The position numbers and the translations under genes are program-made. The notes under the pieces are model-generated. The model did not search any database. It saw only the letters and a program-made list of their open reading frames with translations, and was not told the DNA's origin. Source: a virus. From it: a DNA stretch of 44,459 nt. Below, piece after piece: positions 1-44,459 of this stretch (position 1 is the stretch's first letter; the number at the start of each line of letters is the position of its first letter). The DNA lies in the IMG/VR virus record IMGVR_UViG_3300044858_002247, positions 1 to 44,459 of that record. One strand, given 5' to 3'.

Positions 1-127
1 GGGCTAAGGCTCTGCGCGAGTTGGTCGCTATGTTGTATAGTGGGCAGATCCCACAATGGGATATGAGTCAGGTCCGTCCCGCTGGCTCTCGCCTTAAGAC
101 ATTCGGTGGTCGCGCTAGTGGCCCAGA
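1..127. repeat. Terminal direct repeat, left copy
   Basis: Identical base for base to 44333-44459. The ribonucleotide reductase reading frame continues across the joint, so the repeat marks the closing overlap of a circular map. A length of 127 is a common assembler k-mer size, so this is more likely an assembly overlap than a physical terminal repeat. Confidence 0.95.
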
Positions 128-1463
128 GCCGCTGGAGGACTTGTTTAAGTTTACTATTAGTATCTTTAAGAATGCGGCTGGTCGTCGCTTGTATGCGGTG
201 GAGTGCCATGATCTTGTCTGTAAAATTGCTGAAGTGGTCGTTGTTGGTGGCGTACGCCGCTCAGCCCTCATCTCGCTATCAAACTTGTCTGATGGACGGA
301 TGCGTAATGCTAAGTCGGGAGAGTGGTGGAACGACAATCCTCAGCGTGCGCTTGCAAACAATTCCGTCGCTTACTCGGAAACGCCGGGTATGGATGCGTT
401 TATGGAAGAGTGGGTGAGTCTCTACCAGTCTAAGTCTGGTGAGCGTGGTATCTTTAATCGTGAGGCTGCCAAGCGGCAGGCCGCTAAGAATGGTCGGAGG
501 GACTATAGTTTTGCGTTTGGCACTAATCCATGCAGTGAGATTATTCTACGTCCGCACCAGTTTTGTAATCTTACTGAGGTTGTGGTTCGCGCTGAAGATG
601 ATCCAGATTCACTTAAGCGTAAGATTCGGCTCGCTACGATTCTTGGCACGTTCCAGTCTACTCTTACGGATTTCAAGTATTTGCGTAAGGTGTGGAAGCA
701 GAACACGGAGGAGGAGCGTCTGCTCGGTGTGTCGCTCACCGGTATCTTTGATAACAAGAGTATGGTAGGTAAGGGCGTATACCAGTTGGCATCTAACCTT
801 AGGGAGATGCGTCAGGAGGCGACAATTACTAATGCGAAGTATGCTAAAGCGATTGGTATTCCTGTGTCTGCTGCCATTACTTGTGTCAAGCCTAGTGGTA
901 CAGTCTCTCAGTTGGTGGACTCCGCTTCCGGCATTCATCCTCGGTATAGTGAGTATTATATTCGCCGTGTGCGTGGTGATGTTAAGGACCCCTTGACGCA
1001 ATTCCTCATGGATGCGGGTGTTCCCGCTGAGCCTGACGTTATGAATCCTGATAATATGATGGTGTTCTCGTTCCCTCAAAAGTCTCCTACGACGTATAAG
1101 GGCGAGTTGACAGCCATTGAGCATCTAGAGTTGTGGTTGTGTTATCAGGAGAATTGGTGCGAGCACAAGCCTAGTATTACTGTGAGTGTCGCTGAGGACG
1201 AGTGGATGCGTGTAGGCTCGTGGGTGTGGGATCACTTTGAGGATGTGAGTGGTATTTCCTTCTTGCCTAAGAGCGATCATACGTATCGTCAGGCTCCTTA
1301 TGAGGCTATTACAAAGGAGGAGTATGATGAGTTGGTTAAGCAGAGTCCGAAGAGTATTGACTGGGTTGCTCTGGCAGAGTATGAATTAGAAGATACTACT
1401 GAGTCTAGTCAGACGTTTGCTTGCACGAGTGATGCGTGTGAGGTTGTGGATATTAAGGGATAA
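1..1463 (+). CDS. nrdJ: Class II (adenosylcobalamin-dependent) ribonucleotide reductase, 3' part
   Basis: Reduces ribonucleotides to deoxyribonucleotides for phage DNA synthesis. This is the C-terminal three quarters; the N-terminus lies at 43879-44332 and joins in frame (first full codon at base 3), giving about 638 residues. The motif NPCSEIIL carries the Asn/Cys/Glu active-site trio, with the thiyl-radical cysteine, and a partner cysteine lies eleven residues on in FCNL. The C-terminal CTSDAC is the CX4C pair that passes electrons from thioredoxin in the monomeric Lactobacillus leichmannii-type enzyme. About 100 residues shorter than the 739-residue L. leichmannii enzyme. No second subunit or radical activase is nearby, as expected for class II. 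The gene is last in the plus-strand arm and stops just before the terminator. Confidence 0.93.
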   Translation, partial: AKALRELVAMLYSGQIPQWDMSQVRPAGSRLKTFGGRASGPEPLEDLFKFTISIFKNAAGRRLYAVECHDLVCKIAEVVVVGGVRRSALISLSNLSDGRMRNAKSGEWWNDNPQRALANNSVAYSETPGMDAFMEEWVSLYQSKSGERGIFNREAAKRQAAKNGRRDYSFAFGTNPCSEIILRPHQFCNLTEVVVRAEDDPDSLKRKIRLATILGTFQSTLTDFKYLRKVWKQNTEEERLLGVSLTGIFDNKSMVGKGVYQLASNLREMRQEATITNAKYAKAIGIPVSAAITCVKPSGTVSQLVDSASGIHPRYSEYYIRRVRGDVKDPLTQFLMDAGVPAEPDVMNPDNMMVFSFPQKSPTTYKGELTAIEHLELWLCYQENWCEHKPSITVSVAEDEWMRVGSWVWDHFEDVSGISFLPKSDHTYRQAPYEAITKEEYDELVKQSPKSIDWVALAEYELEDTTESSQTFACTSDACEVVDIKG

Positions 1464-1469
1464 AAAAAA

Positions 1470-1495
1470 GAGGACCGGGCGAATGCCCGGTCCTC
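1470..1495 (-). terminator. Intrinsic terminator of the minus-strand late arm
   Basis: A perfect 11-bp stem (GAGGACCGGGC) closes a GAAT loop. On the minus strand it is followed directly by eight T residues (A-run at 1462-1469), the classic intrinsic terminator, one base past the stop of the last late gene. On the plus strand the stem follows the reductase stop but lacks a strong T-run, so it may act only weakly in that direction. Confidence 0.9.
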
Positions 1496-1496
1496 T

Positions 1497-3059
1497 CTAA
1501 ATAATAAACAAACTCCTAGGATCCAACCTACGTCTAGACGCTAGTATTTGAGGAATACCTTCAATTTCTCTAAGAACAAGAGGAGCCAAATCAGGCGCAT
1601 TAATAAGCGCCCTAGCAAGATCCTCATCATAAAACCTAAGTAAACCAGCCTCAATATTCCTACTAACCGCCTCGGGATACGCGCTTGCGGCCTCTCTAAA
1701 GGCAGGAGCATTAGGAGATATAGCCTCATCAACAGTACGAGGACCAGACGCCAGAATCATATTAATTAATTTAGAAGTTTCTAACCCAATATCTCCCTGA
1801 ACTGTTTCAGTAAGAGGAGGCACCTGCTCAAATAATTCTTCTCTTTGATTCTCTATCCTATCAAAAAGGTTTTTCAAACCAATATTATATCCACCAGCGG
1901 GAAACACATTATGCTCTCCTTGCCCACCACCGGGAATATTATACGTACCAGAACCAATACGAGAAGTAATTCCCTTAGGAAGAATTAATCCCGGATTTAA
2001 TGCCTCAACAAGCCTACCATAACGTTCCGATAAGATATCTGCTTGAGAAGGATCCACCAGCGTTCTAGGACGACTACGCGCAAATTCGCTAGGAGGAAGA
2101 ACACCCCTAATACTAGGAATCGCCTCTTCATTTACAACACTAGTAATTCTCCTACGAATATCTCGTTCGCTTTCTTTAGGGCGTTCGCCTCTTTTAATTT
2201 CTCTTTGAACCTGTTTTACACGACTATTAATTAGTCTTTGCTTGCCTTTTTGAGACAAAGTAAAACCAAAGCGAAGAGGATCACGCAAAGTTTGGAAAAT
2301 ACTTCGTGTTCTGGCCTCTGGAGTGTCCCAACGTAACATAACGCTCTCAGGGTCGCGCGCACTTAATGCCCTAACAAAAGCAGGATCTAAAGATTCAATA
2401 TCAGTAAAAGTACCATACGAAGAGATAGGATAAATGTCTCGTGGATCACCAGTAAAGCCTTCTTGTCTAAGTGTAGGCACATCTACTGGGCGTCCCGCTC
2501 TGCCAGTTTGTAAAATACGCTCACCAATACCGCTTAATTCTCGTGCGCTTTGTGCAATTCTTTTAGAATCAAGCCTATAACCACCGCCCATTCTTGCTCC
2601 AAGCCTAAGCGCCCTAGCGCCGCGTCCCTGTGGAGCAAACTCTCCTAACGTTAAACCCGCCATAGCAATAGTCCCAGCACTAGGATTAGTAAACGCACGA
2701 GAAACCGTAGTTGCAGGGCCCTCGTATCCCCCAGTAATATCGCCTATTGCTCTTTGATTTTTCATTAAACGAGAGCCAAGAGTTGTTTCCGCTAAACTTC
2801 TACCAATGCTTGTTTTAGCGAAGGTCGGTGAACCTAAAAACGCAAGAGGATTAGGCGCGGCAGAACTAGAATATGTAGGATAAAAAGACTCTTCCTGAAT
2901 CTTAGCAACAGTCTTAGCCGTATCTACAATACGGTTAAAAACACTAGGCTGCTCCTGTTGCGGAGGAGCACTAGAAAACTCTTGTTGCCGCTTCTTACTA
3001 GCCCTAGCAACGGCAAGGCGTTGCTTATAGTCAGACCCGAAACGCCCTCCGCCACGCAT
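1497..3059 (-). CDS. Hypothetical protein, last gene of the late arm (520 aa)
   Basis: I do not recognise this protein. It starts with a Gly/Arg-rich stretch, has Gln/Pro-rich and basic segments in the first third and a basic region around residues 275-310, and shows no signal peptide or obvious membrane segment. It lies directly downstream of the holin (two bases between stop and ATG) without a clear Shine-Dalgarno site, so it may be translated by coupling, and it ends at the strong terminator. Position suggests a late virion or lysis-associated product, but nothing in the sequence fixes a function. Confidence 0.8.
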   Translation of the reverse strand: MRGGGRFGSDYKQRLAVARASKKRQQEFSSAPPQQEQPSVFNRIVDTAKTVAKIQEESFYPTYSSSAAPNPLAFLGSPTFAKTSIGRSLAETTLGSRLMKNQRAIGDITGGYEGPATTVSRAFTNPSAGTIAMAGLTLGEFAPQGRGARALRLGARMGGGYRLDSKRIAQSARELSGIGERILQTGRAGRPVDVPTLRQEGFTGDPRDIYPISSYGTFTDIESLDPAFVRALSARDPESVMLRWDTPEARTRSIFQTLRDPLRFGFTLSQKGKQRLINSRVKQVQREIKRGERPKESERDIRRRITSVVNEEAIPSIRGVLPPSEFARSRPRTLVDPSQADILSERYGRLVEALNPGLILPKGITSRIGSGTYNIPGGGQGEHNVFPAGGYNIGLKNLFDRIENQREELFEQVPPLTETVQGDIGLETSKLINMILASGPRTVDEAISPNAPAFREAASAYPEAVSRNIEAGLLRFYDEDLARALINAPDLAPLVLREIEGIPQILASRRRLDPRSLFII

Positions 3060-3061
3060 AA

Positions 3062-3262
3062 TTACTCAGACCAACCCTTCTGAGCCTGATACTGCCGAAC
3101 AATATTATAAACCAGCGACAACACAGCAGCGATACCAGCCACAACCGGAGCCATAAGATCCTCAGCCTGATCCACACCAGCCACACCATCAACAAGCAGC
3201 ACAGCAAGAAACGACTGCACAAACGTTAAGACCGCACGGGTCACTACTTCGCGCCAGTTCAT
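3062..3262 (-). CDS. Holin, small two-TM (r1t-like)
   Basis: A 66-residue protein with two hydrophobic segments, about residues 8-25 and 38-55, separated by a short polar turn (VDQAED) and followed by a charged tail. This is the layout of small phage holins such as the r1t family, which form membrane holes that release the endolysin. Its ATG overlaps the stop of the Lys-rich gene upstream (ATGA). The likely endolysin partner is far away on the other strand (39371-40117). Family placement rests on topology and position only. Confidence 0.7.
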   Translation of the reverse strand: MNWREVVTRAVLTFVQSFLAVLLVDGVAGVDQAEDLMAPVVAGIAAVLSLVYNIVRQYQAQKGWSE

Positions 3263-3396
3263 CGCATATTGCCCTTCTTCTTCTTAGCCTTCATATTAGC
3301 CAACTTAGTCTTATAAGACTCCTTCATAACCGGCTTCATCGTCTTAGTAGACGCACCATAACCAGCCATATTAACCTTACCATCCTTATACGGCAT
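3259..3396 (-). CDS. Small Lys-rich protein (45 aa)
   Basis: A 45-residue basic protein ending in a run of lysines (KAKKKKGNMR). The start is well supported: the ATG follows TAAGGAGGAGTGTT, a near-perfect ribosome binding site. The stop overlaps the holin ATG, so the two are probably translationally coupled. Function unknown; a small virion or DNA-binding peptide is possible. Confidence 0.75.
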   Translation of the reverse strand: MPYKDGKVNMAGYGASTKTMKPVMKESYKTKLANMKAKKKKGNMR

Positions 3397-3407
3397 AACA
3401 CTCCTCC

Positions 3408-3647
3408 TTAAATAGCCTGAGTAACAAACCAAATAACACCAGCAAGAATACTACCACTCAGCACACTAGTCACAATCATAGTCTGCATACGCTTAGCCTC
3501 ATCCTTACCTTCCCACTTAGCCTCGCTCATCTCCAAATGAGTCACGCGCCCATTAGTACGCTTAACCTCATCATGGATCTGACACAACCTAGCATCCAAC
3601 TCATCAAGCCGATGAAGGATGACTTGAATATCACCCTCACTCATCAC
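3408..3647 (-). CDS. Coiled-coil plus single-TM protein, XhlA/holin-like
   Basis: A 79-residue protein. Residues about 8-45 form an amphipathic, heptad-like region (LHRLDELDARL...), and the C-terminus has one strong membrane segment around residues 57-76. This resembles XhlA-type hemolysin/holin accessory proteins that anchor to the membrane in lysis cassettes. It could equally be a small membrane-bound virion factor. The start may be the GTG at 3647 or the adjacent ATG at 3644; GGGAGG lies 7 or 10 bases upstream. Confidence 0.65.
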   Translation of the reverse strand: MMSEGDIQVILHRLDELDARLCQIHDEVKRTNGRVTHLEMSEAKWEGKDEAKRMQTMIVTSVLSGSILAGVIWFVTQAI

Positions 3648-3650
3648 ATA

Positions 3651-6600
3651 TCATCCTCCCATCATCTCAAGAAGTTTCTGCGACTTCGCATTACTAGGCT
3701 TCTCATCCTCAATTTTCATAAGGACAAGAGCAATTTGCTCCTCAGGAAGCCCCTGAGCCTGAGCAGCAGGCAACCAAACCTGCATAACATAATCACGCCT
3801 ACGCTGCCACTCCAACACGCCATTAAGCCGCGACTGTGATTGTTCAGCCAACTTAGACTCGTTAGCCTTATTAAGCACATACGCGCCAACAACCTCAGCG
3901 CGCTGCTTCTCATCCAGCGCATCCAAATTAACCTTATACGTACTAATACCAAGAGCCGCAAGAAGCGCAGCATCACGATTACCACGAAGATCCTCCGTAG
4001 CACGCATCTCAGGCACACTCAAACGCCAATCGCTAAACGATTCTCCGGCCTCAAAGTTCTTAAGAATATCAGCCGCATTATCAATCGCATAGTAACGATT
4101 ACTAAGCGCATCATTCTCATACGTATCATCAACAGCATCATACAAGCCCTTAGCGCGACCAAGATACGAACCCTTACCAATACCAGTAGCCGTATCATAC
4201 AAAGCGTTAAAGAAGCCCTTACCGCTCTGCTCACCAGTAAAATCAAACTTACCAGTACGAGGATCCACACCAAGAGTATCCTTAATAATCTGATTCACAT
4301 ACGGGTTAGTAAACTCAAACACACTGGCCCCAAGATCAGTACCAGTAAGAAGCCTAGTAGCAGCCGCCGCCATATCACCAGTCGTAGCAAACGGCGACAA
4401 CGCATTCATATCAACCCTAAAATCCTCCTCCTCAATACCAAACATATCCTTAATAGTATCAGGAAGCGGAACCGTCATCATAAGATACTCAGGTACACCA
4501 GACTGACTAGCCTGCACATAACCATACTGACCAACATTATACAACACATTCGTCGTAATAGGCTTATCAACCGCGAGCCGATACGTATACGTCAACGAGT
4601 GACGCTGCCACGCATAAAACGGCATCAAGAAATTACGCATCAACTGCTCAGTAGCACTAAACCTATGATAATTACCCGACACAGTATTCGTCGTATAACG
4701 CAAACGATGCTTCAACTCAGCATTAAAGAACGGTGAATTACGATCAAGCAACAAGTCAGTCGCCGCCTCAAAGGGCGTAATCTCATCATCACCACGCCGA
4801 ACATTACCATCCCAATCCACACCACGACGAATATAATCCTTAACCTCATCACCAAGCATAAACGCATTAAACGTAGGATCCTGCCGCAAATAATCCACAG
4901 CCACATTCCTACGAATAAACTCCTCAAACGCGCTAATCGTCGTATAACCAAAATTCTGAATATACTTCCTAAACCACTCATGCTTATTCGACAAGTCACG
5001 AATAGAATCAGGCATCGTATTCCTAAAATTAGCATCCTTACGATACACATTCTGATTAAACTCGTACTGCAACTGACGATTAACAGCATCAGACTCGCGC
5101 ACAATATTACTCATACGAGTATCCTTATTCTTACGCGCAATCGACTGAGCCGCACGCATAAGAATCTTAGGAGCAGCAGTAGGATTATGAATCATCATCA
5201 TCGTCAAACCACCAAGAACATTATTAGAAATAAACTTGGGATTAAAGTTCAACACCCACCACTTAAAGATATTAGTCGAACCCTTAACCAGAGGACGCGA
5301 CAACAAGCGACTAGCAAAATCATCTCCCTCAATAGCAAGAACACTCAGTTGCTTATCAGCCTGATTAGGGACAGCAAGAACAAAGCCGTGATCGGGAATG
5401 TCAACAGGATCAGAATACATAACATCCCGATAAGCAGCAAGCGTAGAATGCTGTTCCAAACTCTCATTAATAGCATAAGGCGACCAATCCTCCACTCCGC
5501 CACGAACAATAAATTCCGTCGTACCATCAGGCATAGTGCGAACACCCATACCAGCAGGCACATCAAGCGTAGACTGAACCTCATCAAGAAGCCCATTATT
5601 ATACAACTCTAACGCAGCCTCAAACTCGTTAAGAACACCCCGCATACGCGCAAACACACGCGCATCCTCAACATTATCAAACGAGCGAACATTATGCAAC
5701 ACCCGATAACCAGACTCCTCAGGCGCACGACCAACCACACGAGACGCAGGAATAAGCACAGCCTGCGACTCAGCAAGCGTAGCCAAATCCCGCTCAACAC
5801 GAGACACAAAATAATTATACTGGCTGCGAATAACCTGAGCCAAACTATGCTCACGAATAGCACTATTAGCAATAACACTCTCAGTCTTAATCATACGCTC
5901 ATTCATACGAACACCCTGCTGACCAGTCTCAGCAACCTTCTCCGAATAAAAACGCGCATTCGGATACACATCAGCCATAGCATTCAACGAGCCAGCCTCA
6001 AGCAACTTAGTGCCCTGCTCCGTCGGCTCTAAACGAGGACCGCCCTTACCCTTCTTCGTGCGAACAAAGAACTCGCGCGGAAGAGTAAACACCTCACCCT
6101 CATCAACCAACTTACCATTAATAACCTTACCATTATCAAGCGTATGCCGCAAACGAGGAATGTGAAACTGCACAAACCCAGCACCAGCAGTCTGCTCCTT
6201 AGCAAGAATAAGCACAGGACGACCAACATCACCAGCACCACCAAGACCATCCCTGAAAATACCAGCATTATCATCAACAAGAGCACGCACAGCATTAACA
6301 AGTTGCTGCTCACGCTCACGCTTAATATTAGGTTCCAACTCGTCAAACACCGTACCAACACGATCAGCAGACTGAGCCGCAGCAATAATCTCATCAGCAT
6401 CATCAATATTAACAAGCCGCGTAAGATACATCGACAAAGCATTATTAGGCCGCAACACGCGCCCAGTATACTTCTTCAAACGGCCACGCTTACCAAACAA
6501 GTGCTCAGGCGTCAAACGCAAACCATTCATAGCCTCAGCATACAACTGCTTCAAATGATTAAGCGTAGTAGGCGTCATATCCTCATGGACCAGACGATTG

Positions 6601-9320
6601 CGAATAGCCTCATCCTGACGAATCAGACGACGATATAAGTCCATCGCCGCATCCAACTCCGCATCCCCCGGCTTATACGCAGGATCAGCGATACGCGCAC
6701 GAAGATCATGCAAGCCGGACTCCCACTGCTCATCAAAAGCGGCCTCAGCCAAACGAGTATCAACCTGCGCCAACTCACGATCCATAAGATCATTCAAACG
6801 CTTCGTATACAACGCCTCATCATTACGCGCAGCAGGAAGAACAGCGCCACTCTTATCACGAGGAAGCGACCTTAACTTATCCTGCAACGCCTGACGCTGC
6901 ACCTGAGGAGCATTAGCAGGACCAAGCAAACCATCCCCACCAAAAATCTCAGCCTCAATAGCCTGTCGCATAGGAGCCGCAATATTCGCCGCGCCCTCAA
7001 TATCCAGAATACGAGACTGACGATACAACTCGCTAGCATTATCGCCCCAATCATAAACAGCCTCATTCTGCACAGCACGAGTATACGACCAACGATAACC
7101 AAAACGCGGCATATCAATCCACTTACTAAGAATAGCAGCCTTACGCTGACCAGTCTCAGGCTTAGCCAACTCTCGCGCAGCCAACTGCTCACTCTTACGA
7201 CCAACCCAATACCAGCCCTCCTTCAAACCACGAATAATAGGACTAGCAGGCAAACGAACAATAGCAGACTCAGACGCCTCAAGCACACTCTCCGGCTTCT
7301 CAAGTACCTTAGTACGAGGCTCAAACAACGCGCTAGCACGCACAGTCCACTTATTCTCAATACCGTCAAACTCAAGGCCCTGAGCCTTCCACTGGTCAAA
7401 ACGACGAATACTCTCAGCATCACCATTAATAGCAGCACGAAGAATCTTACGGAAATTACGAGGACTAGGAGCCGAATCAACCTTACGCTGAAGAGTCTCC
7501 AACTCAAACTTAGCAGCACGAACCTCCTCAACAGGAGCAAGAATACGTGCAGCCTCAGCGATCTGATCCTCATCAAGAACATCAACCAACTCAGGATTCT
7601 CATCTAACTTCTGCACAATACTCTCCGCCGACTCGCGCTGCACAGCAGGAATAGCCTCAACCGCCTCCTCAGCCGTACGCAAACGCTTACTAGCCTCCTC
7701 AATAGCAACAATGTCGCCACGAGTAACACCAATACGCCCACCATAACGCGGCACACGCGCAGCAATACTAGCCACACTAGCCGACTTCGTAGCAAAACCA
7801 ATAACAGGCGCAACATCAAGAACATCCAAAGCAACCGCAAGAGGATCCAATGCAACAGCATTACCCATCGCATCATAATTATCCTGATTAGTTACACCAG
7901 ACCAGAAACCCTGAAACTTACGCTTACCCTCATCATCAAGGACAAAATTACCGTTCTCATCAACCTCATAAGCAAAAGGATCATAATAGCGCCGCGCATA
8001 ATCAGCCCAAATAGCATCCCCTACTTGGAAATCAATACCGTCGCCCCAATCCTCTTGCTCACGACCAATAACATTCTCAATAGCCGTCTTAGCCTTATCC
8101 TGATCCACAGCACCAAGAGTACCAACAGCCAACGCGCTACTAACAATACCAGCAGCCGCTTGACGCGGCTTACGAATACTCTCTTCACCAGCCATCTTAG
8201 CCTCTCCACCAGCCGCAAAAACACCAGCAGGCAGACCAAGCCCAAAACGAGCCAAGCCACGAGTAAAGTTCATATACAAACCAAGCAAGCCCTTAGAATC
8301 CCAAGAAGCGCCCTCAGGCTTCTCCTCGTCCTTCCACCAAACCTCACGACCCTTAAGAATATCATGCTCAGCAAGACCACTCATATAATTAAGCGCACGA
8401 TTTGTAAGATCATTACCAGTCGTAGTATTACCAAGAACAGTGCCAATAGGACCAGCAAGCAGCCCAAGCGCAGCACCAGTAGCAGACTTAGCATACGAAG
8501 GCGCAGCAACCTCAACGCCACTAGTAGCATTCATAGCAGCCTGAACCTCATCCGTATAACGCTTCTCAAGCAAACCAAACTGCTGCTCCATAGCACGAAT
8601 CTTCTCACCATTAGGCTTAGACCTAGACGAAGCAAGCCTAGCATCCTGCCCCATAGCAATCAACTCAATACCAATAGACTTATCCGCATCAGGCATATTA
8701 TCAGCAGACATAGCCTGCCCAGCCTTAATCAGAGCCTTAGCAAGATTATTCTGGTACGTACCACGAACATCATCATTACGAATCTTACGATTATTAATAT
8801 CAAAAAGAAGGCCATACTTACCCTCTGGCGAAGGCATTGACCCGTAACGACGCACAAAACCACTAGCATCAGCGCCATACTTATCTGCAAAATCTGTATA
8901 TAATTGCACCACAGAATTATACTGCGGCTTACCCGGAATAAGTTGCGTAGCAGCCGCAACATCAAGCAACGTCTCCTTAGGAGTACGATCAAACAACTGG
9001 AACTCTGGCACAGCCTTATTACGACGATACTTCGACAACGCATACAACTGCTGCCAATTCTCACCCATAAGACCAACAGTTTTCTTAGTCTTAGACCTAC
9101 CATACAAACCAGCATACCCATACTTAGCAAGACCCATAGCCTCACCAAATGTATACTTCGGCTGCTTCACATCAGCAACATTAACAAGTTTATTACCAAT
9201 CGTAATAGCATTCGGACGATTAGCAACCTGCGGAGTAGAATACGCAGGAACCAACTTATTGCCTTGGATAACAGCGCGAGCAGGAACATTACGAGTCAAA
9301 TGATTGTTACTCGTAGCCAT
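3651..9320 (-). CDS. Large internal virion / DNA ejection protein (1889 aa)
   Basis: The longest gene in the genome, starting at an ATG six bases after GGAGG. The product is mostly predicted helix with Ala/Glu/Arg-rich stretches. Hydrophobic segments occur around residues 270-300 and 390-410. The C-terminal third holds the conserved-looking block NFNPKFISNNVLGG and, about 200 residues on, FLMPFYAWQRHSL, which I associate with large phage virion proteins that follow the tail genes in podovirus-like genomes. Size and position match the last internal/ejection protein of T7-like particles. I found no polymerase motifs, lytic transglycosylase catalytic signature or peptidase motif, so an enzymatic role cannot be claimed. 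Confidence 0.75.
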   Translation of the reverse strand: MATSNNHLTRNVPARAVIQGNKLVPAYSTPQVANRPNAITIGNKLVNVADVKQPKYTFGEAMGLAKYGYAGLYGRSKTKKTVGLMGENWQQLYALSKYRRNKAVPEFQLFDRTPKETLLDVAAATQLIPGKPQYNSVVQLYTDFADKYGADASGFVRRYGSMPSPEGKYGLLFDINNRKIRNDDVRGTYQNNLAKALIKAGQAMSADNMPDADKSIGIELIAMGQDARLASSRSKPNGEKIRAMEQQFGLLEKRYTDEVQAAMNATSGVEVAAPSYAKSATGAALGLLAGPIGTVLGNTTTGNDLTNRALNYMSGLAEHDILKGREVWWKDEEKPEGASWDSKGLLGLYMNFTRGLARFGLGLPAGVFAAGGEAKMAGEESIRKPRQAAAGIVSSALAVGTLGAVDQDKAKTAIENVIGREQEDWGDGIDFQVGDAIWADYARRYYDPFAYEVDENGNFVLDDEGKRKFQGFWSGVTNQDNYDAMGNAVALDPLAVALDVLDVAPVIGFATKSASVASIAARVPRYGGRIGVTRGDIVAIEEASKRLRTAEEAVEAIPAVQRESAESIVQKLDENPELVDVLDEDQIAEAARILAPVEEVRAAKFELETLQRKVDSAPSPRNFRKILRAAINGDAESIRRFDQWKAQGLEFDGIENKWTVRASALFEPRTKVLEKPESVLEASESAIVRLPASPIIRGLKEGWYWVGRKSEQLAARELAKPETGQRKAAILSKWIDMPRFGYRWSYTRAVQNEAVYDWGDNASELYRQSRILDIEGAANIAAPMRQAIEAEIFGGDGLLGPANAPQVQRQALQDKLRSLPRDKSGAVLPAARNDEALYTKRLNDLMDRELAQVDTRLAEAAFDEQWESGLHDLRARIADPAYKPGDAELDAAMDLYRRLIRQDEAIRNRLVHEDMTPTTLNHLKQLYAEAMNGLRLTPEHLFGKRGRLKKYTGRVLRPNNALSMYLTRLVNIDDADEIIAAAQSADRVGTVFDELEPNIKREREQQLVNAVRALVDDNAGIFRDGLGGAGDVGRPVLILAKEQTAGAGFVQFHIPRLRHTLDNGKVINGKLVDEGEVFTLPREFFVRTKKGKGGPRLEPTEQGTKLLEAGSLNAMADVYPNARFYSEKVAETGQQGVRMNERMIKTESVIANSAIREHSLAQVIRSQYNYFVSRVERDLATLAESQAVLIPASRVVGRAPEESGYRVLHNVRSFDNVEDARVFARMRGVLNEFEAALELYNNGLLDEVQSTLDVPAGMGVRTMPDGTTEFIVRGGVEDWSPYAINESLEQHSTLAAYRDVMYSDPVDIPDHGFVLAVPNQADKQLSVLAIEGDDFASRLLSRPLVKGSTNIFKWWVLNFNPKFISNNVLGGLTMMMIHNPTAAPKILMRAAQSIARKNKDTRMSNIVRESDAVNRQLQYEFNQNVYRKDANFRNTMPDSIRDLSNKHEWFRKYIQNFGYTTISAFEEFIRRNVAVDYLRQDPTFNAFMLGDEVKDYIRRGVDWDGNVRRGDDEITPFEAATDLLLDRNSPFFNAELKHRLRYTTNTVSGNYHRFSATEQLMRNFLMPFYAWQRHSLTYTYRLAVDKPITTNVLYNVGQYGYVQASQSGVPEYLMMTVPLPDTIKDMFGIEEEDFRVDMNALSPFATTGDMAAAATRLLTGTDLGASVFEFTNPYVNQIIKDTLGVDPRTGKFDFTGEQSGKGFFNALYDTATGIGKGSYLGRAKGLYDAVDDTYENDALSNRYYAIDNAADILKNFEAGESFSDWRLSVPEMRATEDLRGNRDAALLAALGISTYKVNLDALDEKQRAEVVGAYVLNKANESKLAEQSQSRLNGVLEWQRRRDYVMQVWLPAAQAQGLPEEQIALVLMKIEDEKPSNAKSQKLLEMMGG

Positions 9321-9338
9321 TACACACCTCCAAAAATA

Positions 9339-10226
9339 TTATCGGTTACGACGATTTTGTTGACGGAACTCACCACGAGCAGCGCCTTCAGAACCAAGTC
9401 CACCTTGACCAATTACACCATAGCCGCCACCAGTAGGCGACTGCATCCACGCAAGAATCTCGTTTTGTGTTGCGCCAACAGCAGGCCCACCACCAGCACC
9501 AGTAGCGCCACTGCCAGCGCCGCCGCCAGACCCGCCACCATAACCGCCGCCACCCATAGCGCGACGATTCTGCTGAAACTGCATAAGCATATTAGCAACA
9601 TCAAACGGATTAGGCGCAGCAGCACGACGCTGACCACGAAACTCAGCAAGCATACGAGCCAACTCCTGACGCTCCTGACGAGCCGCCTTACGCGCCTCAG
9701 CAGCACCCATAGTCAAGCCCTGACGCTGCTCAGCCAACTGACCCAAACGTTGCGTCTCCAAATCGGCAAACTGACCAGCAGCACCCGCCATAATAGCCTT
9801 AGACATAACATCACCACCAGCAGCACCCATACCACTAACAGTACCAGCAGCCTGAGCAACATCACCAGCGCCCTCAACACCAAGAGCGCCACCAATAGTA
9901 CCAACAATATCACTCACCCCACGAGCACCACGCGCCATATCCAAATTCTGAATAAAATTCGACACATTCTGCAAACCGCCCTGAAACGCGCCACTAACAG
10001 CCTCATTCGTAGGCACACCAGCCAACAATGCCTCATACGCCTTAACCGTAGGATCACCCTGACGACGCATACCAGCCAACTGACGACGCAAAGTACGAAT
10101 CATAGGCGTCAACTGATTCTGCTGACCACCAAGATAACGCTGAAACTGTGCCCTAGTAGGTGTAGTAAACGCATCCATCCAACTCATATCGCCCCCATCA
10201 GAGGGCCTATTATTCTCTCTAGCCAT
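9339..10226 (-). CDS. Internal virion protein, Ala/Gly-rich (295 aa)
   Basis: Residues 1-95 are polar, residues about 100-165 are small, hydrophobic and Gly/Ala-rich (possible membrane-active segment), and residues 170-215 form an Arg/Gln/Ala-rich helix. A Gly-rich linker (about 222-250) leads to a Gly/Arg-rich tail. Together with the genes on either side it forms a three-gene set like the ejection proteins of short-tailed phages. The start ATG follows AGGGGGTTAACTT. Function is inferred from composition and position. Confidence 0.6.
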   Translation of the reverse strand: MARENNRPSDGGDMSWMDAFTTPTRAQFQRYLGGQQNQLTPMIRTLRRQLAGMRRQGDPTVKAYEALLAGVPTNEAVSGAFQGGLQNVSNFIQNLDMARGARGVSDIVGTIGGALGVEGAGDVAQAAGTVSGMGAAGGDVMSKAIMAGAAGQFADLETQRLGQLAEQRQGLTMGAAEARKAARQERQELARMLAEFRGQRRAAAPNPFDVANMLMQFQQNRRAMGGGGYGGGSGGGAGSGATGAGGGPAVGATQNEILAWMQSPTGGGYGVIGQGGLGSEGAARGEFRQQNRRNR

Positions 10227-10237
10227 AAGTTAACCCC

Positions 10238-11014
10238 CTATTTCTTATACCAACCGGCACCAGCCGGTCCTTGAGGACGATACACCCACTGCACACCACC
10301 CTTACCAGTAAACGTCTGCCCCGGTTTCTTAGTCGGAACCTTACCAACAGGCTGGCCCTTAGTCTTAAACGCGCCACGATTAGCCTCGGGAAGGATCCCA
10401 CCGGCCTGATTAGCGCCACCAAAAACACTAGTAGGCGTAGAAGTAGCAGCCTCAGCGGCAGCCTCCTCCTCAGGAGTCTGAGGAAGAGTAGCAGCAGAAG
10501 CCCTAGCCGCCTCCTGTTGCGCCCTAGCCTGAGCCTCAGCAATCTGCAAACTTTGGAACGCTCCGCCAATAGGCGCAGTAGCCTCGCCAAGCCCAGCCAA
10601 GAACTCCGACCTAGCCTGCCCCAACTGTCCAGCAGTCTGAGCCTCAACAAGCGCCCTACGCTGAGCAGCCAAACCGCCGCCCTGAATACCAGAAGCACGA
10701 GCGCCCATAATAGCCTCCGCCTCCGCCGATGCACCACCACGCTGAATATCAGACAAAATACCAGTAGACCCAGCCGTTAAAGTACGCGCTAAGTTCTGCA
10801 ATTGCGCCTGATTAATACCACCAGTAGCCTTATCAAAAAGAGTATTAGGATCAAAAGCACGCTGAGCGCCCTCAACACTATACTCGCCGCCAACACCCGG
10901 AGCAGTAAAACCATACTGACGCAACAAAGCATTCTGAGTATTACGAGCCTGATTCAAAGCGTCCTGATATGCAACAGCCGCACTAGCAGCACTAGAAGTC
11001 AAATCAATAGCCAT
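10238..11014 (-). CDS. Internal virion protein, Ala/Gln-rich (258 aa)
   Basis: Almost entirely Ala/Gln/Glu-rich predicted helix up to about residue 195, then a Gly/Lys/Pro-rich tail. The C-terminal residues GGVQWVYRPQGPAGAGWYKK look like a small folded or capping element. The ATG shares a base with the upstream stop (TAATG), indicating coupling to the fibre gene. I interpret it as the smallest of three ejection-type proteins; an adaptor or fibre-associated role is not excluded. Confidence 0.6.
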   Translation of the reverse strand: MAIDLTSSAASAAVAYQDALNQARNTQNALLRQYGFTAPGVGGEYSVEGAQRAFDPNTLFDKATGGINQAQLQNLARTLTAGSTGILSDIQRGGASAEAEAIMGARASGIQGGGLAAQRRALVEAQTAGQLGQARSEFLAGLGEATAPIGGAFQSLQIAEAQARAQQEAARASAATLPQTPEEEAAAEAATSTPTSVFGGANQAGGILPEANRGAFKTKGQPVGKVPTKKPGQTFTGKGGVQWVYRPQGPAGAGWYKK

Positions 11015-11280
11015 TACGTACTCGCCTTCTTAATCCACTTAACAGTTCCCGGAGGAGTGCCAAGAGCAGTATTCATATCACTAAGCGTAGGAGTGGTAGA
11101 GGCACTTAACTCTTCCCAACCAGTAGGAACAGTCCCACTAGCCCAAAGCATAATCATACCGGGAACAGCAACCCGAGCATACAACTTATTATCAATATCA
11201 GTAATTAAAGAATTAATACTATTATAACCAGCAGTATCCGAACCGGATAACTGCAAAAACGCAAAATTACTCGTCGCCAT
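11014..11280 (-). CDS. Small tail-fibre protein with a tail-collar-like motif (88 aa)
   Basis: An 88-residue protein whose middle, PGMIMLWASGTVPTGWEEL, matches the PG...(x)PxGW core of phage tail-collar/fibre-tip domains. The start is strong: AAAGGAGGTGAGTC precedes the ATG. It sits between the receptor-binding fibre gene and the internal virion proteins and probably adds a short tip or collar to the tail fibre. Too short for a full collar domain. Confidence 0.65.
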   Translation of the reverse strand: MATSNFAFLQLSGSDTAGYNSINSLITDIDNKLYARVAVPGMIMLWASGTVPTGWEELSASTTPTLSDMNTALGTPPGTVKWIKKAST

Positions 11281-11292
11281 GACTCACCTCCT

Positions 11293-12510
11293 TTATAATT
11301 CGGCGCTTGCAGACCAAGCACCGTTTGTAACAGTCGCTGCCGTTAACGACGCTCTAGATGGCGAAAAACCACGTTCCGTTATAGGCGACGCGGATGGCGC
11401 ATAATCTGCAATTTTAGTAGTTGAATTATAATACTCCCAAGTACCAGCACTAGCAGTAATAGGATTATAAAAGGTTACAGTATGCGGAGCGCTAAGCATC
11501 ATAACCGGAAAACGTCTAAATTCACTATACGAATTTCCAACCGTTTGACCAACAATCCCTAACTCATTGCCAATTGATGACGTATTATTTCTAGGAGGCT
11601 CATTTAAAGGAAAACTACTACAAAAATATCGTTGACACTTAGCCAAGGTTATATTAAATGGCTCAAATTCATAATTAGTAGCAGCACTATTTTTCTCTAA
11701 TTGAACTCCAGTAACATACAAAAAATCGCCGACAGTTGTAGTAGTATCATCATTCCAAATAAACACAGCAACATTATTTGTGCTAGCCGTATCAAGCGAA
11801 GCACTTAAAGAATACCTGCCCCATGTACTAGTAACATTAAGATTACTAGGCGTATTTTCAGCAGTCCAACTACTAGCCAAAGTAGGGGTAGTGCCACTAG
11901 AATTCCATGTACTAACAACATCACTAGTAAGACTATTAGCAGTACCAGTCCAAGCAAGAATAACAGCCTTAACATTACTAATACTAGATCCCGTTGTCTT
12001 AGCCCAAAAAGATAAAACAACAGTATTATTCTTTAAATGTTGTATATTTTCATTTTCAATAAATTGAATAATTCCAAACTTTTTGTTTGCGGTTTCAACA
12101 TCTAATCCACAAGAATACTTAAAATTAGCAGGCGCATCAGTGGCTTGTGTAACATCAACAGCATCATTACCATCACTAAGAAGCGTCCAACGGTCTAATA
12201 CATATACGTCATCATTATTAATAAAAGTAGTTGTTGACGTAAAAGAAGAGCCTCTTTGTGAAATTACCATATTACCATTAATTATGGCGTTTCTATTAAT
12301 TTCTGGTCCAATATCACCTTGAGGCCCTTGTGCCCCTTGCGGTCCTTGTGCCCCTTGAGGTCCCTGAGCGCCTTGAGGTCCCTGAGCGCCCTGAGGGCCG
12401 GTCGCAGGAATAGTCTCCCAAACACCCAAAGTATTATCCCAAGCCCAAGTAATACTACCAACAGTATAAGTATCCCCATCATTAGGATTATTAGGAAAAT
12501 CAATGGCCAT
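11293..12510 (-). CDS. Tail fibre / receptor-binding protein with short collagen stalk (405 aa)
   Basis: Residues 1-36 form a small N-terminal module that ends in a W...W...WE pattern. It is followed by 11 Gly-X-Y triplets (about 38-70) and then a domain beginning NRNAIINGNMVISQRG. The Ser/Thr/Asn-rich C-terminal region, with the FWAKTT and VTGVQLEKNSAATNYEFEP blocks, resembles the beta-jelly-roll receptor-binding domain common at the tips of phage fibres. It presumably binds a cell-surface glycan. The neighbour at 12517-13365 carries a much longer collagen stretch of the same composition. Confidence 0.75.
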   Translation of the reverse strand: MAIDFPNNPNDGDTYTVGSITWAWDNTLGVWETIPATGPQGAQGPQGAQGPQGAQGPQGAQGPQGDIGPEINRNAIINGNMVISQRGSSFTSTTTFINNDDVYVLDRWTLLSDGNDAVDVTQATDAPANFKYSCGLDVETANKKFGIIQFIENENIQHLKNNTVVLSFWAKTTGSSISNVKAVILAWTGTANSLTSDVVSTWNSSGTTPTLASSWTAENTPSNLNVTSTWGRYSLSASLDTASTNNVAVFIWNDDTTTTVGDFLYVTGVQLEKNSAATNYEFEPFNITLAKCQRYFCSSFPLNEPPRNNTSSIGNELGIVGQTVGNSYSEFRRFPVMMLSAPHTVTFYNPITASAGTWEYYNSTTKIADYAPSASPITERGFSPSRASLTAATVTNGAWSASAEL

Positions 12511-12516
12511 AAAACA

Positions 12517-13365
12517 TCACCCCCATACCGGCGTAGACTGAAAAGGATTACCAAACTGAATCCACTGCGAACTATTAGCATCAGTATAATACAAATACAA
12601 ACTACCATCAGTAGAATTAAACCAAGCATCACCATTATTAGGAGTTGAAGGCTTAGTATCGCTTACAATAAAACGTCCTTCTATTCCTTGTGGTCCTTGA
12701 GTGCCTTGCGGTCCTTGCGTTCCTTGAGCGCCTTGTGCCCCCTGAGGTCCCGTTAACCCTTGTGGCCCGGTAGCGCCTTGAAAACCTTGAGGTCCTTGTG
12801 CTCCTGTATTGCCTTGCGCTCCTTGAGCGCCTTGAGGACCCGTGTCTCCCTGTGGGCCTTGACTACCCGTAACGCCCTGCGCGCCCTGAGGGCCTTGAGG
12901 ACCAGTATTGCCTTGAAAACCTTGGGGACCTTGCGGGCCTTGAGAACCAGTAGGCCCTTGAGCGCCCTGAGCGCCTTGCGCACCAGTAGCCCCCTGTGAT
13001 CCCTGCGCACCAGTATTGCCCTGAAAACCCTGAGGGCCTTGCGTACCCTGCGGACCCTGCACACCCTGCGGGCCCTGCGTTCCCTGAAAACCCTGAGGCC
13101 CCTGCGCGCCTTGTGCGCCCTGACTACCCTGTGCTCCTTGAACTCCTTGAGGGCCTTGGCTGCCCTGCGCCCCTTGAAACCCCTGAGCACCCTGCGGGCC
13201 CTGCGGACCCTCAGGCAAACTAAAATCAAGAAGATCAACATCCATCAAACTATACGTAGAATCAATATACTCAGCCAACTCTTCAATACGCTGAGCAACA
13301 AGAGACAGACTATCATCCCCATTAGGATAAGGGAAACCATACTTTGTAGTATAACTAACAGACAT
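12517..13365 (-). CDS. Collagen-like tail fibre protein (282 aa)
   Basis: An N-terminal module of about 50 residues ([19 protein letters not shown]...) leads into 59 uninterrupted Gly-X-Y triplets, mostly [12 protein letters not shown] and GTQ with occasional GNT, GAT and GDT. A C-terminal module of about 50 residues follows ([19 protein letters not shown]...) with the aromatic pattern of a trimerising, carbohydrate-binding-like tip. Such proteins form trimeric collagen helices as fibre shafts. Proline occurs at X, and Y is mostly Gln rather than Pro, as in other bacterial and phage collagens. The start ATG follows AGGGGGTGATTT. Confidence 0.85.
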
Positions 13366-13368
13366 AAA

Positions 13369-13566
13369 TCACCCCCTAAAGACAGCCTGTTCAAGCCGAT
13401 CCAAACGCTCAGCATCAGTACCCGTACTAGGCTCAACATAAGCCGTAGACGTACGATCAAACAACACTTGCTTAGCATACGAGTTAATCTCATTACGAAT
13501 CAACTCAACAATATAACGCTCAAACGCTTGCTGACCAGCACTAGTAGTTAAATCAAAATTACGCAT
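13369..13566 (-). CDS. Small helical virion-associated protein (65 aa)
   Basis: A 65-residue, mostly helical protein with a Leu-containing C-terminal heptad stretch (AERLDRLEQAVF). It lies between the nozzle and collagen-fibre genes with gaps of only a few bases. It may be a fibre adaptor or trimerising piece; I do not recognise a family. Confidence 0.65.
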   Translation of the reverse strand: MRNFDLTTSAGQQAFERYIVELIRNEINSYAKQVLFDRTSTAYVEPSTGTDAERLDRLEQAVFRG

Positions 13567-13568
13567 AA

Positions 13569-16469
13569 CTAAACCCTACTCGCGCGCATCGGCTTAAACC
13601 CAATATTCCAAGCATCAAGCATAATCGTATGCGGACGCTGAGGATCCTGATAATTAGCAGGCCGATACTTATTCATCTGATACAACCTAAAACCAACAGA
13701 CGGATAACGCCAACTAATCTTTTTCTTACGACGAGTAAACTCAGCATCACTCACCTCATACCAAGAACTATCAAACGCCTCAACATTCTGCCACGTAGAA
13801 CGATTAGGAGACAATAACTTAGGAAGAACAATACGCTCAAACTCATCCCAAGAATAACCAGCCTCACCAAACAACTCCCAATTCTTATGCTGCTTCTTTG
13901 TCACATCAATACGATCATTATCCTCCATATCAACAACGTCCATACGCAAACCACCATCAAGAAGATAAAGATTAAGCATAATCTGACGGAACCACTTACG
14001 AAGAACAGGATCACCAACAGTAAAATGCTTTGTCTGCAAATAAAAATCAGGCCCCTTAATATACGTCACAGACTCCTTGCCAGTATTCTCAATTAATTCA
14101 GCATCAATGCTCTCATCCTGCTCATTTGATGTTTCAAGAATCGTATCCACATCAATCACACGAGGATACACACCAGCAGAAACACCACTAGGATTAACAA
14201 CATTAACACCCATAACAGCCTTAATACCACTAATAGAATCAATCTTCGTAGCACCACGAAAACCAAAATTACTCAAAGTAGTAACCGCATTCGTAGGCAA
14301 ATAAATAGCAAACGTAATACCTTCAGACTTCTGAGCAGGGCCCCACACAAACTGAGTACCAACATTACCCCACTTAAACGGCGTACCCGGACTACCCCAC
14401 AAAGGCACAATCTTCGTGCTATTAGCAGCAGTAGCCTCGTACATCGTAATATAATCCCAATACACAGGAACATTATTTTCAACAAGAAAATCATCCGGCG
14501 TAAAATCAGGATCCCAATCATCCGCCTGAAAATCAGCAATAGCAGGCGTACTTGTAATACCCTCAGCATATACCGGCTCATAACGACTAGGCTTAAAAAC
14601 ACTATCAAACGCATTAAAATGCACAAACAAATAATCCTTATGCAAAAACGAGTAAATACGATCAGTATTCACATCAAAGGTACGCACACTATCAGTATAA
14701 TACACACCAAGATTAGACTCTGTAAGATTACGAACACTAGCCCCATCATAAAACATAATACCAATACGACTAGCCCAGAACACGCCACCACCATACTCAA
14801 CAATACTCATAGAAGATAAGCAACCCTCAGGATACAACTCTTCTAACGAGAAATTAGCACGATAATTACCACGAATAATATACGTCTTATCAGCAGTAAA
14901 CACAACAAGCCCAGCGGTGCTCGTAGCCATACCACGCAACTCACTAACACCCGGAATCAAAATAGAATCCGCCGCATCCTTAGACAAGTCAACCGCCTCA
15001 GCATGATGATATGCGCTAAACACAACACGATTCTGATCCGTAGTATTACCCGCATTACCATACCATTGATACCCAGCATACGTAGTATTAAAAATACCAG
15101 CAAACTTCGTAGGATCAGCATTACCAATAGTAGCAGAAGGCACAGCCTGATAAGGCCAACAAACATACTCGTCCGCCCGAAGAACAACATCAGCCTCATT
15201 CGTATGATGATCCCCATCAAGAGTAATAGTAGTATTATCAGAAGCAGTAGCAATATCACCAATCCACTCATTATCACTAGCCCTATAAATACCCCACTTT
15301 AAACCACTAGTGACACCAGCAAGATCCGCCGATTGGAAATGCCCCTCACCCTCAGTACCAATAGCACCACTAACAACACTCGTACCAGTAGCAGAAGCAC
15401 GAGTAATAAGACCACGACCATGCACATGAATATACGGACGCACATTCCTAAACTTAATCTTAACACCAAGAAGCCGCTCATTAGGACTAGAACCAGTCAC
15501 ACTAGAACCCATATTCACCACCGACTGATCGTAACGCCAACGAATAGCATCCTTCTCAAGAGTAATCTCAGTATCCTCAACCGCCGTAACCATACCCGTA
15601 TAATAATCACTAGACGAATACTCAACAAGCACAAACATACCCGGAGTCAACTCACTCGTCTTAAACTTCTCCGTAACAGTACCAGTATCAGCACCACTAG
15701 GAACATTAGCACCAGCAAACGAATACACAACCGTAGTAGCCGTAACACTAGTAACAGTAAACGTCCCATCAAAATTAGCATCACCCATATCAACCACAAT
15801 ACTATCACCCTGAGCAATAGTATGCGAAGCAAACGTAAGCGTAACAACACCACTCGTCTTAGCAGAATTCGTCACCGTAAACTGCGGAGCATAAATCTTA
15901 TTCGTAAACGTACGATGCTTAGTATTACTCGTATGCTTACAACCAAATCGCGTATTCTCAACAGTCTGCTCAACACCGGCACCACCATACCAATAATACT
16001 GAAAATACTCATTAGCAGATGCAGCAGGCTTATACGACTCCAAAAATGATAACCACATACCACCATTACTAGCCTGCTTAGCATCATAAATAGTATCACG
16101 AGGAATACTAACAAGAGTAGAAGAACCCGTATTACGAAACCGCTCATTATAAAGCAAAAATCGCGTAGCCAAAGGAGAATCAGTAGACAAAATTAGGCCC
16201 GTAATCCTATCACCATTAGGATTAAGAGTAGACACAAGCGACACAACACGCTCATTAACCGTGCTAGGATACGTCACAACAGGAACATCCGCATTATTAT
16301 ACAACTCAAACAACGCAAACGGCGCGCGACGCCGCAAATAACCAACACGATCAAACAACACATCCTGCGCCCAACGCACAAACGACTCAGGAATAAACGA
16401 GCCGGGAGCAGCCTGATTCAAACCATCCGGCGCACCAACCTGATTAACAAAAGTCAACGACAAGGCCAC
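13569..16469 (-). CDS. Tail nozzle-like protein (966 aa)
   Basis: A long beta-rich protein. The N-terminus (GAPDGLNQAAPGSFIPESFVRWAQDVLFD) and the region near residues 500-570 with GLVVFTADKTYIIRG and GGVFWASRIGIMFYDG look like the propeller-type tail proteins that form the nozzle of short tails (P22 gp10 and T7 gp12 role). An Ig-like or beta-sandwich insert lies about residues 200-270. It directly follows the adaptor gene, as expected for a tail assembled below the portal. The GTG start lies six bases after GGAGG. The assignment rests on pattern and gene order. Confidence 0.75.
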   Translation of the reverse strand: MALSLTFVNQVGAPDGLNQAAPGSFIPESFVRWAQDVLFDRVGYLRRRAPFALFELYNNADVPVVTYPSTVNERVVSLVSTLNPNGDRITGLILSTDSPLATRFLLYNERFRNTGSSTLVSIPRDTIYDAKQASNGGMWLSFLESYKPAASANEYFQYYWYGGAGVEQTVENTRFGCKHTSNTKHRTFTNKIYAPQFTVTNSAKTSGVVTLTFASHTIAQGDSIVVDMGDANFDGTFTVTSVTATTVVYSFAGANVPSGADTGTVTEKFKTSELTPGMFVLVEYSSSDYYTGMVTAVEDTEITLEKDAIRWRYDQSVVNMGSSVTGSSPNERLLGVKIKFRNVRPYIHVHGRGLITRASATGTSVVSGAIGTEGEGHFQSADLAGVTSGLKWGIYRASDNEWIGDIATASDNTTITLDGDHHTNEADVVLRADEYVCWPYQAVPSATIGNADPTKFAGIFNTTYAGYQWYGNAGNTTDQNRVVFSAYHHAEAVDLSKDAADSILIPGVSELRGMATSTAGLVVFTADKTYIIRGNYRANFSLEELYPEGCLSSMSIVEYGGGVFWASRIGIMFYDGASVRNLTESNLGVYYTDSVRTFDVNTDRIYSFLHKDYLFVHFNAFDSVFKPSRYEPVYAEGITSTPAIADFQADDWDPDFTPDDFLVENNVPVYWDYITMYEATAANSTKIVPLWGSPGTPFKWGNVGTQFVWGPAQKSEGITFAIYLPTNAVTTLSNFGFRGATKIDSISGIKAVMGVNVVNPSGVSAGVYPRVIDVDTILETSNEQDESIDAELIENTGKESVTYIKGPDFYLQTKHFTVGDPVLRKWFRQIMLNLYLLDGGLRMDVVDMEDNDRIDVTKKQHKNWELFGEAGYSWDEFERIVLPKLLSPNRSTWQNVEAFDSSWYEVSDAEFTRRKKKISWRYPSVGFRLYQMNKYRPANYQDPQRPHTIMLDAWNIGFKPMRASRV

Positions 16470-16482
16470 TCACCCCCTCCGA

Positions 16483-17199
16483 TTAATAAGCCCAATCATA
16501 CGAATCCGAAAGCGTATGAATCGTATCCGTACGATCATACTGATTCATCCAAACATCATTCCTCATCTGCTGATAACGCGACTCAAACAAATTCTGAAAC
16601 ACCGCAGCCTGCGGATCATCATTAACAAGAAACGCCTTCACAAGAGCACCATACACAATAACACTATGATGCCGAGCAGGAATAAAATACGTATTAGAAT
16701 CTGAAGCACTACCAGTATCAGTAGCCGCCACAGGCAACTGAAGAAAATACAAACGATACGTTGTATCACTTGAAGCAGCAGGATACAAAAACATATCATC
16801 ACCAACAAAATAATAACGCGAAGGCGTACTAGTATCATTAGACAACCGATAATTCTTCTCAACAACGTCACCGCGCTCCGGCAACATAACAATATCATTA
16901 GAATGATCCACAAACGACAACACACTATTCATCTTGTACTCAGTAAAAGGAATAAGAACAGGATTAGTCAACGAATTATCCAACTTATTATTATCCGTCC
17001 TCACTTTAAAAGAAGAACCACTAGTAATTTGCGACACACCATTAGGGATAATAAACTGCACAACCTTTTCTAAAAACGGCCAAGGCTCGCGCGTAACAAT
17101 ATCAAAATAAGACTCATTCAAAAGCGTCAACTTCTGAGCATCCTCAAAATCCTCAAAACCATACAACTCCATCTCATCATACATTTCATCAAGCGTCAC
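16483..17199 (-). CDS. Head-tail adaptor, P22 gp4-like (238 aa)
   Basis: The start MTLDEMYDEMELYGF and the block LLNESYFDIVTREPWPFLEK are typical of adaptors that sit under the portal, where a helical N-terminus is followed by a conserved WPFLE-like segment. The C-terminal part is beta-rich and then helical (AVFQNLFESRYQQMRNDV). I chose the GTG at 17199 because GGGGGGTGA then has a six-base spacing; the GTG nine bases upstream lies inside that site. It sits between the small basic protein genes and the nozzle gene. Confidence 0.75.
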   Translation of the reverse strand: MTLDEMYDEMELYGFEDFEDAQKLTLLNESYFDIVTREPWPFLEKVVQFIIPNGVSQITSGSSFKVRTDNNKLDNSLTNPVLIPFTEYKMNSVLSFVDHSNDIVMLPERGDVVEKNYRLSNDTSTPSRYYFVGDDMFLYPAASSDTTYRLYFLQLPVAATDTGSASDSNTYFIPARHHSVIVYGALVKAFLVNDDPQAAVFQNLFESRYQQMRNDVWMNQYDRTDTIHTLSDSYDWAY

Positions 17200-17626
17200 T
17201 CGCCTCACCCCCCTTTGGAATACTCTTAGAAATAAATTCTTTAATTACAGGAGACTTACCATTTTTACGAAGAAAATGCTCAACAACCTCCACCGACTCG
17301 TCCCGAGCCTCATCAGCATTACTAACAAACTTCTTACGATAATCCTCTTGAGATTTTAAAATACCATTATAAATTTTCTCGCCATTCTTAAGCGTATCGC
17401 CCTTCTTTAACCGCTCAAGAATAACATTAACAGGCGGCGTAGTAGCGCCAAAACCCAAAACAGGAAAAGGAGGCTCACCAAAAGGCATTTTAATATACAC
17501 GCACCAATCACCAGTAACCGCATTACGAGCAAAAAACAAACGCTCATCATACTCTTTAACTGCACGATCAATGCGAATCTGTTCCCACGTTAATTCTCCC
17601 CTACCGGGAATATAAATGCTACTCAT
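17189..17626 (-). CDS. Hypothetical late protein (145 aa)
   Basis: Not recognised. The N-terminal half contains MPFGEPPFPVLGFG, a Pro-rich loop, and the C-terminal half is a charged helix (EDYRKKFVSNADEARDESV). The ATG at 17626 overlaps the upstream stop as TAATG; a start 12 bases upstream is possible but less likely. Its end overlaps the adaptor start by 11 bases. The position between capsid and adaptor genes suggests a head-completion or small virion protein. Confidence 0.7.
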   Translation of the reverse strand: MSSIYIPGRGELTWEQIRIDRAVKEYDERLFFARNAVTGDWCVYIKMPFGEPPFPVLGFGATTPPVNVILERLKKGDTLKNGEKIYNGILKSQEDYRKKFVSNADEARDESVEVVEHFLRKNGKSPVIKEFISKSIPKGGEASDA

Positions 17627-17904
17627 TAACAATCCCACGCCCTTAAACTCTTATTAATACGACTATTCGGATCATTAGCAGTCTTAGCACTAGTCAACTT
17701 AGCCTTCATACCCCTCATCCGCGCACAAAACGACCTGCGTCGTGCAGCAGCCTTAGGAGACTTCTTCGCCTGAGCCATCTTCACAGGAGGCTTCAAACCC
17801 GGCTTCCCCGGATTAGCACGATTATACGAAGCCCTACCAGCCGCATTCAAACCACCCTTAGGATTCTTACCAGCCTTACGCTGCCAAGCCGGAGACTTAG
17901 CCAT
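17626..17904 (-). CDS. Small basic protein, DUF6321-like (92 aa)
   Basis: A basic, Gly/Lys/Arg-rich N-terminus (WQRKAGKNPKGGLNAAGRAS) and a conserved-looking C-terminal block, RRSFCARMRGMKAKLTSAK, that ends SRINKSLRAWDC. I associate this pattern with a small family widespread in environmental phages (DUF6321 from memory). Function unknown. The strong site GTAGGGGGTGAGTT precedes the ATG and lies at the end of the 20-aa ORF upstream. Two cysteines, one exactly C-terminal, could bind metal. Confidence 0.75.
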   Translation of the reverse strand: MAKSPAWQRKAGKNPKGGLNAAGRASYNRANPGKPGLKPPVKMAQAKKSPKAAARRRSFCARMRGMKAKLTSAKTANDPNSRINKSLRAWDC

Positions 17905-17907
17905 AAC

Positions 17908-17970
17908 TCACCCCCTACGACGACGATAAAACCACTTCAACTTATACTTCCAATGAGCAAAACCACTCAT
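17908..17970 (-). CDS. Possible 20-aa basic peptide
   Basis: A 20-codon ORF reading MSGFAHWKYKLKWFYRRRRG. Its ATG shares a base with the upstream stop (TGATG), and its own stop lies within the ribosome binding site of the next gene (AGGGGGTGA). No gap remains in the gene chain if it is translated. It may be a genuine micro-protein (very basic and aromatic) or serve only to keep ribosomes moving between flanking genes. Too short to judge by composition alone. Confidence 0.45.
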   Translation of the reverse strand: MSGFAHWKYKLKWFYRRRRG

Positions 17971-18089
17971 CACTTACCCCGCTTCATCTTATTTAACGTG
18001 GCATTAGCAATAGCATAAACCTTACCCTTAGGCCACGACGGATTCTGCCGCTCAAGAGCAGAAACAATCTCCTCCAGTTTCTTAGGCAT
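17970..18089 (-). CDS. Small protein (39 aa)
   Basis: A 39-residue protein, PKKLEEIVSALERQNPSWPK followed by GKVYAIANATLNKMKRGK. The NPxW...KVYAIAxATxNK pattern recurs in many small phage proteins and domains of unknown function. The start is well supported by GGGGAGGGTGAT before the ATG. It is coupled to the 20-aa ORF by a one-base overlap. Confidence 0.7.
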   Translation of the reverse strand: MPKKLEEIVSALERQNPSWPKGKVYAIANATLNKMKRGK

Positions 18090-18090
18090 A

Positions 18091-18486
18091 TCACCCTCCC
18101 CTAGCAGCCTTACCAGCCGCCTTAGCAGCCCTAGTATTAGCCACAAATTGACGACCAGCACGATCACCAGCCAACTTCTTACGATTAGTAGCCGCCTTCT
18201 CAGCAGGCGACAAACGCTTCCACGCAGCATCAGGCAAATACCTTACCGTACCACCCTTACGCTTAGCAGGCTTACCATCACTAGTACGCCACTTCTCACG
18301 AGTCCACTTAGACAAACTTTCCTGAGCCTTAGTCTTAGAACCCGAATAACCACCGCCAGCCTTCTTATACCTAAGAGTCGCTAACTGTGCCTTACGCGCA
18401 CTCCACTCACCCGGATCACCGCCTTTAGAACCCGCCTTAACACTAGCAACAATACGTTTCCACAATTTTTCATTAGTTCGCGCCAC
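18091..18486 (-). CDS. Basic protein, DUF5872-like (131 aa)
   Basis: A highly basic protein with the segments NEKLWKRIVASVKAGSKGG, WSARKAQLATLRYKKAGGGY, LSKWTREKWRTSDGKPAKRK and RYLPDAAWKRLSPAEKAATN. I associate this pattern with DUF5872, common in environmental phages and large DNA viruses; function unknown. The GTG at 18486 is preferred because AGGAGGTGACT then gives normal spacing; the GTG two codons upstream overlaps that site. It lies just after the capsid gene and the hairpin at 18511-18538. Confidence 0.75.
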   Translation of the reverse strand: MARTNEKLWKRIVASVKAGSKGGDPGEWSARKAQLATLRYKKAGGGYSGSKTKAQESLSKWTREKWRTSDGKPAKRKGGTVRYLPDAAWKRLSPAEKAATNRKKLAGDRAGRQFVANTRAAKAAGKAARGG

Positions 18487-18510
18487 AGTCACCTCCTCTT
18501 TTATGTAAGA

Positions 18511-18538
18511 ATAGGGAGGGGCCGAAGCCCCTCCCTAT
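18511..18538 (-). terminator. Hairpin downstream of the major capsid gene
   Basis: A 12-bp G+C-rich stem (ATAGGGAGGGGC) with a TTCG tetraloop on the minus strand, four bases past the capsid stop. The following bases (TCTTACATAAAA) are only moderately U-rich, so it is probably a partial terminator or 3'-end stabiliser that lets capsid mRNA accumulate above downstream messages. Confidence 0.75.
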
Positions 18539-18542
18539 CATA

Positions 18543-19814
18543 TTAGAAGCCCTCGTCAGCCGCGCCGTCCACCTCAATACCAGTCATAACAATCTGATTG
18601 TTACGACGAGTAGCACCAAGGTTCATATAACGCGCCATAACAGCCTCAAACTTATCGTAGTTCGTGACTTGACGAAGCGTCATACCATCAGCATCAAGGA
18701 AATGCCAATCCTGATCCGAGAACACCTTCATCGTGGACTCATCAAGAATATACATCTTCCCATACGGCGCATCAATGTCCGCCACAACAGGCATACCATT
18801 GTACGACAGCGCCGAGAAGCCCTGAGCATAATTCAGCGACTCCGGATCAATATAACGCACATCATTGGCGAACAGGTTATAGAACTCACGCTGAACACCA
18901 AGCGACGTAATAATCGCCGTCGGCATACCACCAGCAATACGAGCCTTATTAAGACCCTGCTGGATAAGACCAAACGTCAGCGTACCACTATTCTCCGCGG
19001 CAACATCGACGCGCTGATTATCCCACCACGAGTTAGCACCCGTCGGAGTAATACCACCAAAAGCAGTAGCAGCATCCGCAACAATACGCCGCAGACCATC
19101 AACCTCATCCGACAAGGAATAAGTATTGCCCTCAGCAGCAGCAACCTGCGTAACACCCTGACGAACAAGATCATCACCAGCGTCAAGCCCATAGGTAGAC
19201 GCATTAGCGGCAAGAGTAATAACACCCGTATCAACATTAACGGACGAAACCACAATAGTCGAAGTATTCGACTTCGTAGTAGACGAGGCCGTATAAGCAT
19301 CCAACTTCATCCCCGGATAAATCTGGCCCTTACGCAACGCCTCACTAGACGTAAGCGTAACATCAGCACCAGAAATAGCACCAGTAGCCGAAGAAACGGT
19401 AGCAATAACGCCGTCACCAGCACCATACACCTGACGCGCCAGATCCTTCTTAAGATCGTTACGAACACCATCCAACTCAGACTTAAGAGCCTGCAAGAAC
19501 GCGCCAGCCTCATTCTTCGTCTTAGCCATCGACGGACCCGTAACCTCAACACGACCATACAGATACTTCAGATCATACACGGCCTTGTCATAATCCTGCT
19601 TGCCAGCCGACGGCAACTCAGCCGACTCAGCACGCGCACCCACACCAGTAGAACGACCATGATGAAGCGGCACATACGCACGCTTACCAACCAAATCCTC
19701 CGAACGCGCATCAAGACGATTCAGAAGAAGAACCTCATTATTTAACTGCTCAGCAACCGGCCCAAGGTAGTACTCCTTGAGAATATCGCTAAGCGTAGTA
19801 AGATTAGCACTCAC
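18543..19814 (-). CDS. Major capsid protein (423 aa)
   Basis: The N-terminus (LSDILKEYYLGPVAEQLNNE) and the block GKRAYVPLHHGRSTGVGARA, followed about 30 residues on by YLYGRVEVTGPSM, are typical of HK97-fold major capsid proteins of this environmental phage group. The C-terminal region with GMPVVADIDAPYGKMYILDE fits the P-domain/A-domain end of that fold. The GTG start has the best ribosome binding site in the genome, TAAGGAGGTGTTAA. Upstream is the scaffold gene, downstream the hairpin. It is probably the most abundant virion protein. Confidence 0.9.
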   Translation of the reverse strand: MSANLTTLSDILKEYYLGPVAEQLNNEVLLLNRLDARSEDLVGKRAYVPLHHGRSTGVGARAESAELPSAGKQDYDKAVYDLKYLYGRVEVTGPSMAKTKNEAGAFLQALKSELDGVRNDLKKDLARQVYGAGDGVIATVSSATGAISGADVTLTSSEALRKGQIYPGMKLDAYTASSTTKSNTSTIVVSSVNVDTGVITLAANASTYGLDAGDDLVRQGVTQVAAAEGNTYSLSDEVDGLRRIVADAATAFGGITPTGANSWWDNQRVDVAAENSGTLTFGLIQQGLNKARIAGGMPTAIITSLGVQREFYNLFANDVRYIDPESLNYAQGFSALSYNGMPVVADIDAPYGKMYILDESTMKVFSDQDWHFLDADGMTLRQVTNYDKFEAVMARYMNLGATRRNNQIVMTGIEVDGAADEGF

Positions 19815-19832
19815 TTAACACCTCCTTATAGA

Positions 19833-20645
19833 TTAGGAAATGTTACGAACAGCCTCCAAAGCCGCCTTATGCGCATCCTCAAGGCTCTTAAAGCCCGGAC
19901 TAGGCGAACTAGACGGAGAAGTAGGCGCAGGCGTAGCACCCATAGGAACCTGCTTAGACTGCAAATACGAGCCAAGCATACGCTGCTGCATAGCATGATA
20001 CTGCTCAGCCGCAGCCATAAGATCCCCATCATGAGCATACGCCAAAGAATAAATCGTTTCCAAATCATCATCAGTATACTGAGGATTAGAAACACGAATA
20101 GTATTCTCCATAGCCTCTAACTCTTCCAACGACTCCTGCTGAGCCTGAAACTCAAGCATACTCTCACGGAATGCTCGCATCTCCTCTAACTCAGCCGCAA
20201 CTTGCGGAGGAAGCCCTTCGTAACTATTATTCTCAGAAGTAGTCTCCACCGTAGGCTGGCTAACGTTGGGTGTTCCCGCATTCTGCTGAATCTGCGCCGC
20301 AATTTGCATAGCAAACTCCGGGTCCTCATTCAACGCCTGCACGAATCCAACTGCTTGTAGCGCAACATCAGGATCTACTCCATGCTCAGAGAGCGCCCCA
20401 AAACCGCGACGCAACTCTGCAATCTCCTGAGTCTTACGAGTATAATCAGCCTGCATAGACTTATATACCGCTTGCATATCCTCAGGAAGAACACTAGGAT
20501 CAAAACCAGTAAAGGATTCAGCCTCAGACTGATTGTCCTCCACAATCGCTTGATCCGTAGTAGGAGCCTCGTTAACCGGAGCCTCGTCCGGCAACTCAGC
20601 CGACAACGCCTCTAAAGCGCCGTCCATATCAATACCATCACTCAT
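19833..20645 (-). CDS. Capsid scaffolding protein (270 aa)
   Basis: An acidic, low-complexity N-terminus, a helical coiled-coil centre (QADYTRKTQEIAELRRGF and EELEAMENTI), a Ser/Pro linker (PTSPSSSPSPGF) and a short basic helical tail (DAHKAALEAVRNIS). Scaffolds commonly use such a C-terminal tail to bind coat protein. It lies directly upstream of the capsid gene. The ATG at 20645 follows TTGGAGGGTACC; an upstream TTG is within that site and is rejected. Confidence 0.85.
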   Translation of the reverse strand: MSDGIDMDGALEALSAELPDEAPVNEAPTTDQAIVEDNQSEAESFTGFDPSVLPEDMQAVYKSMQADYTRKTQEIAELRRGFGALSEHGVDPDVALQAVGFVQALNEDPEFAMQIAAQIQQNAGTPNVSQPTVETTSENNSYEGLPPQVAAELEEMRAFRESMLEFQAQQESLEELEAMENTIRVSNPQYTDDDLETIYSLAYAHDGDLMAAAEQYHAMQQRMLGSYLQSKQVPMGATPAPTSPSSSPSPGFKSLEDAHKAALEAVRNIS

Positions 20646-20691
20646 GGTACCCTCCAATAATACAACGACTCCGGCTTATTCCGGTTGGTCG

Positions 20692-21189
20692 CTAATCATT
20701 CACAACAACACTCTCAGCAGTAATCTCAACAACCTCACTAGCACGCTCCTCAGCGGCATTAACAAGATTATCAGCAAAACCACTCATCAACTCCTTCATC
20801 TCCTCCTTCGTAGGAAGAGTATGAACAGTCTCAGTCCGCTTAGTCGCCAAACCCTGCGCCAAACGAATCTTATCATCCATAATACCCACAACAGTAGCAA
20901 GAGTCCCCAACTGCTTAATCTCAGCCTCAGGAATCAACTCCTCCAACTTATCCATAGCCTTCTGCCGCACAGTAGAAGCATGATGCACAAACTCGTACGC
21001 ATTAGCACGAATCTTATCATCAAGCCGCTCAGGAGGACCATTCTCCTCCCACTGCTTCACCCAATACGCAATCGTCGTATGACCAATACCACACTGCCTA
21101 GCAGTAGCACGAATATTCTTATCATTACTAATCCAAATCACATAAGCGGCAGCCTTATCCTCATCTGTCCACTCAGTTCTCTTACTCAC
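20692..21189 (-). CDS. Helix-turn-helix protein, candidate small terminase (165 aa)
   Basis: Residues about 7-50 form a homeodomain-like/transposase-type helix-turn-helix (RATARQCGIGHTTIAYWVKQ). This is followed by a long helical region and an acidic tail. A DNA-binding head plus an oligomerising helix fits a small terminase subunit, but in this genome the gene lies between portal and scaffold rather than next to the large terminase. A regulatory DNA-binding protein is the alternative. The ATG overlaps the end of the portal gene by eight bases. Confidence 0.6.
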   Translation of the reverse strand: MSKRTEWTDEDKAAAYVIWISNDKNIRATARQCGIGHTTIAYWVKQWEENGPPERLDDKIRANAYEFVHHASTVRQKAMDKLEELIPEAEIKQLGTLATVVGIMDDKIRLAQGLATKRTETVHTLPTKEEMKELMSGFADNLVNAAEERASEVVEITAESVVVND

Positions 21190-23491
21190 CGCGCACCGTC
21201 CTCATAGCCATCTCCTGAGCCATCTCCTGATCCGCCTCAGCCTGATTCTGCTGCAACTTCTGCAACAACTCCATCTGATACTGATCCATAGCCCCAGCCG
21301 TACCCTCAACAGCATTCGGCTTATCCTTATTATCAATAACCACCGTATCAAGCGGCGGCTCCAACAACTCCTGCGGAGTAACATTCTCCACACCAGCCTG
21401 ATTAAGAATCTTAGAACCAGTCGTCGGACCAACAGCACCACGCAACTGAAGGCTAACACGCGGAGCCTCGCCCTGCGGCGACTGCTCAGCAGCAAGCGCC
21501 TGCTGCGTAAACTCATAATGCCTATAGAACTGATCCTTCACCATAGGCGGCATCATCTCAAACTCTGCACTCTTCATAAACTGAGAATGCACCTCCAAAT
21601 GCACCGCCTTATTCTCATACGCAAGCGGTTGCAACCCGGCCTCAACACTCTGCTGAAGCAACATAGGATCAACCTGACCGCCCTCCATAATACTCATCAT
21701 CAACTGATCCTGAGCCTGCTTAGCAGCCTGCTCATTCACAATACCACCATCCATAAGTTTATCATGCTCACGCATAGCCTGCTCCTCATCAGCCTCAAAC
21801 TGCATCTGCAAGCCCTTAAAATCAGCCATATCAAGATACTTATACGCCTTCGTAGGCGACAAAACACCCATCTGCAACAACTGCAACACGCGAGCCTGAC
21901 GACCAGCACGAGTACGCGGAAGGCCAGAACCAGCCTCAACCTTAACACTAACACCCTTAATAAGATCCGCATCCTCAAACCGCTCAACCTTAGGCTTAGA
22001 ACCAGAACCAGTAATAATCATCGTACGCGGCTCATTATAATACGCCTGAGCCAACTGCAACATAAGATTACCACACCGCTCCAACGCCTTCTCCATAAGC
22101 ATAATCTGCGGAGCCAAACGATCCGTAGCCGCCTCCTGAAGAAGATCAATAGCCACACCAGCCTCAACATTCGGAGGAACACTACCCTCCACAATCTCAT
22201 TAAGACCAAACGTATCCTTCAAACGATTACCAAGATCCTGCAAATGCTCAAACACATACGGCGGCAACGACGGAATCGGAATCGACTCAGGCACCTTACC
22301 CGCAACCGGATTATACTCAAAAATAGCACCCGGCTCATCCGTAATACGCTGACGCAACGAACCCACCGGAGCCAACATCTGCGGCTTCAACGTCAGATTC
22401 TTATACTCAATCATCTGCGACAACGTACGATTCAACTCCTTCTGAAGCGGAATTGCCTGTTCAACCACACTAGAATCCCACAACTGCCCCGGAACACGCA
22501 TACCCGGAAACTTCACAAGCGGCAACTTCTCAAAAGGATACGGCCACGGCGCATCATAAAGAATAATCGAAGGATCCTTCGTAAACACAACAAAACGCCC
22601 AGCAGGATTCTTAGCATTAGGCAAATAATACCCATAATACACAACCCGAACATTCTCCTGCGTCTTAGCATCCAAACTACCAAACACACCCGGAAGCGTC
22701 TCATCAGGATACTTATTCACAGCATTAGGCTTCAAACGCACCCCATACCGAGAAAAAATCTCATCACTCGTCATAGGATGCTTACAAAACGCATACTGAC
22801 AATCCTCAAACACCGAAGCAGAATCATCCAACAACACATCAAAAGGCGACATAACATCAACCTTAATCTCACCCTGATAAATCATCTGCTCAAACTCGTC
22901 CGAATCAATACCAGCAGCCTCAAGATTCTTCTCAAAAAAATGCTTCACAACAGGATCAACAATAGGCTGACCAGTAGGATCAACCATAACCCGCATACCC
23001 GGACCAGCCTTATCATCCCAAGTAATCTTCCAAAAACCATTACCACAAATAATACTCCACATCATCGCCTCTTCCCGCTTCTCAGTAAGACTAAACTCGT
23101 CCCACCAATAATCAAGAAGATTCTCAGCAATCTCCGTAGCCTTCTGCGCCTCATACGACGCCTGCCCCGGAGTAGCAAAAAACTGTGGCTTAGACTTCAC
23201 AAGCCGACTAAGCAAAGACTGCGTATTAGGAGCAATCTGATTTGACACCAACCGCACACGATAACGCGGCTTATCACCATCATCCGTAGGAAGAGCCTCA
23301 ATACGACGCGACTTCCTATTATAAAAAACATACTGCTTACCCTTATAAAAAGCAAGATTTAACTTCCATTGCTGCTCCATACGCTCGCGCTGGCGCTGCA
23401 ACTCATCCACCATCTTAACGAGTTTATCAGCAGGAGCATACCCCTCTGGCTTATCCTCGTTAGAATATCCATCCGAATACTCTTCTGCCAC
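21182..23491 (-). CDS. Portal protein (769 aa)
   Basis: The size and features fit the long portals of P22-like and related short-tailed phages, which form the dodecameric ring through which DNA enters and leaves the head. The core has RLVSNQIAPNTQSLLSRLV, MMWSIICGNGFWKITWDD and MSPFDVLLDDSA. A Gln/Met-rich helical C-terminus (about 640-769) would form the barrel. It lies between the glycosyltransferase and the HTH gene. The GTG start follows TAGGGGGGTGAGTT. Confidence 0.88.
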   Translation of the reverse strand: MAEEYSDGYSNEDKPEGYAPADKLVKMVDELQRQRERMEQQWKLNLAFYKGKQYVFYNRKSRRIEALPTDDGDKPRYRVRLVSNQIAPNTQSLLSRLVKSKPQFFATPGQASYEAQKATEIAENLLDYWWDEFSLTEKREEAMMWSIICGNGFWKITWDDKAGPGMRVMVDPTGQPIVDPVVKHFFEKNLEAAGIDSDEFEQMIYQGEIKVDVMSPFDVLLDDSASVFEDCQYAFCKHPMTSDEIFSRYGVRLKPNAVNKYPDETLPGVFGSLDAKTQENVRVVYYGYYLPNAKNPAGRFVVFTKDPSIILYDAPWPYPFEKLPLVKFPGMRVPGQLWDSSVVEQAIPLQKELNRTLSQMIEYKNLTLKPQMLAPVGSLRQRITDEPGAIFEYNPVAGKVPESIPIPSLPPYVFEHLQDLGNRLKDTFGLNEIVEGSVPPNVEAGVAIDLLQEAATDRLAPQIMLMEKALERCGNLMLQLAQAYYNEPRTMIITGSGSKPKVERFEDADLIKGVSVKVEAGSGLPRTRAGRQARVLQLLQMGVLSPTKAYKYLDMADFKGLQMQFEADEEQAMREHDKLMDGGIVNEQAAKQAQDQLMMSIMEGGQVDPMLLQQSVEAGLQPLAYENKAVHLEVHSQFMKSAEFEMMPPMVKDQFYRHYEFTQQALAAEQSPQGEAPRVSLQLRGAVGPTTGSKILNQAGVENVTPQELLEPPLDTVVIDNKDKPNAVEGTAGAMDQYQMELLQKLQQNQAEADQEMAQEMAMRTVRGE

Positions 23492-23502
23492 AACTCACCC
23501 CC

Positions 23503-24327
23503 CTAATCAATACCAGTCTCATGAAACTGGCTATTTTTAACACGCAAATACTCATGCTTAAAGCGCATACGCAACTTATCCTGCCACAAAACCCAATGCT
23601 TAACCCTAAAAGGCGCCTTTAAATGATACTCGCTCTCATACCTATAACCCTTAATTTTCTCACTACCAATAAGCCGCTTAGTCAAACATAAACGTTGACC
23701 AACAGGAGGAGTATAAAACCAGTACCAATGCCGTTTCTTAACACTAAGATACGGCGAAGCCCTAATAAACAAAGGCGACAAGCCCTCTTCTCCTGCTTTA
23801 ATATCCTGCCTACTAGTCTTCTTTTCTTTAGGATTATCCACCGCCCACTCTTTAGCCCAAACAACATTAGTATTTTTTAAAGCAGCCAACTCTTTACAAA
23901 CATCAGCAACATTAGTAGTATCATTATCTAACTCAAAATCAGCATGAATATACGTAAACCAATCACAATAATTGTGCATAATACTAAAACAATAATTTAG
24001 TTTATCCGTTTCGCCCTGCCAAATTTTATCAGGACGAATAATAACACACTCTAAACCAGCCTCTTTACAAGCCTCTTCAATTGCACGCACCTGCTCAAAA
24101 GGAGAATTAACACCATCCGCCCCCTCACCAACGTGCAACTGCAAAAAAGGATGCTTATCAATAAACTTCCAATAACCAGCAAAATACTCTTCTCTTGCAC
24201 TTTTAGCAACCTGCATATCACCATCAACAGCGACAATACCATCAACAAAAGAAGCATAGGACAAAATAGCCCTACGCAAATCCGCAGGATCCTCACAAAA
24301 CCATGCAAGAAGCCCCCAAAGCCTCAC
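23503..24327 (-). CDS. Glycosyltransferase-like protein in the packaging cluster (274 aa)
   Basis: The N-terminus (LRRAILSYASFVDGIVAVDG) and the acidic motif IHADFELDNDT at about 128-138 resemble GT-A (family 2-like) glycosyltransferases, where an Asp-x-Asp-type site holds the metal and nucleotide sugar. The C-terminus is very basic and aromatic (KKRHWYWFYTPPVG; KHWVLWQDKLRMRFKHEY). The GTG start overlaps the previous stop (TAGTG). It might glycosylate a virion protein or host surface glycan. A second glycosyltransferase splits the polymerase gene at 37289-38056. Confidence 0.6.
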   Translation of the reverse strand: MRLWGLLAWFCEDPADLRRAILSYASFVDGIVAVDGDMQVAKSAREEYFAGYWKFIDKHPFLQLHVGEGADGVNSPFEQVRAIEEACKEAGLECVIIRPDKIWQGETDKLNYCFSIMHNYCDWFTYIHADFELDNDTTNVADVCKELAALKNTNVVWAKEWAVDNPKEKKTSRQDIKAGEEGLSPLFIRASPYLSVKKRHWYWFYTPPVGQRLCLTKRLIGSEKIKGYRYESEYHLKAPFRVKHWVLWQDKLRMRFKHEYLRVKNSQFHETGID

Positions 24328-24626
24328 TACACAAACTCCATATCAGAAGGAACTAGCCCAGACTTTTCCAAAAGCGTCTTATACTCTGCAAGATCAATAA
24401 TGCCATTCTTCAAAGCCCAATCAGCGTCCTGCTCATCTTCACTAACACGCAACTGCCCCATAGGAACATTCTCTAACGGCTTACTTCCCTCTAGCCTTAA
24501 CTTTTCTAGTCGAAGGCGCTCCGTCTCTAGATTCAACATCGCCTGCGTCCACGTTTTTTGAGTCTCCAGAATCTCCAGCATCACTTGTAATAACAGTGAA
24601 TCCTGCCTGTTCCGCCAACCAAACAA
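24327..24626 (-). CDS. Hypothetical helical protein, overlaps preceding gene (99 aa)
   Basis: A predicted coiled-coil N-terminal half (LLLQVMLEILETQKTWTQAM, LETERLRLEKLRLEG) and an acidic C-terminus. The TTG at 24626 has AAGGAG seven bases upstream, so the full-length frame is plausible even though its first 146 bases overlap the upstream gene in another frame. Later ATGs (24581, 24539) lack clear ribosome sites. A small terminase-like or packaging accessory role is possible from position next to the large terminase. Confidence 0.6.
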   Translation of the reverse strand: MFGWRNRQDSLLLQVMLEILETQKTWTQAMLNLETERLRLEKLRLEGSKPLENVPMGQLRVSEDEQDADWALKNGIIDLAEYKTLLEKSGLVPSDMEFV

Positions 24627-24774
24627 TTGTAGACTCCTTAACTAATTGATTTTTAGAATTATCAAAAGAAAAATTCTTATTTAGAATTTGCGTATCAAAC
24701 ACTCGCTCGCGAGGAAAAATACGCTCGCCAGTAACTGCATCAGCCGCATTATCAGGACTATTAATCCAACTCAT
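24481..24774 (-). CDS. Hypothetical protein after large terminase (97 aa)
   Basis: Begins with SWINSPDNAADAVTGERIFP, contains a short hydrophobic stretch (STIVWLAEQAGFTVIT) and ends in a charged, low-complexity tail rich in Asp, Gly and Ser. Its ATG overlaps the terminase stop (TAATG); a start six bases upstream is also open. The last 146 bases are shared with the next gene. Function unknown. Confidence 0.65.
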   Translation of the reverse strand: MSWINSPDNAADAVTGERIFPRERVFDTQILNKNFSFDNSKNQLVKESTIVWLAEQAGFTVITSDAGDSGDSKNVDAGDVESRDGAPSTRKVKARGK

Positions 24775-26234
24775 TACCATATACTCCCCATAAACTCGTC
24801 AACAAAACGATCCTCTTTCCTATTACCCGGACGATCCGCAAGAACCCAATCCGGCAAAGAACCCTCCTCAACAGGCGCAGGAGAATAATCCCCCAACAAC
24901 GCACCCGCAGTACGAAGAGCAATCTCCATAGAATCCAAACAGTCATCCGCCGGAGCACGAGCAGCAGAATCATAATCCACCCACTCCTGAATAAAATCAG
25001 TATGCTCCTTCCGAATCTTCACCTTACCAATCCGAAACAACGGACTCATCGCCAAAATACGCTCCCACTTCTTACCCTTAGCAAACAAAGGCACCACAGG
25101 AGGCATACTCGTAAGCCTCTCAGTCTGCTGCACAAGCGCAGCCTGATAGGCATTAGACTCAATCCCAATAATATCCGGCTTATACTTAATATAATACTCC
25201 TCAATCTTGAGAAGTTGCTCAGCGAACGGGATTCGCGCCGCGTACTGCTCTAGTAGAAACACTTCGTTAGAGTCTGATACCCCAATAACAGTAATCACGA
25301 ACCTGTCAGCGTTCGCTGAGAGGCTGATTGCCGGGTCAACTCCCATGTATTTACGCAGTTTAAGCGGTTTGCCCTCTAAATCAACAAGATCTTCGCTTGT
25401 ATAATAGTGAAGCCAGTCCCCGGCTAGGTCTTTGCCTGCCATACTGTCAAAACTCGCCATATACTCTTGTGCGAATAGCAGCGGGTGATATCTAGACTTC
25501 ACATATTCCCATTCCTCGCGCCTAAAGTACGGATTATCAATTGATCGGTACTCTACACGACTGTTATTCTTATCGTTACGCGACTCGTCAGAGAAAAACT
25601 CCTCATAAAACCAGTTCTTCTGATTAGGAGTCGTCGTTGTAATAAGCAATCCTTGCTTATCCGAGAGCGATGGGCGAATAACGCCCCACGCCTCGTCTGT
25701 TTTAATGAACGCGGCCTCATCCATCCAGAGAATATCCAAGCCAGCACCGCGAAGAGACTGTGGATCCTCAGCAGACTTGAACTCTACGAGGCTTCCATTC
25801 TCAAATTCGAAGCGCAAACCACCCTTATTCTCTTTAACTTCCTTACCAATCGTCAATCCAGCCTTAATACAAGCATCACGAAACGTAAGGTATGATGGTC
25901 GGCCCACCTTATACGACGCGGAGAGCGCCCACACCCACAAAGGCGTCTCAACATTCTTCTTACCATGCGCATCCAAATGAAACTGACTAGGATGCAAGCA
26001 ATAAAATAACACTTCCCACGCCGCAGAGAGCGTTTTCCCGCCGCGACGACCAGCCACAAGATGCCTAAAACGAGTAAGAACCTTATCATTCTTATCCGTA
26101 TGAAACAACACCTGATAATAATGCGGCGCATAACCCTTAGATAAGAACCAACCCATCTTCTCAGGAAACTCTAAAATCGTAGCCTCAAGCGTCTTAGCAG
26201 ACAACTTTTCCGAATCATACGAATAATTACCCAC
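24774..26234 (-). CDS. terL: Terminase large subunit (486 aa)
   Basis: The DNA-packaging motor, an N-terminal ATPase plus C-terminal RNase H-fold nuclease. Walker A AGRRGGKT is at residues 61-68, Walker B LDILWMDE ends at about 173 with the catalytic Glu, and the coupling motif LLITTTTP is at about 196-203. Nuclease acidic residues are seen in MGVDPA (about D300), IGIES (about E359) and APADD (about D430). The GTG start follows AGGAGGCTCTT. Full length for the family. The closest DNA-binding partner candidate is the HTH protein at 20692-21189. Confidence 0.95.
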   Translation of the reverse strand: MGNYSYDSEKLSAKTLEATILEFPEKMGWFLSKGYAPHYYQVLFHTDKNDKVLTRFRHLVAGRRGGKTLSAAWEVLFYCLHPSQFHLDAHGKKNVETPLWVWALSASYKVGRPSYLTFRDACIKAGLTIGKEVKENKGGLRFEFENGSLVEFKSAEDPQSLRGAGLDILWMDEAAFIKTDEAWGVIRPSLSDKQGLLITTTTPNQKNWFYEEFFSDESRNDKNNSRVEYRSIDNPYFRREEWEYVKSRYHPLLFAQEYMASFDSMAGKDLAGDWLHYYTSEDLVDLEGKPLKLRKYMGVDPAISLSANADRFVITVIGVSDSNEVFLLEQYAARIPFAEQLLKIEEYYIKYKPDIIGIESNAYQAALVQQTERLTSMPPVVPLFAKGKKWERILAMSPLFRIGKVKIRKEHTDFIQEWVDYDSAARAPADDCLDSMEIALRTAGALLGDYSPAPVEEGSLPDWVLADRPGNRKEDRFVDEFMGSIW

Positions 26235-26243
26235 AAGAGCCTC

Positions 26244-26381
26244 CTAATGCGGCCTCCGATTATTACAAGCACCACAACGAGCCATGTAATGCTGATTCTC
26301 AGCATTACATTTCATACACAACCACGGCTCCTTAGGAACATCAACCTTACGGATACGAGGCTGAACATTAGAATTAAACAC
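26244..26381 (-). CDS. Zinc-finger microprotein, RanBP2-type pattern (45 aa)
   Basis: A 45-residue protein whose C-terminal half reads WLCMKCNAENQHYMARCGAC. This fits exactly the W-x-C-x2-C-x3-N-x6-C-x2-C pattern of RanBP2-type zinc ribbons, a fold known for binding RNA or ubiquitin in eukaryotes and found in small bacterial zinc proteins. The N-terminal 19 residues are basic. A GTG start six bases after AGAGG fits, and the stop lies in the terminase ribosome site (TTAGGAGG). Its place right before terL suggests a late or packaging-linked role, but this is only inference. Confidence 0.75.
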   Translation of the reverse strand: MFNSNVQPRIRKVDVPKEPWLCMKCNAENQHYMARCGACNNRRPH

Positions 26382-26390
26382 AACAAACCT

Positions 26391-26582
26391 CTAAACAATA
26401 GGATTCAAAGGATTAATAATAATAGGCTCAATAAAGGCACCATTATTATACTCCCAACCAATACTAACACTTAAGTTTTCTGGAACTAAAATAAGATCAC
26501 CAGAACACTCGTAGGGCGATACACCATCCCAAACAATAACATTAGTTACAACATTATTCTCAATAATAGCATAAGTATTCAT
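26391..26582 (-). CDS. Small tail-fibre-associated protein (63 aa)
   Basis: A compact protein with the pattern AIIENNVVTNVIVWDG ... VSIGWEYNNGAFIEP, the typical small beta unit found at the end of, or next to, phage tail fibres and fibre chaperones. Its ATG overlaps the stop of the Gly-rich gene (ATGA). It may be a fibre tip or assembly partner of the protein at 26579-27520. Confidence 0.75.
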   Translation of the reverse strand: MNTYAIIENNVVTNVIVWDGVSPYECSGDLILVPENLSVSIGWEYNNGAFIEPIIINPLNPIV

Positions 26583-27520
26583 GCGTACAACTCCAAAATA
26601 ATTAATCCATCGCCACCAGCAGCGCCGGGAGAAGAGGCGCCCCAAGTCCTAGAAGACGTTCCACCAGCGCCTCCACCTTGAGTTCCTGCAGTTCCAGTAA
26701 CAGCACTCCCTCCGCTAGTTGCGCCGCTAACTCCTCCGCCACCACCAGCACCAGAAGACCCACCAGCACCGCCAGCAGCAAAGGCACCGCCAGCGCCATA
26801 AGCCTCAGATAAAACACCAGAAGTACCACCAATAACAATAGTACCCGTACAAGATGCCGCTAAACCACCCGCACCGCCAACACTATCACCACCATTACCA
26901 GAACCAAGACTAGGACTACCCCCAACAGCAATAACTAAACTACCAAAAGAAGATGATCCACCAGTGCCGCCATTACCACCACCAACGCCCGCAGTGCCAC
27001 CAGCCCCAACAGTAACAGTAACACTAGAAGACAAACCAGCAATATCAGTAATAAAACTCTCAGCATACGCGCCCCCACCACCACCACCAGTCGCAGAAAC
27101 ACTCGGCGCGGCACCCGTAGCCCCAGTACCACCAGAACCACCCCCGCCACCAATACACCTAACCCTAATACCACGCAAATAAGCATACGAAGCCTTTGCA
27201 AAAGAACCACTAGAAGTATGAACAACATACTCAACAAAACGATAACCAGTATTCAACCCAGCGCTCGCCCCACCATTATTATCCAAATCATTAACCTCAA
27301 CCCACGAAGACCCATTATACACAAGAACCTTCTGCGTATCAGTCTCATAAATCATCGTACCCTCAGCAATACCCGTCGGCCGAGTAGAACTAGTACACAC
27401 AACATGACCAAACTTAATCGAATCAAAATTATCCCGGACATAGGTATTCCAATCCGAAGCAAGCAACTCACTCGTACCCGCAGTCTGCGTAGGCACACCA
27501 TCCATATTCGCGTAAGACAT
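26579..27520 (-). CDS. Gly-rich tail fibre/adhesin-like protein, first late gene (313 aa)
   Basis: Residues 1-85 form a fibre-like N-terminal module (GTMIYETDTQKVLVYNGSSW). From about residue 120 the protein is dominated by Gly-rich runs (GGGGSGGTGATGAA; GGNGGTGGSSSFGS) with Ser, Ala and Val, like the polyglycine-rich adhesin tips of other phages. It ends SSPGAAGGDGLIILELYA, a common end for Gly-rich fibre proteins. The ATG at 27520 is chosen because GGAGG lies eight bases upstream; the GTG two codons before it is too close. It opens the late operon. Confidence 0.75.
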   Translation of the reverse strand: MSYANMDGVPTQTAGTSELLASDWNTYVRDNFDSIKFGHVVCTSSTRPTGIAEGTMIYETDTQKVLVYNGSSWVEVNDLDNNGGASAGLNTGYRFVEYVVHTSSGSFAKASYAYLRGIRVRCIGGGGGSGGTGATGAAPSVSATGGGGGGAYAESFITDIAGLSSSVTVTVGAGGTAGVGGGNGGTGGSSSFGSLVIAVGGSPSLGSGNGGDSVGGAGGLAASCTGTIVIGGTSGVLSEAYGAGGAFAAGGAGGSSGAGGGGGVSGATSGGSAVTGTAGTQGGGAGGTSSRTWGASSPGAAGGDGLIILELYA

Positions 27521-27553
27521 AAACACCCCCTCCGGTGCATAGAAAACAAGCCC

Positions 27554-27582
27554 TCATATATACTAACGTAAAAAGTCACACA
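27554..27582 (-). promoter_or_regulatory. Possible promoter for the late (leftward) arm
   Basis: On the minus strand, TTGTGT (27582-27577) and TATATG (27559-27554) are separated by 17 bases and lie about 35 bases upstream of the first late ATG. The -35 is weak, so late transcription may also need the phage sigma-like proteins at 42432-43014. Confidence 0.35.
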
Positions 27583-27740
27583 AATCGGAAATAGAATCTG
27601 CAAACTTAACAAACACTTAACATACAATAACGGTTTTAAGCCAAACTCAAAATGTTCAAAAAATATATGCATAGTAATTATATATATGTGGGTGGGTCAT
27701 AACGGGGGTACGGGTATGCGCATACGGATACGCAGGAGCC

Positions 27741-27810
27741 GATTTTACTAACATTTTACAAGGGTAGACCCATAGGTGATGTAGATTTTACGAGGCAAGA
27801 TTTTACGAGG
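27741..27810 (+). repeat. Iteron-like ATTTTAC repeats
   Basis: Four copies of ATTTTAC on one strand within 70 bases: GATTTTACTAAC at 27741, ATTTTACAAGG at 27753, and two identical GATTTTACGAGG units at 27784-27795 and 27799-27810, spaced 15 bases. Such repeats at an arm junction may bind a replication initiator or regulator. Confidence 0.6.
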
Positions 27811-27813
27811 TGC

Positions 27814-28198
27814 TAGGTATTATATATATAATACCTATAGTATCTTCTACTAGTATCAGCCAGCCTATAGTATATATATATATACTATAAAGAACTAATA
27901 CTACTAACAATGTTAGTAGTATTACTCATACTTATTTCATAAGTATCTTTTATTTGGCTAGAACATACATCTTTAGTAGTTACTAGTAACTACAGTAAAG
28001 ATGTGTATTTAAGCCATAATCTAGGCTTTACTTTGTAAAGTCTAGATTGTACGTTTAGACTCGTAGAGTCTATGTTACTCTACGGAGTAGAGTAGGTTTA
28101 TCCTATTGTCTTAGATACTAACTAAGTGCCTTTGGCATTAGTTAGTCTAAGACTATTAGGATAGTTTATACTCTCTACTTCTATAAGTAGAGAGTATA
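27814..28198. repeat. Tandem array of distinct stem-loops
   Basis: Ten adjacent inverted repeats with short linkers. Positions are: 27814-27837 (perfect 24-base palindrome); 27866-27889 (perfect 24-base palindrome); 27896-27924 (13 bp, loop AAT); 27928-27946 (8 bp, loop TTC); 27955-28016 (nested 5-, 9- and 8-bp helices); 28018-28048 (14 bp including one G-T, loop TTT); 28056-28072 (7 bp, loop GTA); 28076-28094 (8 bp, loop GGA); 28099-28163 (composite 7-, 8-, 8- and 4-bp helices, loop TTT); 28167-28198 (14 bp, loop CTAT). The stems are unrelated in sequence to each other; only the fold and the 3-4 base loops recur. No ORF crosses the array. Confidence 0.9.
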
Positions 28199-28225
28199 GG
28201 GAGATCGGCTTGGAACCCTACTCTC

Positions 28226-28277
28226 CTCTTAGGTTTATAGTTCTTCGAACGAAGTGAGAAGAACTAGAAACCAAGAG
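28226..28277 (+). promoter_or_regulatory. Conserved-loop RNA hairpin, copy A
   Basis: The inner stem TAGTTCTTC/GAAGAACTA (28238-28246 with 28258-28266) closes the loop GAACGAAGTGA. Outer helices GGTTT/AAACC and CTCTT/AAGAG extend it. The loop can fold further into tandem G-A pairs, an AC/GU helix and a GAA triloop. The 3' flank reaches into the ribosome binding region of the gene at 28287. Copies B (29504-29552) and C (30491-30538) share the loop but not the stem sequence. Confidence 0.8.
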
Positions 28278-28286
28278 GGAGTAAAG

Positions 28287-28748
28287 ATGACGACTGACGA
28301 GATGATCGCCAAGATCGAGAGCCTCTCCGCTGAGGACCGGGCCTCGCTCCGCAGCACGCTGAGCATGGACGAGCCGACGACGCAGGAGCCGAAGGCCACG
28401 CCGTCGGAGAAGGTCAAGTGCAAGGTTTGTGGATTTCACAAGAAGGCGCGGCGTGTGAACGCCAGCGGTGTGTGCAAGGTGTGCGCTGAGGCCGTCAAGG
28501 ACGGCGGTGATGTGGAGGTGATCGGTCGAATGGGCAAGCGTGGCAGGAACACGGTCAGCGTCGTGATCGACGGGCAGCGCTTCACGGTCAAGCGCCTGAG
28601 CAGCAAGCACAGCGAGCGTGTGGCGGCCCGGTACGCCAGCAAGTCCAAGGGCTACGCCAAGCGTGGCAAGCGCACGGGTAGCGAGCCTAAGGGCCTGCCC
28701 ACTTGCTCCCGCATCGGTGCCGACGCCGTGCAGCGCGACGCCGACTGA
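28287..28748 (+). CDS. Zinc-ribbon protein in G+C-rich island (153 aa)
   Basis: The N-terminal 35 residues are acidic and helical. Then comes a zinc-ribbon-like pattern, CKVCGFHKKARRVNASGVCK followed by VC (two CxxC pairs), and a basic second half (SSKHSERVAARYASKSKGYA) suited to nucleic-acid binding. Codons end mostly in G or C: bases 28321-28380 are 43/60 G+C by count, against 27/60 at 29041-29100. It therefore looks recently acquired. The ATG at 28287 follows AGAGGGAGTAAAG; a frame opening 33 bases upstream has no ribosome site. It is the first gene of the early arm, right after hairpin A. Confidence 0.75.
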   Translation: MTTDEMIAKIESLSAEDRASLRSTLSMDEPTTQEPKATPSEKVKCKVCGFHKKARRVNASGVCKVCAEAVKDGGDVEVIGRMGKRGRNTVSVVIDGQRFTVKRLSSKHSERVAARYASKSKGYAKRGKRTGSEPKGLPTCSRIGADAVQRDAD

Positions 28749-28768
28749 ACCTGACGGGAAATCGTCAC

Positions 28769-28798
28769 TTGACGCCTAGCCGGGATGTGTGCTAGGCT
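28769..28798 (+). promoter_or_regulatory. sigma70-type promoter
   Basis: TTGACG (28769-28774) and TAGGCT (28793-28798) with an 18-base spacer and a TG one base before the -10 (extended -10). It ends 30 bases before the ATG at 28829. Confidence 0.65.
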
Positions 28799-28828
28799 TG
28801 TGTTCATCCGATAGCCAAGGAGGCTGAT

Positions 28829-29005
28829 ATGCGGTTCTACGTGGAGATCAACGACGAGATGCTCGCCAGCACGGATGCTCTGTGCATGGAGACTTGCCAC
28901 TACAACCTCACGGGTGATGATGTGGCGGACCTGCGCGAGTACGTGGAGGCGTGCGGTTACGATTGGCACGAGATCGCGTTCGTCTACACTCAGCGCGCGG
29001 CGTAG
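28829..29005 (+). CDS. Small acidic protein, G+C-rich gene (58 aa)
   Basis: A 58-residue protein beginning MRFYVEINDEMLASTDALCM, acidic with three cysteines. The start is very well supported by CCAAGGAGGCTGAT before the ATG. Codon use is G/C-ending like the previous gene and unlike the rest of the genome. It has its own upstream promoter (28769-28798). Function unknown. Confidence 0.75.
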   Translation: MRFYVEINDEMLASTDALCMETCHYNLTGDDVADLREYVEACGYDWHEIAFVYTQRAA

Positions 29006-29036
29006 TTGTAAAATACTAGCGGGGAGTTTGTAAAAT
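29006..29036 (+). repeat. Two TTGTAAAAT repeats at a start site
   Basis: Identical nine-base units at 29006-29014 and 29028-29036, 22 bases apart (two helical turns). The second overlaps the ATG at 29035. CTGTAAAAT recurs at the start of the gene at 29341, and its reverse complement ATTTTACA(A) at 27753. A shared operator for early genes is possible. Confidence 0.4.
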
Positions 29037-29232
29037 GTTTGATGATATTCTTGCTGATCTTGATGCTGGTACGCTTGATTGGCTGGTCATGGAGTTGGAT
29101 GATGCTGCGCTGCGTGCTGATAACACGTATGTTCAGGCTGAGTATCAGGATCGGCAGAATGATGTGAGTGAGGCTATTTGGAAGATTGCGCGGCTTGTGG
29201 AGGCTGTGCAGGATGAGAGGGCTAAGGTCTAA
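29035..29232 (+). CDS. Small acidic early protein (65 aa)
   Basis: Acidic, helical (MFDDILADLDAGTLDWLVME). The ATG follows GGGGAGTTTGTAAA. Codon use returns here to the A/T-ending style of the phage core genes. Function unknown; small acidic early proteins often target host enzymes, but nothing specific is visible. Confidence 0.7.
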   Translation: MFDDILADLDAGTLDWLVMELDDAALRADNTYVQAEYQDRQNDVSEAIWKIARLVEAVQDERAKV

Positions 29233-29234
29233 CA

Positions 29235-29276
29235 CTAGCGTCCATTTTAAGGCCCCTAGCGTGCGTTCTAAGGCGC
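29235..29276 (+). repeat. Two tandem 21-bp repeats
   Basis: 29235-29255 and 29256-29276 are direct tandem copies with 4 of 21 mismatches; shared core CTAGCGT..TT.TAAGGC. The length equals two helical turns and they sit in the gap before the gene at 29341, so an operator is possible. The gap from 29277 to 29340 shows nothing else clear except a TTTTACA/TGTAAAA inverted repeat around the next ribosome site. Confidence 0.5.
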
Positions 29277-29340
29277 TGCGAGGGCATGAGGAATACTACC
29301 CTACTGCTACCCTTATTTTTTACAACAGAGAGGCTGTAAA

Positions 29341-29511
29341 ATGTATACCTATTATGTCGATATGATTGCTGAAGATTGTTACGATGTGTACGTTAGTGAG
29401 GATGAGGGTTACACTTGGGAATACTACAACTCGTATGATAATCGTGAACTTGCGGACGAGGAAGGTCAGGCCGCTTGTTGGCTGGCCGCTGAGGACCCTT
29501 ATACTCTCTAA
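29341..29511 (+). CDS. Small acidic Tyr-rich early protein (56 aa)
   Basis: A 56-residue protein, MYTYYVDMIAEDCYDVYVSE and onward, acidic with ten tyrosines. The ATG follows GAGAGGCTGTAAA, and an inverted repeat (TTTTACA ... TGTAAAA) brackets that ribosome site. Its last codons run into the 5' strand of hairpin B. Function unknown. Confidence 0.65.
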   Translation: MYTYYVDMIAEDCYDVYVSEDEGYTWEYYNSYDNRELADEEGQAACWLAAEDPYTL

Positions 29512-29552
29512 TATTATCTCTGTAACGAAGTGAAGAGATAATATATAGAGAG
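29504..29552 (+). promoter_or_regulatory. Conserved-loop RNA hairpin, copy B
   Basis: CTCTCTA (29504-29510) pairs with TAGAGAG (29546-29552). After a single bulged A on the 3' side (29545), ATATTATCTCT (29511-29521) pairs with AGAGATAATAT (29534-29544). The loop is GTAACGAAGTGA. It lies between the small acidic gene and the ArdC-like gene; a small CCGG hairpin follows. Confidence 0.85.
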
Positions 29553-29582
29553 ATAGTTGCCGGAAACCGGAAAGGAAAAATG

Positions 29583-30473
29583 ATGAAGCCCGAACTGAAG
29601 AAGGAACTTTACCAGCAGGTCACTGCGGCTCTGATTGAGCAGATGGAGCAGGGTGTGGCTATTTGGCAGCAGCCGTGGGTTGTAAGTAAGGCTTACCAGC
29701 CGCAGAATGGTGCTAGTGGCAGACTTTACAATGGTTTTAATCGTGTGTATCTTGGCTTCCTTCAGGAGCAGTTTGGTAGCACTGATCCCCGGTGGTTCAC
29801 GTTTACCAATGTGAAGGATCTTAACGCTAAGGTAAAGAAGGGCAGCAAGCACACCATCGTGGTGTATAATGCTCCTGCAAAGTTTGACAAGGAGAACTCT
29901 GAAGGTGAGGTAGAGACTTACACCTACTGGAAGACCATTTACTACAAGGTTTTTCACGCTTCGCAGTGCGAGAATCTGCCTGAGTATGACTCTGAGGCTG
30001 AGGTTCCGGTTCAGCCTGACGGTGACGAGCAGTACGCTGGTATTAGCGTCCTTGACTCGTGGTGCCATGATAATCTCCATTCGTACGAGTACGGCGGCAA
30101 CCGTGCCTGCTACATTCCTGCGATGGATACCATCCAGATGCCTACCCCTGATATGTTTAAGCAGCAGTCGTGGTATGCTCAGACTCTCGCTCACGAGATC
30201 ATCCATGCCACTGGCGCGGAGAAGCGTCTGAACCGGCTGGAGAAGGCTGGTTTTGGTACTAGCACGTATGCTAAGGAGGAGTTGGTTGCAGAGTTTGGCG
30301 CTGCCATGCTGTGCGGCTCGCTTGACATTCCTGCGGACATGGAGCAGTCGGCTGCCTACATGAAGGGCTGGGCGAAGGCGTGCAAGGAGGAGCCGGGGCT
30401 GCTTATCAGCGCGGCGAATCAGGCCGAGAAGGCTGTTGACTACATCATGGAGGATGCTTACGCCGTAGCGTGA
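29583..30473 (+). CDS. ArdC-like antirestriction protein (296 aa)
   Basis: The N-terminal half (about 1-130) matches the ArdC N-domain that binds single-stranded DNA: KPELKKELYQQVTAALIEQM, NGFNRVYLGF and KKGSKHTIVVYNAP. The C-terminal half carries the zinc-metallopeptidase-like motif LAHEIIHATG (HEIIH at about 204-208) with a downstream EELVAE glutamate. ArdC proteins of plasmids and phages protect incoming DNA from host restriction, and the early position fits. The ATG at 29583 is preferred (six bases after AAAGGA); the one just upstream is too close. Confidence 0.85.
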   Translation: MKPELKKELYQQVTAALIEQMEQGVAIWQQPWVVSKAYQPQNGASGRLYNGFNRVYLGFLQEQFGSTDPRWFTFTNVKDLNAKVKKGSKHTIVVYNAPAKFDKENSEGEVETYTYWKTIYYKVFHASQCENLPEYDSEAEVPVQPDGDEQYAGISVLDSWCHDNLHSYEYGGNRACYIPAMDTIQMPTPDMFKQQSWYAQTLAHEIIHATGAEKRLNRLEKAGFGTSTYAKEELVAEFGAAMLCGSLDIPADMEQSAAYMKGWAKACKEEPGLLISAANQAEKAVDYIMEDAYAVA

Positions 30474-30490
30474 AAGCCGAAGCCTTTATA

Positions 30491-30538
30491 CCCTCTAAGA
30501 TAATCTCTGAACGTAGTGAAGAGATTATCTATAGAGGG
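30491..30538 (+). promoter_or_regulatory. Conserved-loop RNA hairpin, copy C
   Basis: CCCTCTA (30491-30497) pairs with TAGAGGG (30532-30538). A bulged A (30531) sits in the same place as in copy B. AGATAATCTCT (30498-30508) pairs with AGAGATTATCT (30520-30530), and the loop is GAACGTAGTGA. Compared with copy B, three base pairs change on both sides (T-A to C-G, T-A to G-C, T-A to A-T), direct evidence for selection on pairing. Confidence 0.88.
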
Positions 30539-30556
30539 ATAGAGGGGCTGACTGAG

Positions 30557-30751
30557 ATGGAAATTTACTACAAAGGAGAATGGATCATAATGGATGATTT
30601 TACTGGTGCTGAGTGGGATGAGTTTGATAATTTTGAGGATCTGGTTGAGCGTGAGTCTGATTATGCTGAGATCACGGCGGATATTGATGAGATGGCTAAG
30701 AAGATGATGGCTGATCCAAAGTATCATGATGAGATCGTGGGGTGGTTTTGA
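30557..30751 (+). CDS. Small acidic early protein (64 aa)
   Basis: Very acidic (DDFTGAEWDEFDNFEDLVER). The start is uncertain: the ATG at 30557 (GAGGGG nine bases upstream) or 30590 (AAGGAG 11 bases upstream, 53 aa). Its stop overlaps the next ATG (TGATG). Hairpin C lies just upstream. Function unknown. Confidence 0.6.
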   Translation: MEIYYKGEWIIMDDFTGAEWDEFDNFEDLVERESDYAEITADIDEMAKKMMADPKYHDEIVGWF

Positions 30752-30942
30752 TGACTGTTGTGGTTGGTGATGGTTGGATGGATGAGAATATGACTGAGGA
30801 TGATCGTGCGCTTTACGATTACCGCGAGGGTTATATTGATTATGATGATCTTCCGTATCATTTGCGAGAGCAGTTGCGGGATGATTATCTTTGGGCACAG
30901 GCTGATGCTATGTATGATGCGATGCAGGAAGAGGATATTTGA
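30751..30942 (+). CDS. Small acidic early protein (63 aa)
   Basis: Acidic and Tyr-rich (MTEDDRALYDYREGYIDYDD). Coupled to the previous gene by TGATG, with GGGGTGG five bases upstream. No recognised domain. Confidence 0.65.
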   Translation: MTVVVGDGWMDENMTEDDRALYDYREGYIDYDDLPYHLREQLRDDYLWAQADAMYDAMQEEDI

Positions 30943-30971
30943 TGGGTTATTTGCAACAGGAGATGATTAGC

Positions 30972-31415
30972 ATGACAAACGAGGCACTTGTAAGTAAGAT
31001 TAACGAGTTGGAGGGTAAGGTGCGCCTGCTTACTTCTCTCGCTGATGGTAATGCGCGGGAATGTAGCCTGCTGTTTCCTATGCTTGAGCATTTTAATACT
31101 CGTGCTGTAGAGCGTGGAGATCATAATGAGATCGTAGAAGCCGCTAAGTATGCTATTGATAATACTGGCCTTGATGTTGATTATGTTGTTGATACGCTGA
31201 CTCGTCTTGGTTTTACTATTGACGAGAATGATTTCAATCGTGAGTATCAGGTCAGCATGACTATTCCTGTGTATCTTACTGTGACTGTTAGTGCGCTTGA
31301 TGAGGAGACTGCGCAGGAGATCGCGCCGGACCTTGTGGCTGATGAGGGACTGCATAATTATCATCTGGATTGGGATACCATGAGCGTTGATATTGATTAC
31401 GTGGAGGAGATTTGA
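30972..31415 (+). CDS. Hypothetical early protein (147 aa)
   Basis: A short N-terminal coiled coil (ALVSKINELEGKVRLLTSLA), a helical middle, and a C-terminal beta segment (YQVSMTIPVYLTVTVSALDE) that recurs in small phage proteins. The start at 30972 follows AGGAG by nine bases; an alternative ATG at 30942 overlaps the previous stop. The end overlaps the next start (TGATG). Confidence 0.65.
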   Translation: MTNEALVSKINELEGKVRLLTSLADGNARECSLLFPMLEHFNTRAVERGDHNEIVEAAKYAIDNTGLDVDYVVDTLTRLGFTIDENDFNREYQVSMTIPVYLTVTVSALDEETAQEIAPDLVADEGLHNYHLDWDTMSVDIDYVEEI

Positions 31416-31966
31416 TGACTACTGCCAATAAGTATTACAAGATTATGGATGCCTATGGTATTGATCTTGCTATTGAGCAGGGCAAGGCTTGGTATCCCGG
31501 GGCTTGGATTTATTGCCGGAATCAGGCAAAGTCGTACAGCATCAGCCCGGAGCGTGTGGCCGCTATGCTGGCCGTCACTAGCCCTCGTGCTAGGTGGAGC
31601 AAGAATACTGAAGCCGTAAATCTACTGCTTCAGGACATGACTAAGCCTACCTATAAGCATCGTAAGCATTATGGTATCCTCACTCGTAATGCTGCTAAGG
31701 GTATGCTTGTTGCTAACGAGCGGTACTATAGTCGTCTCGTTACCGGACCTAAGGTGTCTAACTTTTATCTTAATATTCTTGGTTATACTCAGCCTGTTAC
31801 TGTTGATAGTATTATGAGTAAGGCTGCTGGTTATGGTAGTGATGTGAATGATAAGATTAGGTCTGAGGTGACGGAGGCTTGCATTACGCTTGGTAGTGTG
31901 CTAGACTTGTCTCCTAGGGATACTCAGGCTGCTGTGTGGTGCGCTTTTAGGCGCTCTGCAGCATAA
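31415..31966 (+). CDS. HhH-GPD-like protein, possible DNA glycosylase (183 aa)
   Basis: Contains MLAVTSPRARWSKNTEAVNL, GILTRNAAKG and GPKVSNFYLNILG followed by PVTVDSIM. The GPKxSNF...VTVDS segment resembles the helix-hairpin-helix and catalytic aspartate of HhH-GPD base-excision glycosylases. Actinophage homologues, as I recall, are annotated only as a domain of unknown function (DUF7178). The catalytic lysine is not obvious, so activity is uncertain; a structural or regulatory DNA-binding role is possible. The ATG is coupled to the previous gene. Confidence 0.6.
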   Translation: MTTANKYYKIMDAYGIDLAIEQGKAWYPGAWIYCRNQAKSYSISPERVAAMLAVTSPRARWSKNTEAVNLLLQDMTKPTYKHRKHYGILTRNAAKGMLVANERYYSRLVTGPKVSNFYLNILGYTQPVTVDSIMSKAAGYGSDVNDKIRSEVTEACITLGSVLDLSPRDTQAAVWCAFRRSAA

Positions 31967-31972
31967 CGGTTA

Positions 31973-32054
31973 GCGGGTGTGGCGGAATTGGTAGACGCGC
32001 CTGACTCAAAATCAGGTACCGCAAGGTGTGGGGGTTCGATTCCCTCCACCCGCA
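31973..32054 (+). tRNA. tRNA-Leu (CAA)
   Basis: Acceptor stem GCGGGTG/CACCCGC, anticodon stem CCTGA/TCAGG around loop CTCAAAA (anticodon CAA), a variable arm typical of type II tRNAs, and a T-arm with GGTTCGATTCC. No encoded CCA. The first 18 bases after the preceding gene (31967-31972 included) show no separate promoter. Confidence 0.93.
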
Positions 32055-32055
32055 T

Positions 32056-32126
32056 TCGGGGTTCGTCTAACGGCAAGACAAACGACTGTTAATCGTTGAA
32101 TGTAAGTTCGATTCTTACACCCCGAG
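32056..32126 (+). tRNA. tRNA-Asn (GTT)
   Basis: Acceptor TCGGGGT/ACCCCGA, anticodon stem AACGA/TCGTT with loop CTGTTAA (anticodon GTT), T-loop GTTCGATTC. Separated from tRNA-Leu by one base. Confidence 0.92.
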
Positions 32127-32130
32127 TATC

Positions 32131-32202
32131 GGAGTCATAGCGTAACGGTAGCGCGTCGGGCTTTTAACCCGTAAGGTCTAGGTTCAAATCCTAGTGACTC
32201 CA
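32131..32202 (+). tRNA. tRNA-Lys (TTT)
   Basis: Acceptor GGAGTCA/TGACTCC, anticodon loop CTTTTAA (anticodon TTT), T-loop GGTTCAAATCC. The anticodon stem has four firm pairs with a T-T at its outer end. Confidence 0.92.
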
Positions 32203-32204
32203 CT

Positions 32205-32254
32205 GGGTAGGAGAATTGACGCGAGAACGAAGGTTGGGCGTACCCTTCCTACCC
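32205..32254 (+). ncRNA. Structured 50-nt spacer between tRNA-Lys and tRNA-Gln
   Basis: GGGTAGG (32205-32211) pairs with CCTACCC (32248-32254), a 7-bp acceptor-like helix. Inside is an AAGG...CCTT hairpin with a GGGCGTACCC core. There is no T-arm, so it is not a functional tRNA. It could be a decayed tRNA, a processing signal or a small RNA. A GAACGAAG stretch inside resembles the loop of hairpins A-C, perhaps by chance. Confidence 0.45.
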
Positions 32255-32261
32255 TTCATAT

Positions 32262-32332
32262 TGGGGGATCGTCTAACGGCAGGACACGGGGTTTTGGTCC
32301 CCGGTATCTAGGTTCGAATCCTAGTCCCCCAG
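32262..32332 (+). tRNA. tRNA-Gln (TTG)
   Basis: Acceptor TGGGGGA/TCCCCCA, anticodon stem CGGGG/CCCCG with loop TTTTGGT (anticodon TTG), T-loop GGTTCGAATCC. Confidence 0.93.
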
Positions 32333-32336
32333 TAAC

Positions 32337-32365
32337 TTGACAAAAGGAATATTGTATGGTACAAT
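32337..32365 (+). promoter_or_regulatory. Consensus sigma70 promoter after the tRNA cluster
   Basis: TTGACA (32337-32342), a 17-base spacer, and TACAAT (32360-32365) with an extended -10 TG. It starts about five bases past tRNA-Gln and 27 bases before the ATG at 32392. It matches the promoter at 41332-41360 in both boxes and spacing. Confidence 0.85.
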
Positions 32366-32391
32366 CCACATATAAAATATGGAGAGATCAT

Positions 32392-32538
32392 ATGAATAAT
32401 GATACTTGGTCCTATGAAGATTATCTAGAGTGGGATAGAGATTATAAAGAGTATGTAGAAGATATTCTTGATAAATATACATATAATACTAAAGAAAATA
32501 GTAATATTGATGATGTTAAATGGGAACCGGGATTCTAA
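32392..32538 (+). CDS. Small acidic protein (48 aa)
   Basis: A 48-residue protein rich in Asp, Tyr and Trp (NNDTWSYEDYLEWDRDYKEY). The ATG at 32392 follows ATGGAGAGATCAT; an upstream in-frame ATG (32356) overlaps the promoter and is rejected. It is the first gene from the consensus promoter and is coupled to the AT-hook gene by TAATG. Function unknown. Confidence 0.7.
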   Translation: MNNDTWSYEDYLEWDRDYKEYVEDILDKYTYNTKENSNIDDVKWEPGF

Positions 32539-32807
32539 TGGGTAAAAAGAAAAAGCATAAGGAGCATGAAGTTGTTGTCACTTATAAGCGGAAGCGAGGC
32601 CGCCCGTCTGGAGTCGATCCTATGGTGGCTTGGCATATTGAATTGGATGACAAGTTTGTTGGAACAAGCACTACGCTCAATGGGGTAAGTCATATGCTTT
32701 ATGATATGGGTTATAAGACTTGGGCGTTTAGGCGGGTTCCTGATAAGAAGAATCGTCCTAAGTTTCGTGCTACTGTGTGGTGGTTTGATAAGGATAAGGA
32801 GTCCTGA
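32538..32807 (+). CDS. AT-hook-like DNA-binding protein (89 aa)
   Basis: The N-terminus is Lys/His-rich and contains KRKRGRPSG, a canonical AT-hook core (RGRP flanked by basic residues) that binds the minor groove of A+T-rich DNA. The remainder (WHIELDDKFVGTSTTLNGVS, FRRVPDKKNRPKFRATVWWF) looks like a small beta domain. It might act on the A+T-rich hairpin region at 27.8 kb or on host nucleoid DNA; this is inference. Coupled at both ends. Confidence 0.7.
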   Translation: MGKKKKHKEHEVVVTYKRKRGRPSGVDPMVAWHIELDDKFVGTSTTLNGVSHMLYDMGYKTWAFRRVPDKKNRPKFRATVWWFDKDKES

Positions 32808-32941
32808 TGGCTGTGAAGGGTACGCTTAAGAAGAATAAGTTGGAGGCTGCGATGAATCGTAGGCTTGAGCGGGGTAAGAAGAAGGCTGAGGCTAAGGCGC
32901 TTCGGCAGGCTCGTAAGTTGAAGGAGAAGCAGCGTGTTTAA
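32807..32941 (+). CDS. Small very basic helical protein (44 aa)
   Basis: A 44-residue Lys/Arg/Ala-rich helix (RRLERGKKKAEAKALRQARK). The ATG overlaps the previous stop (TGATG). Probably a nucleic-acid-binding peptide; unrecognised. Confidence 0.65.
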   Translation: MAVKGTLKKNKLEAAMNRRLERGKKKAEAKALRQARKLKEKQRV

Positions 32942-33125
32942 GTTTGTCAGCAAAGGTGATTCGCATGATAATGAGTCGGCTTTGTTTTACAATGGTCAGC
33001 GTTTGCTGAGTATCTACGCTAGGGTGCATACCGATGGTGGTGTGTATGTTCAGGTTGAGGATGGTAATGGTATCATGTGCTCTGATTGGGAGGATTATCT
33101 AGAGGATTATGAAGACGCTAATTGA
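32934..33125 (+). CDS. Hypothetical protein (63 aa)
   Basis: Starts at a GTG seven bases after AAGGAG, overlapping the previous gene by eight bases. Contains SALFYNGQRLLSIYARVHTD and an acidic C-terminus. Unrecognised. Confidence 0.65.
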   Translation: MFKFVSKGDSHDNESALFYNGQRLLSIYARVHTDGGVYVQVEDGNGIMCSDWEDYLEDYEDAN

Positions 33126-33987
33126 CGCAATTAAGCAGGCAACTAACTCCCCGCGTAATGATGGTATGCTGCACTTTTCTAGTCATCTCCAGCATGATCG
33201 TCACACGGTATTGTATTATCATCATGGTTATCCTAACGTGTGGGATAAGCCTTGGATGAATACGCTCCCGCTGCTACAGGGTACGGCTATTCACGAGCAG
33301 ATTCATACTATCATGGGCGAGGCTCATCAGCCGTATGCTAGTGAAGTTGAGATTTCTTGTAATGATTTTCAGTATCCTTGGGTTGGCACTGCTGATGCTT
33401 ATATGGAAGACGAGTCTGGTAATCTGATGCTTGTGGATTATAAGACTATTAGTGGTACGTCGTTTGGTTTCCTTGATGGTCCTAAGCCTGAGCATATCAT
33501 GCAGGTTAGTGCGTATTATCATTTTGGTATGCCCGGTGTGCATAGTGTTGGTATTTTGTATCTTCCTACTACTCCTGATTATAAGCGACGTTGGCCCGAG
33601 CCCGTGTTTTATTATGTGACTCCGCTTAGTAAGGATACTATTGTTAAGCGGATTGAGCAGGTTGAGTATTGGATTAAGGCTTATGCTGATGATCCTGTGA
33701 TGCTTCCTGATTTTCCTGTTGGTGAGCACGAGTGGAAGCAGAATAAAAAGGAGCGGCGTTGGGAACTCTGGTATAAGCCTCATTATTCTACTTTGTTCTG
33801 TCCTTGGAAAGATCAGGAGAATGATCCGTGTGGTTGTAGCACTGAGAAGAAACTCCATATTGGTAATTGGTATGAGTATAATGGTGTAGAAGGTATTGTT
33901 GTTAGTGATGAGGCTATGTTGCAGGAGATTGATACTTGTCCGGGTTATCAAAGGCTGGTGAATGATGAGGCTGTGGAAGAAAATTAA
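33109..33987 (+). CDS. RecB/Cas4-like PD-(D/E)XK exonuclease (292 aa)
   Basis: The nuclease core is visible in order: GTAIHEQIH (His at about 62), VGTADAYM (Asp at about 96), LMLVDYKTI (Asp about 110, Lys about 112) and MQVSAYYHF (Gln-x3-Tyr motif, about 132-136). C-terminal cysteines (LFCPW...DPCGC) may ligate an iron-sulfur cluster as in Cas4/AddB-type enzymes, though the N-terminal cysteine partner is not obvious. Probably processes DNA ends for recombination with the Rad52-like protein at 35080. The first 17 bases overlap the previous gene. Confidence 0.8.
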   Translation: MKTLIDAIKQATNSPRNDGMLHFSSHLQHDRHTVLYYHHGYPNVWDKPWMNTLPLLQGTAIHEQIHTIMGEAHQPYASEVEISCNDFQYPWVGTADAYMEDESGNLMLVDYKTISGTSFGFLDGPKPEHIMQVSAYYHFGMPGVHSVGILYLPTTPDYKRRWPEPVFYYVTPLSKDTIVKRIEQVEYWIKAYADDPVMLPDFPVGEHEWKQNKKERRWELWYKPHYSTLFCPWKDQENDPCGCSTEKKLHIGNWYEYNGVEGIVVSDEAMLQEIDTCPGYQRLVNDEAVEEN

Positions 33988-34156
33988 GAATCGTTTTAAG
34001 CCTGATATTGAGTTTGAGATTGATGATGCTACGCTTATGTTGGCACTTCAACTAGGCTGGGTAGAGAAGTTTCTTGGCAGGTGGCAATTCACTGAGAAGG
34101 GACAAGAAGAGTTTACCGCATTCATTAAGGAGTATCATGCAGACATTCGTTCCTGA
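33962..34156 (+). CDS. Small protein (64 aa)
   Basis: A basic N-terminus (MMRLWKKIKNRFKP), then a mixed helical segment (ATLMLALQLGWVEKFLGRWQ) resembling a small winged-helix-like piece. Overlaps both neighbours. Unrecognised. Confidence 0.6.
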   Translation: MMRLWKKIKNRFKPDIEFEIDDATLMLALQLGWVEKFLGRWQFTEKGQEEFTAFIKEYHADIRS

Positions 34157-34568
34157 GATTACATTTAAGAATAGTGTTCGTGTTCTTGATCGTCAGCGAC
34201 TTGGTAAGCAGCGCGTAGAGACGCTTCAGATTATGAAGGCTCTTGCTGGTATGTATACTAAGGGTTGGATTAATCATCCCGCTACTCGTATGTGGCGTGG
34301 TTATGAGCGTAGTCTGCTTGATTATCAGAATGCTACGTGTAATGAATGGTTGCGCCGTGGGTATAAGGATACGTGTTATGATAAGACCGTTGCTGTGTAT
34401 CTTGAAGCGTTTGATTCTAATGCTAGTGTAGAGTTGCCACACTGGTGGGGCGATAATCGTGTGCATAATTCACACAAGTCAGCCCTTGTATTTAAAAACC
34501 CAGCATGGTATAATGTGATCTATCCCAACGTTGTTGGTGAGTATAATTATTATTGGCCCGTAAATTAA
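34137..34568 (+). CDS. Pyrimidine-dimer DNA glycosylase-like protein, MSMEG_6728 family (143 aa)
   Basis: MQTFVPEITFKNSVRVLDRQ, RLGKQRVETLQIMKAL, INHPATRMWRGYERSLLDYQ, W..RGYKD and a C-terminal LPHWWGDNRVHNSHKSALVF ... YNYYWP match the family annotated as MSMEG_6728-type, related to phage T4 endonuclease V. The predicted role is excision repair of UV photoproducts, useful for a sunlight-exposed virus. The ATG at 34137 follows AAGGAGTATC; an open frame extends upstream but lacks a ribosome site. Confidence 0.8.
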   Translation: MQTFVPEITFKNSVRVLDRQRLGKQRVETLQIMKALAGMYTKGWINHPATRMWRGYERSLLDYQNATCNEWLRRGYKDTCYDKTVAVYLEAFDSNASVELPHWWGDNRVHNSHKSALVFKNPAWYNVIYPNVVGEYNYYWPVN

Positions 34569-34577
34569 GGAAACAAT

Positions 34578-35090
34578 ATGTTTATTTCTACTACAAGTGA
34601 GGCTCCAGAAGATCATTATGCTAATGTAACCGCAATGGGGCATACAGTATTGGATCTCGGTGCGGGTGATTTTGGTATGCTAAGCGAACTTCCTTATCCC
34701 TCTACAGTAGAGTATTGGTATATGCAGGGCGCTGATAAAGTTATTGCTGTTGATCGTGATGCTAGCGATTTATCTAATGTGTCTTCTTATAAAAATATTG
34801 CTATGAATGTTGACACTCCTTGGATGTTGGAATGGCTTTATCTTAAATATCAGCCAACTTTTGTAAAAGTTGATATTGAGGGCGCTGAAATTCATTTAAT
34901 GGGTGTAGACGAAGAAATTTTTATTATGCCTAATGTTTATGCAATTGAAACGCATAATCATTATTTATATGATACGCTTTATAATAGGCTGCATGATTGT
35001 AATTATAATATTCATACTACTATTTTGTTAAAGCATACTCCAGAGCAATGCAAGGTTATTCTTGCAGAGAGGGAGCGTTATGATTCCTAA
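34578..35090 (+). CDS. FkbM-like SAM-dependent methyltransferase (170 aa)
   Basis: A SAM-binding motif I, VLDLGAGDFG, and the FkbM hallmark VKVDIEGAE at about 94-102 are present. FkbM enzymes O-methylate sugars or small molecules. Shorter than most (family usually 200 or more). With two glycosyltransferases in the genome, a role in modifying a glycan is possible, though DNA or protein modification is not excluded. The ATG follows AAGGAAACAAT. Confidence 0.7.
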   Translation: MFISTTSEAPEDHYANVTAMGHTVLDLGAGDFGMLSELPYPSTVEYWYMQGADKVIAVDRDASDLSNVSSYKNIAMNVDTPWMLEWLYLKYQPTFVKVDIEGAEIHLMGVDEEIFIMPNVYAIETHNHYLYDTLYNRLHDCNYNIHTTILLKHTPEQCKVILAERERYDS

Positions 35091-35709
35091 GGAACTTACA
35101 GAGAAGTTTCATCCTACTCTTGTTAAGAAGAATCAGAGTGGGCAGGATTATGTAGCCATTGATGGTTATATTAACCGGCTGAATGATGTGCTTGGTCATG
35201 CTTGGGCATGGCAAATTAACAATTGGCAGATCAATGAGGCCACGCCTACTAAGACTGGTAAGATGCAGTATATGGCTGTAGTGCAGGGCACGCTTACTAT
35301 TATCTTGTCTGACATTGGTGTTGTCAGTGTCGGAGAGGATGATGAGGATGCGTTCCTTACCACGCAGAAGGCTATGATTAGTCGTGATGGTATTGGCGCT
35401 AACATTAACTTTGATCCTGATACTGCTGTGAAGTCGGCTCAGGCTGAGGCGCTGAAGAAGGCGTGCCACCAGTATGGTATTGCTCTTTACTTGTGGGATT
35501 CTGCCGAACGTGACTTTGTTGAGTTGCAGCGTCAGGCTTCGCAGAATGATGTTGCGTTGAAGCAGTTGGTTGTTGCTTATACTCAGCGTGTGTTGGAACT
35601 TGATCCGGGCGTTATGCCTACTGCGGATCAGATGCTTGATGTGCTTGATATGAGCGAGTGGGACCCGGTGGTTGCTCGTACTAATCTTAAGGAAAAGGGA
35701 GTGTTGTGA
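35080..35709 (+). CDS. Rad52-like single-strand annealing protein (209 aa)
   Basis: YVAIDGYINRLNDVLGHAWA, VVSVGEDDEDA and AVKSAQAEALKKACHQYGIA fit the Rad52/22 family core used by phage recombinases (Sak type). It would anneal ssDNA produced by the RecB/Cas4-like exonuclease upstream. The ATG at 35080 has AGGGAG four bases upstream and overlaps the end of the methyltransferase gene. Confidence 0.85.
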   Translation: MIPKELTEKFHPTLVKKNQSGQDYVAIDGYINRLNDVLGHAWAWQINNWQINEATPTKTGKMQYMAVVQGTLTIILSDIGVVSVGEDDEDAFLTTQKAMISRDGIGANINFDPDTAVKSAQAEALKKACHQYGIALYLWDSAERDFVELQRQASQNDVALKQLVVAYTQRVLELDPGVMPTADQMLDVLDMSEWDPVVARTNLKEKGVL

Positions 35710-35951
35710 TGCGTACTTATGATCGTGATTATATTCTTGCTGAGTGTGCTGCCTTGTCGGCCGAGCGCAGGGCGATGCTTGATATTCTTGATTCTATTAG
35801 TATTAGGATTGAGTGCCTACAGGATTGGGCTACAGCGCAGACTCCTAGCGAAGAGTTTCATTATGATACGCTCTGTACGTGTGGTGGTTGTGAGGATCGC
35901 CGCTCGTCGTGGACGGGACAGTTTGACGCCGTTGATTATAGGATGGACTAA
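35709..35951 (+). CDS. Small protein with CxCxxC motif (80 aa)
   Basis: Helical N-terminus (ILAECAALSAERRAMLDILD) and a C-terminal CTCGGCEDRR cluster that could bind metal. ATG overlaps the previous stop (TGATG), and its stop overlaps the dUTPase ATG (TAATG). Unrecognised. Confidence 0.65.
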   Translation: MRTYDRDYILAECAALSAERRAMLDILDSISIRIECLQDWATAQTPSEEFHYDTLCTCGGCEDRRSSWTGQFDAVDYRMD

Positions 35952-36376
35952 TGCTAATTAAGTATGCAAAAACTGATGAGTCTGTTCACGATCCTCTTCG
36001 TGTATACAACAGTGATGCTTGTTGGGATTTGTCTGCTCATGGCGACCACATGGTTTCTACATGGAGTATCATCCCTACTGGGTTGCGGATTGATATTCCT
36101 CATGGTTATTGTGGTTTGATTATGAGTCGTAGTGGTCTGGCTGCTCGTGATGGTGTGTTTGTTCTTAACGCTCCCGGCGTTATTGATGCTGGGTATTCTG
36201 GTGAGATCAAGGTAGTGCTTGGTAATTTGAGTAATATTAATTGGGAGATTCAGGATGGTGAGCGTATCGCCCAATTGTTTATCGCTCCTGTTGAGCAGCA
36301 TTATCTTGTTCGTGATGATACTGTAGAGATTCTCTCTGATCGGGGGAGTGGCGGCTTTGGGTCTACTGGCTATTGA
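35951..36376 (+). CDS. dut: Deoxyuridine 5'-triphosphatase (141 aa)
   Basis: Trimeric dUTPase, hydrolysing dUTP to dUMP to keep uracil out of phage DNA and feed dTMP synthesis. Motifs are visible in order: SDACWDLSA (I), MSRSGLAARDGVFV (II), GVIDAGYSGEIKVVL (III), GERIAQLFIAPV (IV) and the C-terminal RGSGGFGSTG (V). Complete length. The last 29 bases overlap the start of the polymerase N-terminal gene. Confidence 0.95.
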   Translation: MLIKYAKTDESVHDPLRVYNSDACWDLSAHGDHMVSTWSIIPTGLRIDIPHGYCGLIMSRSGLAARDGVFVLNAPGVIDAGYSGEIKVVLGNLSNINWEIQDGERIAQLFIAPVEQHYLVRDDTVEILSDRGSGGFGSTGY

Positions 36377-37292
36377 TACTGAAACTACTGGTGTTAATTG
36401 GCATGATGAGGCGTTTATGATTAGCGTGGCGACACATGATGAGAGCCATGTCTATGATAAGCGCATTTGTAAACATGGCGAATGGGATGCTGCGCTTTGT
36501 ATAGTTCATGATATGTTAATTGCTACTGATAAGATCATCATGCACAATGCCAAGTTTGACATTCAGAAGTTGTGTCGGCTCGGTATGCCCATGAGTGTGT
36601 TCTACAATAAGTTTGAGGACACACAAGCAATTGCTCATCTGATTGATGAGCACCAGTCAACCGGACTTAAGCCGCTTGCTAAGAAGTATCTTAGCGAGTC
36701 CACTGATGAGGATGAGGTGCTGAAGGTTTGGCGGCGTAAGAATAAGATGAAGAAGGAGGACGGGTATTATCCTATTCCTCATGAGATCCTAGCACCCTAC
36801 GCTATCAAGGATGCTGAGTTTACTCTGCGTTTGTATGATGAGTTGTTGCCTCGTTTGGCTAAGGAACTTCAGCCTTTGTATACTATTGAGAAGGAACTTA
36901 CTATTGCGTTGCTTCGCGTTGAAGCACAGGGTATGAGCGTTGATCGTGAGTATGTCACACAGAAGCGTAAGGAGTATGGTGATCGGATTTACAAACTTAA
37001 GCGTCGTATTGGGGAACTTGCTGGCGAGGAGTTCAACCCGCAGTCGCCCCAACAGGTTCTACACGCACTCGCAGAACGAGGATTGGATGTTGGAAAAACA
37101 GACAAGGCCACGCTCTCCTCGGTGGATGACGAACTGGCACGACTAATTGTAGCGTTGCGAGAAGCAAATAAAATCAAGGCCACGTACTTTGATGCGCTGA
37201 GTGAGGAATCTAAGGATGGTATTCTTCATCCTAACTTCCGTCAGCATGGTACGAGGACGGGCCGTATGAGCAGTGGGAGTGCAGAGGCATGA
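36348..37292 (+). CDS. polA: DNA polymerase I, N-terminal part: 3'-5' exonuclease and thumb (314 aa)
   Basis: The exonuclease motifs are AIDTETTG (D10, E12), IIMHNAKFDI (D71) and YAIKDAEFTL (Y151, D155), all present. A thumb region with FNPQSPQQVLHALAERGLDV follows, and the protein stops right after the TGRMSSGS motif that precedes the palm. After AEA the frame ends in TGA. The palm and fingers are encoded separately at 38053-38793, so the polymerase is split by a glycosyltransferase gene. The GTG at 36348 lies inside the end of dut; its ribosome site is poor, so the exact start is uncertain. Confidence 0.92.
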   Translation: MAALGLLAIDTETTGVNWHDEAFMISVATHDESHVYDKRICKHGEWDAALCIVHDMLIATDKIIMHNAKFDIQKLCRLGMPMSVFYNKFEDTQAIAHLIDEHQSTGLKPLAKKYLSESTDEDEVLKVWRRKNKMKKEDGYYPIPHEILAPYAIKDAEFTLRLYDELLPRLAKELQPLYTIEKELTIALLRVEAQGMSVDREYVTQKRKEYGDRIYKLKRRIGELAGEEFNPQSPQQVLHALAERGLDVGKTDKATLSSVDDELARLIVALREANKIKATYFDALSEESKDGILHPNFRQHGTRTGRMSSGSAEA

Positions 37293-38056
37293 TTAGTGTT
37301 ATCACACCAACATATCAAACACCTAAAGATGTTCTTGCTCGCACTTGGCAAAGCCTAAAGAACCAGACGTATACTGATTGGGAGTGGGTGGTATGGGATG
37401 ATTCGTATACTAGTGATACGTGGTCCCAAGTCTACGGGTTTTGTAGTGATGAGCGCTACAAGATCAGTATGTTTCGTAGTCATGTCCGCTCTGGCATTAT
37501 CGGTCAGGTCAAGCGTTGGGGATTTATGCTAGCATCTGGTGATATTCTGGTAGAACTTGACCATGATGACGAGTTGACACCAAACGCTCTGCAAGAAATT
37601 AGTAGTGCGTTTGATGATCCTGATGTTGGATTTGTATATTCTGATTGTAGTGAGATTCATCCTAATGGGGAGTCGCATCGTTATCCTGAGGGCTGGGCGT
37701 TTGGTTATGGCAAAGAGTATTATGATGAGGAGCATGGTTTGTGGGTGATGCAAGCCCCAGAGATCAACGCTACAACTCTGAGTCATATCGTGAGTGTGCC
37801 TAATCATGTGCGTGCTTGGCGTGCTAGTGTGTACCGTGAACTAAATGGTCATGACGCTAGCCTACGTGTCGCGGATGATTACGAGTTGATCGTCAGGACC
37901 GCTCTGCATACCAAGATGAAGCATATTAATCGGCTCCTATATAAGCAGCATATTAATCCTAACTCTGCACAACGTGTTCATAATGCTGAGATTCAAAGGT
38001 ATGTAGCGGTGATTAGTGATATGTATGCTGATAGAATTAAGGAGAAGTATTCGTGA
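37289..38056 (+). CDS. GT2 family glycosyltransferase inserted in the polymerase gene (255 aa)
   Basis: A complete GT-A-type enzyme: ISVITPTYQTP at the N-terminus, WEWVVWDDSYTSDTW for the nucleotide pocket, and GDILVELDHDDELTP holding the DxD-like metal site (about 91-94). It continues with DVGFVYSDCSEIHPNGESHR and ends KRY-free at IKEKYS. Its ATG overlaps the polymerase N-part stop (ATGA), and its stop overlaps the GTG of the C-part (GTGA). It therefore fits between the two halves with no spare base and is translated in a third frame. Likely transfers a sugar to a virion, host glycan or DNA target; the substrate is unknown. Confidence 0.85.
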   Translation: MISVITPTYQTPKDVLARTWQSLKNQTYTDWEWVVWDDSYTSDTWSQVYGFCSDERYKISMFRSHVRSGIIGQVKRWGFMLASGDILVELDHDDELTPNALQEISSAFDDPDVGFVYSDCSEIHPNGESHRYPEGWAFGYGKEYYDEEHGLWVMQAPEINATTLSHIVSVPNHVRAWRASVYRELNGHDASLRVADDYELIVRTALHTKMKHINRLLYKQHINPNSAQRVHNAEIQRYVAVISDMYADRIKEKYS

Positions 38057-38793
38057 ATGTGCAGAATATTCCACGAAGTCAGAAGGATGTGAAGCGTGCA
38101 TTTGTGCCGAAACTGGATGCGTTCCTATTCTTTGATTATAAGGCTATTGAGGTCAGGCTGCTCGCATACTACCTCGCTAGGGGAATCGGTGACAAGTCTT
38201 TGGCTAGTGAGATCAACACTGGCGCTGATCCTCACCGTATCACCGCGCAGGGCTTGTACCAGCGAGAGGATATCAGCGACGAGGAGCGTCAAGTAGGTAA
38301 GACCCTAAACTTTAGCATCATCTATGGTGGTGGCACACCCACTATCATGCGACAGTTGGGAGTTAACTTCAAAGAGGCAAAGCGTCTCCTCAATGCTTAT
38401 CATGAGACTAGGCCCGGAATTAAACTCCTTAACCAGAGTATTGCAGAAACCTTGGATATGCGTGGTTATATCCAGAGTTTGTATGGCCGTAGGCTTCATG
38501 TGCTTGAGGCACACAAGGCGCTGAACGCGCTAATTCAGGGATCAGCCGCCGACCTCATGCGTGATGCGGTAGTACGAGTAAACCAGCACCTATACTCTAA
38601 TTATGCTACACATATAGTAAATATCGTACATGATGAGATTATTCTAGATGCTGACAAGAACGAGATCAAACAACTAGTTTCCGTTATCCCTAGTCTTATG
38701 GGGAATAAAGAGGTAGAACAATTCGTTAGTGTAGATACTGACTGTGAGATTAGTTATACTAACTGGGCAGACAAGGAGCCTTATGATGGATAA
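38053..38793 (+). CDS. polA: DNA polymerase I, C-terminal part: palm and fingers (246 aa)
   Basis: Begins at a GTG with NVQNIPRS, the motif that in unsplit enzymes follows RxSSxxP directly. Motif A is FFDYKAIEVR (Asp about 28), motif B RQVGKTLNFSIIYGG (Arg about 79, Lys about 83, Tyr about 91), and motif C IVHDEI (Asp about 194). All catalytic residues are present, so an active enzyme could form from the two polypeptides. Its end overlaps the HNH gene start. Confidence 0.92.
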   Translation: MNVQNIPRSQKDVKRAFVPKLDAFLFFDYKAIEVRLLAYYLARGIGDKSLASEINTGADPHRITAQGLYQREDISDEERQVGKTLNFSIIYGGGTPTIMRQLGVNFKEAKRLLNAYHETRPGIKLLNQSIAETLDMRGYIQSLYGRRLHVLEAHKALNALIQGSAADLMRDAVVRVNQHLYSNYATHIVNIVHDEIILDADKNEIKQLVSVIPSLMGNKEVEQFVSVDTDCEISYTNWADKEPYDG

Positions 38794-39148
38794 TTATAAG
38801 AAGTGTACGCATTGTCATGAGATTAAGCATACTGATAATTACTATAAGGATAAGCGTGGTAAGTATGGTGTAGAGAGTTTGTGTCGTGATTGTCGCCGCG
38901 CTAAGACGGATGTGCAGGCTACGATCAATCGTGGTATTGTCGCGGCTGCTAAGTATAAGCCGTGTCATTGTTGCGGTAAGGTTCTTCACCCGTCGCTTAT
39001 TGACCTGCATCACCTTGATCCTAAGAGTAAGGAGATCACTGTTTCTAAGGGTATTTATCATAGGTCTGCTGCATCGTTGATGCGAGAGATTGAGAAGTGT
39101 GTGCCTGTGTGCAGGCCTTGTCATAGGGAGATTCATCATGGCAATTGA
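38786..39148 (+). CDS. HNH endonuclease (120 aa)
   Basis: Two N-terminal cysteine pairs (CTHCHEIK; CRDCRR) are followed by CHCCGK, the HNH core LIDLHHLDPKSKE and CRPCHREIHH. This is a zinc-stabilised free-standing HNH nuclease of the kind that acts as a homing or packaging enzyme. Its position immediately after the split polymerase makes a part in that rearrangement conceivable. The ATG at 38786 is seven bases after AAGGAG; the ATG at 38783 is an alternative. Confidence 0.85.
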   Translation: MDNYKKCTHCHEIKHTDNYYKDKRGKYGVESLCRDCRRAKTDVQATINRGIVAAAKYKPCHCCGKVLHPSLIDLHHLDPKSKEITVSKGIYHRSAASLMREIEKCVPVCRPCHREIHHGN

Positions 39149-39374
39149 AGATCCGGTCAATAGTCCAGCCCATTACACTCAAGGCGAGATGGAGGTAATT
39201 ACCGCTATTGAGGGTTTGGGACTTGACTATCACCAAGGGAATGTGCTAAAATATGTAGCACGATACCGCTACAAGAACGGCATTGAGGATCTCCGCAAGG
39301 CCAAGTGGTATATTGATCGGCTGTTGTATATTGAAGAGCAGCGTGCAATTAATCAGCAAAGGAGTTGGGTATGA
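39138..39374 (+). CDS. DUF3310 protein (78 aa)
   Basis: VNSPAHYTQGEMEVITAIEG, QGNVLKYVARYRYKNGIEDL and RKAKWYIDRLL match the DUF3310 family, short proteins found in many phage replication modules, sometimes annotated as nucleotide kinase-like. Complete. The ATG follows GGGAGATTCATC and overlaps the HNH gene end; its own end overlaps the endolysin start. Confidence 0.85.
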   Translation: MAIEDPVNSPAHYTQGEMEVITAIEGLGLDYHQGNVLKYVARYRYKNGIEDLRKAKWYIDRLLYIEEQRAINQQRSWV

Positions 39375-40117
39375 GAACGTTGAGGTTGACTAGTCCTTAT
39401 ATGAAGGGCAAGGATGTGAAGGTGGCGCAGCGTGCGCTGAAGAACTTTAAGGCTTGGGTTGGTCCTATTGATGGCGTGTTTGGTGAGCAGACCGCTGCTG
39501 CTACGAAGCAGGCTAAGTGGATGCTTGGTTATGCTGAGAAGGATTGCACTCAGGTGTATGGTGCTATGCTTCACGAGTATCTTACTGGTAAGCGTAAGCC
39601 TACGATCTTGATGCAGCGCCGCGCTAAGAAGCGTAATGTTTCGCATAAGCCTATGCGTGAGCGTGCTCTTGCTGAGGCTATGAAGTGGATCGGTACTAAG
39701 GAGAATCCTCCGCATTCCAATAAGGTTATCTTCTCTGATTGGTATGGTTTGCGTGGTCCGTGGTGCGCTATGTTTGTATCGTGGTGTTTCTCAAAGGCTG
39801 GTAGCGTGGCTATTGATCCTAAGAATGCTCGTTGGGCTTACTGCCCGTTCATGGTTAATGATGCTCGTGCCCAGCGTAACGGCCTTATCACTGTTCCTAT
39901 TGATAAGGTACAGCCGGGAGACGTTGCTATGTTTGATTGGCAGGGCGATGGCATCAGCGATCATGTTGGTATCGTGGCAACCAAGCCTGACTCTAAGGGC
40001 AACTTTGATTGCGTAGAGGGTAACACTAGTGTCAGCAATAACAGTGATGGCGGCGAGGTCATGCGCCGTTCTCGTAACAAGAAGCAAGTGCAAGTATTTG
40101 TCCGCGTCGTCCGGTAG
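39371..40117 (+). CDS. Endolysin: peptidoglycan-binding plus CHAP domain (248 aa)
   Basis: The N-terminal domain (about 1-60) is of the PG_binding_1 type: MKGKDVKVAQRALKNFKAWV and GPIDGVFGEQTAAATKQ. The C-terminal domain (about 95-248) is CHAP: GPWCAMFVSWCF with catalytic Cys at about 132, QPGDVAMFDW and DHVGIVA with His at about 198, and EGNTS. It would cut peptidoglycan cross-bridges. No signal peptide or TM segment, so release needs the holin encoded on the opposite arm (3062-3262). Lying among replication genes, it is separated from the holin candidates. Confidence 0.88.
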   Translation: MRTLRLTSPYMKGKDVKVAQRALKNFKAWVGPIDGVFGEQTAAATKQAKWMLGYAEKDCTQVYGAMLHEYLTGKRKPTILMQRRAKKRNVSHKPMRERALAEAMKWIGTKENPPHSNKVIFSDWYGLRGPWCAMFVSWCFSKAGSVAIDPKNARWAYCPFMVNDARAQRNGLITVPIDKVQPGDVAMFDWQGDGISDHVGIVATKPDSKGNFDCVEGNTSVSNNSDGGEVMRRSRNKKQVQVFVRVVR

Positions 40118-40125
40118 GAGGAGCA

Positions 40126-41403
40126 TTGATTCTAGAGTCGCATAAGAATTGGTTTCAGAATGAGCGTGGTATCACAGGTGAGACTCTTGAGGCTTTTGGT
40201 GTAGAGTCTACGAGCGAAGAGTGGTTGCGGTTGCCTTACGATACTGGTGATCGTACTCGCAAAATGATTGGTCAGCGCGAGTTTCGTTTCACTAAGGGCG
40301 CTAAGGTCAGCCTCTTCCACCCTAAGCGCATCGTAGACGAGTCGTATGCTGTGCTGTGTGAGGGAGAGACGGATACCATGCGGTTGTGGCAGGAGGGCGT
40401 CAAGAGCGTGTATGGCCTCCCCGGCTTCAACGCATTCTCCGATGATGTTCTTGCGCCATTGCATAAGTATGAGCGTGTCTTTATCGTACTGGATAATGAT
40501 TCCGATTATAATGTGCGTACTACGGTTGATGGCGCGTGGGGTAGGTTGCGTGGTATCCTCGGCAGTCGTGCCCGACGTATCACACTCCCATCTGATGTGA
40601 AGGATATCTGCGAGTTCTTTGATTCGTATAGTCTAGATACGTTTCGTGATATCACGAGCCAAAGCCTCGCTGGTAATTTTCATTATAAGGCACTTGATCT
40701 TACGATGCCTCCGCCAGAGTACGAGTGGCTGGTGAAGGGCCTGATCTGCAAGGGAGACACTAGCCTGATCGTTGGCGAGCCTAACGTTGGTAAGTCGTGG
40801 ATCAGCCTTAGCCTAGCCGTCGCTATGGCTGATGGGCGCAGCAGTTGGGTAGGACACGAAGTAACTAATCATGGTCGTGTGCTCTATATTGATGAGGAGA
40901 ATCCGCATGATGTTGTTTATCATCGCCTCAAGCAACTCGGAGCAAACAATCTAGATAACCTTCGCTACCTGCATCGGCAAGGCGTCCGCCTAGACCGCAA
41001 CTTCGACAAGTTGCTAGACGAGGCCATCACATACGAGCCTAGCATGATCGTGCTAGACTCCCTCACCCGCTTCCACACCAAGGATGAGAATAATGCTGGT
41101 GAGATGGCGGGCCTCTTCAATGATAGTATTAATGTTCTCTGTCGTGAGACTGGAGCAGCCGTGATCCTGCTGCACCACACCAACAAGTCGGACTCCACAT
41201 CATCGTATGTGCGAACTCGTGGATCCTCTGACATTGGTGCTGCTGTGGATTGTGGCATTGAGGCTCGCAAGACTGGGCCTAACAAGTTCAATCTTGTTCA
41301 TTTTAAGAGTCGCAGAACCCAAGCCGGTGGCTTGACAAAGGTGGAGATCTGTGATACAATAGATGGGCAAGTTGATCTTCTCGTAACCGACGAAGCCTTC
41401 TGA
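40126..41403 (+). CDS. TOPRIM-RecA-like primase-helicase (425 aa)
   Basis: The N-terminal TOPRIM domain has AVLCEGETDTM (Glu at about 79 and 81) and VFIVLDNDSD (Asp about 123, 125). The C-terminal RecA-like/AAA_25 domain has GEPNVGKS (217-224), VLYIDEENP (about 252-260), SMIVLDSLTRFH (Asp about 311) and AAVILLHHTNKS. This is the fused TOPRIM plus RepA/DnaB-like helicase seen in many phage replication modules. The N-terminal zinc-binding domain of full T7-type primases is absent. The TTG start is placed by AGGAGGAGCA. A promoter lies inside its 3' end (41332-41360). Confidence 0.85.
   Translation: MILESHKNWFQNERGITGETLEAFGVESTSEEWLRLPYDTGDRTRKMIGQREFRFTKGAKVSLFHPKRIVDESYAVLCEGETDTMRLWQEGVKSVYGLPGFNAFSDDVLAPLHKYERVFIVLDNDSDYNVRTTVDGAWGRLRGILGSRARRITLPSDVKDICEFFDSYSLDTFRDITSQSLAGNFHYKALDLTMPPPEYEWLVKGLICKGDTSLIVGEPNVGKSWISLSLAVAMADGRSSWVGHEVTNHGRVLYIDEENPHDVVYHRLKQLGANNLDNLRYLHRQGVRLDRNFDKLLDEAITYEPSMIVLDSLTRFHTKDENNAGEMAGLFNDSINVLCRETGAAVILLHHTNKSDSTSSYVRTRGSSDIGAAVDCGIEARKTGPNKFNLVHFKSRRTQAGGLTKVEICDTIDGQVDLLVTDEAF
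41332..41360 (+). promoter_or_regulatory. Consensus sigma70 promoter inside the primase-helicase gene
   Basis: TTGACA (41332-41337), a 17-base spacer, TACAAT (41355-41360) with TGA before the -10 (extended -10). Box sequences and spacing equal the promoter at 32337. It would drive the SSB and sigma-like block that follows. Confidence 0.75.
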
Positions 41404-41413
41404 GGAGGTGAAT

Positions 41414-41788
41414 ATGACTACTGAGGATAATGTTGTAGAGTTTACTGGTGAGTGGGTTGGTAATCCTGACTCTCCTGAGATGACTGATGCTGAGTATGAT
41501 TCTGCTATGGCAGAGTTGCTTGCTGAGGTTGATGAGGAGAACCTTGGGCGCATCATCGCTGGTGTGCTTGAGTTCCTTACTGTGCGTGCTATCATTGATG
41601 GTCCGTTTTATCTTATGACTGATGATGAGCAGGCCATTACGGTGCTTGCTGCACACGAGGATGCTGCTGCTCTTCGTGATGCTCTGCCTGAGAACTTCAG
41701 GTCTTGGGATGAGTATAACGATCAGGGTTTCATTACTGACCGCGATCCGGGAGATGAGCAGGATGAGCCTGCCGCCGAATCGGAGTAA
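41414..41788 (+). CDS. Acidic hypothetical protein (124 aa)
   Basis: Very acidic N-terminus (MTDAEYDSAMAELLAEVDEE) and tail (DRDPGDEQDEPAAESE), with a mixed hydrophobic centre. ATG six bases after AGGAGG. First gene after the internal promoter. Unrecognised. Confidence 0.7.
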   Translation: MTTEDNVVEFTGEWVGNPDSPEMTDAEYDSAMAELLAEVDEENLGRIIAGVLEFLTVRAIIDGPFYLMTDDEQAITVLAAHEDAAALRDALPENFRSWDEYNDQGFITDRDPGDEQDEPAAESE

Positions 41789-42089
41789 GCAGTGGAAGGA
41801 TTGGGAGCGTGAGGTTGCTCGTGATCTTGGCGGGACTCGTACTGGTCCTCGTGGTTTTGATGTACCAGACGTAGTTGATCTACCCGGCGATTTTGCGCCG
41901 GAATGTAAGTACCAGAAAAGGCTCTCTCTTAAGGACGCAGACCTAAAGCAGGCACAACACAATGCTAGAGGCCGTGAGTGGGCTGTGTTCTTGAGAGAAG
42001 CCAAAACTGGTAGACGATTCGTAGTTGTACCATATAAGACATTCCTCAAAATGTGGGATGCGTATACACAAGGAGATACAAATGAGTGA
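41763..42089 (+). CDS. Restriction-endonuclease-fold nuclease (108 aa)
   Basis: QWKDWEREVARDLGGTRTGP, then PDVVDLPGDFAPECKYQKRL, SLKDADLKQAQHN and EWAVFLREA form the E...D...ExK core of small PD-(D/E)XK enzymes. The pattern is close to Holliday-junction-resolvase-like and restriction-type nucleases of phages. Likely resolves or trims DNA intermediates. The ATG at 41763 follows GGGAGATGAGCAGG; the longer open frame upstream is not supported. Confidence 0.75.
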   Translation: MSLPPNRSKQWKDWEREVARDLGGTRTGPRGFDVPDVVDLPGDFAPECKYQKRLSLKDADLKQAQHNARGREWAVFLREAKTGRRFVVVPYKTFLKMWDAYTQGDTNE

Positions 42090-42432
42090 GTATGTGACCG
42101 TTGCTGGTATTGTGCAGTTTGATCCTCGTACCCGTCAGGCTGGCGGCAAGGAGGTTCGGGACGTTGTGATCCGCGCTATTGGTTCTAACAAGAACTTCAG
42201 CGTCACGATCTGGCCTGAGAAGTCGGGCATCCCCGTGAACAAGGGCGACTTCCTTGTTTGTGATGGTAAGTATTCTCAGAGCGTTGGGCAGAACAAGGAC
42301 GGTGAGCAGGTCACGTACCATAACTTGTCGGCCACGACGATTGTTCGTGTCGCTGGTGACACCACCACGACTGCTGCCCCGGCCAAGCAGGCCGCCGCTA
42401 CTGAGGCTGTTGGCGACGACTTCCCGTTCTAA
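42082..42432 (+). CDS. ssb: Single-stranded DNA-binding protein (116 aa)
   Basis: An OB-fold-like beta protein (YVTVAGIVQFDPRTRQ, EVRDVVIRAIGSNKNF, KGDFLVCDGKYSQS) with an Ala/Thr linker and the acidic tip GDDFPF that in SSBs recruits partner proteins. Coats ssDNA during replication and recombination. The ATG follows AAGGAGATACAA. Confidence 0.88.
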   Translation: MSEYVTVAGIVQFDPRTRQAGGKEVRDVVIRAIGSNKNFSVTIWPEKSGIPVNKGDFLVCDGKYSQSVGQNKDGEQVTYHNLSATTIVRVAGDTTTTAAPAKQAAATEAVGDDFPF

Positions 42433-42767
42433 TGTGGACCCCCGAAGAGTTTATCGGGGAATACAAGGGAGCCATTACTGCTGCCGCGTATAGATTCCGT
42501 AAAGCAGCAGAATATGATGATCTGTATCAGGAGGGCATGATCGCCCTATGGTTGTGCTCTCCTGATACAATCCACCAAGTCTATTATCTTAGACTAAGAG
42601 AAACGAACGAGGACGTAAAATTAGTAAGTAGAATTATTTACAATCGTATGAAGGATTGGGTACGCTACACAAAACGATTGCGGCACAATCATTCTGTGGA
42701 CTATGAGGAGATTCTAAATGGAATACGAGAAGGAGACAGTGGAGAATCTGCTGAGGAACTACTATAG
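42432..42767 (+). CDS. Sigma-factor region 2-like protein (111 aa)
   Basis: ITAAAYRFRKAAEYDDLYQE followed by GMIALWLC is like sigma70 region 2.1-2.2 (the core-binding DLxQEGxxxLW helix). The second half (VKLVSRIIYNRMKDWVRYTK) resembles region 2.3/2.4, which melts and reads the -10. There is no region 4; that part may be supplied by the next gene, which overlaps by 50 bases. Probably directs host RNA polymerase to phage promoters. The ATG overlaps the SSB stop (TAATG). Confidence 0.65.
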   Translation: MWTPEEFIGEYKGAITAAAYRFRKAAEYDDLYQEGMIALWLCSPDTIHQVYYLRLRETNEDVKLVSRIIYNRMKDWVRYTKRLRHNHSVDYEEILNGIREGDSGESAEELL

Positions 42768-43014
42768 TCTGCAACAGCACCCTGATTCTACGTTCTCACA
42801 CTATTATCTAGACATTGCGTATGGGTTAAAAGAGTTGAAGAAGCAAAGTGAAGTCTTGTATTTTACTGTTGTTAATGTGTTTGTGAATGGTATGCCTATT
42901 CAAGACCAAGCACTAAATGATGGTGTTACGACTCGTATGGTGAATTATCGCTTGAATGACGGGTTGGAAGCCTTGACTAATATTATGAATGGAGATATGG
43001 TTGATGAGGGTTGA
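42718..43014 (+). CDS. Sigma-factor region 4-like / HTH protein (98 aa)
   Basis: The segment LKKQSEVLYFTVVNVFVNGM followed by PIQDQALNDGVTTRMVNYRL looks like the helix-turn-helix of sigma region 4 (loop over -35 recognition). The N-terminal 40 residues are helical. It would pair with the region-2-like protein of the preceding overlapping gene. ATG seven bases after GAGGAG. It could instead be an unrelated HTH regulator. Confidence 0.5.
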   Translation: MEYEKETVENLLRNYYSLQQHPDSTFSHYYLDIAYGLKELKKQSEVLYFTVVNVFVNGMPIQDQALNDGVTTRMVNYRLNDGLEALTNIMNGDMVDEG

Positions 43015-43771
43015 TACCACTGATAAGAGTAGGTTTGAGTTCGGGCTTGATAAGCCACTAGAGTTGAAGGGTGATTGGGCTGTTACTGCTGACTGGCACG
43101 TACCCCTGTATGATGCTAAGTTGGTTAATGCGTTTCTTGATGATGCTGCGGATTATAAGAATCTTCTCATCGCTGGAGACTTCCTTAATGGTGACTCGCT
43201 CAGTCAGTATTATCCTAAGCAGAAGAGTGCGGGTATTGAGAAGGAGATCTCTGAGGCCAAAAGCCTGATGGAGGTTCTGTGTGCTAACTTTAAGCATATT
43301 GTTTTCCTGCGTGGTAATCATGATTATCGGTACACTAAGGCGGCTGAGTATCGTGAGTCTTTTGTTGATTCTATGACGGAGGTGTTTCGTGAAGTTCCTC
43401 GTCACGGCTGCAAGTTGGTGTTTAGCAATCTGGATCATTGTTATCTTACAAGTAATAAGGAGCGGTTCTTTATTGCTCACCCGGATTCTTACTCTAAGAA
43501 CCCTTTGAATAATCCTCTTGCTATTGCTGAGGTGAAGAAGTGTCATGTGCTGACCGCTCATACGCATCATTGTGCTATGGGGTGGGATGCTAGTGGTTCG
43601 TTTATTGTTGGTGAGTTGGGTGGTTTCTTTAGTATTCCTCAGACGGAGTATTTGCAGGGCACGACGACGTATCCTAATTGGTGTAATGGTTACTGGTTTA
43701 TCACTGGTGGTAAGCCGGATATGGTGTCGTATGGTGCTCGTGGTTTGCGTCAGAATGCTAGGATGAAGTAG
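43004..43771 (+). CDS. Calcineurin-like metallophosphoesterase (255 aa)
   Basis: Metal-site motifs are visible in order: TADWHVPLYD (Asp 30, His 32), LIAGDFLNGD (Asp 59), FLRGNHDYRY (Asn 105, His 106), FIAHPDSY and LTAHTHHCAM. Full domain length. Such phage enzymes hydrolyse phosphodiesters in nucleotides, cyclic nucleotides or DNA ends; the substrate cannot be told. The ATG at 43004 overlaps the previous gene by 11 bases. Confidence 0.85.
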   Translation: MRVDTTDKSRFEFGLDKPLELKGDWAVTADWHVPLYDAKLVNAFLDDAADYKNLLIAGDFLNGDSLSQYYPKQKSAGIEKEISEAKSLMEVLCANFKHIVFLRGNHDYRYTKAAEYRESFVDSMTEVFREVPRHGCKLVFSNLDHCYLTSNKERFFIAHPDSYSKNPLNNPLAIAEVKKCHVLTAHTHHCAMGWDASGSFIVGELGGFFSIPQTEYLQGTTTYPNWCNGYWFITGGKPDMVSYGARGLRQNARMK

Positions 43772-43777
43772 TTTAAT

Positions 43778-43859
43778 GGGGCCGTGGTGGAACAGGCAGA
43801 CACGACGGACTTAAAATTCGTTGCCTTCGGGCGTGAGGGTTCGATTCCCTCCGGCCCTA
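43778..43859 (+). tRNA. tRNA-Leu (TAA)
   Basis: A type II tRNA: acceptor GGGGCCG/CGGCCCT (first pair G-T), anticodon stem ACGGA/TTCGT with loop CTTAAAA (anticodon TAA), a long variable arm (TTGCCTTCGGGCGT), T-stem GAGGG/CCCTC with loop TTCGATT. It lies alone between the phosphoesterase and reductase genes. Confidence 0.92.
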
Positions 43860-43878
43860 CCTATTGAAAGGAGAGAGT

Positions 43879-44459
43879 ATGAGTCTACCAACTGATTATC
43901 AGACGTTCATCGCAACGTCACGGTATGCTCGCTGGCTTGATGATGAGAAGCGGCGAGAGTATTGGCCTGAGACGGTCAGCCGATACATTGAGTTCATGGA
44001 TCAGACGCTTCGCGCTAAGCACAAGTATAAGATGGACGCTACGCTAAAGGCAGAACTGCTGGATGCTATTATTAATCTTGAGGTCATGCCTTCAATGCGT
44101 GCCCTTATGACTGCTGGGCCTGCCCTAGAGCGAGAGAACGTGGCCGGATACAATTGTTCGTATACCCCGATCAATCATCCCCGCTGCTTCGATGAGATCC
44201 TCTACATCCTCATGAATGGTGTGGGCGTGGGCTTCTCTGTGGAGCGTGACGAGATCAACCAGTTGCCGATTGTTAATGAGCATTTTGAGCAGTCTGATAC
44301 GATTATCAAGGTGGCTGATTCTAAGGCTGGTTGGGCTAAGGCTCTGCGCGAGTTGGTCGCTATGTTGTATAGTGGGCAGATCCCACAATGGGATATGAGT
44401 CAGGTCCGTCCCGCTGGCTCTCGCCTTAAGACATTCGGTGGTCGCGCTAGTGGCCCAGA
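43879..44459 (+). CDS. nrdJ: Class II ribonucleotide reductase, 5' part (wraps to 1463)
   Basis: The start of the adenosylcobalamin-dependent reductase. The ATG follows AAAGGAGAGAGT. It includes VMPSMRALMTAGPALERE and ENVAGYNCSYTPIN with the first redox cysteine (NCSY), then LMNGVGVGFSVERDEI, the substrate-binding loop region. The last 127 bases repeat bases 1-127, where the frame continues. Confidence 0.93.
   Translation, partial: MSLPTDYQTFIATSRYARWLDDEKRREYWPETVSRYIEFMDQTLRAKHKYKMDATLKAELLDAIINLEVMPSMRALMTAGPALERENVAGYNCSYTPINHPRCFDEILYILMNGVGVGFSVERDEINQLPIVNEHFEQSDTIIKVADSKAGWAKALRELVAMLYSGQIPQWDMSQVRPAGSRLKTFGGRASGP
44333..44459. repeat. Terminal direct repeat, right copy
   Basis: Exact copy of 1-127, inside the reductase gene. 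Remove one copy to obtain the 44,332-bp circular unit. Confidence 0.95.

Follow-up and report, generated by a model that had tools for sequence, protein, structure and literature searches.

The locus analysed here lies in a stretch of viral DNA of 44,459 nucleotides (the window, in what follows) and holds a family A DNA polymerase that is encoded as two open reading frames (ORFs), with an intact glycosyltransferase gene between them. The three ORFs were found as an earlier note on this DNA had described them, including the ATGA and GTGA overlaps by which they are joined. The space between the two polymerase genes is termed the slot, and the features of the region are the following:

35080 to 35709, plus strand: Rad52-like annealase gene (Pfam Rad52_Rad22, E 2e-6), a candidate agent of slot swapping
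36348 to 37292, plus strand: polA N-gene, 314 aa, with 3'-5' exonuclease and thumb, up to the TGRMSSG motif
37275 to 37279, plus strand: GGGAG, Shine-Dalgarno-like, inside the last N-gene codons and serving whichever gene follows
37289 to 37292, plus strand: ATGA start/stop overlap, left edge of the slot (from the sequence and the relatives' junctions)
37289 to 38056, plus strand: glycosyltransferase family 2 gene, 255 aa, the present slot occupant or cassette (Pfam PF00535)
38040 to 38044, plus strand: AGGAG, Shine-Dalgarno of the C-gene, located in the final part of the glycosyltransferase gene (-7.9 kcal/mol)
38053 to 38056, plus strand: GTGA overlap, right edge of the slot (GCATGA in several relatives)
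38053 to 38793, plus strand: polA C-gene, 246 aa, with palm and fingers and NVQNIPR at its start
38786 to 39148, plus strand: HNH-like nuclease gene (weak HNH match in Pfam), judged to lie outside the mechanism

The N-gene starts with GTG (possibly with the alternative TTG at 36357) and its product carries a short tail, SAEA, after the TGRMSSG motif. In Pfam, this product matches DNA_pol_A_exo1 (E 6e-18) and positions 2-123 of DNA_pol_A, while the C-gene product matches positions 127-380 (E 4e-48), the two halves abutting in the profile at 123/127. When mapped to solved structures, the N-part ends at Taq residue 577 and the C-part starts at Taq 580, and on the Klenow chain the boundary falls at residues 349/352. 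Two adjoining genes thus jointly span one enzyme, in place of the usual single-chain organisation of family A polymerases. The earlier claim that nothing has been lost at the break stands as far as the abutting halves are concerned, but not to the letter, since fused relatives (SSxxPN) have three residues from SS to N where the five-residue tail GSAEA is found here.

The enzyme is recognizable as a family A polymerase with 3'-5' exonuclease from its alignment: the N-part has the exonuclease motifs DTET, NAKFD and YAxKDAEF, and motifs A (DYKAIEVR), B (RQxGKTLNFSIIYG) and C (HDE) are intact in the C-part. AlphaFold models of either half resemble Pol I enzymes (mean pLDDT 86.8 for the N-half, with phiVC8 DpoZ as best PDB match, and 88.1 for the C-half, with best matches to Bst Pol I), and the chain ends at the break (N 299-314, C 1-7) have low confidence in these single-chain models. 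A 2-aminoadenine genome, considered because the N chain is nearest to DpoZ, was rejected: the PurZ gene was not found in the record, which thus gives no sign of such a genome. Neither a family B polymerase nor a bacterial PolIII alpha was found in the record, which may be incomplete, and the two-ORF family A enzyme is the only DNA polymerase detected in this phage.

Relatives were collected by IMG/VR scans, all members of the clade being metagenomic contigs; a search of bacterial genomes for the polymerase lineage returned distant homologues only. All 42 related viral contigs have the polymerase break at one and the same residue, with the N and C ORFs in different frames in every one of them and in the window, and the search for an unsplit polA suggested by the earlier note yielded no fused copy among these 42. 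Near-identical copies of the locus (L001 and L002) occur in two other metagenomes, which, together with the break common to the 42 contigs, shows that the arrangement is not an assembly artefact. The contigs comprise a close set of 37 with both halves readable (N and C each 61-100% identical) and a distant set of five (L304-L308, N 38-43% identical). Most homologues at about 30% identity are fused; L096, MEP401, ctLwi270 and a few interrupted cases are the exceptions encountered. The fused phage PolA enzymes of this kind (Mycobacterium phages such as Acolyte, and DpoZ of vibriophage phiVC8/VP2) have the same motifs on a single chain.

What lies between the halves varies widely. Of the 37 close contigs, 28 have a glycosyltransferase, with or without further ORFs, five have no more than a small ORF or short insert, and four have nothing. 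Even in these four insert-free alleles (L015, L019, L020 and L031) the enzyme remains divided between two ORFs with an RTGA overlap, the TGA of the N-gene overlapping the start of the C-gene as GAAGC-ATGA-ACGTACAG (GTGA in L015). In the distant set, SLOG-like genes lie between the halves of L304, L306 and L307, and a full-length aspartate/ornithine carbamoyltransferase gene between those of L308 (6981-7913). The repertoire of the slot therefore includes the glycosyltransferase, an acidic ORF of about 61 aa, both of these, HNH, SLOG-like and aspartate carbamoyltransferase genes; the inserts, absent in some alleles and up to about 1.9 kb long in others, are coding and hold unrelated genes. The acidic ORFs form a family of 57-63 aa (FDYYxxDEDGSWNWYYCSML..WPVFADSFDxAM; for instance L013, 4819-5004) for which no Pfam match was found.

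The split clade is monophyletic among fused polymerases (100/99), and in a further tree the split sequences make up one side of a branch (SH-aLRT 98). The slot glycosyltransferases are confined to the near lineage and the split is older, predating their entry. The split had been put down to the glycosyltransferase, which would have entered a whole polA by itself or with the HNH nuclease as its mobiliser, and in the window this is what the arrangement evokes: the glycosyltransferase fits precisely between the halves, and there is an HNH gene nearby. The four relatives that are split with nothing between, and the five deeper ones split by other, unrelated genes, show that the glycosyltransferase is not the cause of the split. 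The HNH gene, which the earlier note saw as a possible driver, fares no better: it lies 3' of the C-part, occurs in only about five distinct phages, is absent from most glycosyltransferase-bearing relatives and is uncorrelated with the glycosyltransferase. We consider this origin of the split very unlikely, and refuted by these data unless the insert-free, SLOG and carbamoyltransferase alleles should all descend from an ancestor with the glycosyltransferase. The locus also differs from genes split by a homing endonuclease of the mobE/seg type, the slot being filled with a glycosyltransferase, small ORFs or nothing, and only L007 having an HNH-like ORF inside it. The repeat GTGCAGA, which the earlier note had placed on both sides of the insert, does occur at 37279-37285 and 38059-38065 (the sole two plus-strand copies in the window), but its reading as a mark of insertion is not supported. 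As a target-site duplication it was rejected, since copies on both sides of the cassette occur nowhere but in the window, in L002, which is a near-duplicate of the window, and in L004, and the frame differs from one side to the other.

Most junctions are equipped for translation. An anti-Shine-Dalgarno duplex of -5 kcal/mol or stronger is predicted at 25 of 27 junctions (93%), against 18% of background ATGs, and the signal at the N-gene end is usually GGAG, about ten bases 5' of the next start. The neighbouring genes are mostly packed with short overlaps of the same ATGA/GTGA sort, so the cassette is arranged in the phage's ordinary operon style, here inside an enzyme. From these signals and overlaps, the N-gene and the gene that follows it are probably coupled by reinitiation.

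A different outcome would be the rejoining of the halves into one polymerase chain, at the RNA level by an intron or at the protein level by a split intein. Mobile introns are known to target phage polymerase genes (PMC2988022), and the halves continue one another almost exactly when mapped to structures. The insert-free alleles, nevertheless, leave nothing to splice, and the inserts of the other alleles are coding, unrelated in content and of varying length up to the maximum given above. Besides, the N chain stops about five residues past SS and the C chain begins at its motif, leaving no space for intein halves, and the C-gene is preceded by its own ribosome-binding site. No Rfam intron was matched in 36200-39400 up to E = 1, the insert being coding throughout, and there is no intein sequence at the break, the insert lying in another frame. 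The view that neither an intein nor an intron is involved was thus borne out, and rejoining appears exceedingly improbable. Frameshifting between the halves was also rejected, being impossible with whole genes in between.

Broken genes are often a mark of decay, and the polymerase could be turning into a pseudogene, with the phage dependent on the host replicase. Across the clade, however, the break has lasted while the sequences diverged deeply, to about 40% identity, omega (mostly 0.05-0.20) shows purifying selection on both halves, and the exonuclease and palm catalytic motifs are unchanged in all relatives (25 sequences aligned for the N-part), as had been stated earlier for the window alone; decay is accordingly a reading to which we give almost no credence. 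The two-chain state, kept clade-wide over this divergence and in the insert-free alleles too, is stable and not a passing accident. The halves could also act separately, the N product as a free exonuclease and the C product as an independent thumb-less polymerase or regulator, and the confident folding of either half alone (AlphaFold) is in keeping with this. Still, the N-gene does not stop at the thumb but takes in the primer-binding RMSS motif as well, and the two halves are always adjacent in the operon; separate action seems to us improbable. Judged from known Pol I structures, a palm could not grip the primer-template without the thumb and the primer-binding motif. The purifying selection, the retention of all catalytic motifs and the presence of ribosome-binding sites make assembly of two chains the best reading, and the N and C chains probably form one active polymerase, as the earlier note had expected.

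Taken as a whole, the data are in our view very probably explained by a stable two-subunit family A enzyme, with a single old break and a junction that serves as an exchangeable slot. In this mechanism, an ancestor's polA would have been broken once, in the loop between the RxSS and NxQNIP motifs (Taq residues 578-579), and the halves would thereafter have persisted as two closely coupled genes, the end of the N-gene holding a ribosome-binding site and its stop overlapping the next start. The junction would so have become a slot, into which genes with starts and stops matching the RTGA junction could fit with neither half touched, and the strongly conserved polA flanks would provide the homology for exchange, probably aided by the phage's Rad52-like annealase. 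The glycosyltransferase would be a passenger that entered once and was then lost and swapped among relatives, while the N chain (exonuclease and thumb) and the C chain (palm and fingers) would join as one polymerase.

The cassette itself is an intact gene, its product matching Glycos_transf_2 (PF00535, E 3e-20). The DHDD and ADD motifs are invariant across 51 homologues, as in a GT2 enzyme with a DxD-type motif, and the gene, judged from omega, is likewise under purifying selection. Compared with 32 related genes from other phage contexts, the slot glycosyltransferases group together as one clade (100/100) that none of the 32 joins, and seven changes are needed on the polymerase tree to account for their presence and absence. 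Because the slot copies form one clade, the simplest history is one entry, with losses and exchanges after it, and repeated independent entry from outside was rejected on the same ground.

Exchange is visible in several comparisons. The window glycosyltransferase is nearest to those of L010, L226 and L036 (84-88%), and the window polymerase to those of L003 and L004. Between L016 and L026, dS is 0.04 for the glycosyltransferase, against 0.34 for the N-gene and 0.57 for the C-gene, and a block of near-identity runs from the N tail through the cassette to the C head, with more diverged flanks. Between L016 (filled) and L020 (empty), the C-genes are nearly identical and the N-genes diverged, the switch lying at or near the junction. 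Delta lnL is 21-59 between the two halves of the glycosyltransferase gene but 184-478 between these and the polymerase, so the halves fit one another much more closely than they fit the polymerase. In a control, the first and second parts of the N-gene, and likewise of the C-gene, also conflict with each other, so recombination is general in the region; for this reason the break is not claimed as the sole crossover point, and free recombination between N and C due to the break was rejected, the conflict within each half being equal. Homologous recombination in the conserved polA flanks explains the exchange blocks. The gene for the Rad52-like annealase lies just upstream of the N-gene, and phage recombinases of this kind have been described as promoting relaxed homologous recombination (PMC3945230). 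Possibly, though we think it rather doubtful, the break has been kept because it is useful, the polA halves acting as permanent conserved homology arms around an exchangeable slot that no relative lacks, while the coding sequence of the polymerase itself carries the ribosome-binding signals.

Replicases in pieces have precedents. In the T4-like Aeromonas phages 25 and 44RR, two genes (gp43A/gp43B) encode the replicative polymerase, and their products are active and purify together; what lies between the genes varies from phage to phage, and the endonuclease may have arrived after the split (PMC2988022). That enzyme, however, belongs to family B and has another break point, and its insert is a homing endonuclease gene or untranslated, whereas metabolic or unknown genes, or nothing, are found here. 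The NrdA of phage Aeh1, split by mobE, shows an essential enzyme in two chains with function retained (PMC2988022), although it is another enzyme and its splitting gene is a homing endonuclease. Closer at hand, the family A polymerase of the OM43 phages MEP401 and MEP402 (Zobellviridae) is spread over two ORFs, which a small third one separates, and an intron was suspected there (PMC10580990). As here, one ORF holds the exonuclease and the N-terminal polymerase part and the other the C-terminal part, and the split occurs in most of that phage group (PMC10580990). In MEP401, on the other hand, the break lies about 20 residues downstream, just before motif A (the N-part ending PNLQNF..LSRYGE and the C-part starting MILNADAKALEW), in a very distant polymerase that shares neither the break point nor a common origin with the present clade; the intervening ORF is small, and insert-free alleles and gene exchange are not described there (PMC10580990).

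A further case is L096 (IMG/VR 3300009506_000091, 4377-6982), a T5-like family A polymerase cut between RLSSS and NFQNVPR, that is, at the homologous point, with an ORF of 83 aa between the halves, joined by ATGA. Its nearest kin are fused T5-like polymerases, a common origin with the split clade is rejected (p-AU 7.6e-5), and on this phylogenetic evidence its split is independent; a search for relatives of L096 gave none besides L096 itself. Family A polymerases have thus been split independently no fewer than two times at the homologous point, and once more about 20 residues from it. These events mark the stretch from RxSS to motif A as a place where such enzymes break naturally, one that could be used in split-polymerase design. 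Given the MEP401/402 and T4-like gp43 precedents in the open-access literature, and the break and slot that differ here, the finding is a variant of a genes-in-pieces replicase. Known before were the family B split replicases of T4-like phages and, as a brief remark, the family A case of the OM43 phages; new, with respect to that literature, is an old, clade-wide two-gene family A polymerase with a variable gene slot at its junction. Such a slot is a natural system for loading and exchanging accessory genes inside an essential phage operon.

Other family A polymerases are interrupted as well. In that of a podovirus from Manatee Spring (MW202554.1, 1727-4364; L325), the cut falls at the exonuclease/polymerase boundary and leaves two ORFs, of which the one for the exonuclease is apparently fused to a uracil-DNA-glycosylase-like part. 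Two more (L115, 311-3496; L111, 4557-7085) are interrupted near motif A, and L115 has an intein-like end of its N-part (DGWKYVSNLVVGDKL) and a GIY-YIG-like ORF between the parts.

As for the host, the major capsid protein of the window (18543-19814, minus strand) is about 30% identical to those of Arthrobacter phages Jasmine and Adat, Microbacterium phage Shocker and Cellulosimicrobium phage DS1 among known phages, a kinship that suggests an actinobacterial host. In the same early operon as polA, the window encodes a pyrimidine dimer DNA glycosylase (34086-34568; T4 DenV-like, Pyr_excise). A weak match to an FkbM-type methyltransferase is found at 34578-35090, with a function that is possibly linked to that of the glycosyltransferase (sugar or surface modification).
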